DNA of 64,000 nt. It comes from Aureimonas sp. SK2 (GTDB lineage: Bacteria > Pseudomonadota > Alphaproteobacteria > Rhizobiales > Rhizobiaceae). The notes under the pieces are model-generated. The model did no database searches, had not been told where the DNA came from, and was given only the letters and a program-made list of their open reading frames with translations. Shown piece after piece: positions 1-64,000 of this stretch. Each line of letters starts with the position of its first letter. Within the stretch, counting starts at the first letter, position 1. The stretch covers positions 186,001 to 250,000 of the forward strand of contig NZ_JAPZDS010000003.1 of NCBI RefSeq assembly GCF_029813115.1. Direction: 5' to 3'. The translations under genes were made by a program, and so were the position numbers.

Positions 1-289
1 TTCCGTCGATGGGATCGACGATGATGGAGAGGTCGGCCTCGCCGATCTTGGCGAGGAGCGCCGGATCGGCGGCGACGCTCTCCTCGCCGACGAAGAGCGC
101 ATCCGGAAAGGCCCCACCGCAAGCCGCCTTGATGAAGCGCTCGGCGCTCTCGTCGGCTTCCGTCACGAGGTCGATCGCGGACGTCTTCTCGCGGATGTCG
201 CCTTCGCCGAGCCGGCGGAAGCGCGGCATGACCTCCGCCTTGGCGGCGTCGCGCAGGATGGTGGCAAGCGTATCGATGTCGAAGGTCAC
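1..289 (-). CDS. Inositol monophosphatase family protein (3' end outside window)
   Basis: Only the N-terminal 96 residues are visible; the gene runs off the left edge. The GEES motif (about residues 68-71) and DPIDG (92-96) are the metal-binding signatures of the Mg-dependent inositol monophosphatase / 3'(2'),5'-bisphosphate nucleotidase superfamily. The start is a GTG at 287-289 that overlaps the ttcA stop codon (GTGA), so the two genes are probably translationally coupled. The substrate cannot be decided without the C-terminal half. Confidence 0.8.
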
Positions 290-1167
290 GGTGTCTCGTC
301 CGATCGGGGCTGGAGGCTGGCGAAGTCGAAGAGCGCAGGGTCGAGGAGATGGCTCGGCCGCACGTTGGCGAGCGCCCGGCCGATCGTCTCGCGGCGGCCG
401 GGGAAGCGCGATTCCATATCCGATAGGAACGCCTTCATGGCGTTGCGCTGGAGCCCATCCTGGCTGCCGCAGAGGTCGCAGGGGATGATGGGAAAGCGCA
501 TGGCGCTCGCAAAGCGCGCGAGGTCGTCCTCGGCCGAGCGGATCAGCGGACGCAGCACGAGGAGGTCGCCCTCGTCGTTGAGGAGCTTACCCGGCATGGC
601 CGAGAGCTTGCCGCCGTGGAACAGGTTGAGGAAGAAGGTCTCGAGGCTATCGTCGCGGTGGCGGCCGAGCACCAGAGCCTCGCAGCCCTCCTCCCGCGCG
701 ATGCGGTAGAGGTTGCCCCGGCGCAGGCGCGAGCAGAGCGAGCAGTAGGTGGCGCCCGTCGGCACCTTTTCCTTCACGATCGAATAGGTGTCCCGGTACT
801 CGATCCGGTGCGCGATGCCGTTGGCGGTGAGCCAGTCGGGGAGGACGTGCTTGGGGAAGTTCGGCTGGCCTTGGTCGAGGTTGCAGGCCAGGAGATCGAC
901 CGGCAGCAGGCCGCGCCACTGGAGGTCAAGAAGCAGCGCCAGCAGCGAATAGGAATCCTTGCCGCCCGAGATCGCCACCAGCCAGCGCGCGCCGGGCCGG
1001 ACCATGGCGTGCGTCTCGATGGTCTCGCGCATCTCGCGCAGGAGCCGCTTGCGCAGCTTCTTGAAGGAGACCGAGTCCGGCACCTCGCGGAACAGCGGGT
1101 GCGCCCCGCCGCTGTCGGCGGTCTCGGCCGCCTCGTCGAGAGGCTGGTTCGGCGCGTCGTCCAGCAT
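286..1167 (-). CDS. ttcA: tRNA 2-thiocytidine(32) synthetase TtcA
   Basis: Encodes 293 residues. TtcA thiolates cytidine 32 of certain tRNAs in an ATP- and Fe-S-dependent reaction in the cytosol. The PP-loop ATP-pyrophosphatase motif SGGKDS lies near residue 69. Two CxxC pairs (CSLC and CDLC) are the expected ligands of the [4Fe-4S] cluster. The last codons overlap the GTG start of the inositol-monophosphatase-like gene, so both likely share a transcript. rpsD lies upstream, separated by a terminator. Length and motifs are ordinary for the family. Confidence 0.93.
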
Positions 1168-1209
1168 GGGTTCCGGTCCTCGTTTCGGGCTTCGCTTAAC
1201 AAGCGGGGC

Positions 1210-1241
1210 CGAAAAACAAAAGGCCGCCCGGAGGCGGCCTT
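1210..1241 (-). terminator. Rho-independent terminator after rpsD
   Basis: A 9-bp perfect stem (1220-1228 with 1233-1241) and a CGGA loop are followed, on the minus strand, by a T-rich tract (1210-1219). It sits 28 bases past the rpsD stop and separates rpsD from ttcA. Confidence 0.8.
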
Positions 1242-1269
1242 CTCGTCCGTTTCGCAGATGGCGAACCGA

Positions 1270-1887
1270 TCAGCGCGAGTAGAACTCGACGACCAGGTTC
1301 GGCTCCATCACGACCGGGTACGGCACGTCGCCGAGGCCCGGAACGCGCTGGAACGTCGCGACCATCTTGGAGTGATCCGCCTCGATGTAGTCCGGCACGT
1401 CGCGCTCGGCGAGCTGGGTCGCCTCGATGAGGACGGTGAGCTGCTTCGACTTCTGGCGAACCTCGATCACGTCGCCGGCCTTGCAGCGGTACGAACCGAT
1501 GTTGGTGCGAACGCCGTTGACGTTGACGTGGCCATGGTTGACGAACTGGCGGGCGGCCCAAATCGTCGGCACGAACTTCGCGCGGTAGACGATCGCGTCG
1601 AGACGCGACTCGAGCAGGCCGACCAGGTTCTCCGAGGTGTCGCCACGACGACGGGCGGCTTCCTCGTAGGTCTTGCGGAACTGCTTCTCGGAGATGTCGC
1701 CGTAGTAGCCCTTGAGCTTCTGCTTGGCGCGCAGCTGCGTGCCGAAGTCGGACATCTTGCCCTTGCGGCGCTGGCCGTGCTGGCCCGGGCCGTACTGGCG
1801 GCGGTTCACCGGGGACTTCGGACGGCCCCAGATGTTCTCGCCCATGCGGCGATCGATTTTGTACTTGGAAGACTCGCGCTTTGACAT
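1270..1887 (-). CDS. rpsD: 30S ribosomal protein S4
   Basis: Encodes 205 residues, the normal size for alphaproteobacterial S4. S4 is a primary 16S rRNA-binding protein that nucleates the 30S body. The N-terminus begins [14 protein letters not shown], as in related species, so the ATG at 1885-1887 was preferred over an in-frame ATG four codons upstream and over longer extensions. The C-terminal half contains the S4 RNA-binding fold ([11 protein letters not shown] onward). The gene is monocistronic with its own terminator. A strong GGGAAA purine stretch precedes the start. Confidence 0.96.
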
Positions 1888-2020
1888 CGCATTTCCCATA
1901 GGATGAGGCGCGCGGACCACCCGCGACGCCAGGAAACGCGCCCTCCTTTGTCCGGCCTCTCGGCCGGACCGACAGGGCCGCCGAACGAAGCGCACGGCAT
2001 GCCCACGGGACACGTAAAAA

Positions 2021-2048
2021 TGAAACCGGCGGACCTTCCGATCCGCCG
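2021..2048 (-). terminator. Probable terminator after the Pmp3-like gene
   Basis: A 7-bp GC stem (2027-2033 with 2042-2048) is followed on the minus strand by a run containing five Ts (2016-2020 region). It lies about 50 bases beyond the stop of the 52-residue membrane protein. Confidence 0.5.
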
Positions 2049-2095
2049 ATGCGCAGTCCCTATTGGCCGAGGCTCCAGAAGTCAAGCCGAACCGA

Positions 2096-2254
2096 TCACT
2101 TGCGGGCGATCACCCAGACGGCGTGGACGATGCCGGGGATGTAGCCAAGGAGCGTCAGGATGACGTTGATCCAGAAGTGCTTGCCGAGGCCGACCTCCAT
2201 GAAGACGCCGAGCGGCGGCAGGAGGATGGCGAAGATGATCTTGATCAGGTCCAT
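2096..2254 (-). CDS. YqaE/Pmp3 family membrane peptide
   Basis: Encodes 52 residues forming two hydrophobic helices joined by a short loop (GKHFWIN). The pattern of PPLGVF in the first helix and [13 protein letters not shown] in the second is typical of the Pmp3/YqaE (UPF0057) proteolipids of the cytoplasmic membrane, which are often stress-induced and help keep membrane potential. The exact role in bacteria is unclear. The gene stands alone between rpsD and a secreted protein and has its own probable terminator. Confidence 0.88.
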
Positions 2255-2376
2255 GGATCGGTCCGTTGGGTTTGCGTCCGCCTAACGAACGAGAGCACGT
2301 CGCATCCGTTCCCTACGGCGTCCCGGTGCGTTGGTCCCGACCACCCACTTCGCAGCCATGCAGAGGGAGACCTCCG

Positions 2377-2892
2377 ATGTCCAATGCAGCCCGTGCCGTT
2401 CTCCTCGCTTCCCTGTTCGTCCCCACCTCGGCGCTCGCCGATGCCGAGTATCTCGCGCGCTTCGACGGTGCCTTCCGCGGCACCGGTTCGGTGCAGCGCG
2501 AGCAGGACACCTCGCCCCGGCGCGTGAATTGCAGCGTGGAGGGAAGCCAGCCCTCCGCCAACCGCCTGCGTATCGCCGGGGTCTGCCGCGCGGCTGTGAT
2601 CGTGCGGCGCGAGATCGGCGCGGACATCCGGTTCGATCCGGCGAGCGGGCAGTTTTCCGGCTCCTACACGGGGTCCACCAAGGGCGTGTCGCGCCTCTCC
2701 AACGGACGGTTGCGGGGCGACACGCTGACCTTCACCCTCACCTACCCCGTTACGGTCCACGGCGACCGGACCGCGACCATGGCGATCCGCAACAGCGGGA
2801 ACGGCACCTTCGCGCTCACCGTCACCGACGACGTTGACGGCACGCCGCGTCGCACCTCCGATATTATGCTTCGGCGCGGCTCACGCGGATAA
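2377..2892 (+). CDS. Secreted protein of unknown function
   Basis: Encodes 171 residues. The first 20 form a Sec signal peptide ending in TSALA before DAEYLARF. The start ATG at 2377 has a GGGAG element upstream; an in-frame extension to 2266 would bury the signal peptide. The mature part is rich in Thr, Gly and Arg and looks like a small beta-sheet domain. I do not recognise the family. The last 12 bases overlap the 3' end of convergent murI. Confidence 0.7.
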
Positions 2893-3672
2893 GGTCGAAA
2901 GGCCGAACCCCCGGATCAGGGATCGCGTCGCCGCGTCGGGCTCGCCTCGGGTGAAGATCGCGCGGTCCGGCCCCGTGGGCAGCTCGCCTGCCGGCGGCGG
3001 GAGAAGCGACAGGGCGCGGCGGGCGATGGCTTCGGCGGGGTCGAGCCAGTCCACCGGCCAAGGCGCCGTCTTGCGCATGCGGTTGGCGAGGAAAGGGTAG
3101 TGTGTGCAGGCCAGCACGACGATATCGGTGCGCCGCCCGCGGTCTTCGATGAAGCAGGGCGCGATCTCGGCGGCCACGGCATCCTCTTCCACGAATCCGT
3201 GTCGCATGTAGCTCTCGGCCAGCGCGGCGAGGCGGACGCTGCCGACGAGATTCACCTCACATTTCGACGCCCATTGCGTGATGAGGTCGCGCGTGTACTG
3301 GCGCTTCACCGTGCCGGGCGTGGCCAGAACCGAGACGAGCCCGGAGCGCGTGCGCTCGGCCGCCGGCTTGATCGCGGGAACGGTGCCGACGAACTCCATG
3401 TGCGGGAAGGCGGCGCGCAGATCGCCCAGCACCAGCGTCGAGGCCGTGTTGCAGGGGATCATGCAGAGCGCCGGGTCGTGCTCGGCGAGAAGCTGGCCGA
3501 ACAGGCCGACGATGCGGGTCCGAAGCGCTTCCTCCTCCCAGTCCCCATAGGGGAAGGCCGCGTCGTCCGCGACGTAGACGAAGCGGCGCTCGGGCATCAG
3601 GACGCGCGCCTCGCGCAGCACTGTCAGCCCGCCGATGCCGGAATCGAAGAGGAGGACCGGCCTGTCGGTCAT
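2881..3672 (-). CDS. murI: Glutamate racemase
   Basis: Encodes 263 residues. MurI converts L-glutamate to D-glutamate for peptidoglycan. The N-terminal [10 protein letters not shown] carries the conserved Asp-Ser pair. The two catalytic cysteines are in CNTAS and CTHYPFL. The ATG at 3670-3672 overlaps the trmJ stop codon (ATGA), which fixes the start and indicates translational coupling. A longer in-frame extension upstream lies inside trmJ and is not real. Confidence 0.93.
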
Positions 3673-4442
3673 TTCGAGCCCTTCTCGATGCGGTATTCGA
3701 AGGCCCGCAGCACCCCTCGCAGCATGCGCACCTCGGCGTCGGAGAAGCCGGCGCGGGTCAGCATGATCCGCAGATTGTGCACCATCGATTCCCGCTTCTC
3801 CGGCGGGAAGAAGAAGTTCGTCGTGTCGAGCGACGCTTCCAGGTGATCGAACAGGCGGTAAAGGTCTTCCTTGGCCGCCGGCACGATCTCGGGCGCCTGG
3901 AAACGCGGCGCGGCGCCCTCGCCGAGGCCCGACTTCATCCACTCGTAGCTCATCAGAAGCACGGCCTGGGCGATGTTCAGCGAGGCGAAGGCCGGGTTGA
4001 CGGGGAAGGTCACGATCTCGTCGGCGAGGTCGACCTCCTCGTTGGACAGGCCGAACCGCTCGCGCCCGAAGAGGATGCCTGCGCCCTGGCTGGCAGAGAT
4101 CCGCGCCCGAAGTTCGCCGCCTGCCTCCTCCGGCCCGCGCACCGGCTTGATCGAGTATCTCGGACGCGCGGTCGTGGCGAGGAGGTAGGTGAGATCGGCG
4201 GCGGCGTCCTGCACGCTTTCGAACAGGCGCACGGCGTCGATGACATGGTCGGCGCGCGAGGCGCTGGCGCGGGCCTTCACGTTCGGCCAGCCGTCACGCG
4301 GGTTGACGAGGCGCAGGTCGTCCAGGCCGAAATTGGCCATGGCCCGCGCCACCATGCCGATGTTCTCGCCGAGCTGCGGCTCGACCAGGATGATGGCGGG
4401 ACCGCCGGTCCGGTTCTCGTCGCTTCTGTTGGTGCCGGCCAA
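3669..4442 (-). CDS. trmJ: tRNA 2'-O-methyltransferase, TrmJ-like (SpoU family)
   Basis: Encodes 257 residues. The SPOUT family motifs are visible: an N-terminal [20 protein letters not shown], a middle [17 protein letters not shown], and a C-terminal knot segment [15 protein letters not shown]. TrmJ methylates the ribose of tRNA position 32 using S-adenosylmethionine. It is coupled to murI by a 4-base overlap. The family is clear; the precise nucleotide target is inferred from homology. Confidence 0.88.
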
Positions 4443-4548
4443 GTCCGCCCGTCCTCGCTCGTCTGTGATTGCAGCGCACGATTATCCGAAGGAAGGGACC
4501 CGCGCAAAGGCCTGCGCGGCTTTGCTCCTCATGGGTGCGATGCTATAG

Positions 4549-4579
4549 CCCCGGCATCATGCCGGGGGCGGCCGCCCCC
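4549..4579. other. GC-rich hairpins in the icd leader
   Basis: A 7-bp stem with ATCAT loop (4549-4567) is followed at once by a 16-bp perfect palindrome (4564-4579). They share bases, so the two structures are mutually exclusive. They lie 57-87 bases before the icd start. A role in icd expression is possible but not shown. Confidence 0.4.
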
Positions 4580-4635
4580 TTCATTCGAAAGCGCCCGCCC
4601 CTTCCTGACGGGCGCGCTCCCAGGGGAAAACAGCG

Positions 4636-5850
4636 ATGGCGAAGATCAAGGTCCAGAATCCGGTCGTGGAGCTCGACGGCGACGAGATGACCCGGATCAT
4701 CTGGCAGTACATCAAGGACAAGCTGATCCACCCCTATCTCGACATCGACCTCGAGTACTACGACCTGTCCGTCGAGAACCGCGACGCCACCGGCGACCAG
4801 GTGACGATCGATTCCGCCAACGCGATCAAGAAGCACGGTGTCGGCGTGAAGTGCGCCACGATCACCCCCGACGAGCAGCGCGTCGAGGAGTTCAAGCTCA
4901 AGAAGATGTGGAAGTCGCCGAACGGCACGATCCGCAACATCCTCGGCGGCGTGATCTTCCGCGAGCCGATCATCATGAAGAACGTGCCGCGTCTCGTGCC
5001 GGGCTGGACCCAGCCGATCGTCGTCGGCCGCCATGCCTTCGGCGACCAGTATCGCGCGACCGACTTCAAGTTCCCCGGCAAGGGCACGCTGTCGATCAAG
5101 TTTGTCGGCGAGGACGGTGAGGTCATCGAGCACGAGGTCTACCAGGCGCCCTCCGCCGGCGTCGCGCTGGCCATGTACAACCTTGACGAGTCGATCCGCG
5201 AGTTCGCGCGCGCCTCGTTCAACTACGGCCTCCTGCGCAACTTCCCGGTCTACCTGTCGACCAAGAACACGATCCTGAAGGCCTATGACGGCCGCTTCAA
5301 GGACATCTTCCAGGAGGTGTTCGACGCCGAATTCAAGGCCGAGTTCGACAAGCGCAAGCTCACCTACGAGCACCGCCTGATCGACGACATGGTCGCCTCG
5401 GCGCTGAAGTGGTCGGGCGGCTATGTCTGGGCCTGCAAGAACTACGACGGCGACGTGCAGTCCGACATCGTGGCGCAGGGCTTCGGCTCGCTCGGCCTGA
5501 TGACTTCGGTGCTGATGACGCCGGACGGCAAGACCGTCGAGGCGGAAGCCGCCCACGGCACCGTGACGCGCCACTACCGCCAGCACCAGAAGGGCCAGGA
5601 GACCTCGACCAACTCCATCGCCTCGATCTTCGCCTGGACGCGTGGCCTCGCGCACCGCGCCAAGCTCGACGACAACGCCGAGCTGAAGCGCTTCGCCGAC
5701 ACGCTGGAGAAGGTCTGCATCGACACCGTCGAGGCCGGCCACATGACCAAGGATCTCGCGCTCCTGATCGGTCCGGACCAGCCCTGGCTCTCCACGACCG
5801 GCTTCCTCGACAAGATCGACGAGAACCTGAAGAAGGCGATGGCGGCCTAA
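4636..5850 (+). CDS. icd: NADP-dependent isocitrate dehydrogenase
   Basis: Encodes 404 residues of the eukaryote-like (homodimeric, IDP/type II) family used by rhizobia, not the E. coli type. The enzyme oxidatively decarboxylates isocitrate to 2-oxoglutarate in the citric acid cycle. The N-terminus [19 protein letters not shown] and the substrate segment [12 protein letters not shown] are diagnostic. [11 protein letters not shown] is part of the NADP site. A GGGGAAA element precedes the start and a strong terminator follows, so the gene is monocistronic. Confidence 0.97.
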
Positions 5851-5878
5851 GCCTCTCGCCTTACTTTGCAAGACACGA

Positions 5879-5908
5879 GGCCCGGTGCACCACGCACCGG
5901 GCCATTTT
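5879..5908 (+). terminator. Terminator after icd
   Basis: A 10-bp perfect stem (5879-5888 with 5894-5903), ACCAC loop and ATTTTC tail lie 28 bases past the icd stop. Confidence 0.85.
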
Positions 5909-5999
5909 CGTGCGCGGCTTGAACTACTTGTGACAGTCCTGACGGAACGGCGGGGGCGAACCTTTGTTGGTCGGGCACGAAACAGCCACGGAGACTTCT

Positions 6000-6365
6000 A
6001 TGAAGCCGAAGATTGCCGCCACCCTCCTCGCCGGCTCTATGCTCTGGGCCGCCGCCGCCAGCGCGCAGACCGCCCTCGTGGAGGTGCCGGACGCGACCAT
6101 CGTGCCGCCCTTCAACATCGCGGCCGGCCTTCTCGACGATATCGACGTTTATACCGCCGAGGGCGTCGAGGTTGGAGACGTGGAGGAGATTCTCGGGCCG
6201 GATGCCAACACGCCGACGCATCTCGCCGTCGACTTCGACAATCAGGCGGGCTTCGCCGACCGCGACGTCTTGGTGCCGATCGAAGCCTTCACGCTAGACG
6301 CCAATCGCCTGATCATCTCGTTGACGCCACAGGCGGTGGCCGAACTGCCGACCTGGGACGACTGA
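6000..6365 (+). CDS. Secreted PRC-barrel domain protein
   Basis: Encodes 121 residues. A Sec signal peptide covers about residues 1-23 (ends AAASAQ). The rest fits a PRC-barrel fold (DIDVYTAEGVEVGDVEEIL, then VLVPIEAFTL), a small beta-barrel that is common in alphaproteobacterial exported proteins. The ATG at 6000 has GGAGAC upstream and restores the signal peptide; the in-frame extension to 5964 does not. It stands alone; the substrate or partner is unknown. Confidence 0.75.
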   Translation: MKPKIAATLLAGSMLWAAAASAQTALVEVPDATIVPPFNIAAGLLDDIDVYTAEGVEVGDVEEILGPDANTPTHLAVDFDNQAGFADRDVLVPIEAFTLDANRLIISLTPQAVAELPTWDD

Positions 6366-6390
6366 TCCGGCCGAACGCCGGAACCAGAAA

Positions 6391-6415
6391 GGCCGGCTCG
6401 ATGCCGGCCTCTTCC
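6391..6415. terminator. Shared terminator between the PRC protein and alaS
   Basis: A 7-bp perfect GC stem (6391-6397 with 6403-6409) has a TCGAT loop with AAA on the left flank and TCTTCC on the right. It lies between convergent genes and could serve both strands. Confidence 0.65.
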
Positions 6416-6425
6416 GTATTCGGGG

Positions 6426-9080
6426 TCAGGCAGCGAGCTTCGCCTCGATCGCGGCGATCGCTTCGTCGGCCCTGTCCGCATCCGGACCGCCGGCCTGGGC
6501 CATGTCCGGACGGCCGCCTCCGCCCTTGCCGCCGATCGCTTCCGACGCAGCACGGACGAGATCGACCGCACTGAACCGGCCGGTCAGATCGGCGGACACG
6601 CCGACGACGATACTGGCCTTGCCGTCCGCCACGCCCACGAAGGCGACGACGCCGGAGCCCAGACCCGACTTCACCTCGTCCACCAGACCCTTGAGGTCCT
6701 TGGCGGCCACGCCGTCGAGGACGCGGCCGACGAAGGAGACGCCGCCGATCTCCTTGGGCGCCGAAGAGGACGCCGAACCGTCGCCAGCCAGCGCCAGCTT
6801 CTTCTTCGCCTCGGTCAGCTCGCGCTCCAGACGGCGGCGCTCCTCGACGAGCGATTCCACGCGCTCGGTGATCTCGGCCGGACCGACCTTCAGCGAGGCG
6901 GCGATCCGGCGGACGCGGGCATCCTGCTCCAGGAAGTAGTCGCGGGCTGCGGCGCCCGTCAGCGCCTCGACGCGGCGCACGCCGGCGCCGACGGCGCTTT
7001 CCGAAACCACATGGACGAGACCGATATCGCCGGTCGCGCGGGCATGGGTGCCGCCGCAGAGCTCGATCGAGTAGGCGGCCTTGGCGCTGCCCTCTTTCGC
7101 GCCACCCATCGAGACGACGCGCACCTCGTCGCCGTACTTCTCGCCGAACAGCGCCATGGCGCCGAGCGCGATCGCGTCGTCCACGGCCATCAATCGCGTT
7201 TCAACCGGCGTATTCTCGCGGATCACGTCGTTGGCGAGCGCCTCGATGCGGGCCAGTTCGTCCGCTTCGACGGGCTTCGGGTGCGAGAAGTCGAAGCGCA
7301 GGCGGTCGGGCGAGACCATGGAGCCCTTCTGGGCGACGTGGGTTCCCAGCACTTCGCGCAGACCCTCGTGCAGGAGATGCGTCGCGGAATGGTTGGCGCG
7401 GATGCGGGTGCGGCGGTCGTGATCGACGGCGAGTTCCAGCGCCGCTCCCTTTCGCAGCGTGCCCTCGGCCACCTTGCCGCGATGGATGAAGAGGCCGTCG
7501 GCCACCTTCTGCGTGTCGGTGACCGTGAATCGGACGCCCTCGCCCTTCATCGTGCCGGTGTCGCCGACCTGGCCACCGGACTCGGCATAGAAGGGCGTCT
7601 GGTTGAGGACAACGGCGACCTCCTGCCCGGCCTCGGCGCTCTCCACCTCCTTGCCGTCCCGAACCAGCGTCAGGACCTGTCCCTCGGCGGTCTCGGTGTC
7701 GTAGCCGAGGAACTCGGTCGCGCCGTCGCGCTCGCGGATCGAGAACCAGATCGTCTCGGCGGCCGCCTCGCCGGAGCCCGCCCAGCTTGCGCGGGCCTCA
7801 GCCTTCTGACGCTGCATGGCGGCGTTGAAGGCGTCGAGATCGACGCCGACGCCGCGCGCACGGAGAGCGTCCTGCGTCAGGTCGAGAGGGAAGCCGTAGG
7901 TGTCGTAGAGCTTGAAGGCGGTTTCGCCGTCGAGCATGTCGCCCTGGCCCAGCGAGCCGGAGGCGTCGTTGAGGAGCGAGAGGCCGCGGTCGAGCGTCGT
8001 GAGGAAGCGCTTCTCCTCCAGCTTCAAGGTCTCGGAAATCAGCGCCTCGGCGCGGACGAGCTCCGGGTAGGCGCGGCCCATCTCGGCGACCAGCGTCGGC
8101 AGGATCTTGTAGATCACCGGCTCGCGGGCGCCCAGCAGCTTCGCGTGGCGCATCGCGCGCCGCATGATGCGGCGGAGGACGTAGCCGCGACCCTCGTTGG
8201 ACGGCAGGACGCCATCGGCGATCAGGAAGGCCGTGGCGCGCAGGTGGTCGGCGATGACGCGGTGCGACGCCAGCGCGTCGCCCTCGGCACGCGAGCCGAT
8301 CGCTTCCTCGACGGCCGCGATCAGGCGGCGGAAGAGGTCCGTCTCATAGTTCGACGTGACACCCTGGAGAATGGCGGCCATGCGCTCGAGGCCCATGCCG
8401 GTGTCGATGGACGGGCGCGGCAGGTTCAGGCGCTCGCCGGGCGAGACCTGCTCGAACTGCATGAAGACGAGGTTCCAGAACTCCAGGAAGCGGTCGCCGT
8501 CTTCCTCGGCCGAGCCTGGAGGTCCGCCCCAGACGCTCTCGCCCTGGTCGTAGAAGATCTCCGAGCACGGCCCGCAGGGGCCGGTCTCGCCCATGGTCCA
8601 GAAGTTGTCGGAGGTCGGGATGCGGATGATGCGCTCGTCGGAGAAGCCGGCGATCGACTTCCAGAGCTTGGCCGCTTCGTCGTCCTCGGAATAGACGGTG
8701 ACGAGGAGGCGCGACTTGTCGAGGCCGAACTCCTTTGTGACGAGATTCCAGGCGAGGCTGATCGCCTCCTCCTTGAAATAGTCGCCGAAGGAGAAGTTGC
8801 CGAGCATCTCGAAGAAGGTGTGATGCCGGGCGGTGTAGCCGACGTTGTCGAGATCGTTGTGCTTGCCGCCGGCGCGAACGACCTTCTGCGCGGTGGTCGC
8901 GCGGGTGTAGGGGCGCTTCTCCAGGCCGGTGAAGACGTTCTTGAACTGGACCATTCCGGCGTTCGTGAACATCAGCGTCGGATCGTTGCGCGGCACCAGC
9001 GGCGAGGAGGCGACCGGCTCGTGCCCGTTCTTCGCGAAATACTGGAGGAACGTCGACCGGATCTCGTTCACGCCGCTCAT
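6426..9080 (-). CDS. alaS: Alanine--tRNA ligase
   Basis: Encodes 884 residues, the normal length. The N-terminal class II aminoacylation domain starts at [11 protein letters not shown]. The editing domain has the zinc site [11 protein letters not shown] (HxxxH) with CGGTH downstream. The C-terminal oligomerisation part with [15 protein letters not shown] (DHHA1 domain) is complete. In many alphaproteobacteria alaS follows recA; here recA lies about 13 kb away, with the phn locus between them. Confidence 0.97.
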
Positions 9081-9682
9081 GGGAAACCCTTAACGCTTCG
9101 GTAGGATCGCAGCGAGAATACGCCGCAGCGCCAGCCTTTTAGCGATGGGCCGGAACCCTGTCCATGCTGGCGCGCGCTGTGCTGCATGGATATGCCGAAA
9201 CGCCCGCACCGCTGATCGCGGCCGGGGTGATGGGGTGGTTGCGTCTCGTGCCGCCGTTCCTTGGAACGGGCGACGGGCCGCCGGAGGCGAACCTCTGTGG
9301 GTGGTGTGTATAAGTGGTCCGCCTCCGGCGACCCGCGCGGTGGTTGCGGTTCCGGACCGGGATGCGAAGCCGGCCCTGGCCTTTTGTTCGGGGATTACGC
9401 AGGGCGTCTCGGCCCGATGCGGCGGCGGTCTCTCACCCCGCTTGCCTTGGGCTGTCTCCAACGCCGAGTTTTCCGAGAGCCGCCTCGTTTTGGGCAGCCA
9501 ACCCCCATGTGCCGAAAGGAACCGTCCGGGCCACGCCTCCTCCGGCAGGAGACGCGTCGCGGACACCGCTCGCCACCCCTCCGAACGATCCCGGTGATCA
9601 TTCGCGCCCATTCGATGGGGCGGCGATGAAGGGAGGTTAGGCGAGAGGGCCACGGGTGCGGAAAAGACGGGGAAACAAAGGG
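9081..9682. other. 602-bp spacer without a supported gene
   Basis: Several overlapping ORFs cross this stretch on both strands, but none has a family resemblance, a good ribosome binding site or typical composition, and they conflict. The one clear structure is an 11-bp perfect inverted repeat (CGCCGGAGGCG, 9279-9289 and 9320-9330) around a 30-base interior. No tRNA or known small RNA was recognised. The promoters of alaS (left end) must lie here. Confidence 0.55.
9279..9330. repeat. 11-bp perfect inverted repeat in the alaS-phnF spacer
   Basis: CGCCGGAGGCG (9279-9289) and its exact complement (9320-9330) flank 30 bases that are less GC-rich than the surroundings (TGTGTATAAGTGG). It could form a hairpin in RNA or a cruciform; no T tract follows. 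Confidence 0.45.
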
Positions 9683-10402
9683 TCAGGGGCGGAACACGAG
9701 TTCCATGCGATCCGCCGGGAAACGTGAGCGCATGGCCTGGATGGGCCGGCAGTCGGCGTCCACGTCCACCGCCGCGGACACGAGCACGATGGCGTCGGGC
9801 GGCAGATGCAGGTGCTCGGCGTCGATCGGCTGCACGTGCTCGGCGGTGATTCGTGTTTCCAGCCGGCGGTAGTCCAGGAGACCGTGGAGTTTCAGCGCCT
9901 CGGTGACGGAGCCTGTCTCGGCATAGTGCCGGACGATTGCGGGAAAGCGATCCGCCGGAAAAAAGCCCGTGGAAACGGAAAGCGGGAGGCCGTTGGCCAC
10001 GGACAGCGTATCCAGGCGGAACAGCGGGGCACCGGTCGCGCAGTCGAGCATGGCGGCGAGCGCCTTGTCCGCCCGCACCGATTCCGAGCGGATCAGGCGC
10101 CCGGCGGGCCTTTGACCATGCGCCGTCACGTTCTCGGAGAATCGCGTGCGGGGACCGACGGGATAGGACAGGCGCGGCGACGCCGCGTTGACGAAGGTTC
10201 CCCGCCCCCGTTCGGAGCGCAGAAGGCCTTCCGCCGCCAAGGACTGGATCGCCCGGCGCACCGTATGGCGGTTCACGGCATAGCGCTCGGCAAGTTCCGT
10301 CTCGGGAGGCAGGCGATCCCCGAGCGCGCCCTCGGCGATCCCGACGCGCAGACGATCGGCGACGCGCCGCCAGAGGGTGACGCCCTCGTCCGTATCGTTC
10401 AT
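9683..10402 (-). CDS. phnF: GntR/HutC-family phosphonate operon regulator PhnF
   Basis: Encodes 239 residues. The N-terminal winged helix-turn-helix (LPPETELAERYAVNRHTVRRAIQSLAAEGLL, about residues 32-62) is of the GntR type and the C-terminal half is a UTRA ligand-binding domain. It is transcribed away from phnG. PhnF proteins repress phosphonate genes and are released by an unknown metabolite. A matching 12-bp palindrome lies between the two genes. The ATG start at 10400-10402 leaves a normal-length protein. Confidence 0.92.
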   Translation of the reverse strand: MNDTDEGVTLWRRVADRLRVGIAEGALGDRLPPETELAERYAVNRHTVRRAIQSLAAEGLLRSERGRGTFVNAASPRLSYPVGPRTRFSENVTAHGQRPAGRLIRSESVRADKALAAMLDCATGAPLFRLDTLSVANGLPLSVSTGFFPADRFPAIVRHYAETGSVTEALKLHGLLDYRRLETRITAEHVQPIDAEHLHLPPDAIVLVSAAVDVDADCRPIQAMRSRFPADRMELVFRP

Positions 10403-10429
10403 TCCGCACGCTCCGCTGCAGCTTGCCAG

Positions 10430-10464
10430 CCGTCATAGGGGTGTCATCGACGCAAGGCTATACC
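10430..10464 (+). promoter_or_regulatory. Pho box and -10 element of the phnG operon
   Basis: CCGTCAT-AGGG-GTGTCAT (10430-10447) matches the PhoB consensus of two CTGTCAT half-sites spaced by 4 bases, with one mismatch in each. Eleven bases further is TATACC (10459-10464), the spacing known for PhoB-activated promoters, where the box replaces the -35. The site is seen in the sequence; phosphate control is inferred from the motif and the gene content. Confidence 0.7.
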
Positions 10465-10481
10465 GGAGCCGTTCAGTGCAG

Positions 10482-10499
10482 TAGTCTAGACAAATAGAC
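10482..10499. promoter_or_regulatory. Putative PhnF operator
   Basis: TAGTCTAGACAA (10482-10493) is an almost perfect palindrome (core GTCTAGAC, 10484-10491) of the type bound by HutC/PhnF regulators. A further TAGAC half-site follows at 10495-10499. It lies just downstream of the expected transcription start and 17-34 bases before the phnG start, a good place for repression. Confidence 0.6.
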
Positions 10500-10515
10500 A
10501 ACTGAGATCGGTACG

Positions 10516-10998
10516 ATGGCGATGACGATACCTTTCCTCCCGACCAGTCCCTCCGGGGCAGCCGACCGTCGACGCGCCATGGCGGCTGTGGCGCTCGCGC
10601 CTTCGCCTTTCTTAAAGTCGCGTTATGCCGATCTCGTCGATGCGGCGCCTTCCGCCCTGCCGGTGCGCGGGCCGGAGGTTGGGCTGGTCATGTTGCGCGG
10701 CCGGGCGGGCGGCGGCGGCGCGGCGTTCAACCTCGGCGAGGCAAGCGTCTGCCGCGCGACGGTGCGCCTCGAAACCGGCGAGGTCGGGCACGCGATGATC
10801 CTCGGTCGTGACGCCGAGAAGGCGCGCATCGCCGCGCATCTGGACGCGCTGTGGCAGGTCGATGCCTGGCGCGAGCGGATCGAGGCGGAGGTCGTGGCGC
10901 CGGCCCTCGCTGCCGACGCCCAGGCACTCCGGGAGCGCGCGGAAGAGACCGCGGCGACGCGGGTGGACTTCTTCACCGTCGCGCGTGGGGAGGACTGA
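10516..10998 (+). CDS. phnG: C-P lyase core subunit PhnG
   Basis: Encodes 160 residues. PhnG is part of the PhnGHIJ core complex and is needed with PhnH and PhnI to make the 5-triphosphoribosyl phosphonate. Recognisable segments are the N-terminal RRRAMAAVALA, the GPEVGLVMLRGRAGGGGAAFNLGEA block and the C-terminal TRVDFFTVARGED. An ATG two codons later is an equally possible start. First gene of the operon behind the Pho box. Confidence 0.92.
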   Translation: MAMTIPFLPTSPSGAADRRRAMAAVALAPSPFLKSRYADLVDAAPSALPVRGPEVGLVMLRGRAGGGGAAFNLGEASVCRATVRLETGEVGHAMILGRDAEKARIAAHLDALWQVDAWRERIEAEVVAPALAADAQALRERAEETAATRVDFFTVARGED

Positions 10999-11000
10999 TC

Positions 11001-11606
11001 GTGACCGCATCCCTTTCCACTTCGGCCGTGTCGGGCGGCTTCGCGGACCCGGTGCTGGGTTCGCAGGCGGCGTTCCGCCGAATCATGGACGCCTTCGCGC
11101 GGCCCGGCACCCTGGCCGACCTCGCCGGCTTCGTCTCGGCGCCCGCGCCCCTCGGCGGCGCCGCGGCGGCCGTGATCGCCACCCTGGCGGACGCCGACGC
11201 GCCGGTGTTTCTCGACGGCGCCGACACGGCCGAGGCGGCTCGCTGGATCGCCTTCCAGACGGGCGCGGCGGTGGTCGCCGATCCGGCCGAGGCGGCCTTC
11301 GCGGTCCTGACGCCGTGTTCGGACGTCGCGACGTGGAGCCGCTTTCCGGTGGGCGACGACGCCTATCCCGACCGCTCGGCGACACTGGTCCTGCCGGTGG
11401 AGGCGCTGGAGGGCGGCCCCGTTCTGGAACTGACCGGGCCGGGGATCGAAACCGCGGCGCGGATCGCGCCGCGCGGCCTGCCGGACGGCTTCATCGCGGC
11501 GCGGGCCGTCAATCGCGCGCTGTTTCCGCGCGGCCACGACCTCGTGCTGGTTGCGGGCGACCTTTGCGTCGCCCTTCCCCGCACCACGCGCGTCGAGGAG
11601 ATCTGA
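11001..11606 (+). CDS. phnH: C-P lyase core subunit PhnH
   Basis: Encodes 201 residues from a GTG two bases after the phnG stop. PhnH is a core subunit structurally related to PLP-dependent transferases but lacking the cofactor. The family segments FADPVLGSQAAFRRIMDAFARPG near the N-terminus and PRGHDLVLVAGDLCVALPRTTRV at the C-terminus are clear. Tight spacing shows operon membership. An ATG further upstream in this frame lies within phnG and is not used. Confidence 0.92.
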   Translation: MTASLSTSAVSGGFADPVLGSQAAFRRIMDAFARPGTLADLAGFVSAPAPLGGAAAAVIATLADADAPVFLDGADTAEAARWIAFQTGAAVVADPAEAAFAVLTPCSDVATWSRFPVGDDAYPDRSATLVLPVEALEGGPVLELTGPGIETAARIAPRGLPDGFIAARAVNRALFPRGHDLVLVAGDLCVALPRTTRVEEI

Positions 11607-11607
11607 G

Positions 11608-12687
11608 ATGTACGTGGCCGTAAAGGGCGGCGAGGCCGCCATCGAGAAGGCGCACAAGCTTCTGGCCGACCGGCGTCGCGGCGACCGGAACGTCCCGGCG
11701 CTGACGATCGAACAGATCGCCTCGCAGCTCGCGCTCGGCGTCGATCGGGTCATGGCCGAGGGCTCGCTCTACGATCCCGACCTTGCGGCGCTGGCCGTGA
11801 AACAGGCGCGCGGAGACCTGATCGAGGCGATCTTTCTCCTGCGCGCGTTCCGCACCACGCTGCCCCGCTTTCGCGCCGCCGAGCCGCTGGACACGGGTGC
11901 GATGCATCTGGAGCGCCGGATCTCGGCGACCTACAAGGACCTGCCGGGCGGCCAGCTCCTGGGGCCGACCTTCGACTATACCCACCGGCTGCTCGACCCT
12001 GCCATGGCACGCGACGAGACCGTCGCCGCGCCCGAACGCCGCCCCGCCACGCTCGAAGCGGCGCCGCGCGTGACCGATCTCCTCGGGGCCGAAGGGCTGA
12101 TGGAGGGCGACGGAGACGCGGCGGGCGAACCCGGCGACATCACGCGCGATCCGCTCGACTTTCCCGCCGGGCGCGACCTGCGGCTCCAGGCGCTGGCGCG
12201 CGGCGACGAGGGTTTCCTCCTGGCGCTCGGCTATTCGACGCAGCGCGGCTACGGGCGGACGCACCCGTTCGTCGGCGAGATCCGCATCGGTCTGGTCGAT
12301 GTCGAGGTGGAGCTTCCCGAGCTCGGCTTCGCCGTGACGATCGGGCGCGTGCGCGTCACCGAGTGCCAGATGGTGAGCCAGTTCACCGGCGGGTCCGACG
12401 AGCCGGCGCGCTTCTCGCGCGGCTACGGGCTGGTGTTCGGCCAGTCGGAACGCAAGGCGATGGCCATGAGCCTTGTGGACCGGGCGCTGCGCGCCGACGA
12501 GTACGGCGAGGAACGCCGTAGCCCAGCGCAGGACGAGGAATTCGTGATGGAGCACTGCGACAACGTCGCCGCGACGGGCTTCGTCGAGCATCTCAAGCTG
12601 CCGCACTACGTCGACTTTCAGGCCGAACTCGATCTGGTGCGCCGGCTCAATGCCGAGCGCGATACCCGAAAGGAGGCGGCCGAATGA
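11608..12687 (+). CDS. phnI: C-P lyase core subunit PhnI
   Basis: Encodes 359 residues starting with MYVAVKGGEAAIEKAH, one base after the phnH stop. PhnI, with PhnG and PhnH, catalyses displacement of adenine from ATP by the phosphonate to give the ribosyl triphosphate phosphonate. Length and the conserved middle (QLLGPTFDYTHRLLD) and C-terminal (QDEEFVMEHCDNVAATGFVEHLKLPHY) parts are typical. It overlaps phnJ by 4 bases. Confidence 0.95.
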   Translation: MYVAVKGGEAAIEKAHKLLADRRRGDRNVPALTIEQIASQLALGVDRVMAEGSLYDPDLAALAVKQARGDLIEAIFLLRAFRTTLPRFRAAEPLDTGAMHLERRISATYKDLPGGQLLGPTFDYTHRLLDPAMARDETVAAPERRPATLEAAPRVTDLLGAEGLMEGDGDAAGEPGDITRDPLDFPAGRDLRLQALARGDEGFLLALGYSTQRGYGRTHPFVGEIRIGLVDVEVELPELGFAVTIGRVRVTECQMVSQFTGGSDEPARFSRGYGLVFGQSERKAMAMSLVDRALRADEYGEERRSPAQDEEFVMEHCDNVAATGFVEHLKLPHYVDFQAELDLVRRLNAERDTRKEAAE

Positions 12688-13559
12688 GCACCGAGCTTCC
12701 CGCCGTCAACTTCGCCTATCTCGACGAGGCGACCAAGCGGATGATCCGCCGCGCGATCCTGAAAGGCATCGCGATCCCCGGCTACCAGGTGCCCTTCGCC
12801 AGCCGCGAGATGCCGATGCCCTACGGCTGGGGCACGGGCGGCGTGCAGGTGACGGCGGCGGTGATCGGGCCGGACGACGTGCTCAAGGTGATCGACCAGG
12901 GCGCGGACGACACGACCAACGCCGTCTCGATCCGCGCCTTCTTCCAGTCCGTGGCGCGCGTCGCGACGACCACGAAGACGACCGACGCGACAATCATCCA
13001 GACGCGTCATCGCATTCCCGAGGCGCCGCTCCGGGCCGGGCAGATCCTCGTCTACCAGGTGCCGATCCCCGAGCCGCTGCGCTTCCTGGAGCCGCGAGAG
13101 ACCGAGACGCGCACGCTCCACGCGCTGGAGGAATACGGCCTGATGCACGTCAAGCTCTACGAGGACATCGCGCGCCACGGGCATATCGCGACGACCTATG
13201 CCTACCCGGTGAAGGTCGAGGGACGCTACGTCATGGACCCCTCGCCCATCCCGAAGTTCGACAACCCGAAGATGGACCGCTCGCCGGCGCTGCAGCTCTT
13301 CGGCGCCGGACGAGAGAAGCGCATCTACGCCCTGCCGCCCTTCACGCGGGTGCGGAGCCTCGATTTCGAGGACCATCCGTTCCGTGTGCAGAGCTTCCGC
13401 ACGCCTTGCGCCCTGTGCGGCGGGACGGGCGTCTATCTGGACGAGGTGATCACGGACGACCGCGGCGGGCGGATGTTCGTGTGTTCGGATACGGACCATT
13501 GCGAGACGCGCCGCGCAACTGGCCATGTCGGCCTTTCGCTCGGGGAGGCTGCGGAATGA
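12684..13559 (+). CDS. phnJ: Carbon-phosphorus lyase catalytic subunit PhnJ
   Basis: Encodes 291 residues. PhnJ is the radical S-adenosylmethionine enzyme that cleaves the C-P bond of ribosyl phosphonate, releasing an alkane and the 1,2-cyclic phosphate. The four key cysteines are present at residues 242, 245, 267 and 273 (PCALC and VCSDTDHC), matching the cluster ligands and catalytic thiol known in E. coli. GYQVPFASREMPMPYGWG near the N-terminus is a family hallmark. It overlaps both neighbours by ATGA. Confidence 0.97.
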   Translation: MSTELPAVNFAYLDEATKRMIRRAILKGIAIPGYQVPFASREMPMPYGWGTGGVQVTAAVIGPDDVLKVIDQGADDTTNAVSIRAFFQSVARVATTTKTTDATIIQTRHRIPEAPLRAGQILVYQVPIPEPLRFLEPRETETRTLHALEEYGLMHVKLYEDIARHGHIATTYAYPVKVEGRYVMDPSPIPKFDNPKMDRSPALQLFGAGREKRIYALPPFTRVRSLDFEDHPFRVQSFRTPCALCGGTGVYLDEVITDDRGGRMFVCSDTDHCETRRATGHVGLSLGEAAE

Positions 13560-14335
13560 GCATCGAGACCCCGCTCCTTCAGGTCCGGAACCTCGAAAAG
13601 CGCTACGGCGTGCGGATCGGCTGCACGAGCGTCAGCTTCGACCTGTGGCCGGGTGAGGTGCTGGCGATCGTCGGGGAATCCGGGTCGGGCAAGACGACGC
13701 TGCTGTCGTGCATCTCGGCGCGGTTGGAGGCCACGGGCGGGTCCGTATCCTATGCGATGCGCGACGGCGTGACGCGGGACCTTGCCACCTTGTCGGAGGC
13801 CGAGCGTAGGCTCCTGATGCGCACCGACTGGGGCTTCGTGCATCAGAACCCGGCCGATGGCCTGCGGATGCGGGTTTCGGCGGGCGCCAATGTCGGCGAG
13901 CGGCTGATGGCGATCGGGCAGCGGCATTACGGGCGGCTGCGGGAGATGGCGGGCGACTGGCTGGGCCGGGTCGAGATTTCCGAGAGCCGCATCGACGACC
14001 GCCCGACGGAGTTCTCGGGCGGCATGCGCCAGCGGCTCCAGATCGCGCGCAACCTCGTGACCCATCCGCGCCTCGTCTTCATGGACGAGCCGACCGGCGG
14101 GCTGGACGTCTCGGTCCAGGCGCGGGTGCTCGACCTCCTGCGCGGGCTGGTGGCCGACCTCGGCCTGTCGGTCGTGATCGTGACGCACGACCTCGCGGTC
14201 GCGCGGCTCCTGTCGCAGCGGATGATCGTGATGAAGGACGGGCGCGTGGTCGAGGAAGGCCTGACCGACCGCGTGCTGGACGACCCGCACCATCCCTACA
14301 CCCAGCTCCTCGTCGCCTCGATCCCGGAGTCCTGA
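13556..14335 (+). CDS. phnK: C-P lyase ATP-binding subunit PhnK
   Basis: Encodes 259 residues of an ABC-type ATPase that docks on the PhnGHIJ core rather than on a transporter. Walker A is GESGSGKTT (about 40-48), the signature is [13 protein letters not shown] and Walker B is [12 protein letters not shown]. The start overlaps the phnJ stop. The '[19 protein letters not shown]' segment and gene position distinguish it from PhnL and PhnC. Confidence 0.94.
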
Positions 14336-14337
14336 CG

Positions 14338-15051
14338 ATGTCCGAACCGCTTCTGTCCGTCGAGGGCGTCGCCAAGTCCTTCACCATGCACCTGCGCGGC
14401 GGCGTGACGCTGCCGGTGGTGGAGAACGTCGCCTTCGAGCTCCGGTCCGGGGAATGCGTGGTGCTGGGCGGCCCGTCCGGCGTCGGCAAGAGCTCGATCC
14501 TGCGGATGATCTACGGCAACTACGCGGTGGACCGCGGCGCCATCCTGGTGCGCGATGCCGCCGACGGGGCGATGCGCGATCTCGGTGCCGGCGATCCGCG
14601 CACGGTCCTGCGGCTGCGCGAGCGCTCCATCGGTTATGTCAGCCAGTTCCTGCGTGCCGTGCCGCGCGCCTCCGCGCTGGAGGTGGTGGCCGATCCGCTG
14701 GTGCGGCTCGGCGTTCCGCGCGAGGAAGCGCGCGAGAGGGCGGCCGTCATGCTGCGGCGGCTGAACCTGCCGGAGGCGCTGTTCGAGCTGCCGCCCGCGA
14801 CCTTCTCCGGCGGCGAGAAGCAGCGCGTCAACATCGCGCGCGGCTTCCTCACGGATCATCCGATCCTCCTCCTCGACGAGCCGACCGCCTCGCTGGACGC
14901 GGCCAATCGCGACGTCGTGGTGGCCATGATCCGCGAAAAGCTCGCCCAAGGGGTGGCGATCCTCGGCATCTTCCACGACGAACCGGTGCGCGCGGCGGTC
15001 GCCACCCGCATCCTCGACGTGTCCGCCTTCTCGGCGCGGAGCGCCGCGTGA
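14338..15051 (+). CDS. phnL: C-P lyase ATP-binding subunit PhnL
   Basis: Encodes 237 residues, an ABC-type ATPase that joins PhnK on the C-P lyase core. Walker A is [10 protein letters not shown] (about 44-53), the signature [13 protein letters not shown], Walker [12 protein letters not shown]. The N-terminal [16 protein letters not shown] is typical of PhnL. It starts 2 bases after phnK and shares one base with the next gene (TGATG). Confidence 0.94.
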
Positions 15052-15713
15052 TGCCGAAGCTGTCCGAACACGCGCCGCTGATCCACCCGACGGCCGAGAT
15101 CGAGGCCACGACCTTCGGTCGCTTCACCGAGGTCGAGGCGCGGTCGGTGCTCACCGAGACGGTGCTCGGCGACTATTCCTACGTCATGCAGGACTGCCGC
15201 ATTTTCGCGGCCCACATCGGCAAGTTCGCCAACATCGCCGCGAGCGTGCGCATCAACGCCACCAACCACCCGACCTGGCGCGCGACGCTGCACCATTTCA
15301 CCTATCGCGCCGGCGACTATTTCGAGGGCGCCGCCGACGAGGCGGACTTCTTCGAGGCTCGCCTCCGCAACGTCGTGACGATCGGGCACGACGTCTGGAT
15401 CGGCCACGGGGCCACCGTTCTGCCGGGTGTCACGATCGGAAACGGCGCGGTGGTCGGCTCCGGCGCCGTGGTAACGCGCGACGTCGCTCCCTACACGATC
15501 GTCGGCGGCGTCCCCGCAAGGCCGATCCGCGACCGGTTCGAGCCGGTCGTCGGGACCCGGATGGACGCGCTGGCCTGGTGGGACTGGCCGCACGAGACGC
15601 TGCACGCGGCCCTGGAGGACTTCCGCCGGCTCGACGCGAAGGCCTTCCTCGGCCGCTACGAAGGCGTCATCGAACCTTCATCCGCCCGTCACGCGAACCG
15701 CATCGCCTCGTGA
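15051..15713 (+). CDS. Hexapeptide-repeat acetyltransferase of the phn operon
   Basis: Encodes 220 residues of the left-handed beta-helix (LbetaH) transferase type, with hexad repeats such as [26 protein letters not shown] closely related family is regularly found inside phosphonate operons. It could N-acetylate aminoalkylphosphonates, the role of the unrelated GNAT enzyme PhnO in E. coli; that is inference. It is coupled to phnL by a one-base overlap and followed by phnC after 31 bases. Confidence 0.85.
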
Positions 15714-15744
15714 CACTGTCCGCCAAACCGGAAGGACGAACCGT

Positions 15745-16593
15745 ATGACGGCAATCTCGGTATCCCACCTGTCGAAGCGCTTCGGCTCGACCCAGGCTCT
15801 TTCGGACATCGATCTGTCGATCCAGGCCGGCGAGATGGTGTGCCTCATCGGCGCCTCTGGCTCGGGCAAGTCGACGCTGATCCGGCACATCGCAGGGCTG
15901 GAAACCGGCGACGGGGCGGAAAGCCGGGTGTCGATCTTCAACACGCCGACCCAGGCCGGCGGGCGCATCCTTCCCGGCATGCGGGCGCGGCGGCGGGACG
16001 TGTCGATCCTGTTCCAGCAGTTCAACCTCGTCACGCGCCTGTCGGTGCTCACCAACGTCCTGATCGGAAAGCTCGGCGGCATCCCGCGCTGGCGCGGCAC
16101 GTTCGGCCTGTTCAACGCCGCCGAGCGGGAGGTCGCGAAAAGTGCCCTCGCCCGTGTCGGCATCGACCAGGTGTTCCGCCAGCGCGCCTCGACGCTGTCG
16201 GGCGGCCAGCAGCAGCGCGCCGCCATCGCGCGCACGCTGGTGCAGAAGTCACGCATCCTGATCGCCGACGAGCCGATCGCCTCCCTCGACCCCGCCTCGG
16301 CGCGGCGGGTGATGGACATCCTCGCCGAGATCAACCGCACCGACGGAATCACGGTCCTCGTGTCGCTGCATCAGGTGGAATACGCGCGGCGCTACTTCCC
16401 GCGCACGGTCGCCATGCGGGACGGGCGGATCGTCTTCGACGGCCCGTCCAGCGCCCTCACCAACGCCTTCCTGTCCGAGCTCTACGGCGCGGCCTCGGAG
16501 GAACTCGTCCTGCCGGAAGCCCCGGTAGCGCCCACGGAGCACCGGCCCGGGCCTGTTCCGCACAAGCGGCTCGGAGCCTTCGAGCCGGCCTAA
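15745..16593 (+). CDS. phnC: Phosphonate ABC transporter ATPase PhnC
   Basis: Encodes 282 residues. It powers phosphonate import with PhnD and PhnE. Walker A is GASGSGKST (about 36-44), the signature LSGGQQQRAAIAR, Walker B ILIADEPIASLDP. The C-terminus has about 30 extra residues rich in Pro and Glu. A strong GGAAGGA lies ahead of the ATG. Confidence 0.95.
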   Translation: MTAISVSHLSKRFGSTQALSDIDLSIQAGEMVCLIGASGSGKSTLIRHIAGLETGDGAESRVSIFNTPTQAGGRILPGMRARRRDVSILFQQFNLVTRLSVLTNVLIGKLGGIPRWRGTFGLFNAAEREVAKSALARVGIDQVFRQRASTLSGGQQQRAAIARTLVQKSRILIADEPIASLDPASARRVMDILAEINRTDGITVLVSLHQVEYARRYFPRTVAMRDGRIVFDGPSSALTNAFLSELYGAASEELVLPEAPVAPTEHRPGPVPHKRLGAFEPA

Positions 16594-16637
16594 ACCCCGA
16601 CAAGAAGCCCAACCACCTTTCACCATCGGAGACGACA

Positions 16638-17630
16638 ATGAACGCGATCCTCAAGGGTCTGGCGGCGCTCGCGCTCGCCTCGACGTTTGCCGGCACGGCC
16701 CTCGCCGAAACCATCAGTTTCGGCATCATCTCGACCGAGTCGCAGCAGAACCTGCGCACCAAGTGGCAGCCGTTCCTGGACGACATGGAGAAGCAGACGG
16801 GTCTCGAGATCGAGCCCTTCTTCGCCACCGACTATGCCGGCGTCATCGAGGGCATGCGCTTCGGCAAGGTGCAGATGGGCTGGTTCGGCAACAAGTCGGC
16901 CATGGAAGCCGTCGACCGCGCCAACGGCGAGGTCTTCGCGCAGACCGTGCCCGACAACGGCGAGCCGGGCTATTATTCGCTGATCCTGGCGCCCAAGGAC
17001 TCTCCGCTGAACAGCGTGGACGACCTCCTGACGTGCGACAAGTCGCTGAACTTCGGCCTCGGCGACCCGAACTCGACCTCCGGCTATCTCGTGCCGATGA
17101 CCTTCGTGTTTGGCGCCAAGGGCGTCGATCCGAAGACCTGCTTCAAGACGGTGACCAACGCCAACCACGAGACCAACGCGATGGGCGTTGCCAACGGCCA
17201 GCTCGATGCGGCCGCCAACAACACCGAGAACATGGCGCTGATCGAAAAGAACCAGCCGGCGGCCTTCGCCAAGACCAAGGTGATCTGGAAGTCGCCGCTG
17301 ATCCCGTCGGACCCGCTGGTCTGGTCGAAGGACCTCTCCGCCGAGACCAAGGACAAGCTGCGCGCCTTCGTCCTCGACTACGGCACCGACCGGACCAAGG
17401 GCGACAAGGCCGAAGAGCTGAAGACGCTGGCGGGCCTCGAATGGGCGCCGTTCCGCGCGTCCACCGACGACCAGCTCCTGCCCATCCGCGTGATGGAAGT
17501 GTCGAAGTCGATGGCTCAAGTTCAGAGCGACGCCTCGCTCGCCGCCGACGCCAAGGCCGCCAAGCTCAAGGAGCTGGAGGAGAAGAAGGCCGGCTACGAG
17601 GCCAAGCTGGCCGCCGCGCCGCAGGGCTGA
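16638..17630 (+). CDS. phnD: Phosphonate-binding periplasmic protein PhnD
   Basis: Encodes 330 residues with a signal peptide of about 23 residues (ends GTALA before ETISFGIIS). It captures phosphonates in the periplasm for PhnCE. The segments [31 protein letters not shown] and [15 protein letters not shown] are typical of PhnD-type solute-binding proteins. The C-terminal 40 residues are Lys/Ala-rich and probably helical. A strong hairpin follows before phnE. Confidence 0.95.
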
Positions 17631-17647
17631 TCTCGGCCGACCCACCA

Positions 17648-17683
17648 TCCGCCGCCGCGCCGATCTTGCGCCGCGGCGGCGGA
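17648..17683 (+). terminator. Strong hairpin between phnD and phnE
   Basis: A 12-bp GC-rich stem (17648-17659 with 17672-17683) and a 12-base loop, without a T run. It lies between the binding-protein gene and the permease gene. Such hairpins commonly protect upstream binding-protein mRNA or attenuate downstream genes; here that role is inferred. Confidence 0.55.
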
Positions 17684-17706
17684 CCCCACGGATCGAAGGA
17701 CCCGTC

Positions 17707-18522
17707 ATGACCCAGGCTCCGACCGCGACCGCCCCTTCCGACGCCGCCCTCGAGGCGGCTGCGCCGAAACGATCCTGGCTCGACCTCGCCATCTGGGTCG
17801 GCCTGGTATCGGCCCTCGTGTGGAGCTGGGGTCCGGCCGACATGAGCCGTTGGACCTATCTCTTCACCGATTCCGGCAACATGGCGGAATACGCCTCCGG
17901 CTTTCTGTCGCCGGACTTCTCGGACTGGCGCTACTACCTCTCGGAAATGGTGGTGACGGTGCAGATCGCCATCTGGGGCACGTTCCTCTCCGTGCTCCTG
18001 TCGATCCCCTTCGGCATCCTCTCGGCCGGCAACATGGCGCCCTGGTGGCTTCACCAGCCGGCGCGCCGCCTGATGGACCTGTTCCGGGCGATCCACGAGG
18101 TGGTGTTCGCCGTGCTCTTCGTCGTGGCGGTCGGCCTCGGGCCGTTCGCCGGCGTCATGGCGCTCTTCATCCACACGACGGGCATCCTCGCCAAGCTCTT
18201 CTCCGAGGCGGTCGAGGCGATCGATCCGCGCCCGGTCGAGGCGATCCGCACCACCGGCGCCTCGCGGCTGCAGGAGATCATCTTCGGCGTCATCCCGCAG
18301 GTGCTGCCGCTCTGGATTTCCTTCTCGCTCTACCGGCTGGAATCCAACGTGCGCGCCGCCACGGTTCTCGGCGTGATCGGTGCGGGCGGCATCGGGCAGG
18401 TGCTGTTCGAGACGATCCGGGGCTTCTATTATCCCCAGGCCTCGGCCATCCTCATCATCATCGTCGCCACCGTCACGGTCATGGACCTCATCTCCCAAAC
18501 CCTGCGCAAGCGCGTCATCTGA
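17707..18522 (+). CDS. phnE: Phosphonate ABC transporter permease PhnE
   Basis: Encodes 271 residues with about six membrane helices. The cytoplasmic EAA loop ([21 protein letters not shown], near residues 180-200) that docks on PhnC is clear. Only one phnE is present, whereas some relatives have two. The stop overlaps the next start (TGATG). Confidence 0.94.
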
Positions 18523-19199
18523 TGCGGGCCGCGATCTACTTCACCCCGCCGCGCGATGCGGAGCTGACGCGTCTCGCTGCCCAATGGCTCGGGCGCGACT
18601 CCTTTACGCGCGATGCCGCCATGCCGGGCGACCCGCTGGTGACCGAGCCCGCGCGCTACGGCTTCCATGCGACGATGAAGCCGCCGTTCCGGCTGGCCGA
18701 GGGGCGCACGCTGAATGAACTCGACGCGGCGCTCGCCGCCTTCTGCTCGCGAACGCGGGCGACCGAAATCCGGAAGCTCGCGCTGCGCCGGATCGGGCGC
18801 TTCTTCGCGCTCGTGCCCGACGGGTCGGAGCCGGACCTCGCGGCGCTCGCGGACGAGACGGTGCGCCGCTTCGAGCCGTTCCGCGCGCCGCTCACCGAGG
18901 CCGAGACGGCCCGCCGGGCGCCCGAGCGCCTTACGGAGCGACAGCGTGCCCTTCTGGCGCAGTGGGGCTACCCTTACGTCTTCGAGGAGTTCCGCTTCCA
19001 CATGACCCTGACAGGTCCGGTCGCGGACGAGGAGGCCGAGGTCGTCGAGGCGCGGCTCACGGAGCGCTTCGCGCCCGTCATCTGTCGCGCCCTACCGATC
19101 GACGGCCTCGCCCTCTTCGTCGAGGACGCGCCTGGAATGGCGTTCCGCGTCCACGCCCTTCATCCCCTCCTTTCCGCATCCCGAACGAGTTCGACATGA
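18522..19199 (+). CDS. 2H-phosphoesterase-like phosphonate metabolism protein (DUF1045)
   Basis: Encodes 225 residues. Two HxT motifs, H49-A-T51 (GFHATMKPPF) and H160-M-T162 (HMTLTGP), are the catalytic signature of 2H phosphoesterases, which open cyclic phosphodiesters. The family is known from phosphonate operons. No phnP, whose product opens phosphoribosyl 1,2-cyclic phosphate, is in this locus, so this protein is a plausible substitute. It overlaps phnE by one base and phnM by four. Confidence 0.85.
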   Translation: MRAAIYFTPPRDAELTRLAAQWLGRDSFTRDAAMPGDPLVTEPARYGFHATMKPPFRLAEGRTLNELDAALAAFCSRTRATEIRKLALRRIGRFFALVPDGSEPDLAALADETVRRFEPFRAPLTEAETARRAPERLTERQRALLAQWGYPYVFEEFRFHMTLTGPVADEEAEVVEARLTERFAPVICRALPIDGLALFVEDAPGMAFRVHALHPLLSASRTSST

Positions 19200-20344
19200 G
19201 CAGCCTTCCGACCGAAGAGGTCTTCACCAACGCCCGCATCGTCCTCGACGACGAGGTCCTGCACGGCAGCGTGCTGGTCCGCGACGGGCGGATCGCGGAC
19301 GTGTCGGAAGGCACCGCGCGCAACGGATTGGACTGCGCCGGCGACCACATCCTGCCGGGCCTCGTGGAACTCCACACCGACCACCTCGAAGGACACTACC
19401 TGCCGCGGCCCAAGGTGCGCTGGAACATCCACGCCGCGCTCCAGGCGCACGACGCGCAGGTCGCGGGCTCGGGCATCACCACCGTTTTCGACGCCCTGCG
19501 CGTCGGCATGGACGAGGACGCCGCGCTCGGCTCCAAGGACATGGCGGACATGGCCGACGCCATCACCGAGGCAACGGCGGACGACCGCTTACGCGCCGAG
19601 CACTTCATCCACCTGCGCTGCGAGGTCTCGGCGCCGGACGTCATTCCCGCTTTCGAGCGGCTGGCGGGCAACGGGCGCGTGCGTCTCGCCTCGTTGATGG
19701 ACCATGCACCGGGACAGCGGCAGTTCGTGGATCTGCAGACCTATCGCACCTACTATCAGGGCAAGATGCGGATGACGGACGCCGAGTTCGACCGCTTCTG
19801 CGCGCGGCGCATCGCGGAATCGGAAGCCAACTCGCCTCGCAGCCGCCGGACGATCGCCGACCGGTGCCGCGAGGCCGGGATCACCCTGGCGAGCCACGAC
19901 GACGCCACCGCAGACCATGTCGAGGAGAGCCGCGATCTCGGCATCGCGCTCGCCGAATTCCCAACCACGCTGGAAGCCGCGCGCCTGTCGCGCGAGGCGG
20001 GGCTTTCGGTGCTGATGGGGGCGCCCAACGTCGTGCGCGGCGGCTCGCACTCGGGCAACGTCTCGGCCAAGGATCTCGTGGAGATCGGCGTCCTCGACGT
20101 TCTATCATCGGACTACGTGCCTTTCAGCCTGATCCAGGCGACGTTCCTCCTCGCGGGCTCGATCGGCCTGCCCGAGGCGGCGGCCATGGTGACGCGCACG
20201 CCCGCGCGCGTGGCGAACCTCGACGATCGCGGGGCCATACGGCCCGGACTGCGCGCGGACCTCATCCGCGTGCGGGCGGAAGTTGGCGCGGCGGTGCCGC
20301 CCGTGGTGCGCAGCGTCTGGCGCGAGGGCCGGCGCGTTGCATGA
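19196..20344 (+). CDS. phnM: Ribosyl-triphosphate phosphonate diphosphatase PhnM
   Basis: Encodes 382 residues of the amidohydrolase superfamily. PhnM removes pyrophosphate from the triphosphoribosyl phosphonate, giving the PhnJ substrate. The metal-ligand segment ELHTDHLEGH lies at about residues 58-67, and further ligands are in LASHDDA and LSSDYVP. The start at 19196 overlaps the previous stop; an upstream in-frame extension lies inside that gene. Confidence 0.95.
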   Translation: MSSLPTEEVFTNARIVLDDEVLHGSVLVRDGRIADVSEGTARNGLDCAGDHILPGLVELHTDHLEGHYLPRPKVRWNIHAALQAHDAQVAGSGITTVFDALRVGMDEDAALGSKDMADMADAITEATADDRLRAEHFIHLRCEVSAPDVIPAFERLAGNGRVRLASLMDHAPGQRQFVDLQTYRTYYQGKMRMTDAEFDRFCARRIAESEANSPRSRRTIADRCREAGITLASHDDATADHVEESRDLGIALAEFPTTLEAARLSREAGLSVLMGAPNVVRGGSHSGNVSAKDLVEIGVLDVLSSDYVPFSLIQATFLLAGSIGLPEAAAMVTRTPARVANLDDRGAIRPGLRADLIRVRAEVGAAVPPVVRSVWREGRRVA

Positions 20345-20933
20345 GGGCGGACGCGGTGCCGGGCTGCTGGTGGCCGTGGTCGGCCCCAGCGGCGCGGGCA
20401 AGGATACGCTGATCAGGCTGGCCTTCCGGGACTTGGCCGGTCACCCGCGCATCCGTCTGGCCCGGCGGGTGATCACGCGGGCCTGCGACGGCGGGTCGGA
20501 GGATCACGACAGCCTTGACCCCGACGGCTTCGCGGCGGCGGAGGCGGCGGGCGCGTTCTGCCTGACCTGGCGGGCGCACGGACTCGCCTATGCCCTGCCC
20601 CGCTCGGTGGAGGACGGGGTGCGCGGCGGCGCGGTCGTGGTGGCCAACCTCTCCCGCCGCTCGCTCGGCGAGGCGAACGCGCGCTTCGGCGGGATCGCGG
20701 TCGTGGAGATCACGGCACCGCGCGACGTGCTGGTCCAGCGCATCGCGGCGCGCGGACGGGAGACGCCCGTTGAGATCGAGGCGCGCCTGGCGCGGCAGGT
20801 TGGGCTGGAGATGCCGCAGGGCGCGCGGGGTCTCCTGCGGATCGACAACGGCGGGGCGGCCGAGACCGGCGCCGAGCGGTTGCGCCGTCATCTTCTGGCG
20901 CTTTGCGATCACGAGGTGCCCGCGGAGGCTTGA
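20337..20933 (+). CDS. phnN: Ribose 1,5-bisphosphate phosphokinase PhnN
   Basis: Encodes about 198 residues. PhnN phosphorylates ribosyl 1,5-bisphosphate to PRPP, the last step of the C-P lyase pathway. Walker A is GPSGAGKDT near the N-terminus. No ATG fits: a TTG at 20337, overlapping phnM and preceded by GAGGGCC, is chosen; a GTG at 20370 is the alternative. The downstream part ([19 protein letters not shown]) is typical. Confidence 0.88.
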
Positions 20934-20989
20934 CGCGTCCTGCCGGTTGGGCTCGACAGGCAGGCGTGACCCAAGAGGACGCGCACGCC

Positions 20990-22033
20990 ATGAAAGCCAT
21001 GATCTTCGAACGTTTCGGGACCGCGCCGGAGGTGCGCGAGGTGCCCGATCCCTCGCCCGCGCCGGACGGCGTGGTGATCGAGGTCATGGCGACCGGCCTT
21101 TGCCGCAGCGACTGGCACGGCTGGGTCGGCCACGACACCGACATCCGCCTGCCGCACGTGCCGGGCCACGAGTTCGCCGGCGTCGTCGCGGCGGTCGGCT
21201 CGCAGGTGAAGGGGTTCCGCGTCGGCGAGCGGGTGACGGTGCCGTTCATCGCGGCCTGCGGGCACTGCCGCGAGTGCCACGCGGGGCATCAGCAGGTCTG
21301 CGAGGCGCAGTTCCAGCCGGGCTTCACGCATTGGGGCTCGTTTGCCGAATTCGTCGCCATCGACCGCGCGGACAACAATCTGGTGCGCCTGCCCGAGGCG
21401 ATGGACTTCCAGACGGCCGCGAGCCTCGGCTGCCGCTTCGCAACCTCGTTCCGGGCCGTCGCCGACCAGGGGCGCGTGCGCGGCGGCGAGTGGGTGGCGG
21501 TGCACGGCGCGGGCGGCGTCGGCCTCTCGGCCGTCATGATCGCCGCAGCGCTCGGCGCGCGGGTGGTGGCGATCGACGTCGCGGACAGCAAGCTCGCGCT
21601 CGCGCGGGCCATGGGCGCGGCGGCGACGGTCAACGCGCGCGAGGTGACGGACGTCGTCGAGGCCGTGCGCGAGATCACCGGCGGCGGCGCCCACGTCTCG
21701 CTCGACGCGCTCGGGCATCCCGAGACCTGCTACAATTCCGTCGCCAACCTGCGCCGTCGGGGCCGCCACGTGCAGGTCGGGCTGATGCTCGCGGAGAACG
21801 CGCGGGCCTCGATCCCCATGGCGCAGGTCATCGCCCACGAACTCGAGATCTACGGCAGCCACGGCATGCAGTCCTGGCGCTACGACGCCATGCTGGAGAT
21901 GATCCTGGCGGGAACGCTTCGCCCGGACCGGCTGATCGGCGAGACCCTGTCGCTGGAGGACGCCGTACCGGCGCTGGTGGCGATGGGGTCGCAGGCGCCG
22001 GACGGGATCGCGATGATCGATCCGAGGCGCTGA
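20990..22033 (+). CDS. Zinc-dependent alcohol dehydrogenase (MDR family)
   Basis: Encodes 347 residues. The catalytic zinc ligands fit C38 and H60 ([17 protein letters not shown]). The structural zinc loop is C90, C93, C96, C104. A Rossmann motif GAGGVGLSA follows. Substrate is unknown. It starts 56 bases after phnN and precedes the terminator, so it is probably the last gene of the phn transcript. The ATG at 20990 is the family start; the in-frame extension to 20903 overlaps phnN. Confidence 0.88.
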
Positions 22034-22050
22034 CCACCAACAGCGGACAT

Positions 22051-22080
22051 GAAAAAGGGCGCCTCGCGGCGCCCTTTTTC
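22051..22080. terminator. Bidirectional terminator between the phn operon and recA
   Basis: A 13-bp perfect stem (22051-22063 with 22068-22080), TCGC loop, with A5 on the left and T5 on the right arm. It can end both convergent units. Confidence 0.9.
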
Positions 22081-22086
22081 AGTGCA

Positions 22087-23160
<1,074 letters not shown>

Positions 23161-23221
23161 GGGGCAGGACCTTATTCCATGAGGAATGTTGGGGTGCAAC
23201 GTGATTGGCGTGGTTCATCAT

Positions 23222-23236
23222 GTACTCTTTTTGTTC
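23222..23236. promoter_or_regulatory. Candidate SOS (LexA) box upstream of recA
   Basis: GTAC-N7-GTTC (23222-23236) matches the alphaproteobacterial SOS consensus GTTC-N7-GTTC with one mismatch. It lies 62-76 bases before the recA start and also upstream of the divergent PfkB kinase gene. Only recA control is expected. Confidence 0.55.
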
Positions 23237-23308
23237 TCATTCCGCAAGGGATGATCGCTCTTTGTTCTCGTTTTCCGGCCGCGATTCGGGTCTGGGTTGC
23301 ACCGGTCG

Positions 23309-24277
23309 ATGGTTGATGAAGCGTTAATGGCGGGAGGGGCCGATTTTCCCCATGTCGTGCTCGTCGGAGCCGCGCATCTCGACCGCATCGCGGTCAGCGA
23401 CGCGGCGTTCCAGCCGGGCTGTTCGAACCCGGGACGCGTGATCGAACGGCTCGGGGGCGCGTCGTTCAACGCGGCGCTCGCCCTTCGCGCCTTCGGCGCC
23501 CGCACTCACCTCGTCAGCGCCTGCGGGGGCGACGCGGTGGCGGAGCGGATCGGCGTGGAACTGGACCTCGCCGGCATCGCGGACGCGCGAATCTCATGGC
23601 TCGACCGGCGCTCCGCGACCTACACGGCGCTCGTGGACGCGTCCGGCGATCTCGTCGGCGGTGTCGCCGACATGGCGATCTACGAACGGCTCGTGCCGCG
23701 CGTCCTGTCCCGCCGCCACCTGAAGGACCTGTTCGGCTCGGCGGACGGTCTGCTGGTGGACGCCAACCTTCCCGCGGACGCGCTTGAGCACCTCGCGTCT
23801 TGCGAGCCAGGCAAGCCGGTGGCCGCCATCGCCGTTTCGCCGGCCAAGGCCGCGCGCCTTCGCGGGGCGCTGCCGGATCTTTCCATCCTGTTCGCCTCCC
23901 GCGCAGAGGCAGCCCGACTGTTCGATCTCGAGGGCGACGCGACGGACGTTGCGATCGTGAACGCCATCGCCGAGACCGGCCTGCCGCGCGCGGTGATCAC
24001 CGACGGTCCGCGCCCGGTCCTCGTGATCGCCGACGGCAAGGCGCTGCGGCAAGCGCCCCCGCCGGTCGACAGCATCGCCGATGTCGTCGGAGCCGGCGAC
24101 ACGCTGGCGGGGACCGCGTTCCATGCGACCCTGTCCGGCCGCCCGCTCGTCGATGCGGTGCGCACCGGCCTCGTCGCGGCTTCCCTTCGCATCACCACGG
24201 GGCTCACCGAAGCCTCGGCGGCACGTGCGCCATCCCTCGCCGATGCCCTTCCCGCGCCGCAACCCATAACCGCCTGA
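23309..24277 (+). CDS. psuK: PfkB-family kinase, probable pseudouridine kinase
   Basis: Encodes 322 residues of the ribokinase/PfkB fold. The C-terminal signature DVVGAGDTLAG holds the catalytic Asp. Because psuG follows after 12 bases, phosphorylation of pseudouridine to its 5'-phosphate is the likely reaction; this rests on context. Possible starts are TTG 23297, ATG 23309 (used) and ATG 23327; the site is not clearly marked by a Shine-Dalgarno element. Confidence 0.78.
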   Translation: MVDEALMAGGADFPHVVLVGAAHLDRIAVSDAAFQPGCSNPGRVIERLGGASFNAALALRAFGARTHLVSACGGDAVAERIGVELDLAGIADARISWLDRRSATYTALVDASGDLVGGVADMAIYERLVPRVLSRRHLKDLFGSADGLLVDANLPADALEHLASCEPGKPVAAIAVSPAKAARLRGALPDLSILFASRAEAARLFDLEGDATDVAIVNAIAETGLPRAVITDGPRPVLVIADGKALRQAPPPVDSIADVVGAGDTLAGTAFHATLSGRPLVDAVRTGLVAASLRITTGLTEASAARAPSLADALPAPQPITA

Positions 24278-24289
24278 CGGAGACCGATC

Positions 24290-25201
24290 GTGTCGCAACC
24301 CTTTGTCTGTTCGAAACCCGTCGAGGCCGCGCTCGCCGCCGGGCGCCCCGTGGTCGCGCTGGAATCCACCATCATCACGCACGGCATGCCCTGGCCGCAG
24401 AACGTCGAGATGGCGCGCGGCGTGGAGGCCCTGATCCGCGCGGAAGGCGCCGAGCCGGCGACGATCGTGGTGTTGGATGGCGTCCTTCGCATCGGGCTGA
24501 CGGACGAGGAACTCGTGACGCTGGGCCAGACCCAAGGCGCGATGAAACTGTCGCGCGCCGACCTCGCCTTCGCGATGACCACCGGCCGAACCGGCTCCAC
24601 CACGGTCGCCGCCACGATGATCGCGGCGGCGCTCGCGGGGATCGGGGTGTTCGCCACGGGCGGCATCGGCGGCGTGCATCGCGGGGCGGAAACGAGCTTC
24701 GACGTGTCGGCCGATCTCGACGAGCTGGCGCGGACGCCGGTCACCGTGGTCTGCGCTGGAGCCAAGGCGATCCTCGATCTTCCCAAGACGTTCGAGGTCC
24801 TGGAGACGAAGGGCGTGCCTGTGGTCGGCTACGGCGTGGACGAGATCCCGTCCTTCTGGTCGCGGCGCTCAGGGATTCCTGCGCCCCTGCGGCTGGACAC
24901 GCCGGAGGCCATCGCCGCCTTCCAGAAGACGCGGGAAACGCTGGCTCTGGGCGGCGGTGTGCTGGTCGCCAATCCGCTGCCTCTGGAAGACGAGATCGAC
25001 CAGTCCACCGTGGACGGCTGGATCGCCGCGGCGCTGGCCGATGCGGATGCGCAGGGCATTCGGGCGAAGGAGGTGACGCCCTTCCTGCTCGGGCGCATGT
25101 TTGAGTTGAGCGGCGGGCGCTCGCTCGAAGCCAACATCGCGCTGGTGCGCTCCAACGCGCGGCTCGCCGCCCGCATCGCGGTGGCTCGCGCGGCCGCCTG
25201 A
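24290..25201 (+). CDS. psuG: Pseudouridine-5'-phosphate glycosidase
   Basis: Encodes 303 residues. PsuG splits pseudouridine 5'-phosphate into uracil and ribose 5-phosphate by breaking a C-C glycosidic bond. Family segments VALESTIITHGMPWPQN, TTGRTGSTTVAATM, GGIGGVHRGAE and VCAGAKAILDLP, with the catalytic lysine in the last, are present. The start is GTG with GGAGA upstream. It pairs with the kinase before it. It ends 4 bases from convergent cckA. Confidence 0.95.
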   Translation: MSQPFVCSKPVEAALAAGRPVVALESTIITHGMPWPQNVEMARGVEALIRAEGAEPATIVVLDGVLRIGLTDEELVTLGQTQGAMKLSRADLAFAMTTGRTGSTTVAATMIAAALAGIGVFATGGIGGVHRGAETSFDVSADLDELARTPVTVVCAGAKAILDLPKTFEVLETKGVPVVGYGVDEIPSFWSRRSGIPAPLRLDTPEAIAAFQKTRETLALGGGVLVANPLPLEDEIDQSTVDGWIAAALADADAQGIRAKEVTPFLLGRMFELSGGRSLEANIALVRSNARLAARIAVARAAA

Positions 25202-25205
25202 CGCC

Positions 25206-27743
25206 TTACTCCTCCAGCGCTTCCTTGACCGCCACGGCGAGTTCGCGCAGCGAGAAGGGCTTGGGCAGGAAGCCGAACTTCTCGCCTTCGGGAAGGTTCT
25301 TGGCGAAGGCGTCCTCGGCATAGCCGGAGACGAAGATGAACTTGAGGTCCGGCCGCTGCTTGCGCATCTCGCGCAGGAGGGTCGGGCCGTCCATCTCGGG
25401 CATCACGACGTCGGAGACGACGAGATCGACCTTGCCGTCGATCTCCTCCATGACTTCCAGGGCTTCCAGGCCGCTGGATGCCTCGTGGACCTCGTAGCCG
25501 CGCATCTTGAGGGCACGCACATTGCCGGCGCGCACGTTGTCCTCGTCCTCGACCAGAAGGATCGTGGCGGTGCCGGAGAGATCCTGCTTGGCGTTGGAGG
25601 CGGCGGGGGCTTGCGCCTCGCCCTTCAGCGCGGGCGTCTCGACCGGGATATGGCGCGGCAGGAAAATGCGGAAGGTCGTGCCCTCGCCCGGTTTGGTCTC
25701 GACGAAGATCGAGCCGCCGGACTGCTTCACGATGCCGTAGACCATGGACAGGCCGAGACCCGTGCCCTTGCCGATCTCCTTGGTCGTGAAGAAAGGCTCG
25801 AAGATCCGCTCCGCCACATCGGCCGGCATTCCGCTGCCGGTGTCCGAGACTTCCATCAGCACGTAGTCGCCCTCGCCGAGCTCGCTGTAGCCGAACTGGG
25901 CGGCCTCCGACGCCGGTACGTTGCGCGTCGCGATGGTGACGCGGCCATTGGCGGACATGGCGTCGCGTGCGTTCTGGACGAGGTTGGTGACGACCTGCTC
26001 GAACTGGCCGATATCGGCCATGACGGGCCACAGGTCGCGCGCGTGCTGGCGCTCCAGCTTCACATGGTCGCCCGAGATGCGCTTCAGGAGAAGGTGCATG
26101 TCGGCGACGACGTCCGTCAGATTCAGCATCTTGGGACGCATGGTCTGGCGGCGGGAATAGGCCAGGAGCTGGCGGACCAGCGAAGCGGCGCGGTTGGCGC
26201 TCTGCTTGATCAGGAGGAGGTCCTGGAACGACGGGTCGCCGGTGCGGTGGTTGAGGAGCAGGAAGTCCACCGAGGCCGTGATGATGGTCAGGACGTTGTT
26301 GAAGTCGTGGGCGATGCCGCCGGCCAGGTTGCCGATCGCCTGCATGCGCTGCGCCTTGGCGAACTGGTCCTCCAGTGTGCGCTGCTGCGTGATGTCCACG
26401 CCGTAAAGGATCGCCACCTCGCCCGAGCCGTCGCTGATGTCGGCGTTGGCGCTGAGATACAGCCGCGCCGAGCGGGGCGGCTCGCCGACGATGTCGGCAT
26501 CCATCGAGGGAATGCCGGCCTGACCGCGCATCGCGGCGGCGACCGCCTGGCGCAGCGCCTCGCGGTTCTCGTCGCGCAGGCAGTCGGACACCGCCTGACG
26601 CCCGAGCGCCGCGTCGTCTCCGAAAAGGTTGGCGAAGGCGGCGTTGGCGCGCTTCACGCGACCGCTCGCGTCGAGCGCGGCGATCGCCATGGGCGAGGAG
26701 TTGAAGAAGCGGGTAAAGCGGATTTCGGCCGCGCGCAGGGCGTTCTCGTCGTCGCCGCGCGGCGTGCGGTCGAGGACGAGCGTGCGGGTGAGGCCCGGTG
26801 CGCCGTCGGCGGTGCGCGTGGAGTTGCGCAGGAGGCGCACCGGCAGGCGCTGGCCCGTGGCGGTCACGAGGTCGAGGTCGAAGGTCTCGACGGTGCCGGG
26901 CGCGCCCGGCTCGCCCGCGCGGCGAAGGAAGCTCGAGGCGCTCTCGCCCAGATAATCCGCGATCGAGCGCGAATAGGGTTTGAAGGTCGCCAGGTCCAGG
27001 GACAGCCAGTCCGCCAGCGTCGCGTTGATGTAGGCGATGCGCCCGCCCTCGTCGGCGGCGAAGAAGCCGGCCGGCGCGTGATCGAGATAGTCGATCGCAT
27101 GCTGCAGGTTCTTGAAGAAGGACTCCTGCTCCTCGCGCTCGGGCGTGATGTCGGTGATCTGCCAGAGCTGCAGGCCCGCCGCCTCGCTGCCGAACGGGCC
27201 GACGGAGGCGCGGTACCAATGAGGCGAGGACGGCCCGGTGCTGCCGAGCTTGCGCGTCAGGCGGAATTCCTCCTGACCGGTCTGGTTCTCGCGCGCCAGA
27301 TTGGCCAGCCGGTAGATCGCCTCGGACGCTTCCGCCTCGCGCGACAGGAGCCGCTCCAGGCTGCGGACGGACGCCGCGCCGGCCGCACCGGTCTCCTCGC
27401 CATAGGCGCGATTGGCATAGACGATACGTCCCTTGCGGTCGGTCACCAGCATGCCGGTCGGCAGGGAGTTCAGGGCCTCGCGTGCGATGTCGGCGCCCAT
27501 CTCGCGTGGGCCGATATGGACGAAGCCGAGCGCCACGGCGAACACGGCCGCGATGCCGCACATGGCCAGAATCGCGAACATGCCGAGAAGCGCGATCGTG
27601 CCGTAGGCGTGGCCCAGCAGCGCCAGGGTCGCCGCGAAGACGAAGACGAAGCCGGCGAGGAACAGGAGACGGCGGACGCCGCTCGAGTCGGAACGGCCGT
27701 CGATCAGGGGTTTGTCGCTCGTCATCGGCGCGGCCGAAGGCAT
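25206..27743 (-). CDS. cckA: Hybrid sensor histidine kinase CckA
   Basis: Encodes 845 residues from the chosen start. Two N-terminal membrane helices ([18 protein letters not shown] and the next) are followed by PAS domains, then the H-box GGIAHDFNN with phospho-acceptor H479, an ATPase domain ([18 protein letters not shown]) and a C-terminal receiver with D778 ([13 protein letters not shown]). CckA sends phosphate through ChpT to CtrA, the cell-cycle master regulator, and can reverse the flow. Starts at 27725 or 27869 are also possible. Confidence 0.93.
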
Positions 27744-28002
27744 GTGGTCCACAGGTGACGTTCCATATGCGAAAGATCGACCCTTCCGAGGCAAAGCCGA
27801 ACAGATTAGAGCGGGAGGGCTCGGGCACGAGAATCTGTCGAATTTGCGCCATGCGCAATCCTCCGACATGATGACACGGCACTATGTTCCCAAGCTGACG
27901 CGGCGCTGGAGCGACGCGGGACGTACGCTAAATACAGAAATGACGCCGCGCGACCGGAACACAGGCTCCGATCGGTCCCGGTGAGCCGAGAGGATATGGT
28001 AC

Positions 28003-29787
28003 ATGCGTGAGTGGCTCGCGAGCATCGTCGGCGAAAGCCTGGCACCGATCATGACGGTGATTCTGGCGGCCGCGCTCGTCGTGCTCCTGGCGCTGGTGCT
28101 GATTGGGCTGGCCAAGCGCGTCTTCGCCGGAAGCGGCGGCATCGGCGGGCGCTCGCGGGCGCCGCGGCTGGCCGTGCTCGACATGGCGGCGGTGGACCCG
28201 AAGCGTAAGCTCGTGCTGGTGCGGCGGGACGACGTCGAGCACCTGATCCTGATCGGCGGGCAGAACGACCTCGTGGTTGAGCCCGGCATCGTGCGCGGCC
28301 AGGCGCGCCGGGTACGCCAGGAGCCGGGTTTCGGCGAGGCCGAACGCGCCGGCGCGCCGCAGCCGCAACAGCCGCCCCTGCCCCATCGCCGGATTCCCAA
28401 GCCTTCGTCGCAGCCTGTTCCCAGCGACGCGCAGGCGCCGGGCGTTTCTCCGCCGATCGCTCCCGTCGCCGAGCCGCGTCAGGTCCCCGTGCCGGAAGCG
28501 GCCCGTGCGCCGGCTATTGTGCCCGACCGCGCACCGGCGCCCGAGGAGCGCGCCCGGCCCGTAGCTCCGCCCATCGCGCCGCCGGTCGAGCCGGCGAGCG
28601 AGGAGCCCCGGCCGGAGCGGAACGCTCCTCCCATCGTGCCGCCGGTCTCGATCGGCGCGCCGCCCGTCGAGGCCCCGGTTCGGGCGACCGAGCCGGAGGT
28701 TCGAACCGAGCGACGCGACCCAGTCGAGCCTGTCCAGCCCGCCCGCCGGGCGGAGGATCCGGCCAGACCCGTGCAGCCCCCGCAGCCGCAGCCGCCGCGA
28801 GCCGCGCCTCCGATAGTCGCGCCCGAGCCGCCGCGCCGAGCGGACCCGCCATTCCCGGCGCAGCGCCAGCCCGAGCGCGTGGAGCCCGTCGCAGCGTCCC
28901 CGGAGCCTGTCCGCACCGTCGCGCCTCCGCCGGTCGCCCCGCGCCCGGCGCCTCCGGTGCCCGCTTCGACGACGACGCCCGCGTTCGCCCAGACGCCTCA
29001 GCTTCCCGCCGCGACCGCCCCTGTCGCGCCGCCCCTGCCGACGCCGCAACCTGCGCCCGCAGCCGCTCAACCGGCCGCTCCGGCTCCGGTCGCGCCGCCC
29101 GTTTTGCCACCTGTTTCGCCACCCCCGGTACCGGCTGCCCCGTTGCCGCGTTCGATGGCGACGCCGACGCTGCCGCAACTCTCGCGCGCGACGCCGGTGG
29201 CGCCCCCCGTCTCCGCACCGCCTCGCGTCGAGCCCGACGTGACGCCCGCCCGCTCGCTTTGGTCGACGGCTCCGAGTGTCCCCGCGCCGGTCGTTTCGCC
29301 CCCGAACCCACCGGAGCGCGTCGCGCCGCCCGAGCTCGGCACGTCGCCTCAAGCGGGATCGCCGATCGCGCCTGCGACGCCGAGGCCGGACCCGGTGGCA
29401 ACGCCGGTTCGCTGGCCCACCGCTCCCATCGCGCCCCGCCAGGACGAGACCGCGAAGGCCGAAGTCGGGTTCGCAGGTCCTTCGACGCAGACGCCGGAAC
29501 CCGCGCCGGAGCCGGCGCCGGCGCCCCTGTCCGTCCGCAGCTTCGCCACGACGATCCAGGAGCGGCGGACGCCGACGCCACCCGAAGCCCCCGCGGTCCA
29601 GCCCACGCGAGCCGTGGCGCCTCCGGAGCCCGAGCAGGCGCGCGCGCCCGTGGCTCCGGCGGCACAACCCCGCACGGAGGCTACCGCTCCGGAGGCGCCG
29701 AGCGAGGACACACGCGTTTTGACGCTCGAGGAGGAGATGGAGCGCCTCCTCCACGACTTCACGATCGACGTGTCCGAGCGCCGCTGA
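28003..29787 (+). CDS. FliO-domain membrane protein with long Pro/Ala-rich tail
   Basis: Encodes 594 residues. Residues about 16-40 form one membrane helix. The next 60 (APRLAVLDMAAVDPKRKLVLVRRDDVEHLILIGG) match the FliO/MopB domain, which assists flagellar export gate assembly. From about residue 100 to 560 the chain is Pro/Ala-rich with Arg and Glu and should be disordered. The conserved-looking end LTLEEEMERLLHDFTIDV is helical. No flagellar gene is nearby, so a flagellar role is not certain. It is divergent from cckA. Confidence 0.75.
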   Translation: MREWLASIVGESLAPIMTVILAAALVVLLALVLIGLAKRVFAGSGGIGGRSRAPRLAVLDMAAVDPKRKLVLVRRDDVEHLILIGGQNDLVVEPGIVRGQARRVRQEPGFGEAERAGAPQPQQPPLPHRRIPKPSSQPVPSDAQAPGVSPPIAPVAEPRQVPVPEAARAPAIVPDRAPAPEERARPVAPPIAPPVEPASEEPRPERNAPPIVPPVSIGAPPVEAPVRATEPEVRTERRDPVEPVQPARRAEDPARPVQPPQPQPPRAAPPIVAPEPPRRADPPFPAQRQPERVEPVAASPEPVRTVAPPPVAPRPAPPVPASTTTPAFAQTPQLPAATAPVAPPLPTPQPAPAAAQPAAPAPVAPPVLPPVSPPPVPAAPLPRSMATPTLPQLSRATPVAPPVSAPPRVEPDVTPARSLWSTAPSVPAPVVSPPNPPERVAPPELGTSPQAGSPIAPATPRPDPVATPVRWPTAPIAPRQDETAKAEVGFAGPSTQTPEPAPEPAPAPLSVRSFATTIQERRTPTPPEAPAVQPTRAVAPPEPEQARAPVAPAAQPRTEATAPEAPSEDTRVLTLEEEMERLLHDFTIDVSERR

Positions 29788-29806
29788 GGCGCGAGACGAG
29801 ATCAAA

Positions 29807-29838
29807 CGAAAACGGGCCGCTTGCGCGGCCCGTTTTCG
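29807..29838. terminator. Bidirectional terminator between the FliO-like gene and dksA
   Basis: A 14-bp perfect stem (29807-29820 with 29825-29838), TTGC loop, with AAAA and TTTT in the arms, between convergent genes. Confidence 0.9.
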
Positions 29839-29856
29839 TTTCTCCCAATGTCTCGT

Positions 29857-30273
29857 CTACTCGTCCCGGTAGACCTTCTCGCGGCGCTCATGACGCTCCT
29901 GCGCCTCCAGCGACAGCGTGGCGATCGGGCGGGCGTCGAGACGGCGCAGGCTGATCGGCTCGCCCGTTTCCTCGCAGTAGCCATAGGTGCCGTCGTCGAT
30001 GCGCTCGATCGCCGCGTCGATCTTTGCGATCAGCTTGCGCTGGCGGTCTCGGGCGCGGAGCTCGATGGCGCGGTCGGTCTCGGAGGAGGCACGATCTGCC
30101 GCATCGGCCAGATTGGCGTTCTCGCTTGCCAGAGCTTCCAGCGTCTCGCGCGATTCCCGGAGAATGTCCGCCTTCCAGTTCAGGAGCTTCTTGCGGAAGT
30201 ACTCCTTCTGGCGGTCATTCATGAAGGCCCCGTCTTCCGGCAAACCGGTTCCCAACGGAAGGGTTTCAATCAT
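29857..30273 (-). CDS. dksA: DksA-type RNA polymerase secondary-channel regulator
   Basis: Encodes 138 residues. DksA works with ppGpp on RNA polymerase. The coiled-coil tip D57-A-A-D60-R-A62 keeps the functional acidic motif. The zinc finger is degenerate: positions equivalent to the four cysteines read C100, T103, S121 and A124, as in zinc-independent DksA2-type proteins. The start at MIETLPLGTG gives an extension before MNDRQKEYF, which could be an alternative start. Confidence 0.92.
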   Translation of the reverse strand: MIETLPLGTGLPEDGAFMNDRQKEYFRKKLLNWKADILRESRETLEALASENANLADAADRASSETDRAIELRARDRQRKLIAKIDAAIERIDDGTYGYCEETGEPISLRRLDARPIATLSLEAQERHERREKVYRDE

Positions 30274-30526
30274 GCGGATCCTCCATCTACGCCGTGGCCG
30301 GGCTTATAGCGAGCGTTGAAGAGAGCGACAAGCTCGTGTTCGCCAGGGTCTCCAACGCATATCCTTTGGCTAAACTGCGATAATCGCAGCGGATTTGTGA
30401 CCTTCCGGTGAACGGGCCGAGCAGGTCTCGACATCGTGTCGTCAGCCTGAGGGGATCGAAGGATGCAGCCGGCGGTTGCAGGGCGCCACATACGCCTTTC
30501 GACCGAATCTCGACCCGGCGACGGAC

Positions 30527-31045
30527 ATGCCCTATCGAAGAATCATGACGTTTGGACAGACGATCCACATTCTGCGCCATGCGCACTCGTCCTGGGCCGT
30601 ACCGGGCCAGCGGGACCACCAGCGCGTGCTCGACGATCGCGGCCGCAAGGACGCGGCACGCCTGGCAGCGAGCCTCGGCGAAACGGCGTCGCGCATCGAG
30701 CGCGTAGTCTGCTCGACGGCGGTGCGCGCGCGCCAGACGCTGGATCTCGTCCGAAAGGCCCTTCCGCCCTCGGCAGAGGTGCGGTTCAGCGACGACCTCT
30801 ATGCGCTCGGGGCGAAAGCCTACGAGGCGGAGATCCGCTCGCATTCCGGGTCGGGCGATCTCCTGCTCGTCGGACACAACCCGACCATCGAAGACCTGGT
30901 GTTCCAGCTGTGCGAGACGGAGAGCGCCGCCCTGCGAGAGGCCCGCGCGGGCGTCGGCACGGCCAACTGGCTGGTGATCGACCGGGAGGCCGACGGCGCC
31001 GAGGGCACGACGCGCGGGGTGCTGCGAACCATCCTGAGACCGTAA
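30527..31045 (+). CDS. SixA-like histidine phosphatase
   Basis: Encodes 172 residues of the histidine phosphatase superfamily. The RHAHS catalytic motif is near the N-terminus and the second histidine is in VGHNPTIEDL. SixA removes phosphate from phosphohistidine proteins, but small members have varied substrates. Start ATG 30527 (MPYRRIMTFG) is used; ATG 30545 is possible. It sits 84 bases before ycjX. Confidence 0.82.
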   Translation: MPYRRIMTFGQTIHILRHAHSSWAVPGQRDHQRVLDDRGRKDAARLAASLGETASRIERVVCSTAVRARQTLDLVRKALPPSAEVRFSDDLYALGAKAYEAEIRSHSGSGDLLLVGHNPTIEDLVFQLCETESAALREARAGVGTANWLVIDREADGAEGTTRGVLRTILRP

Positions 31046-31129
31046 GCCATCTCCCGATCTGTCGAAGGCCGGGTGCGCCGACTATATGCGGGGCTCCTGC
31101 CCGCTCCTTCGAGACCCGATCGGTTGCCC

Positions 31130-32587
31130 ATGCCCTCCATTGCCGACGAAGCGCGTATCGTCTTCGACAACCTGTCGGACCGGGGAGCTGGGCTGTTCCA
31201 TCCGACGCTCCGGCTCGGCGTCGCGGGCCTGTCGCGCGCAGGCAAGACGGTGTTCATCACCGCCCTGGTGCACAACCTCCTCCATGGCGGGCGACTCCCC
31301 GTCTTCGAGGCGCAGAGTTCGGGCCGCATCTCCCGCACCTATCTGGAAGAGCAGCCGGACGACGCCGTGCCGCGCTTCCAGTACGAGGAGCATCTGCGGG
31401 CCATGCTGGAAGAGCGGGTCTGGCCGCAATCGACGCGCGCGATCTCCGAGCTGCGGCTGACGATCGAGTTCGAGTCGGCCTCGCGCTGGGCGCGCTTCCT
31501 GTCGGCGGGGAAGCTCTCCATCGACATCGTCGACTATCCCGGCGAATGGCTGCTCGACCTGCCGCTGCTCGAAAAGGACTTCGCGACCTTTTCCGACGAG
31601 TCGCTGTCGCGGGCCCGCCTGCCCTCGCGAGACCGGATGGCGCGTCCGTTTCTGGATGCACTGGCCGCGATCGATCCCGCTTCGCCGGCCGACGAGCCGA
31701 CGAGCCAACGGTTGAGCGCCCTGTTCGCGGACTACCTGCGCGCCTGCCGCGAAGACCGGACGGCGCTCTCGACGCTGCCGCCGGGGCGGTTTCTGATGCC
31801 GGGCGATCTCGAAGGCTCCCCCGCCCTGACCTTCGCGCCGCTGCCGGTGGAGCATGGGCGCGTCTATCCCAAGGGCAGCTTCGGCGCCGTCCATGCGCGG
31901 CGATACGAGGCCTACAAGACGGTGGTGGTGAAGCCGTTCTTCCGCGAGCATTTCGCGCGGCTCGACCGGCAGATCCTGCTGGTGGACGCGCTCCAGGCGA
32001 TCAATGCCGGGCCGGAGGCGGTGCAGGACCTCGAGACGGCGCTCGCCGACATCCTCGCCTGCTTTCGACCCGGACGCGCGTCGTGGCTGGGTTCGCTGCT
32101 GACCCGGCGGATCGACCGGATCCTGGTCGCGGCCACCAAGGCCGACCACCTCCACCGGACCAGCCACCAGCGGCTGGAGAACATCGTGCGGCGGCTGGTG
32201 GACGGTGCGGTGGACCGGGCCAAGCTTTCGGGCGCCCAGACGGAGGTGGCCGCCATGGCCGCCGTGCGCGCGACGCGGGAGGCGACGGTGACCGATCGCG
32301 GCGACACGCTGCCGGTGATCGTCGGCACGCCGATCGCCGGCGAGGAGATCGCCGGTCAGCGCTTCGACGGCGAGACCGAAACCGCCGTGTTTCCGGGCGA
32401 CCTGCCGGAGGATGCCGCGCGCATCCTGCGCGGCCGCGAGGACGGAAGCGGCGCGCTCGACCCGATCACCTTCGTGCGCTTCCGGCCGCCCCGTCTGGAA
32501 CGGACGGCGGAGGGACTGACGCTTTCGCTGCCGCAGATCCGGCTCGACCGCGCCCTGCAGTTCCTTCTCGGAGATCGACTGGCATGA
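31130..32587 (+). CDS. YcjX-like P-loop GTPase-type protein (DUF463)
   Basis: Encodes 485 residues. A Walker A motif GLSRAGKT lies near residue 33 and a Walker B-like DIVDYPGEWLLDLPLL follows. YcjX proteins are predicted nucleotide-binding proteins linked to stress and found with a DUF697 membrane partner, as here. The biochemical role is unknown. A CTATAT element at 31082-31087, about 45 bases upstream, could be a -10 site. The start at 31130 follows the family; it overlaps ycjF by 4 bases. Confidence 0.85.
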   Translation: MPSIADEARIVFDNLSDRGAGLFHPTLRLGVAGLSRAGKTVFITALVHNLLHGGRLPVFEAQSSGRISRTYLEEQPDDAVPRFQYEEHLRAMLEERVWPQSTRAISELRLTIEFESASRWARFLSAGKLSIDIVDYPGEWLLDLPLLEKDFATFSDESLSRARLPSRDRMARPFLDALAAIDPASPADEPTSQRLSALFADYLRACREDRTALSTLPPGRFLMPGDLEGSPALTFAPLPVEHGRVYPKGSFGAVHARRYEAYKTVVVKPFFREHFARLDRQILLVDALQAINAGPEAVQDLETALADILACFRPGRASWLGSLLTRRIDRILVAATKADHLHRTSHQRLENIVRRLVDGAVDRAKLSGAQTEVAAMAAVRATREATVTDRGDTLPVIVGTPIAGEEIAGQRFDGETETAVFPGDLPEDAARILRGREDGSGALDPITFVRFRPPRLERTAEGLTLSLPQIRLDRALQFLLGDRLA

Positions 32588-33621
32588 GCGACTTGCCGCC
32601 CCGCCGCCCCGCCGCCTTCGCGGTGGATCCGGTTCCGAGCACGCCGGTCCCGCAGCCTGCGCGTGCGCCGCGCAGCTTTTCCGATCTGGAGCGAGTGCGG
32701 ATCGAGCCGGACGAGGCGCTGGAAGCAGAGGCTGCCGCGGCGCTGGATGCCGAGCCGGCGACCCGTCGCCGCCGGACCTTCTCCTTCGGCAAGCTGGCAC
32801 TCGGCGCTCTGGGCGCGCTCGTCTCGCTCGCCTTCGGCCTCGCGCTCGACGCCTTCGTGCGCGACCTCTTCGCGCGGTCCGACTGGCTGGGCTGGGCGGC
32901 GCTCGGGCTGGCCGGGCTTCTCGTCGTCGGGCTTGCCGGTGTCGTCGGGCGCGAGATGCTCGGCATCATGCGGCTGAACGACGTGGAGCGCGAGCGCAGC
33001 GATGGGCGCCGTGCCTTCGAGACCGATTCCGCGCCCGAGGCGACGGCCGTCGTGTCGCGCCTGTCGAAGCTCGTCTCCGCCCGGCCCGAAACCGCGGCCG
33101 GGCGTGAGAGGCTCCAGGCGCTGCGCGACGACGTGATCGACGGGCGCGACCTGATCACGCTGGCCGAGCGCGAGCTTCTGATGCCGCTCGACGCGCGGGC
33201 GCGAGCGCTCGTCCTTGCCTCGTCCAAGCGGGTCTCGGTGGTGACAGCTGTCAGTCCCCGCGCCTTCATGGACCTCGCCTTCGTCCTCTTCGAGACGGTG
33301 CGGCTGATCCGCGCCGTCTCGACGCTCTACGGCGCGCGGCCGGGGACGATCGGCCTGTTTCGGCTGGTTCGCGACGTTCTGGCGCATCTGGCCGTGACCG
33401 GCTCGATCGCGGTCGGCGACGGGATCGTCGGTCAGGTCGTCGGTCACGGGCTCGCGGCGCGCCTGTCGGCCAAGCTCGGCGAGGGCCTCGTCAACGGGCT
33501 CCTGACGGCCCGCATCGGGATCGCCGCGATGGATCTCTGCCGGCCCCTGCCCTTTCTCAGCGTCCAACGGCCGCGGATCGGAGACTTTCTCAACGATCTC
33601 AAGCCGATGGGCGGCGAATGA
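32584..33621 (+). CDS. YcjF-like membrane protein (DUF697, TIGR01620 family)
   Basis: Encodes 345 residues. A Pro-rich acidic N-terminus (1-60) is followed by two membrane helices (about 68-88 and 98-120), a helical middle and a C-terminal DUF697 domain (FVLFETVRLIRAVSTLYGARPG, VGQVVGHGLAARLSAKLGEG). It is translationally coupled to ycjX, so the two probably form a membrane-attached GTPase pair. The biological role is unknown. Confidence 0.85.
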   Translation: MSDLPPRRPAAFAVDPVPSTPVPQPARAPRSFSDLERVRIEPDEALEAEAAAALDAEPATRRRRTFSFGKLALGALGALVSLAFGLALDAFVRDLFARSDWLGWAALGLAGLLVVGLAGVVGREMLGIMRLNDVERERSDGRRAFETDSAPEATAVVSRLSKLVSARPETAAGRERLQALRDDVIDGRDLITLAERELLMPLDARARALVLASSKRVSVVTAVSPRAFMDLAFVLFETVRLIRAVSTLYGARPGTIGLFRLVRDVLAHLAVTGSIAVGDGIVGQVVGHGLAARLSAKLGEGLVNGLLTARIGIAAMDLCRPLPFLSVQRPRIGDFLNDLKPMGGE

Positions 33622-33692
33622 CGGCGCAGGCTCGAAGGGGTATTGGCGGCAGAGAAAGGTTCGGTTAACCGTTTCAGGCGATAGATGGACCC

Positions 33693-34253
33693 ATGTCCTC
33701 GCCGCTCCGAAGGCCCGTCATGCTCCGCCCGATCGTCGCCGGTTTGTCGCTTCTCTCCCTCGCCACGCTCGCGGCGGTTCCGGCCCATGCGGCGGACGCG
33801 GACGAGGCCTTCTTCAAGACCGTGTTCGGCCGCTGGAGCGGCCCCGGCGAGATCGTCGCCGGCAAGTACAAGGGCACGAAGTTCGTCTGCGACCTGTCGG
33901 GCCTCCAGCCCGAGAAGGCCATCGGCATGTCGCTCGACGGTTCCTGCCGCGTCGGCATGTTCTCGCAGCCGATGAACGCGACCTTCACCAAGGGCGGCAG
34001 CTCCTACAAGGGCACCTTCCTCGACGGCTCGGGCGGCAAGGGCCTCGACATCGTGTCGGGCGACGTGTCGGGCAACAAGGTGGTGGTCGGTCTCGATCGC
34101 AAGCAGCTCAAGGGCGCCATGGTCGCGCGGCTGCAGGAGAAGGACAAGCTCAGCATCACAATCTCCGTGCAGGTGGCCGGCGAGCTGGTGCCGGTGATCG
34201 GCATGACCCTGAAGCGCGACGAGACGGTCAAGCGCGCGTCCCTCGCCGACTGA
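33693..34253 (+). CDS. Secreted protein of unknown function
   Basis: Encodes 186 residues. A signal peptide ends near PAHAADADE. The mature part FFKTVFGRWSGPGEIVAGKYKGTKFVCDLSG and IVSGDVSGNKVVVGLDRKQL suggests a small beta-rich domain seen in rhizobial exported proteins. Function unknown. GGTTAACC at 33662-33669 upstream resembles a CtrA half-site. ATG 33720 is an alternative start. The stop codon abuts the convergent folK stop with no spacer. Confidence 0.72.
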   Translation: MSSPLRRPVMLRPIVAGLSLLSLATLAAVPAHAADADEAFFKTVFGRWSGPGEIVAGKYKGTKFVCDLSGLQPEKAIGMSLDGSCRVGMFSQPMNATFTKGGSSYKGTFLDGSGGKGLDIVSGDVSGNKVVVGLDRKQLKGAMVARLQEKDKLSITISVQVAGELVPVIGMTLKRDETVKRASLAD

Positions 34254-34757
34254 TCAGGCGGATCGCCACCAGTCCGGCGCGGTCACGACGGGTTCGATGC
34301 CGCTGCGGTCGAGCGTTTGAAGCCGTTCGGCGATGCCGACGCCTTCGACCGCCAGCCCCGGCGCGAGATCGGCGAGCGGCACCAGCACGAAGGCGCGATC
34401 GGCCATGCGCGGGTGCGGCAGGGTGAGCCGCTCCGTGTGGAGCGCGACCCCGCCGAAATCCAGAATGTCGAGATCCACCGTGCGAGGCCCCCAACGCACC
34501 GCGCGATCGCGGTGAAGCGACGCTTCGATCGACAGGCAGAGGTCCAGGAGTTCCTCCGGCGTGCGCCGCGTCTCGACGGCCGCGCAGGCATTGAGGAAAG
34601 GCGGCTGCTCGACCAGGCCCCAGGGCGGCGTGCGGTAGACCGGCGTGACGGACACGACCTGCGTCCGGTCATCGGCATCCAGGGCGTGCAGCGCTTGTCG
34701 CATCGCCTTCACGGGGTCGCCGAGATTGCCGCCGAGGCCGAGATAGGCCCGGGTCAT
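34254..34757 (-). CDS. folK: 2-amino-4-hydroxy-6-hydroxymethyldihydropteridine diphosphokinase
   Basis: Encodes 167 residues. FolK pyrophosphorylates the pterin for folate synthesis. The motifs LGGNLGD, FLNACAAVET, and RDRAVRWGPRTVDLDILDFG are intact. It overlaps folP by four bases (ATGA). The in-frame upstream extension lies in folP and is spurious. Confidence 0.95.
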   Translation of the reverse strand: MTRAYLGLGGNLGDPVKAMRQALHALDADDRTQVVSVTPVYRTPPWGLVEQPPFLNACAAVETRRTPEELLDLCLSIEASLHRDRAVRWGPRTVDLDILDFGGVALHTERLTLPHPRMADRAFVLVPLADLAPGLAVEGVGIAERLQTLDRSGIEPVVTAPDWWRSA

Positions 34758-35596
34758 GCGGACTCCCCGCCGAGCGCCGCGTCCACGATCGCCAGCGCAT
34801 CGCGCGTCGGACCGACGGCATGCACCCGGAAGATCGAGACGCCGCGCTCGCGCAGGAGCACGCTGGTAGCCGCCGTGGCCACGTCGGCATCGGCTGCCGG
34901 ATGGTCCAGCGCGCCGCGCACGAAGCGTTTGCGCGAGGTGCCGGCCAGAAGCGGAAAACCGAGATCCGTAAGCTCTCCGGCCCGCATCATCAGTTCGAAG
35001 TTCTCGCGCGGCGACTTGGCGAAGCCGAAGCCGGGATCGAGCACGATCGCCGCGTGGGGAACCCCCGCCTCGCGCGCGATGGCGATCGAGCGTTCCAGAA
35101 AGGCGCGCTGGTCCTCGATCACGTCGGCAAGCGTTTCGCGCTCGCGCCCCGTATGCATCAGGCACAGGCCCGCGCCCGTGCGGGCGGCGACCGCTGCGAT
35201 GCCGGGATCGCGCTGCCCGCCCCACACGTCGTTGACGATGCATGCGCCTGCGGCGATGGCGAGCTCGGCCGTCTCCGCGCGATAGGTGTCGATGGAGATC
35301 GCGACATCGCTTGCCGCGCGTAACGCGCGGATCACCGGCAGGACGCGGCGCTGCTCCTCCTGCGCGTCGATCGGCTCCGCGCCGGGACGGGTCGATTCAC
35401 CGCCGATGTCGATGATCGAAGCGCCGTCCGCGACCATCGCGAGCGCAGCCTCCACCGCCGGCTTCACTTCGCCAGCAAAGCGTCCGCCGTCGGAAAAACT
35501 GTCCGGCGTGACGTTGAGAACGCCCATGATCACAGACCGCCGACCGAGCGCCAGTCGGCGTCCACCCTTGACTTCCCAGTGACGTCCGTTCGTCAT
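34754..35596 (-). CDS. folP: Dihydropteroate synthase
   Basis: Encodes 280 residues, a TIM-barrel enzyme that condenses pterin pyrophosphate with p-aminobenzoate; it is the sulfonamide target. The two pterin signatures MGVLNVTPDSFSDGG and IIDIGGESTRPGA are clear, and GTSRKRFV lies near the end. It is transcribed with folK. folB, often between them in relatives, is absent here. Confidence 0.96.
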   Translation of the reverse strand: MTNGRHWEVKGGRRLALGRRSVIMGVLNVTPDSFSDGGRFAGEVKPAVEAALAMVADGASIIDIGGESTRPGAEPIDAQEEQRRVLPVIRALRAASDVAISIDTYRAETAELAIAAGACIVNDVWGGQRDPGIAAVAARTGAGLCLMHTGRERETLADVIEDQRAFLERSIAIAREAGVPHAAIVLDPGFGFAKSPRENFELMMRAGELTDLGFPLLAGTSRKRFVRGALDHPAADADVATAATSVLLRERGVSIFRVHAVGPTRDALAIVDAALGGESA

Positions 35597-35730
35597 GTTC
35601 GTGCCCTAGACGAAGAAAGGCGGTTGCGCTCGATATTGGCGAACGCAAATATTCCACAATCGTCTCTTGTATCTCTTCCCGACCCGCGTAGCGTAGGGGT
35701 GATGTGTTTCAAGGGGCCGAGCGACGATCG

Positions 35731-36330
35731 ATGCGGCGACTTCTTATCTCCGGCCTCGCGGCCGGATGCATGTCTACCGGGCTGGCCCACGGTGCGGAGA
35801 TCACCGAGCGGACGACCTATTTCATGGTCAAGGGCGCGACCTTCGCCGAAATCGATCGGGCGCTGGGCGTCAGCGGTCCGCTCCTGTCGGGCGGCGAGCG
35901 CCATTCCGGCGCGACCAAGGTGTCGTTTCGCCGGAACCTTGAATTCGCCGAGAAGAAGGGCGGATGCGGGGTCTCGCGAACCAATCTCCGGCTGGATCTG
36001 GTCACGACGCTGCCGCAGTGGAACGCGCCGCGCGGTGCCGACCCCAAGACGCGGACCATGTGGAAGGTGCTGCAACGCTACATCGCCGAGCACGAGGCGC
36101 ATCATTCCAAGATCGCCAAGTCCTGGCTGGAGCGGATGAACCTCGAGCTTCTCGGGCTGCCGCCCGAACGAAGCTGCGCGCAGATGGAGGTCGTGGCCAC
36201 GCGCCGCGCACGGGAGCTGCTTCTCGGCCACGAGAAGGCGCAACGCGAGTTCGACCGGTCGGAAGCGCGCGTCGTGGACGCGCAGCTCGAAAGCAAGCTG
36301 GCCGCGGCCACCCGCCAAGCCGCCCGCTAG
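35731..36330 (+). CDS. Secreted DUF922 protein, predicted zinc protease
   Basis: Encodes 199 residues with a signal peptide ending around GLAHGAE. An HEXXH motif is present at residues 121-125 (HEAHH), fitting the DUF922 predicted secreted zinc protease family. No protease activity is known for this subgroup from the sequence alone. A GTG at 35704 would extend the N-terminus and hide the signal peptide; ATG 35731 is preferred. Confidence 0.78.
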   Translation: MRRLLISGLAAGCMSTGLAHGAEITERTTYFMVKGATFAEIDRALGVSGPLLSGGERHSGATKVSFRRNLEFAEKKGGCGVSRTNLRLDLVTTLPQWNAPRGADPKTRTMWKVLQRYIAEHEAHHSKIAKSWLERMNLELLGLPPERSCAQMEVVATRRARELLLGHEKAQREFDRSEARVVDAQLESKLAAATRQAAR

Positions 36331-36347
36331 CCTCCGGTGCCTGCTGC

Positions 36348-36668
36348 TCACGCCTGGCGCGCGGGCACCGTGAGAACCAGCCCGGCGAGGTCGGGCCGCA
36401 CACGGATCTGGCAGGACAGGCGCGAGTTCGGCCGCACGTCGAGCGCGAAGTCGAGCATGTCCTCCTCCATCGCGTCCATCGGGGCGAGACGCTCGGCATG
36501 GGCTTCGTCCACATAGACGTGGCAGGTGGCGCAGGCGCAGGCTCCGCCGCAGTCGGCGTCGATGCCCGGCACGTCGTTGCGGATGGCGGCCTGCATCACG
36601 CTCGACCCGTCGGGCGCGTCGATGTCGTAGCGGGTGCCGTCTTGGCCGATGAAGGTGATCGCGGTCAT
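36348..36668 (-). CDS. Adrenodoxin-type 2Fe-2S ferredoxin
   Basis: Encodes 106 residues. The cluster ligands are C40, C46, C49 and C86 (C-X5-C-X2-C-X36-C), the adrenodoxin/ISC ferredoxin pattern. Such proteins pass electrons to cytochrome P450s or Fe-S assembly; no partner is adjacent. Both ends are typical of the family. Confidence 0.93.
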
Positions 36669-37179
36669 GCCCGCGGTTAGACCGGCGGCACGCGGCGGTC
36701 AACAGCGCTGCGTCGCGAGCCCGCACGATCCCCTTCGCAAGACTTATCAACAGCCACGTTCTTCGCCGGGAAAGCCGCGCCTCGGCAGCGGTCGGCGTAT
36801 CGGGAAACGGTGCGGCGACGTTAACGCCGTTCGGCGCATCCGGCCGTTTCGCGGTGCCGGACGGCCGTGCTATCAGGGGCTTCGACCCCGCACGCAGAGG
36901 TAAACGTTCGGGCGCGCGCCGCCGTCGTTGAGTCAAGCGGTTCCTACCGGAACATTCCGCATTTCGATTTCGACGTTAACCAAATGTTTAAACTTGTACC
37001 GATGCCCGGAGATTCCGGTTTCCTTCCCGCCCGTCGCTCTCTAATTTGCTGGGATGAGGACGGCTCTCTTCCCCGATGGGGGAGGTGTGCCATGTGCGGA
37101 CGAAGGAACGTGTAGCCTGCATTGCGGCAGCAGGCAGCCCTTCTTCCGATCGAGTAACGAGTACGGGGCGCGGCGGATC
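36669..37179. other. 511-bp leader region of the giant growth-pole gene
   Basis: No gene is supported. The stretch contains the CtrA-like motif (36976-36991) and probably the promoters for the ferredoxin (minus) and the giant gene (plus). A possible in-frame extension of the giant ORF to 37054 has no family support and is Cys/Gly-rich, unlike the protein. Confidence 0.55.
36976..36991 (+). promoter_or_regulatory. CtrA-like motif upstream of the giant gene
   Basis: TTAACCAAATGTTTAA carries two TTAA halves spaced 8 bases apart (the CtrA consensus has 7) and begins TTAACCA, near the TTAACCAT half-site. It is about 190 bases before the gene start. Spacing is off by one, so this is tentative. Confidence 0.4.
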
Positions 37180-40100
37180 ATGTCCAAGATCAAGACGGCT
37201 GAACAGCTTTCGGACGAAGCGGTCAACGAACTGGAGGCGGCCCTTCAGGGCACCGACTTCGACGGCTCCGAGACCGGCGTCTCCGGTGAGGTGCAGGGAC
37301 ATGTCGAGGCGGAGACGCTCCAGCCTTCCGAAATGAACATCGATTTCGCGCTGGACGAGTTCGACCGCTCCGTGGCGGAGGCCACGAGCGCGCTTCGCGA
37401 AGAAGCCGCCGCCGAGCCCGTGGCCGCCCCATCTCCGCTGGCGTCGCCCGAAGAGCTTCCGCCCGAGCCCGAGTTTCAGCTCGCCGAGGAGGAGCTGATC
37501 GCCTCCTTGAGCGAAGCGGACCGCATCGACGCCCCCATGCCCGCCGAGAGCGCTCCGGCCGCCGTGCCGCCTGTCGCAGAAGCGATAGCCGCCGGACGCG
37601 CCAGCGCCGCCGCGTCCGACGCGCGCAGCGCGGCCCAGGAAGCGCCCCCGCTGCGCCGGGAAGCCCCCGCGGCGCCCGAGCCGGCGCGGCCGTCCCGCAC
37701 CCGCGACTTCAAATCCACCGTCGCCAACGACGAGCAGCGCTCCGCCGCCGTGATGGCGGACGCCCTCCTCACGCGCCGCTCCTCCCGCCGCACCCTCGTG
37801 ATCGGCGGCGTCGTGGCCGCGGGCTGGGCGATCCTGGCGGGCGCGGCCTCCTTCGCGTTCCTCGGATCGGGCGCATCGCCCGCTCCCGCCGGGCTGACGC
37901 TCGTTCTCGCGGCGTCGGCCGTGGTGCTGCCTGCCCTTCTGATCTTGGCCTTCGCCGTGATGGTGCGCCGCTCGCAGGATCTTCGCCTGATGAGCCGCTC
38001 GCTCGCCGAGGTTGCGCTGCGTCTCGCAGAGCCCGAGAACATTGCCTCCGAAAAGGTCACCAGTGTCGGCAACGCGATCCGCCGGGAGGTCTCGGCGCTG
38101 GGCGAAGGCGTGGAGCGCGCCCTGTCGCGCATGGGCGAGCTCGAAGGCATCGTTCATTCCGAGGTGTCCTCGCTCGAGCGCGCCTATGCCGACAACGAGG
38201 TCAAGATCCGATCGCTGGTCACCGACCTGTCGAACGAGCGCGAAGCGATGCTCTCGCATGCCGAGCGTCTCCGCTCGTCGGTGGTCGGCTCGCACGATCG
38301 CCTGATCGGCGACGTCGACACGGCCTCGACTCGGATCATCCGCCAGGTCGAGGAAGCGACCCACCGGTTCCACTCGCTGCTCGACGAGCGCGGTGAGTCC
38401 CTGTCGCGCGCCTATGAGGAGCGCAGTCAGGCGCTGACGGCCATGTTCGACAGCCGCAGCCGCGAGATCGAGACCGCGCTCGGCGGGTCCAGCGCCAGCG
38501 TGATCCAGCAGATCGGCGAGACCGCCGAAGCCACCACCCAACGCCTGGCGCAGACCGGCGAAGAATTGGCACGCAGCCTGCGCGCGCAGGCCGAAGAGCT
38601 GCAGGCTCGCTCGGACGAATTGATCCAGCGCGTGTCCGCCATCGGCGATCAGGCCGGCGAGCGCCTGCGCGAATCCAATGAGACCGTCCTGCGAACGCTG
38701 AACGAGCGCACCGAAAGCCTCGCCACGGGTTCGGAGATGTTCGACCGGCGGCTGGCCGAAACGCTGGACGAGCGTTCGGCTCGCATGCTGGCCGAAAACG
38801 AGTCCCTCCTCCTTTCGCTCACCGGCGGCCTCGACCAGAAGCTCGCCCATCTCGCCAGCGAGACCGAGCGGCTGCTCCGGAACCTCGACGAGGCGTTCGA
38901 CCGCCGCATCCAGACCGCGACGGCGCTTCTCGGCGCGCGCAACGAGGACGTTCTCGGCCGGTTCGACGAGCGCCTCGCCCAGCTCGAAGGCGCCCTGTCC
39001 GGCAAGGGTGCGCAGCTCGTCCAGACGATCGAGGGTCAGGCCATGGCCATCGATCGCACGGCCGACCGCTTCGCCGTGTCGCTGTCCGAGACCACGGGCG
39101 CCTTCTCGCGCACCGTCGCCGAGCGCACGGAGGAAATGCGCGGCGCCATCGAGAGCGGGCGCGGCGAGCTCGCGGCGGCCGCCGAGTCCGCCCGCCAGGG
39201 GATTGACGCAAGCTTTGCCTCGCATTCCGAGCACGTGCGGTCGAGCTTCGACGCGCAGATCGGCTCGCTCGGCGCCGTCCTCAGCGATCGCGCGGCCGAT
39301 ATCGACACCTCGCTCGCCTTCGCCCAGCAGACCCTTCTCGCCCAGTTCGAGGAGCGCGGCACCGCGCTGACCCAGACGATCGAAGAAAACGTCGCGCGCA
39401 TGGAGCAGATCATCGGCTCGGCCGAGGGTCGCCTGGTGTCGGGCGTCGACACGCGCGCCGATCGCCTCGAAGCGGCGCTGGCCGAAGCCGATCGCAACGC
39501 GGACGAGCGCTTCGCCTCGCGCCTCGAGCGGATGAACGCCATGCTGGCCGAGCGCGGCTCGGCGATCGAGGTGGCGCTCGACCAGCGCACGCAGGTCCTG
39601 TCCAGCGAGTTCGAGACCCGCCTTCAGGCGATCGACGCCATGCTGGAGCAGCGCACGCAGCGCTTCGTGTCCGAGTTCGACGAGCGCAACGAGACGCTGA
39701 CCGTCGGTCTGTCCGATCGCCTTGCGGCGAGCGAAGCCTTCATGCGTAGCAGCGGCGAGTCGCTTTCCCGGTCGCTGGAGCTCTACACCTCGCGCGTCAG
39801 CGACGAGGTCATCGGCCGCCTCGAGGCCGCGCTGATGACGGGCGACGACCGGCGCCAGGAGTTCCTCGCGAGCCTCGAGACCCGCACGGCGGGCATCGAG
39901 GCGAGCTTCGAGCAGTCGGTCGAGCGCGTGGTGGCCGAACTCGCCGCCCGCGTCCGCGACCTGTCGGCCGCCGTGGACAATTCGCACACCGGCCTCACCG
40001 CCACCCTCGACGAGCGCACCACGCGCTTCGCACGCGACATTGATCAGAACGCCGGAACGGTGCTTTCGGCCGTCGAGAACGCACTGTCGCTTCTGATCCA

Positions 40101-43100
40101 GGGCCTCGACGGCCGTGGTGCCAGCCTGCGCGACGCCGTGGAGAACGCCCGCAGCGCCATTCTCGATGGGCTGGACGAGCGCGTCCTGTCGATGCGCCAG
40201 ATGGTGGACGCGTCCGAAAGCTCGCTGATCGCCGATCTCGACGAGCGCACCGGCCGCATCGCCGCCACGCTGGAAACCGGCAACGCCGCCATCCTCTCGA
40301 CGCTGGAATCGCGCATCGTCGCCCTGCGCGAGGCGCTGGTGGAATCCGACGGTCTCCTCGCGACGGCGATGGACGAGCGCCGCGACAACCTCACCTCCGC
40401 GATCGAGGACGTGGCCGGCTCGCTGGCCGCGACGCTCGGCGACCGCGCCGACGACGTGCGCCGTTCGCTGGAGCTTAGCGCCACCAACGTGACCAACGCG
40501 CTGGAAGCCAAGCGCGAGGAAATCTCCGCGGCTCTGGCCGCCGGCACGGTGAGCCTGGCTGCCGCCGTGGACGAGCGGACGGGCGTGATCTCCGAGAGCC
40601 TTCAGCGCGGTCTCGACAACGTGGAGCGCACGCTTTCGGGCCGCACCACCAAGATCGCCGAAACGCTGCGCGAGGCGATCGTCTCAGCTTCGACGATCAT
40701 GGGCCAGGAAGCCGACCGCGCCCGCGCGGGTCTGGAGAACGAAACACAGAAGATCGCCATCATCATCGGCGAGCTCGGCTCGACGTTCCGCACCTCGTCC
40801 GCCGCCGCGCAGGCGGAGTTCGTGGCCGAGGCCGAGCGCTTCGAGGAGCGCATCCGCGCCGTCACCGTGTCGGTGCAGGAGACCGCCGAGGCGGCCCGCA
40901 ACCAGCTGACCGGCGAGAGCGCGCAGATCGCCGAGGGCATCGCCGCGTCCGCCGAGACGATCCGCCGGATCGGCGAGGAGGCGCAGCAGCGCTTCGCCGC
41001 CGAGGCCCAGTCGCTCGGCCGCCAGGTCGAGGACGTCGCCGGCCGCATGCGGTCCGACGCGGAGGAGCTGCGCGAGGCCCTGGCTCTCGAAGGCGACGCG
41101 TTCACCACCCAGATCGGCGGCGCCTCGCTCGCCATGCGCTCGGAAGCCGAGGCGGCGCGCGAGCGCCTGGCGGAAGTGGCGGGCGAGTTCGCCGGCGGCC
41201 TGGAGGCTATGGCCGAGCGTCTGCGCGATGACGCGGAGACGGCGCGCCGGATCGTCGAAATGCAGGCTACCGCACTGTCCGGCGACATCGAGAGCGCTTC
41301 CGAGCGCCTGCGGGTGATCGGCGACAAGACCCGCGAGCAGTTCGCGGCCGACGCCACGCAGATTCGCGAGGAAGTCGCGGCCGCGGCCGTGGAAGTGCGC
41401 GACCGTTCGGATGTCCTGCGCCGCGAAGTCGCGGAGCAGACCGCCGCCATCGGCACGCAGTTCAGCGAGGCCAGCGCCCGCCTTCGCGAGACCGGCGAGC
41501 TGTCGCGCCGGACTCTTCTGGAGGACGCCGGCCGCATCACGGCAGAAGTGGGCCGGGTCGCCGAGGCGATGCGCGGCGAGACCGATCGCGTCCGCCACCA
41601 GATCGGCGAGACGGTCGGCCAGCTCGTGTCCGAACTGCAGGGCGCGACGGACCGCCTGGAGGCCAGCTCGGGCGACGTGCGCGAGCGGATGTCGAACGAC
41701 GCGGCGCGCCTCGTCGGCGAGATCGATGCCGTCGCGATGTCGATGAACGAGCAGGCGGAGGCCGCGCGCCAGCGCTTCCTGCAGGATGCGGAGGGCTTTG
41801 CCGAGCGCGTTCGCGGCACCGCGACGATCATCCAGGACGAGACCGGCCGCAGCGTCTCGCTGCTCGGCGAGCGGGCCGATGGGTTCGTCGTGGAACTCTC
41901 CGCCCTCGCCGACCGCCTCACCTCTCTGCTCGGCAGCACGTCGGTCGGCCTCAACGACAGCCTGACCCGCTCGGTGGTCGAGCTGCGCGACGAGATCAAC
42001 GGTACCTCGGAGCGCATCCGCGGCGAGATCGTCTCCGTGGCCGGAAGCATCCGCGACGAGACGGCGGCGGTTTCGGGCCAGATCCTGCGCGAGGCCGAAG
42101 AAGCCCGGGCGGCGCTGGCCGGCGAAGGCTCGCAGCTCGTCCACGGCCTGTCGGCCGCGGCCACCGCCTTGCGTGTCGAGGCGGAGCGGGCTCGCGAGCA
42201 GATGTCCGAGGTCAGCGCCGGCTTCACCGCCGACATCGCCGACCGCGTCTCCACCTCCGAGCGCGATCTCGCGACCAGCGCCGATCGCGTGGGCGAACTG
42301 ATGGCCGACCGGGCGCGGTCGCTGTCGCAGCTTCTCTCCGAGCGCAATTCGGAGCTGGCCAACCTCATCGAGACCCGCACACGCCCGATCGTCGAGCGCC
42401 TGTCGGAGACCGGATCGGCTGCCGTGCACGCGCTGGAAGGAACGTCCGAGCAGGTGGCCGAGCGTCTGCGGGCCGAGAACGCGGCGATCGTCTCGGCCTT
42501 CATGCAGCGCACGCAGGAGACCGTCGAGCGGCTCGCACGCTCCGCCGGCGACCTCGTCTCGGCTCTCGACGAGCGATCCGACGACGCGGTGAACCGCGTT
42601 GCGGACGCAAAGGGCCGCCTCGGCCAGGAGATCACCGGTCTCCTCGACCGGCTCGACAACAGCAACGAAACCCTGCGCACGATGCTGGACGACGCCAGCG
42701 GTTCGATCGGCCGCGTTGAGACCTCGCTGGTCGATACGCGCGAGCGTTTCCGCACCGAGGCCATGCGGGTCGAGGACGAAATCTCGTCGTCGTCCGAGCG
42801 GCTGGAGCAGTCGATCGCCCGCATGGACGGCGTCGCGTCGAGCGCGTTCCTGCAGATCGGCGGCCTGACCGACAAGTTCGCCGACCACGGCCGCCTTCTG
42901 TCGGAAGCCGCGCGCCTGCTCGACGAGACGCAGACCAACCTCCAGGCGACCCTGGACGAACGTCACGAGGGCCTGACGCTTCTGGCCGGCACGCTGGCCG
43001 AACGCTCGCAGGACATCTCGACCATGCTTTCCTCCTTCGAGGGCGTGGTGGAGCGGCTGTTCTCGCAGGCCGAGGCCCGTGCGAAGGCCGTGGCCGGCGC

Positions 43101-44199
43101 GGTCTCCGGCGAACTCGGCGCCAGCCTCGGCGAGGCCGAGCAGCAGCTGGAGGAGACCGAGCGCCGGTCGCAGGCCGCCGCCGCCGAGATCCGCGAGGCG
43201 CTGCGCCTCGTGGTCGAGGAAGCGTCGGAGAAGTTCGCGACGGCCACGGGCGAAATGCGCCGCGCGGCCGGCGACATGCGCCGCGAGCTGGAGACCGCCC
43301 GCACGGAAATCCGCCGCGGCGTGTTCGAGCTGCCGGAAGAGACCCGCGAGAGCACGAAGGCCATGCGCCGTGCGGTGACCGACCAGATCCGCGCCCTTCG
43401 CGAGCTGAGCGACATCGTCTCGACCTCGGGTCGCGCGATGGACGTTCGTCGGCCGGTGGCAGACACCCGCGCCGCTCGCCCGGCCGCGCCTCAGGCCTCG
43501 GAGCGTCCGGCCGCTTCTGCGGAGGCGGAACGTCGTCCCGCACCGCTGGTCGGCGGCAATCTCGCCTTCGACCAGCGCGGCAACGCGGACGCCGCCCGGA
43601 TGATCACCTCGCAGCCGATCCAGCCCGCCGCCCCGGCGCAGCCGCAGCGCACCGGCGAGTTCTCGCCGCTGCGTCCGGCGGCACCCCCGGCCCGTCCGGC
43701 CGCGCCGGCAGCCGCTCCGACCGAGGTCGAAGGCGAAGGAGGCTGGGTGTCCGACCTTCTGCGTCGCGCCTCGCAGGACGACGCCGACGAGACGAGCGCC
43801 GCACCGGTCGCCCCGGCGCCGGCCCAGGCCGCCCGTCCCGAGCGCAGCTCCGCCCATGTGGTCGACTCGCTGAATTCGCTGTCGGTGGATATCGCCCGCG
43901 CGATCGACCACAACGTCTCCGTCGAGCTGTGGGACCGCTACCGCAACGGCGAGCGCAACGTCTTCACCCGGCGCCTGTACACGATGAAGGGCCAGCAGAC
44001 GTTCGACGAGATCCGCCGCAAGTACCAGCGAGACGCGGACTTCCGCCATGCGGTGGATCGCTACATCGCGGACTTCGAGTCGCTCCTGCAGGACGCCTCG
44101 CGCCGCGACCCGGACAACACCCGCTCGAAGTCGTATCTGACCTCCGACACGGGCAAGGTCTACACGATGCTGGCCCACGCCTCCGGTCGCTTCGACTGA
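37180..44199 (+). CDS. Giant membrane-anchored polar growth protein, GPR/RgsE-like
   Basis: Encodes 2339 residues. The acidic Pro/Ala-rich N-terminus (1-200) is followed by two membrane helices (about 205-232 and 238-262), then some 1800 residues of amphipathic helix with 'LDERT'-type repeats. From L789 to L1152 the repeats keep an exact 11-residue register (33 units). A conserved C-terminal domain (about 2225-2339) ends in TMLAHASGRFD. Size and architecture match the growth pole ring protein GPR of Agrobacterium and RgsE of Sinorhizobium, which organise unipolar growth. The start at MSKIKTAEQLS has GGCGGA upstream. Confidence 0.85.
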   Translation: MSKIKTAEQLSDEAVNELEAALQGTDFDGSETGVSGEVQGHVEAETLQPSEMNIDFALDEFDRSVAEATSALREEAAAEPVAAPSPLASPEELPPEPEFQLAEEELIASLSEADRIDAPMPAESAPAAVPPVAEAIAAGRASAAASDARSAAQEAPPLRREAPAAPEPARPSRTRDFKSTVANDEQRSAAVMADALLTRRSSRRTLVIGGVVAAGWAILAGAASFAFLGSGASPAPAGLTLVLAASAVVLPALLILAFAVMVRRSQDLRLMSRSLAEVALRLAEPENIASEKVTSVGNAIRREVSALGEGVERALSRMGELEGIVHSEVSSLERAYADNEVKIRSLVTDLSNEREAMLSHAERLRSSVVGSHDRLIGDVDTASTRIIRQVEEATHRFHSLLDERGESLSRAYEERSQALTAMFDSRSREIETALGGSSASVIQQIGETAEATTQRLAQTGEELARSLRAQAEELQARSDELIQRVSAIGDQAGERLRESNETVLRTLNERTESLATGSEMFDRRLAETLDERSARMLAENESLLLSLTGGLDQKLAHLASETERLLRNLDEAFDRRIQTATALLGARNEDVLGRFDERLAQLEGALSGKGAQLVQTIEGQAMAIDRTADRFAVSLSETTGAFSRTVAERTEEMRGAIESGRGELAAAAESARQGIDASFASHSEHVRSSFDAQIGSLGAVLSDRAADIDTSLAFAQQTLLAQFEERGTALTQTIEENVARMEQIIGSAEGRLVSGVDTRADRLEAALAEADRNADERFASRLERMNAMLAERGSAIEVALDQRTQVLSSEFETRLQAIDAMLEQRTQRFVSEFDERNETLTVGLSDRLAASEAFMRSSGESLSRSLELYTSRVSDEVIGRLEAALMTGDDRRQEFLASLETRTAGIEASFEQSVERVVAELAARVRDLSAAVDNSHTGLTATLDERTTRFARDIDQNAGTVLSAVENALSLLIQGLDGRGASLRDAVENARSAILDGLDERVLSMRQMVDASESSLIADLDERTGRIAATLETGNAAILSTLESRIVALREALVESDGLLATAMDERRDNLTSAIEDVAGSLAATLGDRADDVRRSLELSATNVTNALEAKREEISAALAAGTVSLAAAVDERTGVISESLQRGLDNVERTLSGRTTKIAETLREAIVSASTIMGQEADRARAGLENETQKIAIIIGELGSTFRTSSAAAQAEFVAEAERFEERIRAVTVSVQETAEAARNQLTGESAQIAEGIAASAETIRRIGEEAQQRFAAEAQSLGRQVEDVAGRMRSDAEELREALALEGDAFTTQIGGASLAMRSEAEAARERLAEVAGEFAGGLEAMAERLRDDAETARRIVEMQATALSGDIESASERLRVIGDKTREQFAADATQIREEVAAAAVEVRDRSDVLRREVAEQTAAIGTQFSEASARLRETGELSRRTLLEDAGRITAEVGRVAEAMRGETDRVRHQIGETVGQLVSELQGATDRLEASSGDVRERMSNDAARLVGEIDAVAMSMNEQAEAARQRFLQDAEGFAERVRGTATIIQDETGRSVSLLGERADGFVVELSALADRLTSLLGSTSVGLNDSLTRSVVELRDEINGTSERIRGEIVSVAGSIRDETAAVSGQILREAEEARAALAGEGSQLVHGLSAAATALRVEAERAREQMSEVSAGFTADIADRVSTSERDLATSADRVGELMADRARSLSQLLSERNSELANLIETRTRPIVERLSETGSAAVHALEGTSEQVAERLRAENAAIVSAFMQRTQETVERLARSAGDLVSALDERSDDAVNRVADAKGRLGQEITGLLDRLDNSNETLRTMLDDASGSIGRVETSLVDTRERFRTEAMRVEDEISSSSERLEQSIARMDGVASSAFLQIGGLTDKFADHGRLLSEAARLLDETQTNLQATLDERHEGLTLLAGTLAERSQDISTMLSSFEGVVERLFSQAEARAKAVAGAVSGELGASLGEAEQQLEETERRSQAAAAEIREALRLVVEEASEKFATATGEMRRAAGDMRRELETARTEIRRGVFELPEETRESTKAMRRAVTDQIRALRELSDIVSTSGRAMDVRRPVADTRAARPAAPQASERPAASAEAERRPAPLVGGNLAFDQRGNADAARMITSQPIQPAAPAQPQRTGEFSPLRPAAPPARPAAPAAAPTEVEGEGGWVSDLLRRASQDDADETSAAPVAPAPAQAARPERSSAHVVDSLNSLSVDIARAIDHNVSVELWDRYRNGERNVFTRRLYTMKGQQTFDEIRRKYQRDADFRHAVDRYIADFESLLQDASRRDPDNTRSKSYLTSDTGKVYTMLAHASGRFD

Positions 44200-44221
44200 G
44201 GCGAGCACCGACGACATGCAT

Positions 44222-44253
44222 AAGGACGGGGCCGCGAGGCTCCGCCCTTTTCG
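44222..44253 (+). terminator. Terminator T1, copy A, for the giant gene
   Basis: A 12-position stem (44222-44233 with 44238-44249) with one A-C mismatch and one G-T wobble, a GCGA tetraloop (GNRA type) and a TTTTCGTTT tail. It lies 22 bases past the stop codon. Confidence 0.8.
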
Positions 44254-44360
44254 TTTGGGCCCGCGATTCAAGCCGGGCTTCGGCTGGTCACGCCTCGTTC
44301 AAGTCGCAGCAACCCTCGCGGCCGGGCGGAACGAACCACTCGACGCTGGAGGCCGGGCAC

Positions 44361-44384
44361 GAAAAAGCCCGCCGAAGCGGGCTT
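44361..44384 (-). terminator. Terminator T2, copy A, facing the minus strand
   Basis: An 8-bp perfect stem (44365-44372 with 44377-44384), CGAA loop; the minus-strand RNA ends in TTTTTC. Second terminator met by transcripts from the MCE operon. Confidence 0.75.
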
Positions 44385-44419
44385 ACCGTCAGGTCGAGAG
44401 GGGGCATGAGGCGAGTCCG

Positions 44420-44479
44420 ACCTCCGACACGGGCAAGGTCTACACGATGCTGACCCACGCCTCCGGACGCTTCGACTGA
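44420..44479 (+). pseudogene. Duplicated C-terminal fragment of the giant gene
   Basis: Twenty codons including the stop (TSDTGKVYTMLTHASGRFD) repeat the end of the giant protein with one amino-acid change (A to T) and one silent change. It has no start or promoter and should not make a protein. An 87-codon ORF at 44216-44479 reads into it by chance. Confidence 0.85.
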
Positions 44480-44501
44480 GGCAGGCGCCGACAAAATGCA
44501 C

Positions 44502-44533
44502 AAGGGCGGAGCCGCAAGGCTCCACCCTTCTCG
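44502..44533 (+). terminator. Terminator T1, copy B
   Basis: The duplicated hairpin (44502-44513 with 44518-44529) has a GCAA tetraloop. Substitutions repaired the mismatch and the wobble of copy A but made a new C-A mismatch one pair inward, so the stem is kept. Confidence 0.7.
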
Positions 44534-44640
44534 TTTGGGGTAGCGATCGGCGCCGGACTTAGGCCGGTCACACCTCGTTCGGGCCGCCGCAACCCTGGCG
44601 GCAGGGGAGAACGAACCACGCGGCGCTGGAGGCTCGGCAC

Positions 44641-44665
44641 GAAAAAGCCCGCCGAAGCGGGCTTT
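44641..44665 (-). terminator. Terminator T2, copy B, directly after the MCE operon
   Basis: A 9-bp stem (44644-44652 with 44657-44665), CGAA loop, with a T5 tract on the minus strand. It is about 30 bases beyond the lipoprotein stop, hence the primary terminator of that operon. Confidence 0.85.
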
Positions 44666-44693
44666 CCATCAGGGCGAAAGGGGCATGAAGCGG

Positions 44694-45290
44694 TCAGATC
44701 AGGCGGATCATCCAGGCGACGATCTCGTCGGCCACCTGCCCGAAGGCGGCGTCCAGCGACGTGACGTAGCCCGAGGGTTCGCCGTTCGCCACCGGCACGG
44801 CGGCCTGGAAGACGCGCGAGCCGCGAACCACGCCGGTGCGGTCGTTCAGAGCCTTGACTGAAATCTCGACGACGGCGGTGGCGCCCGGCTGGAAGGCGAT
44901 CTCGAAGCGACGAAGCTCGGTGACGACCTGATAGTCGATCGCCAGCCCCTGCCCCGGCACGCCCGCGGCGCCGATGCGCCCGGTGTTCTGGAAGGCCTGG
45001 AGCAAGCGGAGCTGGACGAGGCGCGGAAGACGGTCGCTCCACTGGCTGTTCGCCAGGTTCTCGATCGTCTGTGGGGTGGGCTTCACGACGATACGCTGGC
45101 TGTCGAGCGCCTGCGTGGCCGTCGGCTCCGGCAGGAGGATCTGCGAGCGCGTCGACGCGGCGCCCACGGAAACGGGCTCGGGGGGCGACAGCTCGAACGT
45201 GGCGGGCGGTGTCTTCAGCGTGGAGCAGGACGACAGCGCCACGGCTGCGACCACCAGTCCGGACCATCTTGCCGCAGCGTTTCGTGCCAT
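44694..45290 (-). CDS. ABC-type transport auxiliary lipoprotein (PqiC-like)
   Basis: Encodes 198 residues. The signal ends with the lipobox LSSC (cysteine near residue 21), so it is a lipoprotein. The rest (QILLPEPTATQALDSQRIVV, NSQWSDRLPRLVQLRLLQAFQNTGRIG) matches the ABC auxiliary component family that accompanies MCE systems, located at the outer membrane. Last gene of the four-gene operon. The start at MARNAAARW follows the signal-peptide structure. Confidence 0.88.
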   Translation of the reverse strand: MARNAAARWSGLVVAAVALSSCSTLKTPPATFELSPPEPVSVGAASTRSQILLPEPTATQALDSQRIVVKPTPQTIENLANSQWSDRLPRLVQLRLLQAFQNTGRIGAAGVPGQGLAIDYQVVTELRRFEIAFQPGATAVVEISVKALNDRTGVVRGSRVFQAAVPVANGEPSGYVTSLDAAFGQVADEIVAWMIRLI

Positions 45291-45356
45291 CTCGATCCTC
45301 GACGCATGTACTGGGTGGAAGGCCCAAGCTGGCGCGCTTCCTCCGGGTTTCAAAGG

Positions 45357-45385
45357 CGCGAACCGCCGCGTGCGGGCGGTTCGCG
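45357..45385. terminator. Hairpin between the MCE gene and the lipoprotein gene
   Basis: An 11-bp perfect stem (45357-45367 with 45375-45385) with a 7-base loop and no T run. It could stabilise or attenuate the operon mRNA. Confidence 0.45.
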
Positions 45386-45431
45386 AAGCACTGTTGCCGC
45401 CCCGCCACCGGCGGCGGGCACGGGCCTCCGG

Positions 45432-47099
45432 CTAGCGCCGAACGCGGCCGTCGAACTGCCGGACCTGACCGCCTCCATCGCCGCCGAAGATGACTCGGTT
45501 CGGATTGTTGGCGAGATCGATGATCGCCCTCTCGATCCGCGAAACGGCCTGCGTGGTCTCGCGGATCAGGTTGCGGGCGTCCTGCAGGCCCTGGCCCGTG
45601 AAGTTCTGCAGGTTGGCGGAGATCGGGCCGACCGAGCGCTGGATGGTCTCGGCGGTCTGGCGAATGCTCTGGAGCGTCGCGCGCGCCTCGGCCGTGAGAC
45701 CCTGCCCGTCCGGGCTGTTGACGAGGCCGTTGACCGAGTTGATCAACGTCTGGACCTGATTGGACGCCACCTTCAGCGCCGCGCTCGTGTCTTCGACATT
45801 GGTGATGATGTCGTTGATGTCCTGCCGGCGCGAGTTGATGTTGTCGGCGACGTCGCGAACGCTGTCGGCGGCGGCGGCAATGTTGTTGGTCGCCGAGGAC
45901 ACGTCGTTGACGGCCTGGTTGATGGTCGAGGCGCTGACGGCGGCGAGCAGCGTGTCGATGCGGGCACGGGTTCCGTTCAGCCCTTCCAGCGCGCCGTTCA
46001 GCGTCTGGAGCATCGTGTCGGCGCCGGCCACGACCGAACCGACGCGGCCCGACTGGGCGTTCAGCGCGCCGGTGAAGCCGCTGACGCTGTCGATGGTGGA
46101 GCGCACCTGATCCGGGTTCACGGCAGCGGTGATCTGCGACACGTCGGCGAGCGTCGAATCGAGGCGCGTCGCCACGCTCGATGCGGTTTCGGAGATCGGG
46201 CCGAGCCGCTGGAGGAAGGCTTGGACGCTCGGCAGGTTCTGGCTGATCGTATCGCCGACCGAGCCGAAGCCGGAGACTGCCGTCGATACGGACTCGATCG
46301 CCCGCGTGACGTTGTCGGTCTGTCCGCGTAGCGCCTGCGTGATGGCCGAGACGTTCTGGATCGACTGGTTGACCGCCGCAACGTCGAGCGTGCCGATGAA
46401 GTCGCTGGCGCGGCTCATCAGCGCGGGAAGCTGGAGCGCGACATTGTTGGCACTGCGCGAGAGGTCGGCGAGGCTGGCCAGGAAGTCGTCGATCTGGTCG
46501 GCGTTGGCGGCGAGGCTGTCGGTGAAGGTGCGCACGTTGGTCGATGTCTGCGCCACGTTGTCGGCCGTGGTGCGGACGGCCGGGCCAACGGCCTGTACGA
46601 GCTGCTCGAACTCGCCGAGAATGTTGTTGGCACGGTCGGCGATGTCCTTCGCCGTCGCCAGAATGTCGGTCACGTCGGACGGGTTGGCGGTGATCACGGG
46701 CGTCGCGCCCTGCTCCAGCGCCGACTGGATGATCCTGCGATCGTTGACGTTGCCGCCGGTCAGCCCGATGAATCCGATACCCGTGAGGCCCTGAAAGCCG
46801 ATCGTGGCCGTGGTCGAAGTGGTGATCGGCGTCTCGCGGTCGACCTGCGTCGTGGCGATCACGACGCGCGGGTTGTTCGGGTCGATGCGCAGGTTCGTCA
46901 CGGTACCGACCGCCAGGCCGTTGAACAGGACCTGGCTGCCCTGGCTGAGGCCGGAGACGGACCCTTCGATGCGCACGAGAAGCGTGACGCGGGAATCGCG
47001 GTCGGAAACGTTCGCCGACCAGTAGACGAAGCCGAAGCTTGCCAGGAGCACCACGACGGTGAAGACACCGACGAGGATGTAGTTGGCTCTGGTTTCCAT
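45432..47099 (-). CDS. MCE-domain lipid transport protein (MlaD-like)
   Basis: Encodes 555 residues. One N-terminal membrane helix (YILVGVFTVVVLLASFGFVYW) anchors it in the inner membrane. The MCE domain follows (VTLLVRIEGSVSGLSQGSQVLFNGLAVGTV). The remaining 400 residues are helical, rich in Asn, Asp, Ser, Thr and Ala (for example DNVAQTSTNVRTFTDSLAANADQIDDF), long enough to bridge part of the periplasm. The ATG overlaps the ATPase stop (TGATG). Confidence 0.92.
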   Translation of the reverse strand: METRANYILVGVFTVVVLLASFGFVYWSANVSDRDSRVTLLVRIEGSVSGLSQGSQVLFNGLAVGTVTNLRIDPNNPRVVIATTQVDRETPITTSTTATIGFQGLTGIGFIGLTGGNVNDRRIIQSALEQGATPVITANPSDVTDILATAKDIADRANNILGEFEQLVQAVGPAVRTTADNVAQTSTNVRTFTDSLAANADQIDDFLASLADLSRSANNVALQLPALMSRASDFIGTLDVAAVNQSIQNVSAITQALRGQTDNVTRAIESVSTAVSGFGSVGDTISQNLPSVQAFLQRLGPISETASSVATRLDSTLADVSQITAAVNPDQVRSTIDSVSGFTGALNAQSGRVGSVVAGADTMLQTLNGALEGLNGTRARIDTLLAAVSASTINQAVNDVSSATNNIAAAADSVRDVADNINSRRQDINDIITNVEDTSAALKVASNQVQTLINSVNGLVNSPDGQGLTAEARATLQSIRQTAETIQRSVGPISANLQNFTGQGLQDARNLIRETTQAVSRIERAIIDLANNPNRVIFGGDGGGQVRQFDGRVRR

Positions 47100-47929
47100 C
47101 ACTCGTTCCCGCTGAAATACGGATTCTCGTCCTTGGGCACGACGGTGCGCGCCCGCTTGCCGTGGAAGTACGAGCGAACCCAGTCGTCGTCGAAATCCAG
47201 CATGGTCTGGAGCGGCCCTTCCACGAGGACCTTCTTCTTGCCGAGCACGGCGATCCGGTCGCAGGCCATGAAGAGGCTGTCGAGGTCGTGGGTCACCATG
47301 TAGACGGTCAGGCCCAGCGTGTCGCGCAGCGTCATGATCAGCTCGTCGAAGTCGGCCGCGCCGATCGGGTCGAGGCCGGACGTCGGCTCGTCGAGGAAGA
47401 CGATGTCGGGGTCGAGCGCCAGGGCGCGGGCCAGAGCCGCGCGCTTGATCATGCCGCCCGACAGTTCGGACGGATACTTGTCGGCCGCATCGGCCGCGAG
47501 GCCGACGAGGTCGATCTTCAGCCGCGCCATCTCGTCCATGAGCTTGGGCGAGACGTCGAGATACTCGCGCATCGGCACCTGGATGTTCTCGAGCACCGTG
47601 AGTGAGGAGAACAGTGCGCCCTGCTGAAACAAGACTCCCCAGCGCTGCTCGACGCTGAGCCGGGCGGCCTCGTCGGCGCGCTCGTAGTCGACGCCGAACA
47701 CCTCGATCGTGCCGCCCTGCTTGGCGTTCAGCCCCAGGATCGTGCGCAGAAGCACGGACTTGCCGGTGCCCGACGCGCCGACGAAACCGAGGATCTCGCC
47801 GCGGCGCACGTCGAGCGAGAGGCCGTCCAGGATCGTCTTCGAGCCGAAGCGCACGGTCACGTCCGTGGCGCGGATGATGACGTCGTCGTCCTTCGGGCGG
47901 GCTTGGGTGTCAGTATCCGATGGCGGCAT
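47099..47929 (-). CDS. ABC transporter ATPase of the MCE system (MlaF-like)
   Basis: Encodes 276 residues. Walker A is GASGTGKSV, the signature LSGGMIKRAALARALAL, Walker B IVFLDEPTSGLDP. The pattern 'GGMIKRAALARA' is typical of MlaF/Mkl ATPases. It energises lipid movement through the MCE protein. Starts at 47950 or 47929 both overlap the permease gene; 47929 is used. Confidence 0.93.
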   Translation of the reverse strand: MPPSDTDTQARPKDDDVIIRATDVTVRFGSKTILDGLSLDVRRGEILGFVGASGTGKSVLLRTILGLNAKQGGTIEVFGVDYERADEAARLSVEQRWGVLFQQGALFSSLTVLENIQVPMREYLDVSPKLMDEMARLKIDLVGLAADAADKYPSELSGGMIKRAALARALALDPDIVFLDEPTSGLDPIGAADFDELIMTLRDTLGLTVYMVTHDLDSLFMACDRIAVLGKKKVLVEGPLQTMLDFDDDWVRSYFHGKRARTVVPKDENPYFSGNE

Positions 47930-49100
47930 AGAAGATCGCGAAAACGGCATCCATGAGGATGACCAGGAAGATGGACTTGACGACCGACGCGGTGACGTGG
48001 CGCCCGAGGCTCTCGGCGCTGCCGCCGACCTTGAGGCCCTCCATCGAAGCGACGACGCCGATGACGATGGCCATGAACGGCGCCTTGATCAGGCCGGCGA
48101 AGACGGTCCCGATGTCGATGGCGCTGCGCAGCCGCGTGATGAAGGCGTCGGGCGTGATGCCGGAATAAACCCAGGTCACGGCGATCGCGCCGAGGAGGCC
48201 GGTGATGTCGGCGATGAAGGCGAGCAGCGGCAGGACGATGGTCAGCGCGACGATGCGCGGGAAGACCAGGACGCCGATCGGGTTGAGGCCGATGACCTGG
48301 AGCGCGTCGACCTCCTCGCGCATGCGCATCGAGCCGATCTCGGCGGTGATGGCGCTGCCCGAGCGGCCGGCGATCATGATGGCGGTGAGAAGGACGCCGA
48401 TCTCGCGCAACTGAAGGATGCCGACGAGATCGACCACGAAAATTTCGGCGCCGAAGTTGCGGAGCTGAAAGGCGCCCTGCTGCGCGATGACCGCGCCGAT
48501 CAGGAAGCTCATCAGCGCGATGATGGGCACGGCTCGCACGCCCATGCGGTCCATCTGGCTGACGATCGCGGCGGGCCGCCAGCGCTGCTTGCCGGTGATG
48601 CGGCGGCCGGCGCCGTAGAGCGAGGCGCCGACGACGTTGAGACCCATCATCGTCTCGCGGCCGGCGGCGAAGACGTTGGCACCGATCGCGGCGAAGAAGT
48701 CCCCGACGGCCGACGTGTCCTTGGACTTCGGCTCGGGCCGGGGCGTGTCCAGCGCCTTGCGCACGGCCTCGAACAGCGCGCCGTCCGACGCGCCGACGCC
48801 CTCGGAGCGGACGTCGGCCCCCTTCTCGGACAGGCTTCGCTGGAGGCGCTCGACAATGAGCGCGCCGGACGTGTCGAGACGCCCGACGTCCGACAGGTCG
48901 AAGGTGACGGACTTTCCGAGATCGGCCTTGCGGGTCTCCTCGACCACGCCTTCCACGCTGCCGATGGTGCGGGCCAGCCAGTCGCCGCCGAAGTGGAGAA
49001 CGACGCCGCCCTTGCCCTTCTCCGCCTCGAGCGAAGGCGGAGCGCCTTCGGGACGCCCGTCCTTCTTCGGAGCCCTTTCGGGTTGCGGAGTATCCAGCAT
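47910..49100 (-). CDS. MlaE-family permease with N-terminal STAS domain
   Basis: Encodes 396 residues. The first 120 form a STAS-like domain (VVLHFGGDWLARTIGSVE, VTFDLSDVGRLDTSGALIVERL), normally the separate MlaB protein. The rest is the MlaE permease with five or so helices (IIALMSFLIGAVIAQQGAFQLR, VGILQLREIGVLLTAIMIAGRSGSAITAEIGSM). It heads the operon permease-ATPase-MCE-lipoprotein, probably for phospholipid transport between membranes. Confidence 0.94.
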   Translation of the reverse strand: MLDTPQPERAPKKDGRPEGAPPSLEAEKGKGGVVLHFGGDWLARTIGSVEGVVEETRKADLGKSVTFDLSDVGRLDTSGALIVERLQRSLSEKGADVRSEGVGASDGALFEAVRKALDTPRPEPKSKDTSAVGDFFAAIGANVFAAGRETMMGLNVVGASLYGAGRRITGKQRWRPAAIVSQMDRMGVRAVPIIALMSFLIGAVIAQQGAFQLRNFGAEIFVVDLVGILQLREIGVLLTAIMIAGRSGSAITAEIGSMRMREEVDALQVIGLNPIGVLVFPRIVALTIVLPLLAFIADITGLLGAIAVTWVYSGITPDAFITRLRSAIDIGTVFAGLIKAPFMAIVIGVVASMEGLKVGGSAESLGRHVTASVVKSIFLVILMDAVFAIFYAAIGY

Positions 49101-49232
49101 GCGATCGCTCGGTCTAGTGTCTTCGGGTGGAGACGGGACGCGGCGAGTCGATCGTCGCCGGCTAACAAGGTGAAGCCAGAGTTAGCTTCCGTCGTGTGCG
49201 ATGCAATGCCCGTTAAGAATTGACAAGGAAAT

Positions 49233-50222
49233 ATGATGACGCGTCGTCTTTGGGCCACAGTGGATCGCTTCCCGCTGGCGCGCCGCTTCACCATTGCGCG
49301 AGGGTCGAAGACGGAAGCCGTGGTGGTCACCTGCCGGATCGAGGACGGCACGGCGGAGGGGCGCGGCGAGTGCGTGCCCTATGCGCGCTACGGCGAGAGC
49401 GTCGAGAGCGTCTTGGCCGCGATCGAGAGCGTGCGCGAGGCGATCGAGGCGGGCGCGGATCGGGACAGGCTCCAGACGCTTCTGCCGGCCGGCGCCGCGC
49501 GCAACGCGGTGGATTGCGCACTCTGGGACCTCGAAGCCAAGCAGAGCGGGCGCCGCGTGGCCGAGATGCTGGGGATCGACCGCCCGCGCGCGATCGACAC
49601 GGCCTTCACCATCTCGCTCGGCACGGCGGACGAGATGCACGCGGCGGCCAGGGCCGTCTCGCAGCGCAGCGTTCTCAAGGTCAAGGTCGGCGCGCCGGAG
49701 GGCGACGCGGACCGGATGCGGGCGGTTCGGGCCGCGGCGCTGCAGGCGCGACTGATCATCGACGCCAACGAGGGCTGGCGACCGGAGACGATCCGCCAGG
49801 AGATGCTGGCCGCCGCCGCGATCGGCGCCTTCGTCGTGGAACAGCCGCTGCCCGCGGGACGGGACGAGATCCTGGCGCGCATGCCGCGCCCGGTGCCGGT
49901 CTGCGCGGACGAATCCGTCCACGGCGCCGACGATCTCGAAGCGCTCGTCGGACGCTACGACTACGTCAACCTCAAGCTGGACAAGACCGGAGGCCTGACG
50001 GAGGGGCTCAGGTTCCTCGCCGAGGCACGGCGCCTCGGCTTCGGCGTCATGGCAGGCTGCATGGTCGGCTCCTCGCTCGCGATGGCGCCCGCCGTGCTTC
50101 TGGCGCAGGACGCCGAACTCTGCGACCTCGACGGGCCGCTGCTCCTGTCGCAGGACCGGCCGGACGGGCTTGCCTACGAAGGCTCGACGGTCGGCGCGCC
50201 GAGCCCCGCGCTTTGGGGCTGA
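49233..50222 (+). CDS. Dipeptide epimerase (L-Ala-D/L-Glu epimerase-like)
   Basis: Encodes 329 residues of the enolase superfamily. The KxK motif (LKVKVG, near residue 150), metal ligands in IIDANEGW, VEQPLP and CADESVHG, and the C-terminal KLDKTGG follow the Ala-Glu epimerase pattern (YcjG type), used in recycling of peptidoglycan peptides. Substrate is inferred. It stands alone between opposite-strand genes. Confidence 0.85.
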   Translation: MMTRRLWATVDRFPLARRFTIARGSKTEAVVVTCRIEDGTAEGRGECVPYARYGESVESVLAAIESVREAIEAGADRDRLQTLLPAGAARNAVDCALWDLEAKQSGRRVAEMLGIDRPRAIDTAFTISLGTADEMHAAARAVSQRSVLKVKVGAPEGDADRMRAVRAAALQARLIIDANEGWRPETIRQEMLAAAAIGAFVVEQPLPAGRDEILARMPRPVPVCADESVHGADDLEALVGRYDYVNLKLDKTGGLTEGLRFLAEARRLGFGVMAGCMVGSSLAMAPAVLLAQDAELCDLDGPLLLSQDRPDGLAYEGSTVGAPSPALWG

Positions 50223-50229
50223 GCGGGGC

Positions 50230-51066
50230 TCAGGCGGCGCGGGCGGGCTCGAGGACCGGGGTCTCCTCCGGCGGCGGCAGTTCCACGATCTGCGGCAGGA
50301 CGGCTTCCACGCCGGTCCAGGTCAGGAGTTCCAGCGAGCCATCGTTGCGCTCCGCGACGGCTGAGCAGCTTTCCACCCAGTCGCCGCTGTTGACGTAGAG
50401 CATGCCGGCGCGCTCGGCGATCTGCGGGTGGTGGATATGGCCGCACACCACGCCGTCGCAGCCCATGCGCCCCGCCTCCGACGCCAGCGCCCCCTCGAAA
50501 GCGCCGATGAAGGACACCGCGTTCTTCACCTTGAGCTTGGCCCAGGAGGAGAAGGACCAGTAGCCGAAGCCGAAGCGGCGGCGGAACTGGTTGAAGACGA
50601 GATTGATGGCGATGGCCGCGTCGTAGGCCCAGTCGCCGAGATAGGCGATGAGGCGGGCGTTTCGCACGACGACGTCGAACTCGTCGCCGTGCATGACGAG
50701 GAGGCGGCGCCCGTCGGCCGTCTCGTGAACGTCGTTCAGCCGCACTTCGATGCCGCCGAAATGCTGGCCGGGAAAGCCGCGCAGGAACTCGTCGTGGTTG
50801 CCAGGGATGTAGACGATCTGCGTGCCCTTGCGTGCCTTGCGCAGGAAGGCCTGCACCACGTCGTTGTGCGACTGTGGCCAGTGCCAGGCCCGCCTGAGCC
50901 GCCAGCCGTCCACGATGTCGCCGACGAGGTAGATCTTTTCCGCGTCGTGCGAGGCTAGGAAGGCGAGCAGCGCCTCGGCCTGCGCCGCCTTGGATCCCAG
51001 GTGCACGTCGGAGATGAACAGGGTGCGGAAATGCCGGTGCGAACCCGGCGGTCTCGTCGGCGTCAT
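50230..51066 (-). CDS. Metallophosphoesterase, UDP-2,3-diacylglucosamine diphosphatase-like
   Basis: Encodes 278 residues. The calcineurin-like signatures DVHLGSK, GDIVDGW, GNHDEF, and GHIHHP are complete. DAEKIYLVGDIVDGWRLRRAWHWP and MHGDEFDVVV are typical of the LpxH-related family in alphaproteobacteria, where the protein may serve lipid A synthesis; this is an inference. The start at MTPTRPPGS is chosen because the longer ORF has no family similarity. Confidence 0.85.
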   Translation of the reverse strand: MTPTRPPGSHRHFRTLFISDVHLGSKAAQAEALLAFLASHDAEKIYLVGDIVDGWRLRRAWHWPQSHNDVVQAFLRKARKGTQIVYIPGNHDEFLRGFPGQHFGGIEVRLNDVHETADGRRLLVMHGDEFDVVVRNARLIAYLGDWAYDAAIAINLVFNQFRRRFGFGYWSFSSWAKLKVKNAVSFIGAFEGALASEAGRMGCDGVVCGHIHHPQIAERAGMLYVNSGDWVESCSAVAERNDGSLELLTWTGVEAVLPQIVELPPPEETPVLEPARAA

Positions 51067-51250
51067 GGGTATCGACCCCTTCGCTTTCAACTGCGCCGAG
51101 AGTCGCCCTTTTGCATTGCAGCCATGTGACGCCGGAGGCGATCGGCGGGAGGTTGTCTGCCAACGTCCCGGCTGGCATAGGTCCAACATGCCGTGTGGTG
51201 CGGATCGGACACATCGACCCGCCACGATCCGAGAATGTGGAGAATCGAGA

Positions 51251-53569
51251 ATGTCGAGCGCCGACGAGACCGGAAGCACGTCCGCCAAGCGGGATCTGGA
51301 CGAGCAGGCGCTTTTCTATCATCGCCACCCCAAGCCCGGTAAGCTCGGCGTCCACGCGACCAAGCCGCTCGGCAACCAGCGCGACCTCGCGCTCGCCTAT
51401 TCGCCGGGCGTGGCGGCACCGTGTCTGGCCATCGCCGACGATCCGTCGGTCGCCGCCGACTATACCAGCCGCTCCAATCTCGTGGCCGTCGTGTCCAACG
51501 GTTCGGCGGTGCTGGGTCTGGGCAATATCGGCCCCCTCGCCTCCAAGCCGGTGATGGAGGGCAAGGCGGTCCTCTTCAAGAAGTTCGCCGACATCGACGT
51601 CTTCGATATCGAGATCGACGCCACCAGCATCGAACGGATGGTGGACGTCGTCTCGGCGCTGGAGCCGACCTTCGGGGGCATCAACCTCGAGGACATCAAG
51701 GCGCCGGAATGCTTCGAGGTGGAGGAGCAGCTTCGCGCCAAGATGGGCATTCCCGTCTTTCACGACGACCAGCACGGCACCGCGATCATCGTGGCCGCCG
51801 CGGTGCGCAACGCGCTGCTTCTGGCCGGCAAGAAGATCGAGGATGTGCGGATCGTGACGTCCGGCGCGGGCGCCGCGGCGCTCGCGTGCCTGAACCTTCT
51901 GGTCTCGCTCGGCGCCAAGGTCGAGAACATCACCTGCACCGATAAGGAAGGCGTCGTCTACCAGGGCCGCGAGAAGGGCATGGACCGCTGGATGGCGGTC
52001 TATGCGAAGGACACCGAGGCCCGCACGCTGGCCGAGGTCATCGGCGGGGCCGACATCTTCCTCGGCCTGTCGGCCGGCGGCGTGCTGAAGCCCGAACTTC
52101 TCGAATCGATGGCCGAGAAGCCGCTGATCATGGCGCTCGCCAATCCGACCCCCGAGATCATGCCCGACCTCGCGCGCGCCGTGCGCAGGGACGCGATGAT
52201 CTGCACGGGCCGCTCGGACTTCCCGAACCAAGTCAACAACGTCCTCTGCTTCCCCTACATCTTCCGGGGCGCGCTCGACTGCGGCGCGACCTCGATCAAC
52301 GAGGAGATGAAGATCGCGGCGGTCGACGCGATCGCGGCGCTCGCGCGCGAGGAAGTGTCGGAAGTCGCGGCCAAGGCCTACGGCTCGGAGACGCCGGTCT
52401 TCGGCGCGGAATACCTGATCCCCTCGCCCTTCGACCCGCGTCTGATCCTCAAGATCGCCCCGGCGGTGGCCCGTGCCGCGGAGGCGACCGGCGTCGCCGC
52501 GCGACCGATCGCGGACTGGGACGTCTATCTCGACCGCCTCAACCGCTTCGTCTACCGCTCCGGCCTCGTGATGAAGCCGATCTTCGCGATCGCGCGCGAT
52601 TCGGGAAAGCGGGTCATCTTCTCCGACGGCGAGGACGAGCGCGTTCTGCGCGCCGCTCAGGTTCTGATGGAGGACAAGGTCTGCCAGCCGATCCTGGTCG
52701 GCCGCCCGAGCGTCATCCAGACCCGCCTGGAGCGGTTCGGCCTGCGCATCCGGCCGGGACAGGACTTCGAGGTCGTGAACCCCGAAGACGATCCGCGGTA
52801 CCGCGACTATGTCGACCACTACTTCTCCAAGGTCGGCCGCCGGGGCGTGAACCCGGACACGGCACGCGCCCTCGTGCGCACCAACACGACGGTGATCGGT
52901 GCCGTCTCCGTCTCGCGCGGCGACGCCGACATCCTGATCTGCGGCCTGACCGGGCGGTTCTCGCGGCAGATCCGCGACATCCGTCAGATCATCGGCGTCG
53001 CCCCGGAGGTCGGTCGCCTGTCGGGCCTCAGCCTGCTGATCTCGCAGAACGCGACGACGTTCTTCGCCGATACCTATGTCCAGGACAGCCCCTCGGCCGA
53101 GAACCTCGCGGAGATCGCCCAGCTCGCAGCGCGGATGATCCAGCGCTTCCGCATCAAGCCTCGCGCCGCGCTTCTGTCGCACTCCAACTTCGGCACGGCC
53201 GACACGCCGGACGCGCGCAAGCTGCGCGCCGCCCTGGCGCTGGTGCGCGAGCAGATGCCGGACCTCGAAATCGACGGCGAGATGCACGGCGACGCGGCCC
53301 TGTCGCGCGAGCTTCGCCAGCGCGTCATGCCCAACTCGACGCTGACGGAGGACGCCAACCTTCTCCTGTTCCCGACGCTGGACGCCGCCAACATCACGAT
53401 GAACGTGGTGAAGACGATGACCGACGCGCTGCATGTCGGCCCCATCCTGCTGGGCACCGCCAAGCCGGCTCACATTCTCACGCCGTCCGTCACCTCGCGC
53501 GGCGTGGTCAACATGACCGCCATCGCCGTGGCGGAGGCCAAGCAGCGGGACGAGGAAGCGCGGGGCTGA
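51251..53569 (+). CDS. maeB: NADP-dependent malic enzyme with phosphotransacetylase-like domain
   Basis: Encodes 772 residues. The N-terminal two-thirds ([16 protein letters not shown]-type [23 protein letters not shown]) is malic enzyme, converting malate to pyruvate and CO2. The C-terminal third (from about 440, [19 protein letters not shown]) is a phosphotransacetylase-like domain that is thought to regulate rather than catalyse. This fusion is usual in rhizobia. The start at 51251 fits the family; the upstream in-frame extension is not credible. Confidence 0.95.
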
Positions 53570-53628
53570 GCGCACAGCACGCGGACATCGCGGTCGACCG
53601 AAAAGAGTTCGGGCGACCAACCCAAGGT

Positions 53629-53713
53629 CGTCATCCTCGGGCGTGACCCGAGGATCTACACACGTCGAGGCGCCGTTCCGCCGCAGATCCTCGGGTCAAG
53701 CCCGAGGATGACG
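53629..53713. repeat. Long inverted repeat, REP-like family, copy 1
   Basis: Arms of 29 bases (53629-53657 and 53685-53713) are inverted copies with one mismatch; each arm is itself near-palindromic (CCTCGGG..CCCGAGG). It lies between convergent maeB and gltX and may also act as their terminator. A diverged relative occurs at 57818-57903. Confidence 0.85.
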
Positions 53714-53752
53714 GCGTGGGAGCTAAGCGCTTGCGGCCAGCTTACCAGCCTC

Positions 53753-55126
53753 TCAAGGCCGCCGTGCCGCGACCCGCTCGGGGCCGATCAGGGGCAGGAG
53801 TTCCGCGAGTTCGGGACCGTGCTCCAAGCCCGTCAGGGCGAGCCGTAGCGGCATGAACAAAGCGCGGCCCTTGCGGCCGGTCTCCGCCTTCACGCGATCG
53901 GTCCAGGCCTTCCAGGTCGTTCCATCCCACGGCGCTGCCGGCAGGAGGGCAAAAGCCGCACGTGCGAAGTCGCGGTCGTCGTCGGAGAGGTCGGGCGTGG
54001 CGGCCAGTTCGCCGAACACGATGTCCCGCCATGCGGCGGCGTCCCGAACCCGCTCGCAGTTGCGCCGGACGGCGAGCCAGAAGGGCTCGGCCGCGGCATC
54101 CGGCACGCCGAGGTCGCGCAGGCGGCCTGCTGCGGCGTCATAGGGCATGGCGTGCACGAGTTCGGCATTGAGCCGCTCAAGCTCGGCCGGATCGAACTTC
54201 GAGCTCGACGCGGAGACATGGCCGAAGTCGAGCCGCGTCTCCAATGCGTCGAGATCGGGCATCGCCTCGATCGAACCGGATAGACCCGTCAGGACCGCGA
54301 GCGAGGCGACGGCCATAGGCTCCAGCCCGTCCTCCCGCAGGGAACGCAGCGACAGGGCGCCGCTGCGCTTCGACAGGCCCTCGCCGTCGATCGTGGTCAG
54401 GAGATTGAAGTGGCCGAAAGCGGGCACGGCATGGCCGAGCGCCTCGAATATCGCGATCTGGACGCCGGTGTTGGTGACATGGTCGTCGCCGCGCAGGACA
54501 TGGGTGATGCCCATCTCGCCGTCGTCCACCACGGAGCAGAAGGTATAGAGATAGGTGCCGTCCTCGCGCACGAGCACGGGGTCCGACAGGGATGCGAGGT
54601 CCACCGTCTGGCGGCCCCGCACGACGTCGTCCCAGTGCATCTCCGTGCGTGCCGGCTGGAAGGGGTCGTCCGCGAAGTTCGGAAGGCGGAAGCGCCAGTG
54701 CGGGCGCAGGCCCTCGGCCTCCAGCCGCGCCCGGTCCTCGGGCGAAAGGCGCAGCGCCTCGCGGCCGTAGACGGGCGGCAGGCCGCGACCCATGCGACGC
54801 TTGCGCATGCGCTCCAACTCGTCCGCCGTCTCGTAACAGGGATAGAGGAGCCCGCTGTCGCGCAGGAGGTCCGCCGCCGCGTCGTAATGCGACAGCCGGT
54901 CGGACTGGCGGGCGACGGCGTCGGGCCGGATGCCGATCCAGGCGAGATCCTCGGCGATCGCCTCGGCATATTCGGGCTTCGAGCGCTCGCGGTCGGTGTC
55001 GTCGTAGCGCAGGAGGAAGCGTCCGTCCCGAGCCTTGGCGAAAAGCCAGTTGAAGAGCGCCGGCCGGAGATTGCCGATGTGGAGATAGCCGGTGGGCGAC
55101 GGTGCGAAGCGAACGAAGACGGTCAT
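53753..55126 (-). CDS. gltX: Glutamate--tRNA ligase
   Basis: Encodes 457 residues of the class I synthetase family. The HIGH-type motif is HIGN (residues 17-20) after [11 protein letters not shown], and the KMSKS-type loop is GLSKRSGAL. The C-terminal anticodon-binding part is complete. Some alphaproteobacteria have two gltX genes with different tRNA targets; from one copy it cannot be told which this is. Confidence 0.95.
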
Positions 55127-55169
55127 CCCTTCGCGATAGCCCCCGGCGGCGCGCGAGGCAATCGGCCGG

Positions 55170-56408
55170 TCAGTCGGCCAGCCGGACGTGCCGCCGCGAC
55201 CAGACGGTCAGCACGAGGGCAGCGCCGAGGCAGTAGAACCCCATCACGGCGATCTGGAGGGGGTAGGAGACGCCCCGATCGATCAGAAAGCCGGTGAGAC
55301 CTGGGCCGAGCGCGCTGCCGAAGACGAGAACGGACAGGACGATTGAGCGGATCGCGCCGAGATGGCGGATGCCATAGAGCTCCGGCCAGAGCGCGCCGAA
55401 GAGCGTCGCCGCAAAGCCGTTGGACACTCCGACGATCCCCATGAAGACGAAGATCGCGACCGGCGAGGTCACCTGCGAGATGACGAGGCAGGCGACCGTC
55501 AGCGGCAGGAGGAAGAAGGGCAGGATGCGCACCGCCGTGAACCGGTCGATCAGCCAGCCGCAGGTCAGGGCGCATGTCGCCGTCGCTGCCGACATCAGCA
55601 CGAAGCCCGAGGCGAAGAACTCCACCGGCCAACCGCGCAGGTCCGCCAGATACACCTGATGGAAGAAGATCGTCGTGACGATGAAGGGCGGCGCCACCAC
55701 GGCAGCGCACAGGAGATAGAAGCTCGGGCTGCGCAGGACTTCCGAGAGCTTGCGGTCGCGGGCGGCAGGCTTCGGCGCGTCGGACGCGTGGACCGAGCGC
55801 GGGTCGCGCTCGCGGTGCACCAGGATGTAGATGACCGGCAGACCGAGCAACAGGAGGAAGGCGGCCGACGCGTACCAGCTTCCGCGCCATCCGAGCATGC
55901 CGACGGCGGAGACGAAGATCAGCGGCAGCGTCGCCTCGCCCGCCTGGTAGCCGATGGTGACGAGGGACACGGCGCGGCCGCGCTGGGCGACGAACCAGCG
56001 GCCGACGGCAGTGAACGCGGTTTGCGACATCATGCCCTGCCCGCACAGGCGCAGGAGATAGAGGGCGACGAGAAGCAAGGGGACAGTGGGAACGCTCGCC
56101 ATCAGGAGGCAGGCCGCCGCCAGGCCGAGAATCGTAGCGGCGGCCACAATGCGGGTCGGGAATCGGTCGATCAGCCGGCCGAGGAACGGCAGCGTCGCCG
56201 CGCTCGCCAGCGTCGCCAGCATGTAGAGGAGGCCGAAGTCGCCGTGGCTGAGGCCGAGTTCGCGCCGGATTTCGCCGCCCGACAGCGAGATGAAGAAGGT
56301 CTGGCCGAAGGACGAGCAGGCGCACAGGAGAAAGGCGCCGCCGAGCCAGCGCGCGTTGCCCGTGACGAAGGGTACGAAGGCTGCCGGACGCTCAGTGCTC
56401 GCGCTCAC
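55170..56408 (-). CDS. MFS transporter
   Basis: Encodes 412 residues with about 12 membrane helices. The loop motif [10 protein letters not shown] after helix 2 and [12 protein letters not shown] after helix 8 are major-facilitator signatures. Substrate unknown. The start is a GTG overlapping the stop of the preceding small membrane protein gene (GTGA), so the two are coupled. Confidence 0.85.
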
Positions 56409-56731
56409 AGCGCGGCGCTTCGAGCAAAGGGTACTGGCCACCCGAACAGCGCCGCGCCGGCGAGCCACATGCCGAGAATCGCCGACAGCGCCAGGAAGAA
56501 CAGGCCGAGATAGAGCTGCCGCGCGGCGTGGCGCCGGTTGGGCTCCTGTGCCGCGCCGTAGCTCTGCGGCCGCGTGACGTCCCGCCAGGCCTCGACGCCG
56601 CCCTGCCACGTCGCGCCGGGCTCCGAGCGGATCCGGCGCAGCGCAAGCGCGAAGCGAACGAGGAACAGGACACCGACCATGAAGGCCGCCGCCAGAACGT
56701 CGGTCGGCGCTGGCATGTCCATGCCGGTCAT
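56405..56731 (-). CDS. Small two-helix membrane protein of unknown function
   Basis: Encodes 108 residues. Helix 1 (VLAAAFMVGVLFLVRFAL) is near the N-terminus and helix 2 (LYLGLFFLALSAILGMWLAGAALFGW) near the C-terminus, with a basic middle. An AGGAG element eight bases ahead of ATG 56731 decides the start. It is coupled to the MFS gene and may be its partner or assist it. I do not recognise the family. Confidence 0.7.
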   Translation of the reverse strand: MTGMDMPAPTDVLAAAFMVGVLFLVRFALALRRIRSEPGATWQGGVEAWRDVTRPQSYGAAQEPNRRHAARQLYLGLFFLALSAILGMWLAGAALFGWPVPFARSAAL

Positions 56732-56913
56732 TCGTGGCTCCTGGAGCTTGCTGCTGGGCGCCGTACGGCGCGGGTTGTTGACAGCACGGCGAGCCCATAC
56801 GCGCAACAGTGAGGCGCTCTTGGACTTGCCTACCCTTTGCAAATCGCGCATTCCGCCCGACATAGGGCGCGAGGGGACAAGCCTCGCATCACGACGACGC
56901 CTGCGGAGACCGC

Positions 56914-57582
56914 GTGTACGAAATCCTCTCCCTGATCGACCGGTTCGGTCCCGGCATCGTGTTCGCCGGTACGTTCTTCGAAGGTGAGGTCTTCGCCATC
57001 ATCGGCGGCTTCCTGGCCTATCGCGGTTCCTATCCGATCGAGCTGATGGCCGGCCTCGCCTTCGTGGGCTCCTTCTGCGGCGACCTCGCGGTATTCCTGT
57101 TCTCGCGCTACTTCTCCGGCAACGGCTGGGTCGTGCGCTGGAAGAAGAAGCCGAAATTCGCTAAGGCGCTCAGGCTGGTGGATCGTTTCCAGGCCTATTT
57201 CGTGATCGTGAACCGCTACGTCTACGGCTTGCGGGTGCCAGGGCTGATCGCGCTGGGCCTGTCGTCCATCACGGTGCCCCGCTTCCTGATCCTGAACTTC
57301 ATCGGCGCCGGCATCTGGGCCGGCCTGTTCACGACGATCGGCTACGTCTTCGGATACTCGATCACCTCCGTGTTCCAGCGGCTCGAGCAGATGGAGCATG
57401 GGGTGATGATCGGCCTGGCGATCCTGTTCGTGCTGCTCGCGCTCTTCTTCGCCTGGCAGCAGGGCGGCTCGGTGATTCGCGACCGGCTCTTCTCGCGCGG
57501 CCGCGACGACAAATCCGAGACGCCGCTGAAGCCCGCCCCCTCTCGCCTTGCGTCGCCGGCGGAGCGCAAGGCGAAGGACTAA
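56914..57582 (+). CDS. DedA family membrane protein
   Basis: Encodes 222 residues with about five membrane helices. FFEGEVFAIIGGFLAYRG and the basic loop NRYVYGLRVPGLIALG are typical of DedA/SNARE-associated proteins, which maintain membrane integrity and probably move lipid carriers. The start is GTG with GCGGAG upstream. A cytoplasmic Lys/Arg-rich tail follows residue 185. Confidence 0.88.
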   Translation: MYEILSLIDRFGPGIVFAGTFFEGEVFAIIGGFLAYRGSYPIELMAGLAFVGSFCGDLAVFLFSRYFSGNGWVVRWKKKPKFAKALRLVDRFQAYFVIVNRYVYGLRVPGLIALGLSSITVPRFLILNFIGAGIWAGLFTTIGYVFGYSITSVFQRLEQMEHGVMIGLAILFVLLALFFAWQQGGSVIRDRLFSRGRDDKSETPLKPAPSRLASPAERKAKD

Positions 57583-57586
57583 GAGT

Positions 57587-57737
57587 GCCTAGCAATATCT
57601 CCGGGCGGAGGACTGGCGAGGGATTTGTCGTCGAGGCGAGGAGCCGAGCGGAGACCATGCAGCGCATGGGCGAGCATCGGCGACGACGCATCGGCTGCAA
57701 ACACCCGGCAGACCGACCCTGCGAGGTTTTGTTAGGC
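57587..57737. mobile_element. Possible MITE-like element with imperfect terminal inverted repeats
   Basis: The 17-base ends (57587-57603 and 57721-57737, inverted) match at 12 positions, beginning GCCTA. The inside is structured and has no coding capacity. No target-site duplication was seen, so this is weak. Confidence 0.3.
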
Positions 57738-57817
57738 GTTCTAAAGGGCGGATCACCACCGGCGCTGGCGTACGGCATCCGCGTCGGTGTTCAAAAACTC
57801 CCGGCTGTTCCCCAATC

Positions 57818-57903
57818 CGTCATGCTCGGCGCTGAGCCGAGCATCGGCGACGGTTCAGCGGCTTTAACGGGGTCGGATCCTCGGGGCGAGGCCGAGGATG
57901 ACG
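57818..57903. repeat. Long inverted repeat, REP-like family, copy 2
   Basis: Arms of 28 bases at 57818-57845 and 57876-57903, both starting CGTCAT when read inward, resemble the arms of copy 1 at 53629-53713 but have diverged (for example GCTCGGC in place of CCTCGGG). Confidence 0.7.
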
Positions 57904-57932
57904 CCCTGGAGAAATGGGTCCGCACCGAACGA

Positions 57933-57962
57933 GAAAGGCCGGATGTCTCCATCCGGCCTTTC
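57933..57962 (-). terminator. Terminator after the DAHP synthase gene
   Basis: A 12-bp perfect stem (57933-57944 with 57951-57962) and a 6-base loop. On the minus strand it ends in TTTCTCG. It lies 15 bases past the gene. Confidence 0.75.
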
Positions 57963-57976
57963 GCTTTTCGCAATCC

Positions 57977-59356
57977 TCAGAACCCCACGGCCTGCGGGGG
58001 CCGGTAGGCTTCCTGTTCCTTCTTGATGCGTTCGGCGGTCAGGAAGGCAAGCTCCAACGCCTGGTTGGCGTTGAGGCGCGGGTCACAATGCGTGTGGTAT
58101 CGGTCGGACAGATCCTCGGCGAGAACAGGCCGCGCGCCACCGGTGCACTCCGTCACGTCCTTGCCGGTCATCTCGATATGGATGCCGCCGGCATGGGTGC
58201 CTTCCGCGCGGTGGACGTCGAAGAAGGCCTCGACCTCCGACAGGATTCGGTCGAAGGGCCGCGTCTTGTAGTCGTTCACCGTGATCGTGTTGCCGTGCAT
58301 CGGATCGCAGGACCAGACCACCTTGTGGCCTTCCTTCTGCACGGCGCGGATCAGGCGAGGCAGGTGCTCGCCGACCTTCTCGTGGCCGAAGCGGGTGATC
58401 AGCGTCAGACGGCCCGCCTCGTTCTGCGGGTTCAGGATGTCGATCAGGCGGATCAGCTCGTCGGACGAGAGCGACGGGCCACACTTGAGGCCGATCGGGT
58501 TCTTGATGCCGCGGCAGTATTCGACATGGGCATTGTCCAGCTGGCGGGTGCGGTCGCCGATCCAGATCATGTGGCCCGAGGTCGCGTACCATTCGCCGCT
58601 GGTCGAATCGACGCGCGTCAGCGCCTCTTCATAGCCGAGAAGCAGCGCCTCGTGGCTGGTGAAGAAGTCGGTCTCGCGCAGCGACGGATGGCTCTCGGAA
58701 TTGATGCCGATCGCGCGCATGAAGTTCATCGTCTCGGAGATGCGGTCCGCGAGCTGACCGTAGCGCTCCGCCTGCGGGCTGCCCGACACGAAGCCGAGCA
58801 TCCATTGGTGCACGTTGTCGAGATTGGCGTAGCCGCCTTGGGCGAAGGCGCGCAGGAGATTGAGCGTGGCCGCCGACTGGCGGTACGCCATTTCCTGGCG
58901 CTCCGGCGCCGGCACGCGCGAGGTCTCGTCGAACTCGATCCCGTTGATGATGTCGCCGCGGTAGGACGGCAGCGTCACGCCGCCCTTCGTCTCGTTGCCG
59001 GACGAGCGGGGCTTGGCGAACTGGCCCGCGATGCGGCCAACCTTCACCACCGGCGAGGACGCGGCGAAGGTGAGGACGACGGCCATCTGGAGGAAAGCGC
59101 GGAAGAAGTCGCGGATATTGTCCGCGCCGTGCTCGGCGAAGCTCTCGGCGCAGTCGCCACCCTGCAAGAGGAAGGAGCGCCCTTCCGCGACTTCGGCCAG
59201 CGCTCTCTTCAGCTTGCGCGCCTCACCTGCAAAAACCAGCGGCGGAAAGGAGGCCAGACGCTTCTCGGTTTCCGCGAGCGCCGCGAGGTCGGGATACGCC
59301 GGCACCTGCTCGATGGGCTTTGCGCGCCAGCTCGACGGGGTCCAATCCTTGGCCAT
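57977..59356 (-). CDS. 3-deoxy-7-phosphoheptulonate (DAHP) synthase, class II
   Basis: Encodes 459 residues of the plant-like class II enzyme that opens the shikimate pathway from phosphoenolpyruvate and erythrose 4-phosphate. The segments [40 protein letters not shown] and [10 protein letters not shown] contain the substrate and metal ligands. Length is normal. It is monocistronic with its own terminator. Confidence 0.96.
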
Positions 59357-59501
59357 GACATCTCCTTACCCGATCGGCTGCCCGGTTCCTGTTTCTCGTT
59401 CGGGCGGAAAGGCTCGGGGCAGCGGAGGCTGCCCGAGCGATCGGTGGCGGCTTACTGACACGAACCCGGCCGTTTGTCACCAAAGGGTTGACGGCAACCC
59501 G

Positions 59502-60149
59502 TCATCCCGCCGGAACGATGCGGGCGCCCCTGGCCAGGATCAGGCGATCGAAAAGCGCGGCTTCGCCCGTCGACAGGGTAACGGCGCGCGGATAGAGCGG
59601 GCGCGCGCGATCGGCGAGGACGGCGGTCTCGAACCCCTCGGTTTCCTCCACGAAACGGACGACTCCCGCCTCGCCGTAGAGCGACAGGAAGCCTTGCAGC
59701 ACGGCGTCGAGATAGGATTGCAGGATCGTCGCCCCAGCCTCGGCGGCGTCGAGTTCGACGGGCGACGCCTCGTAGATGAAGAGCGGAACGCCCTCTGCCG
59801 GTTCGGCCTCGATCCGGACATGGCCGGGCATCACGACGCGCCGGAGATAGCCGGCCTCGCGCTCGTCCACGACCGGCAGGTGGTCGGCGCGATCGTAGAC
59901 CACGACGCCCTGCGTCTCGAACCCTTCGTGCGGACGCACCGACAGAAGCGCGGGGACGGGTGCCGGGCGTGGCATCCAGAAACGGCGCCAGCCGGTGACG
60001 GTAGCGCGGCGGATGCCGAGGAACTTCGTGCGCAGCGTCGCGCGGTTGACCAGCGACCCGTAGCCGAAATAGGCGACCACCCTGCCCTCCGCCGCAAGAG
60101 CGGCGAGGTCGGGATCGTCCGGATGGATGGTCGCGCTCGGATCAGGCAT
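59502..60149 (-). CDS. Gamma-glutamylcyclotransferase-like protein
   Basis: Encodes 215 residues. The motif YFGYGSLVN (near residue 27) is the substrate-binding signature of the gamma-glutamylcyclotransferase/AIG2 fold. EREAGYLRRVV holds the probable catalytic Glu. It overlaps glutathione reductase by 8 bases, suggesting a role in glutathione or gamma-glutamyl turnover; the true substrate is not known. Confidence 0.78.
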   Translation of the reverse strand: MPDPSATIHPDDPDLAALAAEGRVVAYFGYGSLVNRATLRTKFLGIRRATVTGWRRFWMPRPAPVPALLSVRPHEGFETQGVVVYDRADHLPVVDEREAGYLRRVVMPGHVRIEAEPAEGVPLFIYEASPVELDAAEAGATILQSYLDAVLQGFLSLYGEAGVVRFVEETEGFETAVLADRARPLYPRAVTLSTGEAALFDRLILARGARIVPAG

Positions 60150-61542
60150 CGACCCGCTGCCCGCCGCGCAGCCGGTAGCTCGGATCGTAGAGCGTAACGA
60201 GTTCCTCGGCCGCGCTCGGATGGAGGGCCATCGTCCGGTCGAACACGTCCTTGGTCAGGCGCCCCTTCACGCAGACGCCGAGGATCTGAACGGTCTCCGC
60301 CGCGTCCGGACCGAAGATGTGCGCGCCGACGACGCGCCGCGAGGCGGCATCCACCACGAGCTTCATCAGCGTGCGGTCCTGTCGGCCGGACACCGTGTTG
60401 CGCATCGGGCGGAAGGTGGTGCGATAGATCTCCACCTCGTCGAACGCCTTTGCGGCTTCGCTCTCCGTCATGCCGACGGTGCCGATCTCGGGCTGGGAGA
60501 AGACGGCGGTCGGGATATCGTCGAGATCGGGTTTCGTCGGCGTGCCGCGATAGACCGTATCGACGAAGCACATCGCCTCGTGGATCGCGACGGGCGTGAG
60601 CTGCACGCGATTGGTGATGTCGCCGAGCGCCCAGATGTTGTCCGCGCTGGTCTTGGAATAGGCGTCGACCTTGACCGCGCCCTTCTCGTCCAGCTCGACG
60701 CCCGCCTTGTCGCAGCCGAGATCGAGCGTGTTGGGCATGCGGCCGACGGCCAGCATCACCTCGTCGGCATCGAGCAGGGTCCCGCTCTTCAGATGGGCCT
60801 GGAACCGGTTGTCCGCCTTCTGATCGACCTGGACGATCGTGTCCTCGGTGAGAACCCGAATGCCCTTGGCGATCATCGAAGCCTGCAGCGAGTCCCGCAG
60901 ATCGTCGTCGAAGCCCTGGAGAACCTTCTTGCCGCGATAGACGAGCGTCACCTGCGAGCCAAGCCCGTTGAAGATGTGCGCGAACTCGATCGCGATGTAG
61001 CCTCCACCGAGAATGACGATGGATTCCGGCAGACGCTTGAGGTGGAACGCCTCGTTGGAGGTGATGCAATGTTCGGCGCCCGGCAGGCCCGGGAACGGAT
61101 TGGCGCGCCCGCCCGCCGCCAGAAGGATGCGCTCGGCGGTGACGACCTTGTCCGTCGCGAGGAGTCGAATTTCGTGCGGGCTCTCGAGGACGGCGCGGGA
61201 TTTCAGGATCTCCGCGCCCGCGTTCTCGACGTTGCGGGCGTAGATCGCCTCCAGCCGCTCGATCTCGCGGTCCTTGGCGGCGATCAGTTCCGGCCAGTCG
61301 AACTCGGTTTCACCCAGCGTCCAGCCGAAGCCCTTCGCATCCTCGAACTGATCGGAGAACTGCGAGGCGTAAACCATGAGCTTCTTGGGCACGCAGCCGC
61401 GAATGACGCAGGTGCCGCCGAAGCGGTACTCCTCGGCGATGCCGACCTTGTGGCCGAGCGCCGCCGTCTTGCGGGCGGCCCGCACGCCCCCGGATCCTCC
61501 ACCGATCACTAAGAGATCGAAATCGTATCCGCCAGACGCCAT
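60142..61542 (-). CDS. gor: Glutathione-disulfide reductase
   Basis: Encodes 466 residues. The flavin motif IGGGSGGVRAAR, the redox disulfide GGTCVIRGCVPKK, the NADPH motif GGGYIAIEFA and the C-terminal catalytic segment LHPSAAEE are complete. It reduces glutathione disulfide with NADPH. The ATG at 61542 has AAGGAG upstream; a longer ORF extends into the terminator. Confidence 0.95.
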   Translation of the reverse strand: MASGGYDFDLLVIGGGSGGVRAARKTAALGHKVGIAEEYRFGGTCVIRGCVPKKLMVYASQFSDQFEDAKGFGWTLGETEFDWPELIAAKDREIERLEAIYARNVENAGAEILKSRAVLESPHEIRLLATDKVVTAERILLAAGGRANPFPGLPGAEHCITSNEAFHLKRLPESIVILGGGYIAIEFAHIFNGLGSQVTLVYRGKKVLQGFDDDLRDSLQASMIAKGIRVLTEDTIVQVDQKADNRFQAHLKSGTLLDADEVMLAVGRMPNTLDLGCDKAGVELDEKGAVKVDAYSKTSADNIWALGDITNRVQLTPVAIHEAMCFVDTVYRGTPTKPDLDDIPTAVFSQPEIGTVGMTESEAAKAFDEVEIYRTTFRPMRNTVSGRQDRTLMKLVVDAASRRVVGAHIFGPDAAETVQILGVCVKGRLTKDVFDRTMALHPSAAEELVTLYDPSYRLRGGQRVDA

Positions 61543-61560
61543 GACCGCTCCTTCTACATG

Positions 61561-61585
61561 GAAAAGGGCGGCCCGGAGCCGCCCT
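61561..61585 (-). terminator. Terminator after the DUF2059 gene
   Basis: An 8-bp stem (61565-61572 with 61578-61585), CCGGA loop and, on the minus strand, a TTTTC tail. It lies between the DUF2059 gene and gor, so gor probably has its own promoter. Confidence 0.8.
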
Positions 61586-61617
61586 CGCATTCGATTATAG
61601 TGCCGTGTCGGCTGGCG

Positions 61618-62145
61618 TCACTGCGTCGTGGAGGCCGTCGCCGGCGGCGCGAGCTTCGCGGCGCCGTTGATCGACGCATTGCGCAGGTCTCGCACGATGC
61701 CGCTGGCCCAGACGTCGGCCGCCGACAGCATCTCGCGCGAGGCCGTCGGGCCTTGCGACAAGAGCTTCTTGCCGGCCTCGCCATTGTAGAATTCGGCGAT
61801 CTCGCGCAGCTCCTGCTCGGTGAAGAGCTTGGCGTAGATGCGGGCGATCTCGTTCTCGAGGTCGCCGCGGCGCGGCGCCAGCTTCAGCGCCTCGTCGTCC
61901 ACCATGTTGGAAATCTCCGACTGGAGATCCGGATTGTTGACGATCAGCTCCGCCTTGATCTGGGTCGCGGCGTTGAGCAGGATCTGGTCGAACTGCTCGG
62001 TCGTGTCGAGGGCGTCCACGGCTTCCCGCGCGGCCGAGAGGTGCGAGGGGCTGACCTCCTGCGCGATGGCCGGGGCCATCGACAGGCCGAGCAGCGCAAC
62101 GGAAACGCACAGTCCGCGACGCAGTTTTTCGCTAGGAAGCTTCAA
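61618..62145 (-). CDS. Secreted DUF2059 protein
   Basis: Encodes 175 residues from a TTG start, preferred because GGAG lies eight bases before it and the signal peptide (LLGLSMAPAIAQ) then has normal length. An upstream TTG at 62193 gives 16 more residues. The mature protein is helical and carries the DUF2059 pattern FTEQELREIAEFYNGEAGKKLL. Function unknown. Confidence 0.8.
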   Translation of the reverse strand: MKLPSEKLRRGLCVSVALLGLSMAPAIAQEVSPSHLSAAREAVDALDTTEQFDQILLNAATQIKAELIVNNPDLQSEISNMVDDEALKLAPRRGDLENEIARIYAKLFTEQELREIAEFYNGEAGKKLLSQGPTASREMLSAADVWASGIVRDLRNASINGAAKLAPPATASTTQ

Positions 62146-62238
62146 GTTCCCACTCCATTGATCTCGATGGGGCTTTCGCGGCCCAAGTGCCAAACTCTGA
62201 CTGTCACCGCAAGCCCCGCAGGGGCCGGTCGGTCCCTG

Positions 62239-62934
62239 TCAGCGCGGCTCGACGTGTTCGATCCCGTTCGGTCCCGCCAGAAGGGCGGCGTTCGCCAGAC
62301 CCAGGAACAGGCCGTGCTCGACCACGCCCGGAATCGCATGAAGGGCGGCCGAAAGCGCTTCTGGATCGGGAATACGGCCAAAAGATGCGTCCACGATCAG
62401 ATGTCCGCCGTCGGTCACGAACGGGCTTTCGCCGATCTTGCGCAGGGCCAGCGAGCCAGTCAGACCGAGCAGCGAGCCGGCCTTCTCGATCGCGATCAGC
62501 GAGGACACGATGCCGAAGCCGTTGACCTCGATCGGCAGCGGGAAGGCGCCCAAGGTCTCGACCTTCTTCGACGCGTCGGCGATGACGAGCATGCGCGCCG
62601 AGGCCGCGGCCACGATCTTCTCGCGCAGGAGCGCGCCACCGCCGCCCTTTACGAGCCGAAGCTGTGCGTCCATCTCGTCGGCGCCGTCGATGGTGAGATC
62701 GAGTTCGGGCACCTCTTCCAGGGTCGACAGCGGAACGCCGAGCTCGCGGCAAAGCGCCGCCGTGCGCTCGGAGGTCGGCACGCCGACGATGCGCAGCCCC
62801 TCGCCGATACGGACCGCCAGGGCGCGGACGAAGGCTTCCGCCGTGGAGCCCGTGCCGATGCCGAGCCGCATGCCGGATTCGACCTGAACCGCCGCCGCGC
62901 GACCGACCTCCTTCTTCAACGCCGCTGCATCCAT
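62239..62934 (-). CDS. rpiA: Ribose-5-phosphate isomerase A
   Basis: Encodes 231 residues. RpiA interconverts ribose 5-phosphate and ribulose 5-phosphate. The motifs [33 protein letters not shown] are intact. The start at [11 protein letters not shown] has GGAGACGGA upstream; an extension of 19 codons is possible but not supported. Confidence 0.95.
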
Positions 62935-63157
62935 CTGTCCGTCTCCATGCAAAATCATGCCCGCGTCTAGTCGATCGAGGCGCGAAGGCAAAGTGTTCGG
63001 ACATCCGGAGGCCGCAACTCTTTCTTGGTGGATGGCGGCTTAATCTGTGGCGCGAATGTTCCAGCGCGGGGCGGAAGCGACGGTGCGGCCGCCCGAAACC
63101 GCTTCCGTCCGGCCGCGTCGCTTGACCCTGCCCCGAGGCTCCTCAAAGTCCGCATCG

Positions 63158-63913
63158 ATGAGTGTCGCACGTTCCCTGTCCCTCGCCCGCCCCGCGTCCG
63201 CCCTTCCGATCGGCGGGCTTTCGGTGGTCCGCGATCGGCCCCTGGAGGGCGCGACGGTGGTGTTCGACCTCGACGGCACGCTGGTCGATACGGCGCCGGA
63301 CCTGACCGGTGCCCTGAACCATTGCCTCGCGAGCGCCGGCCTGCCGGCCACGACGCTGGAAGCCGTGCGTCCGCAAGCCGGCCACGGCGCGCGCGCCATG
63401 CTGACGGCCGCCTATGCGCGCGCCGGCGTCGAATTCGACGCGGACAATCTGGCGCGGCAGACGGATCGCTTCCTAACCTTTTACGGCGAACATATCGCGG
63501 TCGCCTCGACGCTCTTTCCGGGTGCGCTGGAAACGCTCGATCGTATGACGCACGCGGGCGCGACGCTCGCCGTCTGCACCAACAAGACGGAAGCCCTCGC
63601 GATCCGACTGCTGGGCGAACTCGGCTTGGCGACGAGGTTTGCGGCGATTTGCGGCGCCGACACGTTCATCGCGCGCAAGCCCGACCCGGTTCACCTGTCC
63701 GGCACGATCGCGCTGGCCGGCGGGCGCCCGGACTGCGCGGTGATGGTCGGCGACACCGATACCGACATCGAAGCCGCTCGTCGCCTCGGCCTGCCCTCCA
63801 TCCTTCTCGGCTTCGGCTACGACGCGGACGCCGCGGCACGGGAGAAGGCCACGGCCGTCGTGTCGCATTTCGACGAGATCGACGTCCGTCTCGTGGAGCG
63901 CCTTCTTCGCTAG
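63158..63913 (+). CDS. gph: Phosphoglycolate phosphatase
   Basis: Encodes 251 residues of the HAD superfamily. The four motifs are DLDGTLVDT, CTNKTE, KPDP and GDTDTDIEAA. Gph removes phosphate from phosphoglycolate formed in DNA repair or metabolism. Start ATG 63158 (MSVARSLSL) gives about 30 residues before motif I; ORF extension to 63047 is unlikely. Confidence 0.88.
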   Translation: MSVARSLSLARPASALPIGGLSVVRDRPLEGATVVFDLDGTLVDTAPDLTGALNHCLASAGLPATTLEAVRPQAGHGARAMLTAAYARAGVEFDADNLARQTDRFLTFYGEHIAVASTLFPGALETLDRMTHAGATLAVCTNKTEALAIRLLGELGLATRFAAICGADTFIARKPDPVHLSGTIALAGGRPDCAVMVGDTDTDIEAARRLGLPSILLGFGYDADAAAREKATAVVSHFDEIDVRLVERLLR

Positions 63914-63933
63914 ACAGGGATGCGCTTGGCGGA

Positions 63934-63962
63934 TTGACGAGCCCGCCGCCGCCGACTATACG
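63934..63962 (+). promoter_or_regulatory. Consensus sigma-70-type promoter at the right edge
   Basis: TTGACG (63934-63939), 17-base spacer, TATACG (63957-63962). Both boxes and spacing fit the housekeeping consensus. It points rightward out of the window, so a gene or stable RNA should begin just beyond. Confidence 0.65.
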
Positions 63963-64000
63963 CACTCTCGTTCGCAGACGGCATCGACCGGCGCGACGGG

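Follow-up and report, generated by a model that had tools for sequence, protein, structure and literature searches.

The 3′ end of a giant gene and the two opposed terminators behind it are present twice in the window, a stretch of 64,000 nucleotides on contig NZ_JAPZDS010000003.1 of Aureimonas sp. SK2. The two copies form tandem direct units at 44140-44417 and 44420-44696, which are offset by 280 bases and approximately 84% identical. Each unit contains the last 19 codons and the stop codon of the giant gene, followed by the gene's terminator (T1) and by that of an opposing Mla-type operon (T2; Table 1). This duplication is a real but ordinary lineage-specific structural variant. We tentatively prefer the reading, to which we give a little less than an even chance, that it is a tandem duplication scar without a function of its own and that its two units probably diverged before they were joined, by capture of an allele of the type known as homology-facilitated illegitimate recombination (HFIR).

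Table 1. Features of the duplicated gene end and its flanking genes (positions in the window)
Feature	Position	Strand	Remarks
Giant gene	37054..44199	+	2381 amino acids counted from its first ATG; many stretches of Apolipoprotein (PF01442); resembles GPR/RgsE
Coding tail, copy 1	44140..44199	+	19 codons and stop; the gene's own end
T1 copy 1 (outer)	44222..44249	+	Terminator hairpin; GCGA loop; one A.C mismatch; last TT of the stem runs into TTCGTTT
T2 copy 1 (inner)	44364..44385	-	Terminator hairpin; TTCG loop; stem of 8 pairs against 9 in copy 2
Junction between copies	44415..44422		GA (2 nt) identical at the join; all three contexts read TCNGA
Coding tail, copy 2 (orphan)	44420..44479	+	58/60 identical; out of frame; Ala to Thr
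T1 copy 2 (inner)	44502..44529	+	GCAA loop; one C.A mismatch; interrupted U-run (TTCTCGTTT)
T2 copy 2 (outer)	44644..44665	-	9-pair stem; met first by the transcript from the lipoprotein side
ABC-type transport auxiliary lipoprotein gene (PF03886)	44694..45353	-	Last gene of the MlaE/ATPase/MlaD-type operon

The initial annotation of this DNA had described a 280-bp tandem duplication in which each marker is offset by 280 bases, and both an offset scan and Tandem Repeats Finder upheld this description. The identity at offset 280 was 83% over 274 bases, whereas the other eight offsets from 276 to 284 gave 24-32%. Tandem Repeats Finder reported 44139-44692 with a period of 280, 2.0 copies, 84% matches, 0% indels and a score of 812; this pair was the sole array with a period of at least 60 bases in 284 kb of the contig, the window included. 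The gene end is indeed present twice, but the duplicated coding part is 19 codons plus the stop codon and not 20 codons, as had been stated. A recount gave the same two differences in the 60 bases of the tails, beside 4 in the 28 bases of T1 and 2 in the 27 bases of T2 with its edges. In the gapped alignment, copy 1 could be traced to about 44417, just short of the position equivalent to the stop codon of the lipoprotein gene; counted without gaps to 44412, the last 24 bases of the unit hold nine differences. The GA at the join is common to both parent sequences.

The host genome is a draft (4.56 Mb, 89 contigs, 0.11% estimated contamination), and a draft in this many contigs leaves room for an assembly artefact such as a chimera of two strains. 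However, the copies are 16% apart, which simple assembly stutter does not yield, the locus is present once in this genome of low estimated contamination, and about 66 kb of sequence separate the site from the nearer end of its 296-kb contig. We consider an artefact highly improbable.

Several other explanations of the unit were tried and rejected. The unit does not belong to a dispersed repeat family, since a search of the host genome with the 563-base unit pair gave a single matching place. A small RNA was sought in the unit and the best scores were far below the Rfam gathering scores (rsmX 23.5 versus 56, isrB 22.4 versus 35 and ar35 18.2 versus 45 bits). A hidden gene was also rejected, the 38 differences beyond the tail being distributed 13, 8 and 17 by phase with no frame outstanding by eye.

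Self-comparison of the 284 kb revealed three further local direct repeats (in L139, L140 and L144). The repeat in L144 (16347-16551) consists of two tandem tRNA-Asp (GTC) genes, 83 bases identical and 128 apart. Those in L139 (2389-3359; 401 nt at 75%) and L140 (2460-3814; 335 nt at 66%) are older local direct repeats and are perhaps neighbouring paralogues.

A domain profile search found PF01442 in the giant protein with an E-value of 8.5e-50 and 11 stretches. A very long protein with many such stretches in a Rhizobiales species is what is expected of the GPR/RgsE family, and the nearest named relatives of the window belong to Aureimonas. Two N-terminal transmembrane segments are also expected of the family; two hydrophobic stretches can be read by eye in the translation. 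By its length and domain content, and likened by description, the giant gene appears to resemble that for GPR, the growth pole ring protein of Rhizobiales, the Sinorhizobium homologue of which is RgsE (available excerpt of PMC8262873). The giant gene and the Mla-type operon are convergent, with the MlaD, ATPase and MlaE genes behind the lipoprotein gene. Within the flanks compared, 77 of the 99 distinct junctions have the lipoprotein gene downstream of the giant gene.

The duplicated tail brought to our notice the nearly invariant C-terminal end of GPR-like proteins. The motif SDTGKVYTMLAHA-x-G, encoded at 44143-44187, is identical in 99/99 GPR-like gene ends except that x is S, A or G. The Pfam and NCBIfam matches do not extend to it in their best stretches.

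The distribution of the duplication was surveyed in 138 loci, with one genome per species and with the named relatives being the best 80 of 562 candidates; the gene end was matched in 135 loci. Removal of loci with identical last 200 bases left 99 distinct junctions, the window included, one of which has fewer than 600 bases downstream. A second match of the gene end was found only in the three loci of the window itself among the 135, that is, in one of the 99 distinct junctions, and was absent from the other 98. All 20 congeners match at the gene end and none of the 20 has a second tail. Thus, the duplication is derived, and the unit is single-copy in the sampled relatives.

Integration of a mobile element at the 3′ end of a gene leaves a repeated gene tail with a terminator, and a scar of an element that replaced the tail of the giant gene would fit the repeated tail and terminator seen here. 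However, only 220 bases (T1, T2 and the DNA between them) separate the two tails, with no cargo or integrase. Moreover, the repeat spans the whole intergenic unit rather than an attachment core, and within the flank examined a second tail is found in none of the other junctions among the 99. Such a scar is extremely improbable.

Direct repeats of any kind behind the giant gene were sought in a region reaching from 300 bases upstream of the gene end to 1500 bases downstream of it (E up to 1e-5) and were found in 4 of the 99 junctions, namely the window, L095, L104 and L111; those of the latter three do not contain a second tail. The repeats of L111 (a Mesorhizobium MAG; 216 nt at 83%) and L095 (Pseudaminobacter; 77 nt at 99%) are unrelated to the unit of the window and, on reading, look like dispersed intergenic repeats. 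Separately, in L024 (A. altamirensis) and L093 (a congener), approximately 1 kb separates T1 from the lipoprotein gene and includes a minus-strand open frame of 311 residues. This frame reads like an NAD-binding dehydrogenase, as we presume from its motif, and a gene has possibly been inserted at the junction in both loci.

The evidence for the terminators themselves comes mainly from the genus. The hairpin energies of copies 1 and 2, respectively, were -18.0 and -20.7 in the case of T1 and -14.2 and -14.6 in that of T2. By themselves, the hairpins were only moderately better than shuffles over the two strands (z from -1.1 to -2.9). A consensus terminator scan of 36000-48000 returned 7 terminator-like sites where 5.8 were expected. 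Among them were T1 copy 1 on the plus strand and T1 copy 2, the latter on the minus strand only, but neither copy of T2. With a home-made finder of terminator-like hairpins, 64 of 77 junctions have at least one such hairpin on the plus strand and 63 of 77 have at least one on the minus strand. We take T1 and T2 as real mainly because hairpins occupy the same two places, immediately after the giant gene and immediately ahead of the lipoprotein stop codon, in congeners (both in 10/18). Thus, T1 and T2 are common at this junction in the genus and the copy number is the unusual part.

The two copies of each hairpin have not aged in the same way. The loops of the T1 copies are GCGA and GCAA, as the initial annotation had read them. 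It had also noted that the stems exchange one mismatch for another: the A.C of copy 1 is indeed replaced in copy 2 by C.A, one pair further in. However, comparison with the hairpin of A. flava, our only reference here, indicates a separate decay in each copy and not compensation. Relative to A. flava, the outer T1 gained the A.C mismatch and a G.U pair, the inner T1 gained the C.A mismatch, with loss of a stem pair, and an interrupted U-run, and the inner T2 lost one stem pair. The T2 copy that a transcript meets first is better preserved than the other, whereas the T1 copy met first surpasses its partner in the U-run but not in the stem. We infer that the outer hairpins (T1 copy 1 and T2 copy 2) terminate and that the inner pair is redundant and decaying, although the outer T1 is also mismatched and the inner T1 is the stronger by energy (-20.7 versus -18.0). 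The wear of the hairpins is nearer, though not strongly so, to the prediction of redundancy than to that of a selected double insulation.

Such insulation had been suggested in the initial annotation, and the second terminator pair might have been selected to insulate a growth-pole gene from the opposing lipid-transport operon. Convergent transcripts would meet up to four hairpins, T2 is nearly identical between the copies, and very slight overexpression of GPR in Agrobacterium gives multiple growth poles (available excerpt of PMC8262873). However, the second tail unit is missing from 20/20 congeners, the inner T1 combines a mismatch with a broken U-run, and the inner T2 has lost a pair. Furthermore, A. 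flava has the same T2 stem and loop, so that the sameness of T2 needs no selection specific to the duplication. We regard insulation as very unlikely, and a function for the duplication is not supported.

Copy 2 of the coding tail is one frame off, since 280 is not a multiple of 3, and lies behind the gene's own stop codon; at the residue that is Ala in 99/99 gene ends, it has Thr. For these three reasons, copy 2 is very probably untranslated, as judged from the reading frame and the conserved residue. Because the function of Agrobacterium GPR depends on its last 10 residues (available excerpt of PMC8262873), an Ala-to-Thr change in a working copy would be surprising. The change, together with the worn inner hairpins, shows that some time has elapsed as an orphan and a duplicate.

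The age and the origin of the pair were approached through the unequal divergence of its parts. The tails differ at 2 of 60 bases and the non-coding remainder at 38 of 204 (Fisher p = 0.002); the 204 bases were counted to 44403, short of the gaps that occur towards the unit's end. The absence of indels was set aside as a sign of constraint, given that orthologous pairs likewise show few gaps. If copy 2 had been free since an in-place duplication, 8.0-9.5 tail differences would be expected by calculation, with a probability of 0.004-0.014 for two or fewer; if both tails had been constrained throughout, 3.1-3.7 would be expected, with a probability of 0.28-0.39. Counting copy 2 alone, with copy 1 held unchanged, gave P = 0.05. 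The safe statement is that the tails are more alike than free drift predicts.

Orthologous junctions were used as yardsticks, and these were noisy and mixed. Filters on length and gaps kept 8 orthologous pairs. L116/L129, L119/L131, L093/L024 and L093/L023 were excluded on account of long "intergenic" reading frames in L093, L024, L116 and L119, the members inspected. The remaining four, which are Mesorhizobium pairs that share members, have intergenic identities of 81-86% and 1, 2, 1 and 3 tail differences. Of the 40 pairs listed under a looser filter, 27 lie at 81-88% identity, and at least 8 tail differences were counted in 13 of them; all 13 involve L106, L108 or L109 and most are many-gapped. 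One pair of the looser list has 43 tail differences, probably from misplaced ends. Measured at 4-fold sites, 62 of the 64 pairs with a divergence below 0.3 have at least 5 tail differences; among the rows listed, each pair has 18-33 such sites, and these GC-rich sites are probably near saturation. By this yardstick, 2/60 would be low even for two orthologues and would point to conversion.

The two main readings of the origin differ in when the units diverged. In the alternative reading, which we rate only slightly below capture, the lineage duplicated its own unit in tandem long ago, the non-coding DNA drifted, the tails were converted or stayed unchanged by chance, and the pair is passive. 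A donor is not needed, the longest identical runs between the copies are 33 bases in the tail and 29 in T2, the 4-fold yardstick fits, and one non-synonymous change, which is what one of the two tail differences is, would be expected if there had been only drift since a recent conversion. On the other hand, the tail is poorly explained without conversion (P 0.004-0.06, depending on the assumptions), a permutation test gave no significance to the longest run (p 0.12), and the age of the duplication would be about equal to the split between close species.

Capture of an allele is favoured because two tails under constraint account for 2/60 better than a copy 2 that drifted freely. Because both tails look protein-constrained for most of the divergence time of the flanking DNA, the units seem to have diverged before they met. 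A single illegitimate join, with some 2 nt in common, would have set the second unit (tail, T1 and T2) beside the first, between it and the lipoprotein stop codon. Less certainly, the incoming unit may have been the allele of a close relative, brought in by homology on one side and the illegitimate join on the other. The 2 nt at the join, against the 3-10 bp usual in HFIR, count against capture. A donor was not found: in the six nearest relatives, the matches cover the tail-T1 end and the T2 end but not the DNA between. In 300-base windows against ten relatives there was no switch of identity at the junction, A. flava being first or tied in 5/9 windows on the gene side and 7/8 on the lipoprotein side; a donor nearer than A. 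flava would escape this comparison. Working alleles that had diverged before they met, or conversion of the tails, would each give a low tail divergence. The earlier proposal that the pair is kept by gene conversion or by selection for insulation is thus retained in its first part, since 2/60 against 38/204 keeps conversion a live explanation, as is capture.

A further possibility combines conversion with use: the duplicated tail would be kept as a recombination partner, with conversion repairing or varying the nearly invariant C-terminus while the second terminators add insulation. We think this highly unlikely. If it were true, the low divergence of the tails would reflect repeated conversion and not chance or a recent capture.

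The importance of the duplication beyond the host genome is little. It is a clean example of a gene end doubled with its terminators at a convergent junction, in which a coding stretch can be used as a clock against non-coding DNA. A literature search of limited wording, covering titles and the starts of abstracts, did not find the same case.

Partial tandem duplications of the 3′ ends of genes arise by illegitimate recombination at microhomology. The present case is like these in its adjacent direct repeat, its short shared join and its truncated gene fragment, but it differs in that the copies are already 16% apart and the coding part is far less diverged. HFIR usually uses 3-10 bp of shared sequence, and its products generally carry an accompanying deletion (available excerpt of PMC3240628). 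An event of this type could bring in a diverged unit next to the resident copy, joined by homology at one end and illegitimately at the other; in contrast to the HFIR described in that excerpt, the join here is 2 nt and the donor was not found in the relatives compared. Finally, the junction is like that of an ordinary convergent pair in which each side has its own terminator, T1 for the giant gene and T2 for the lipoprotein gene, as in 10/18 congeners, except that here the unit is doubled.
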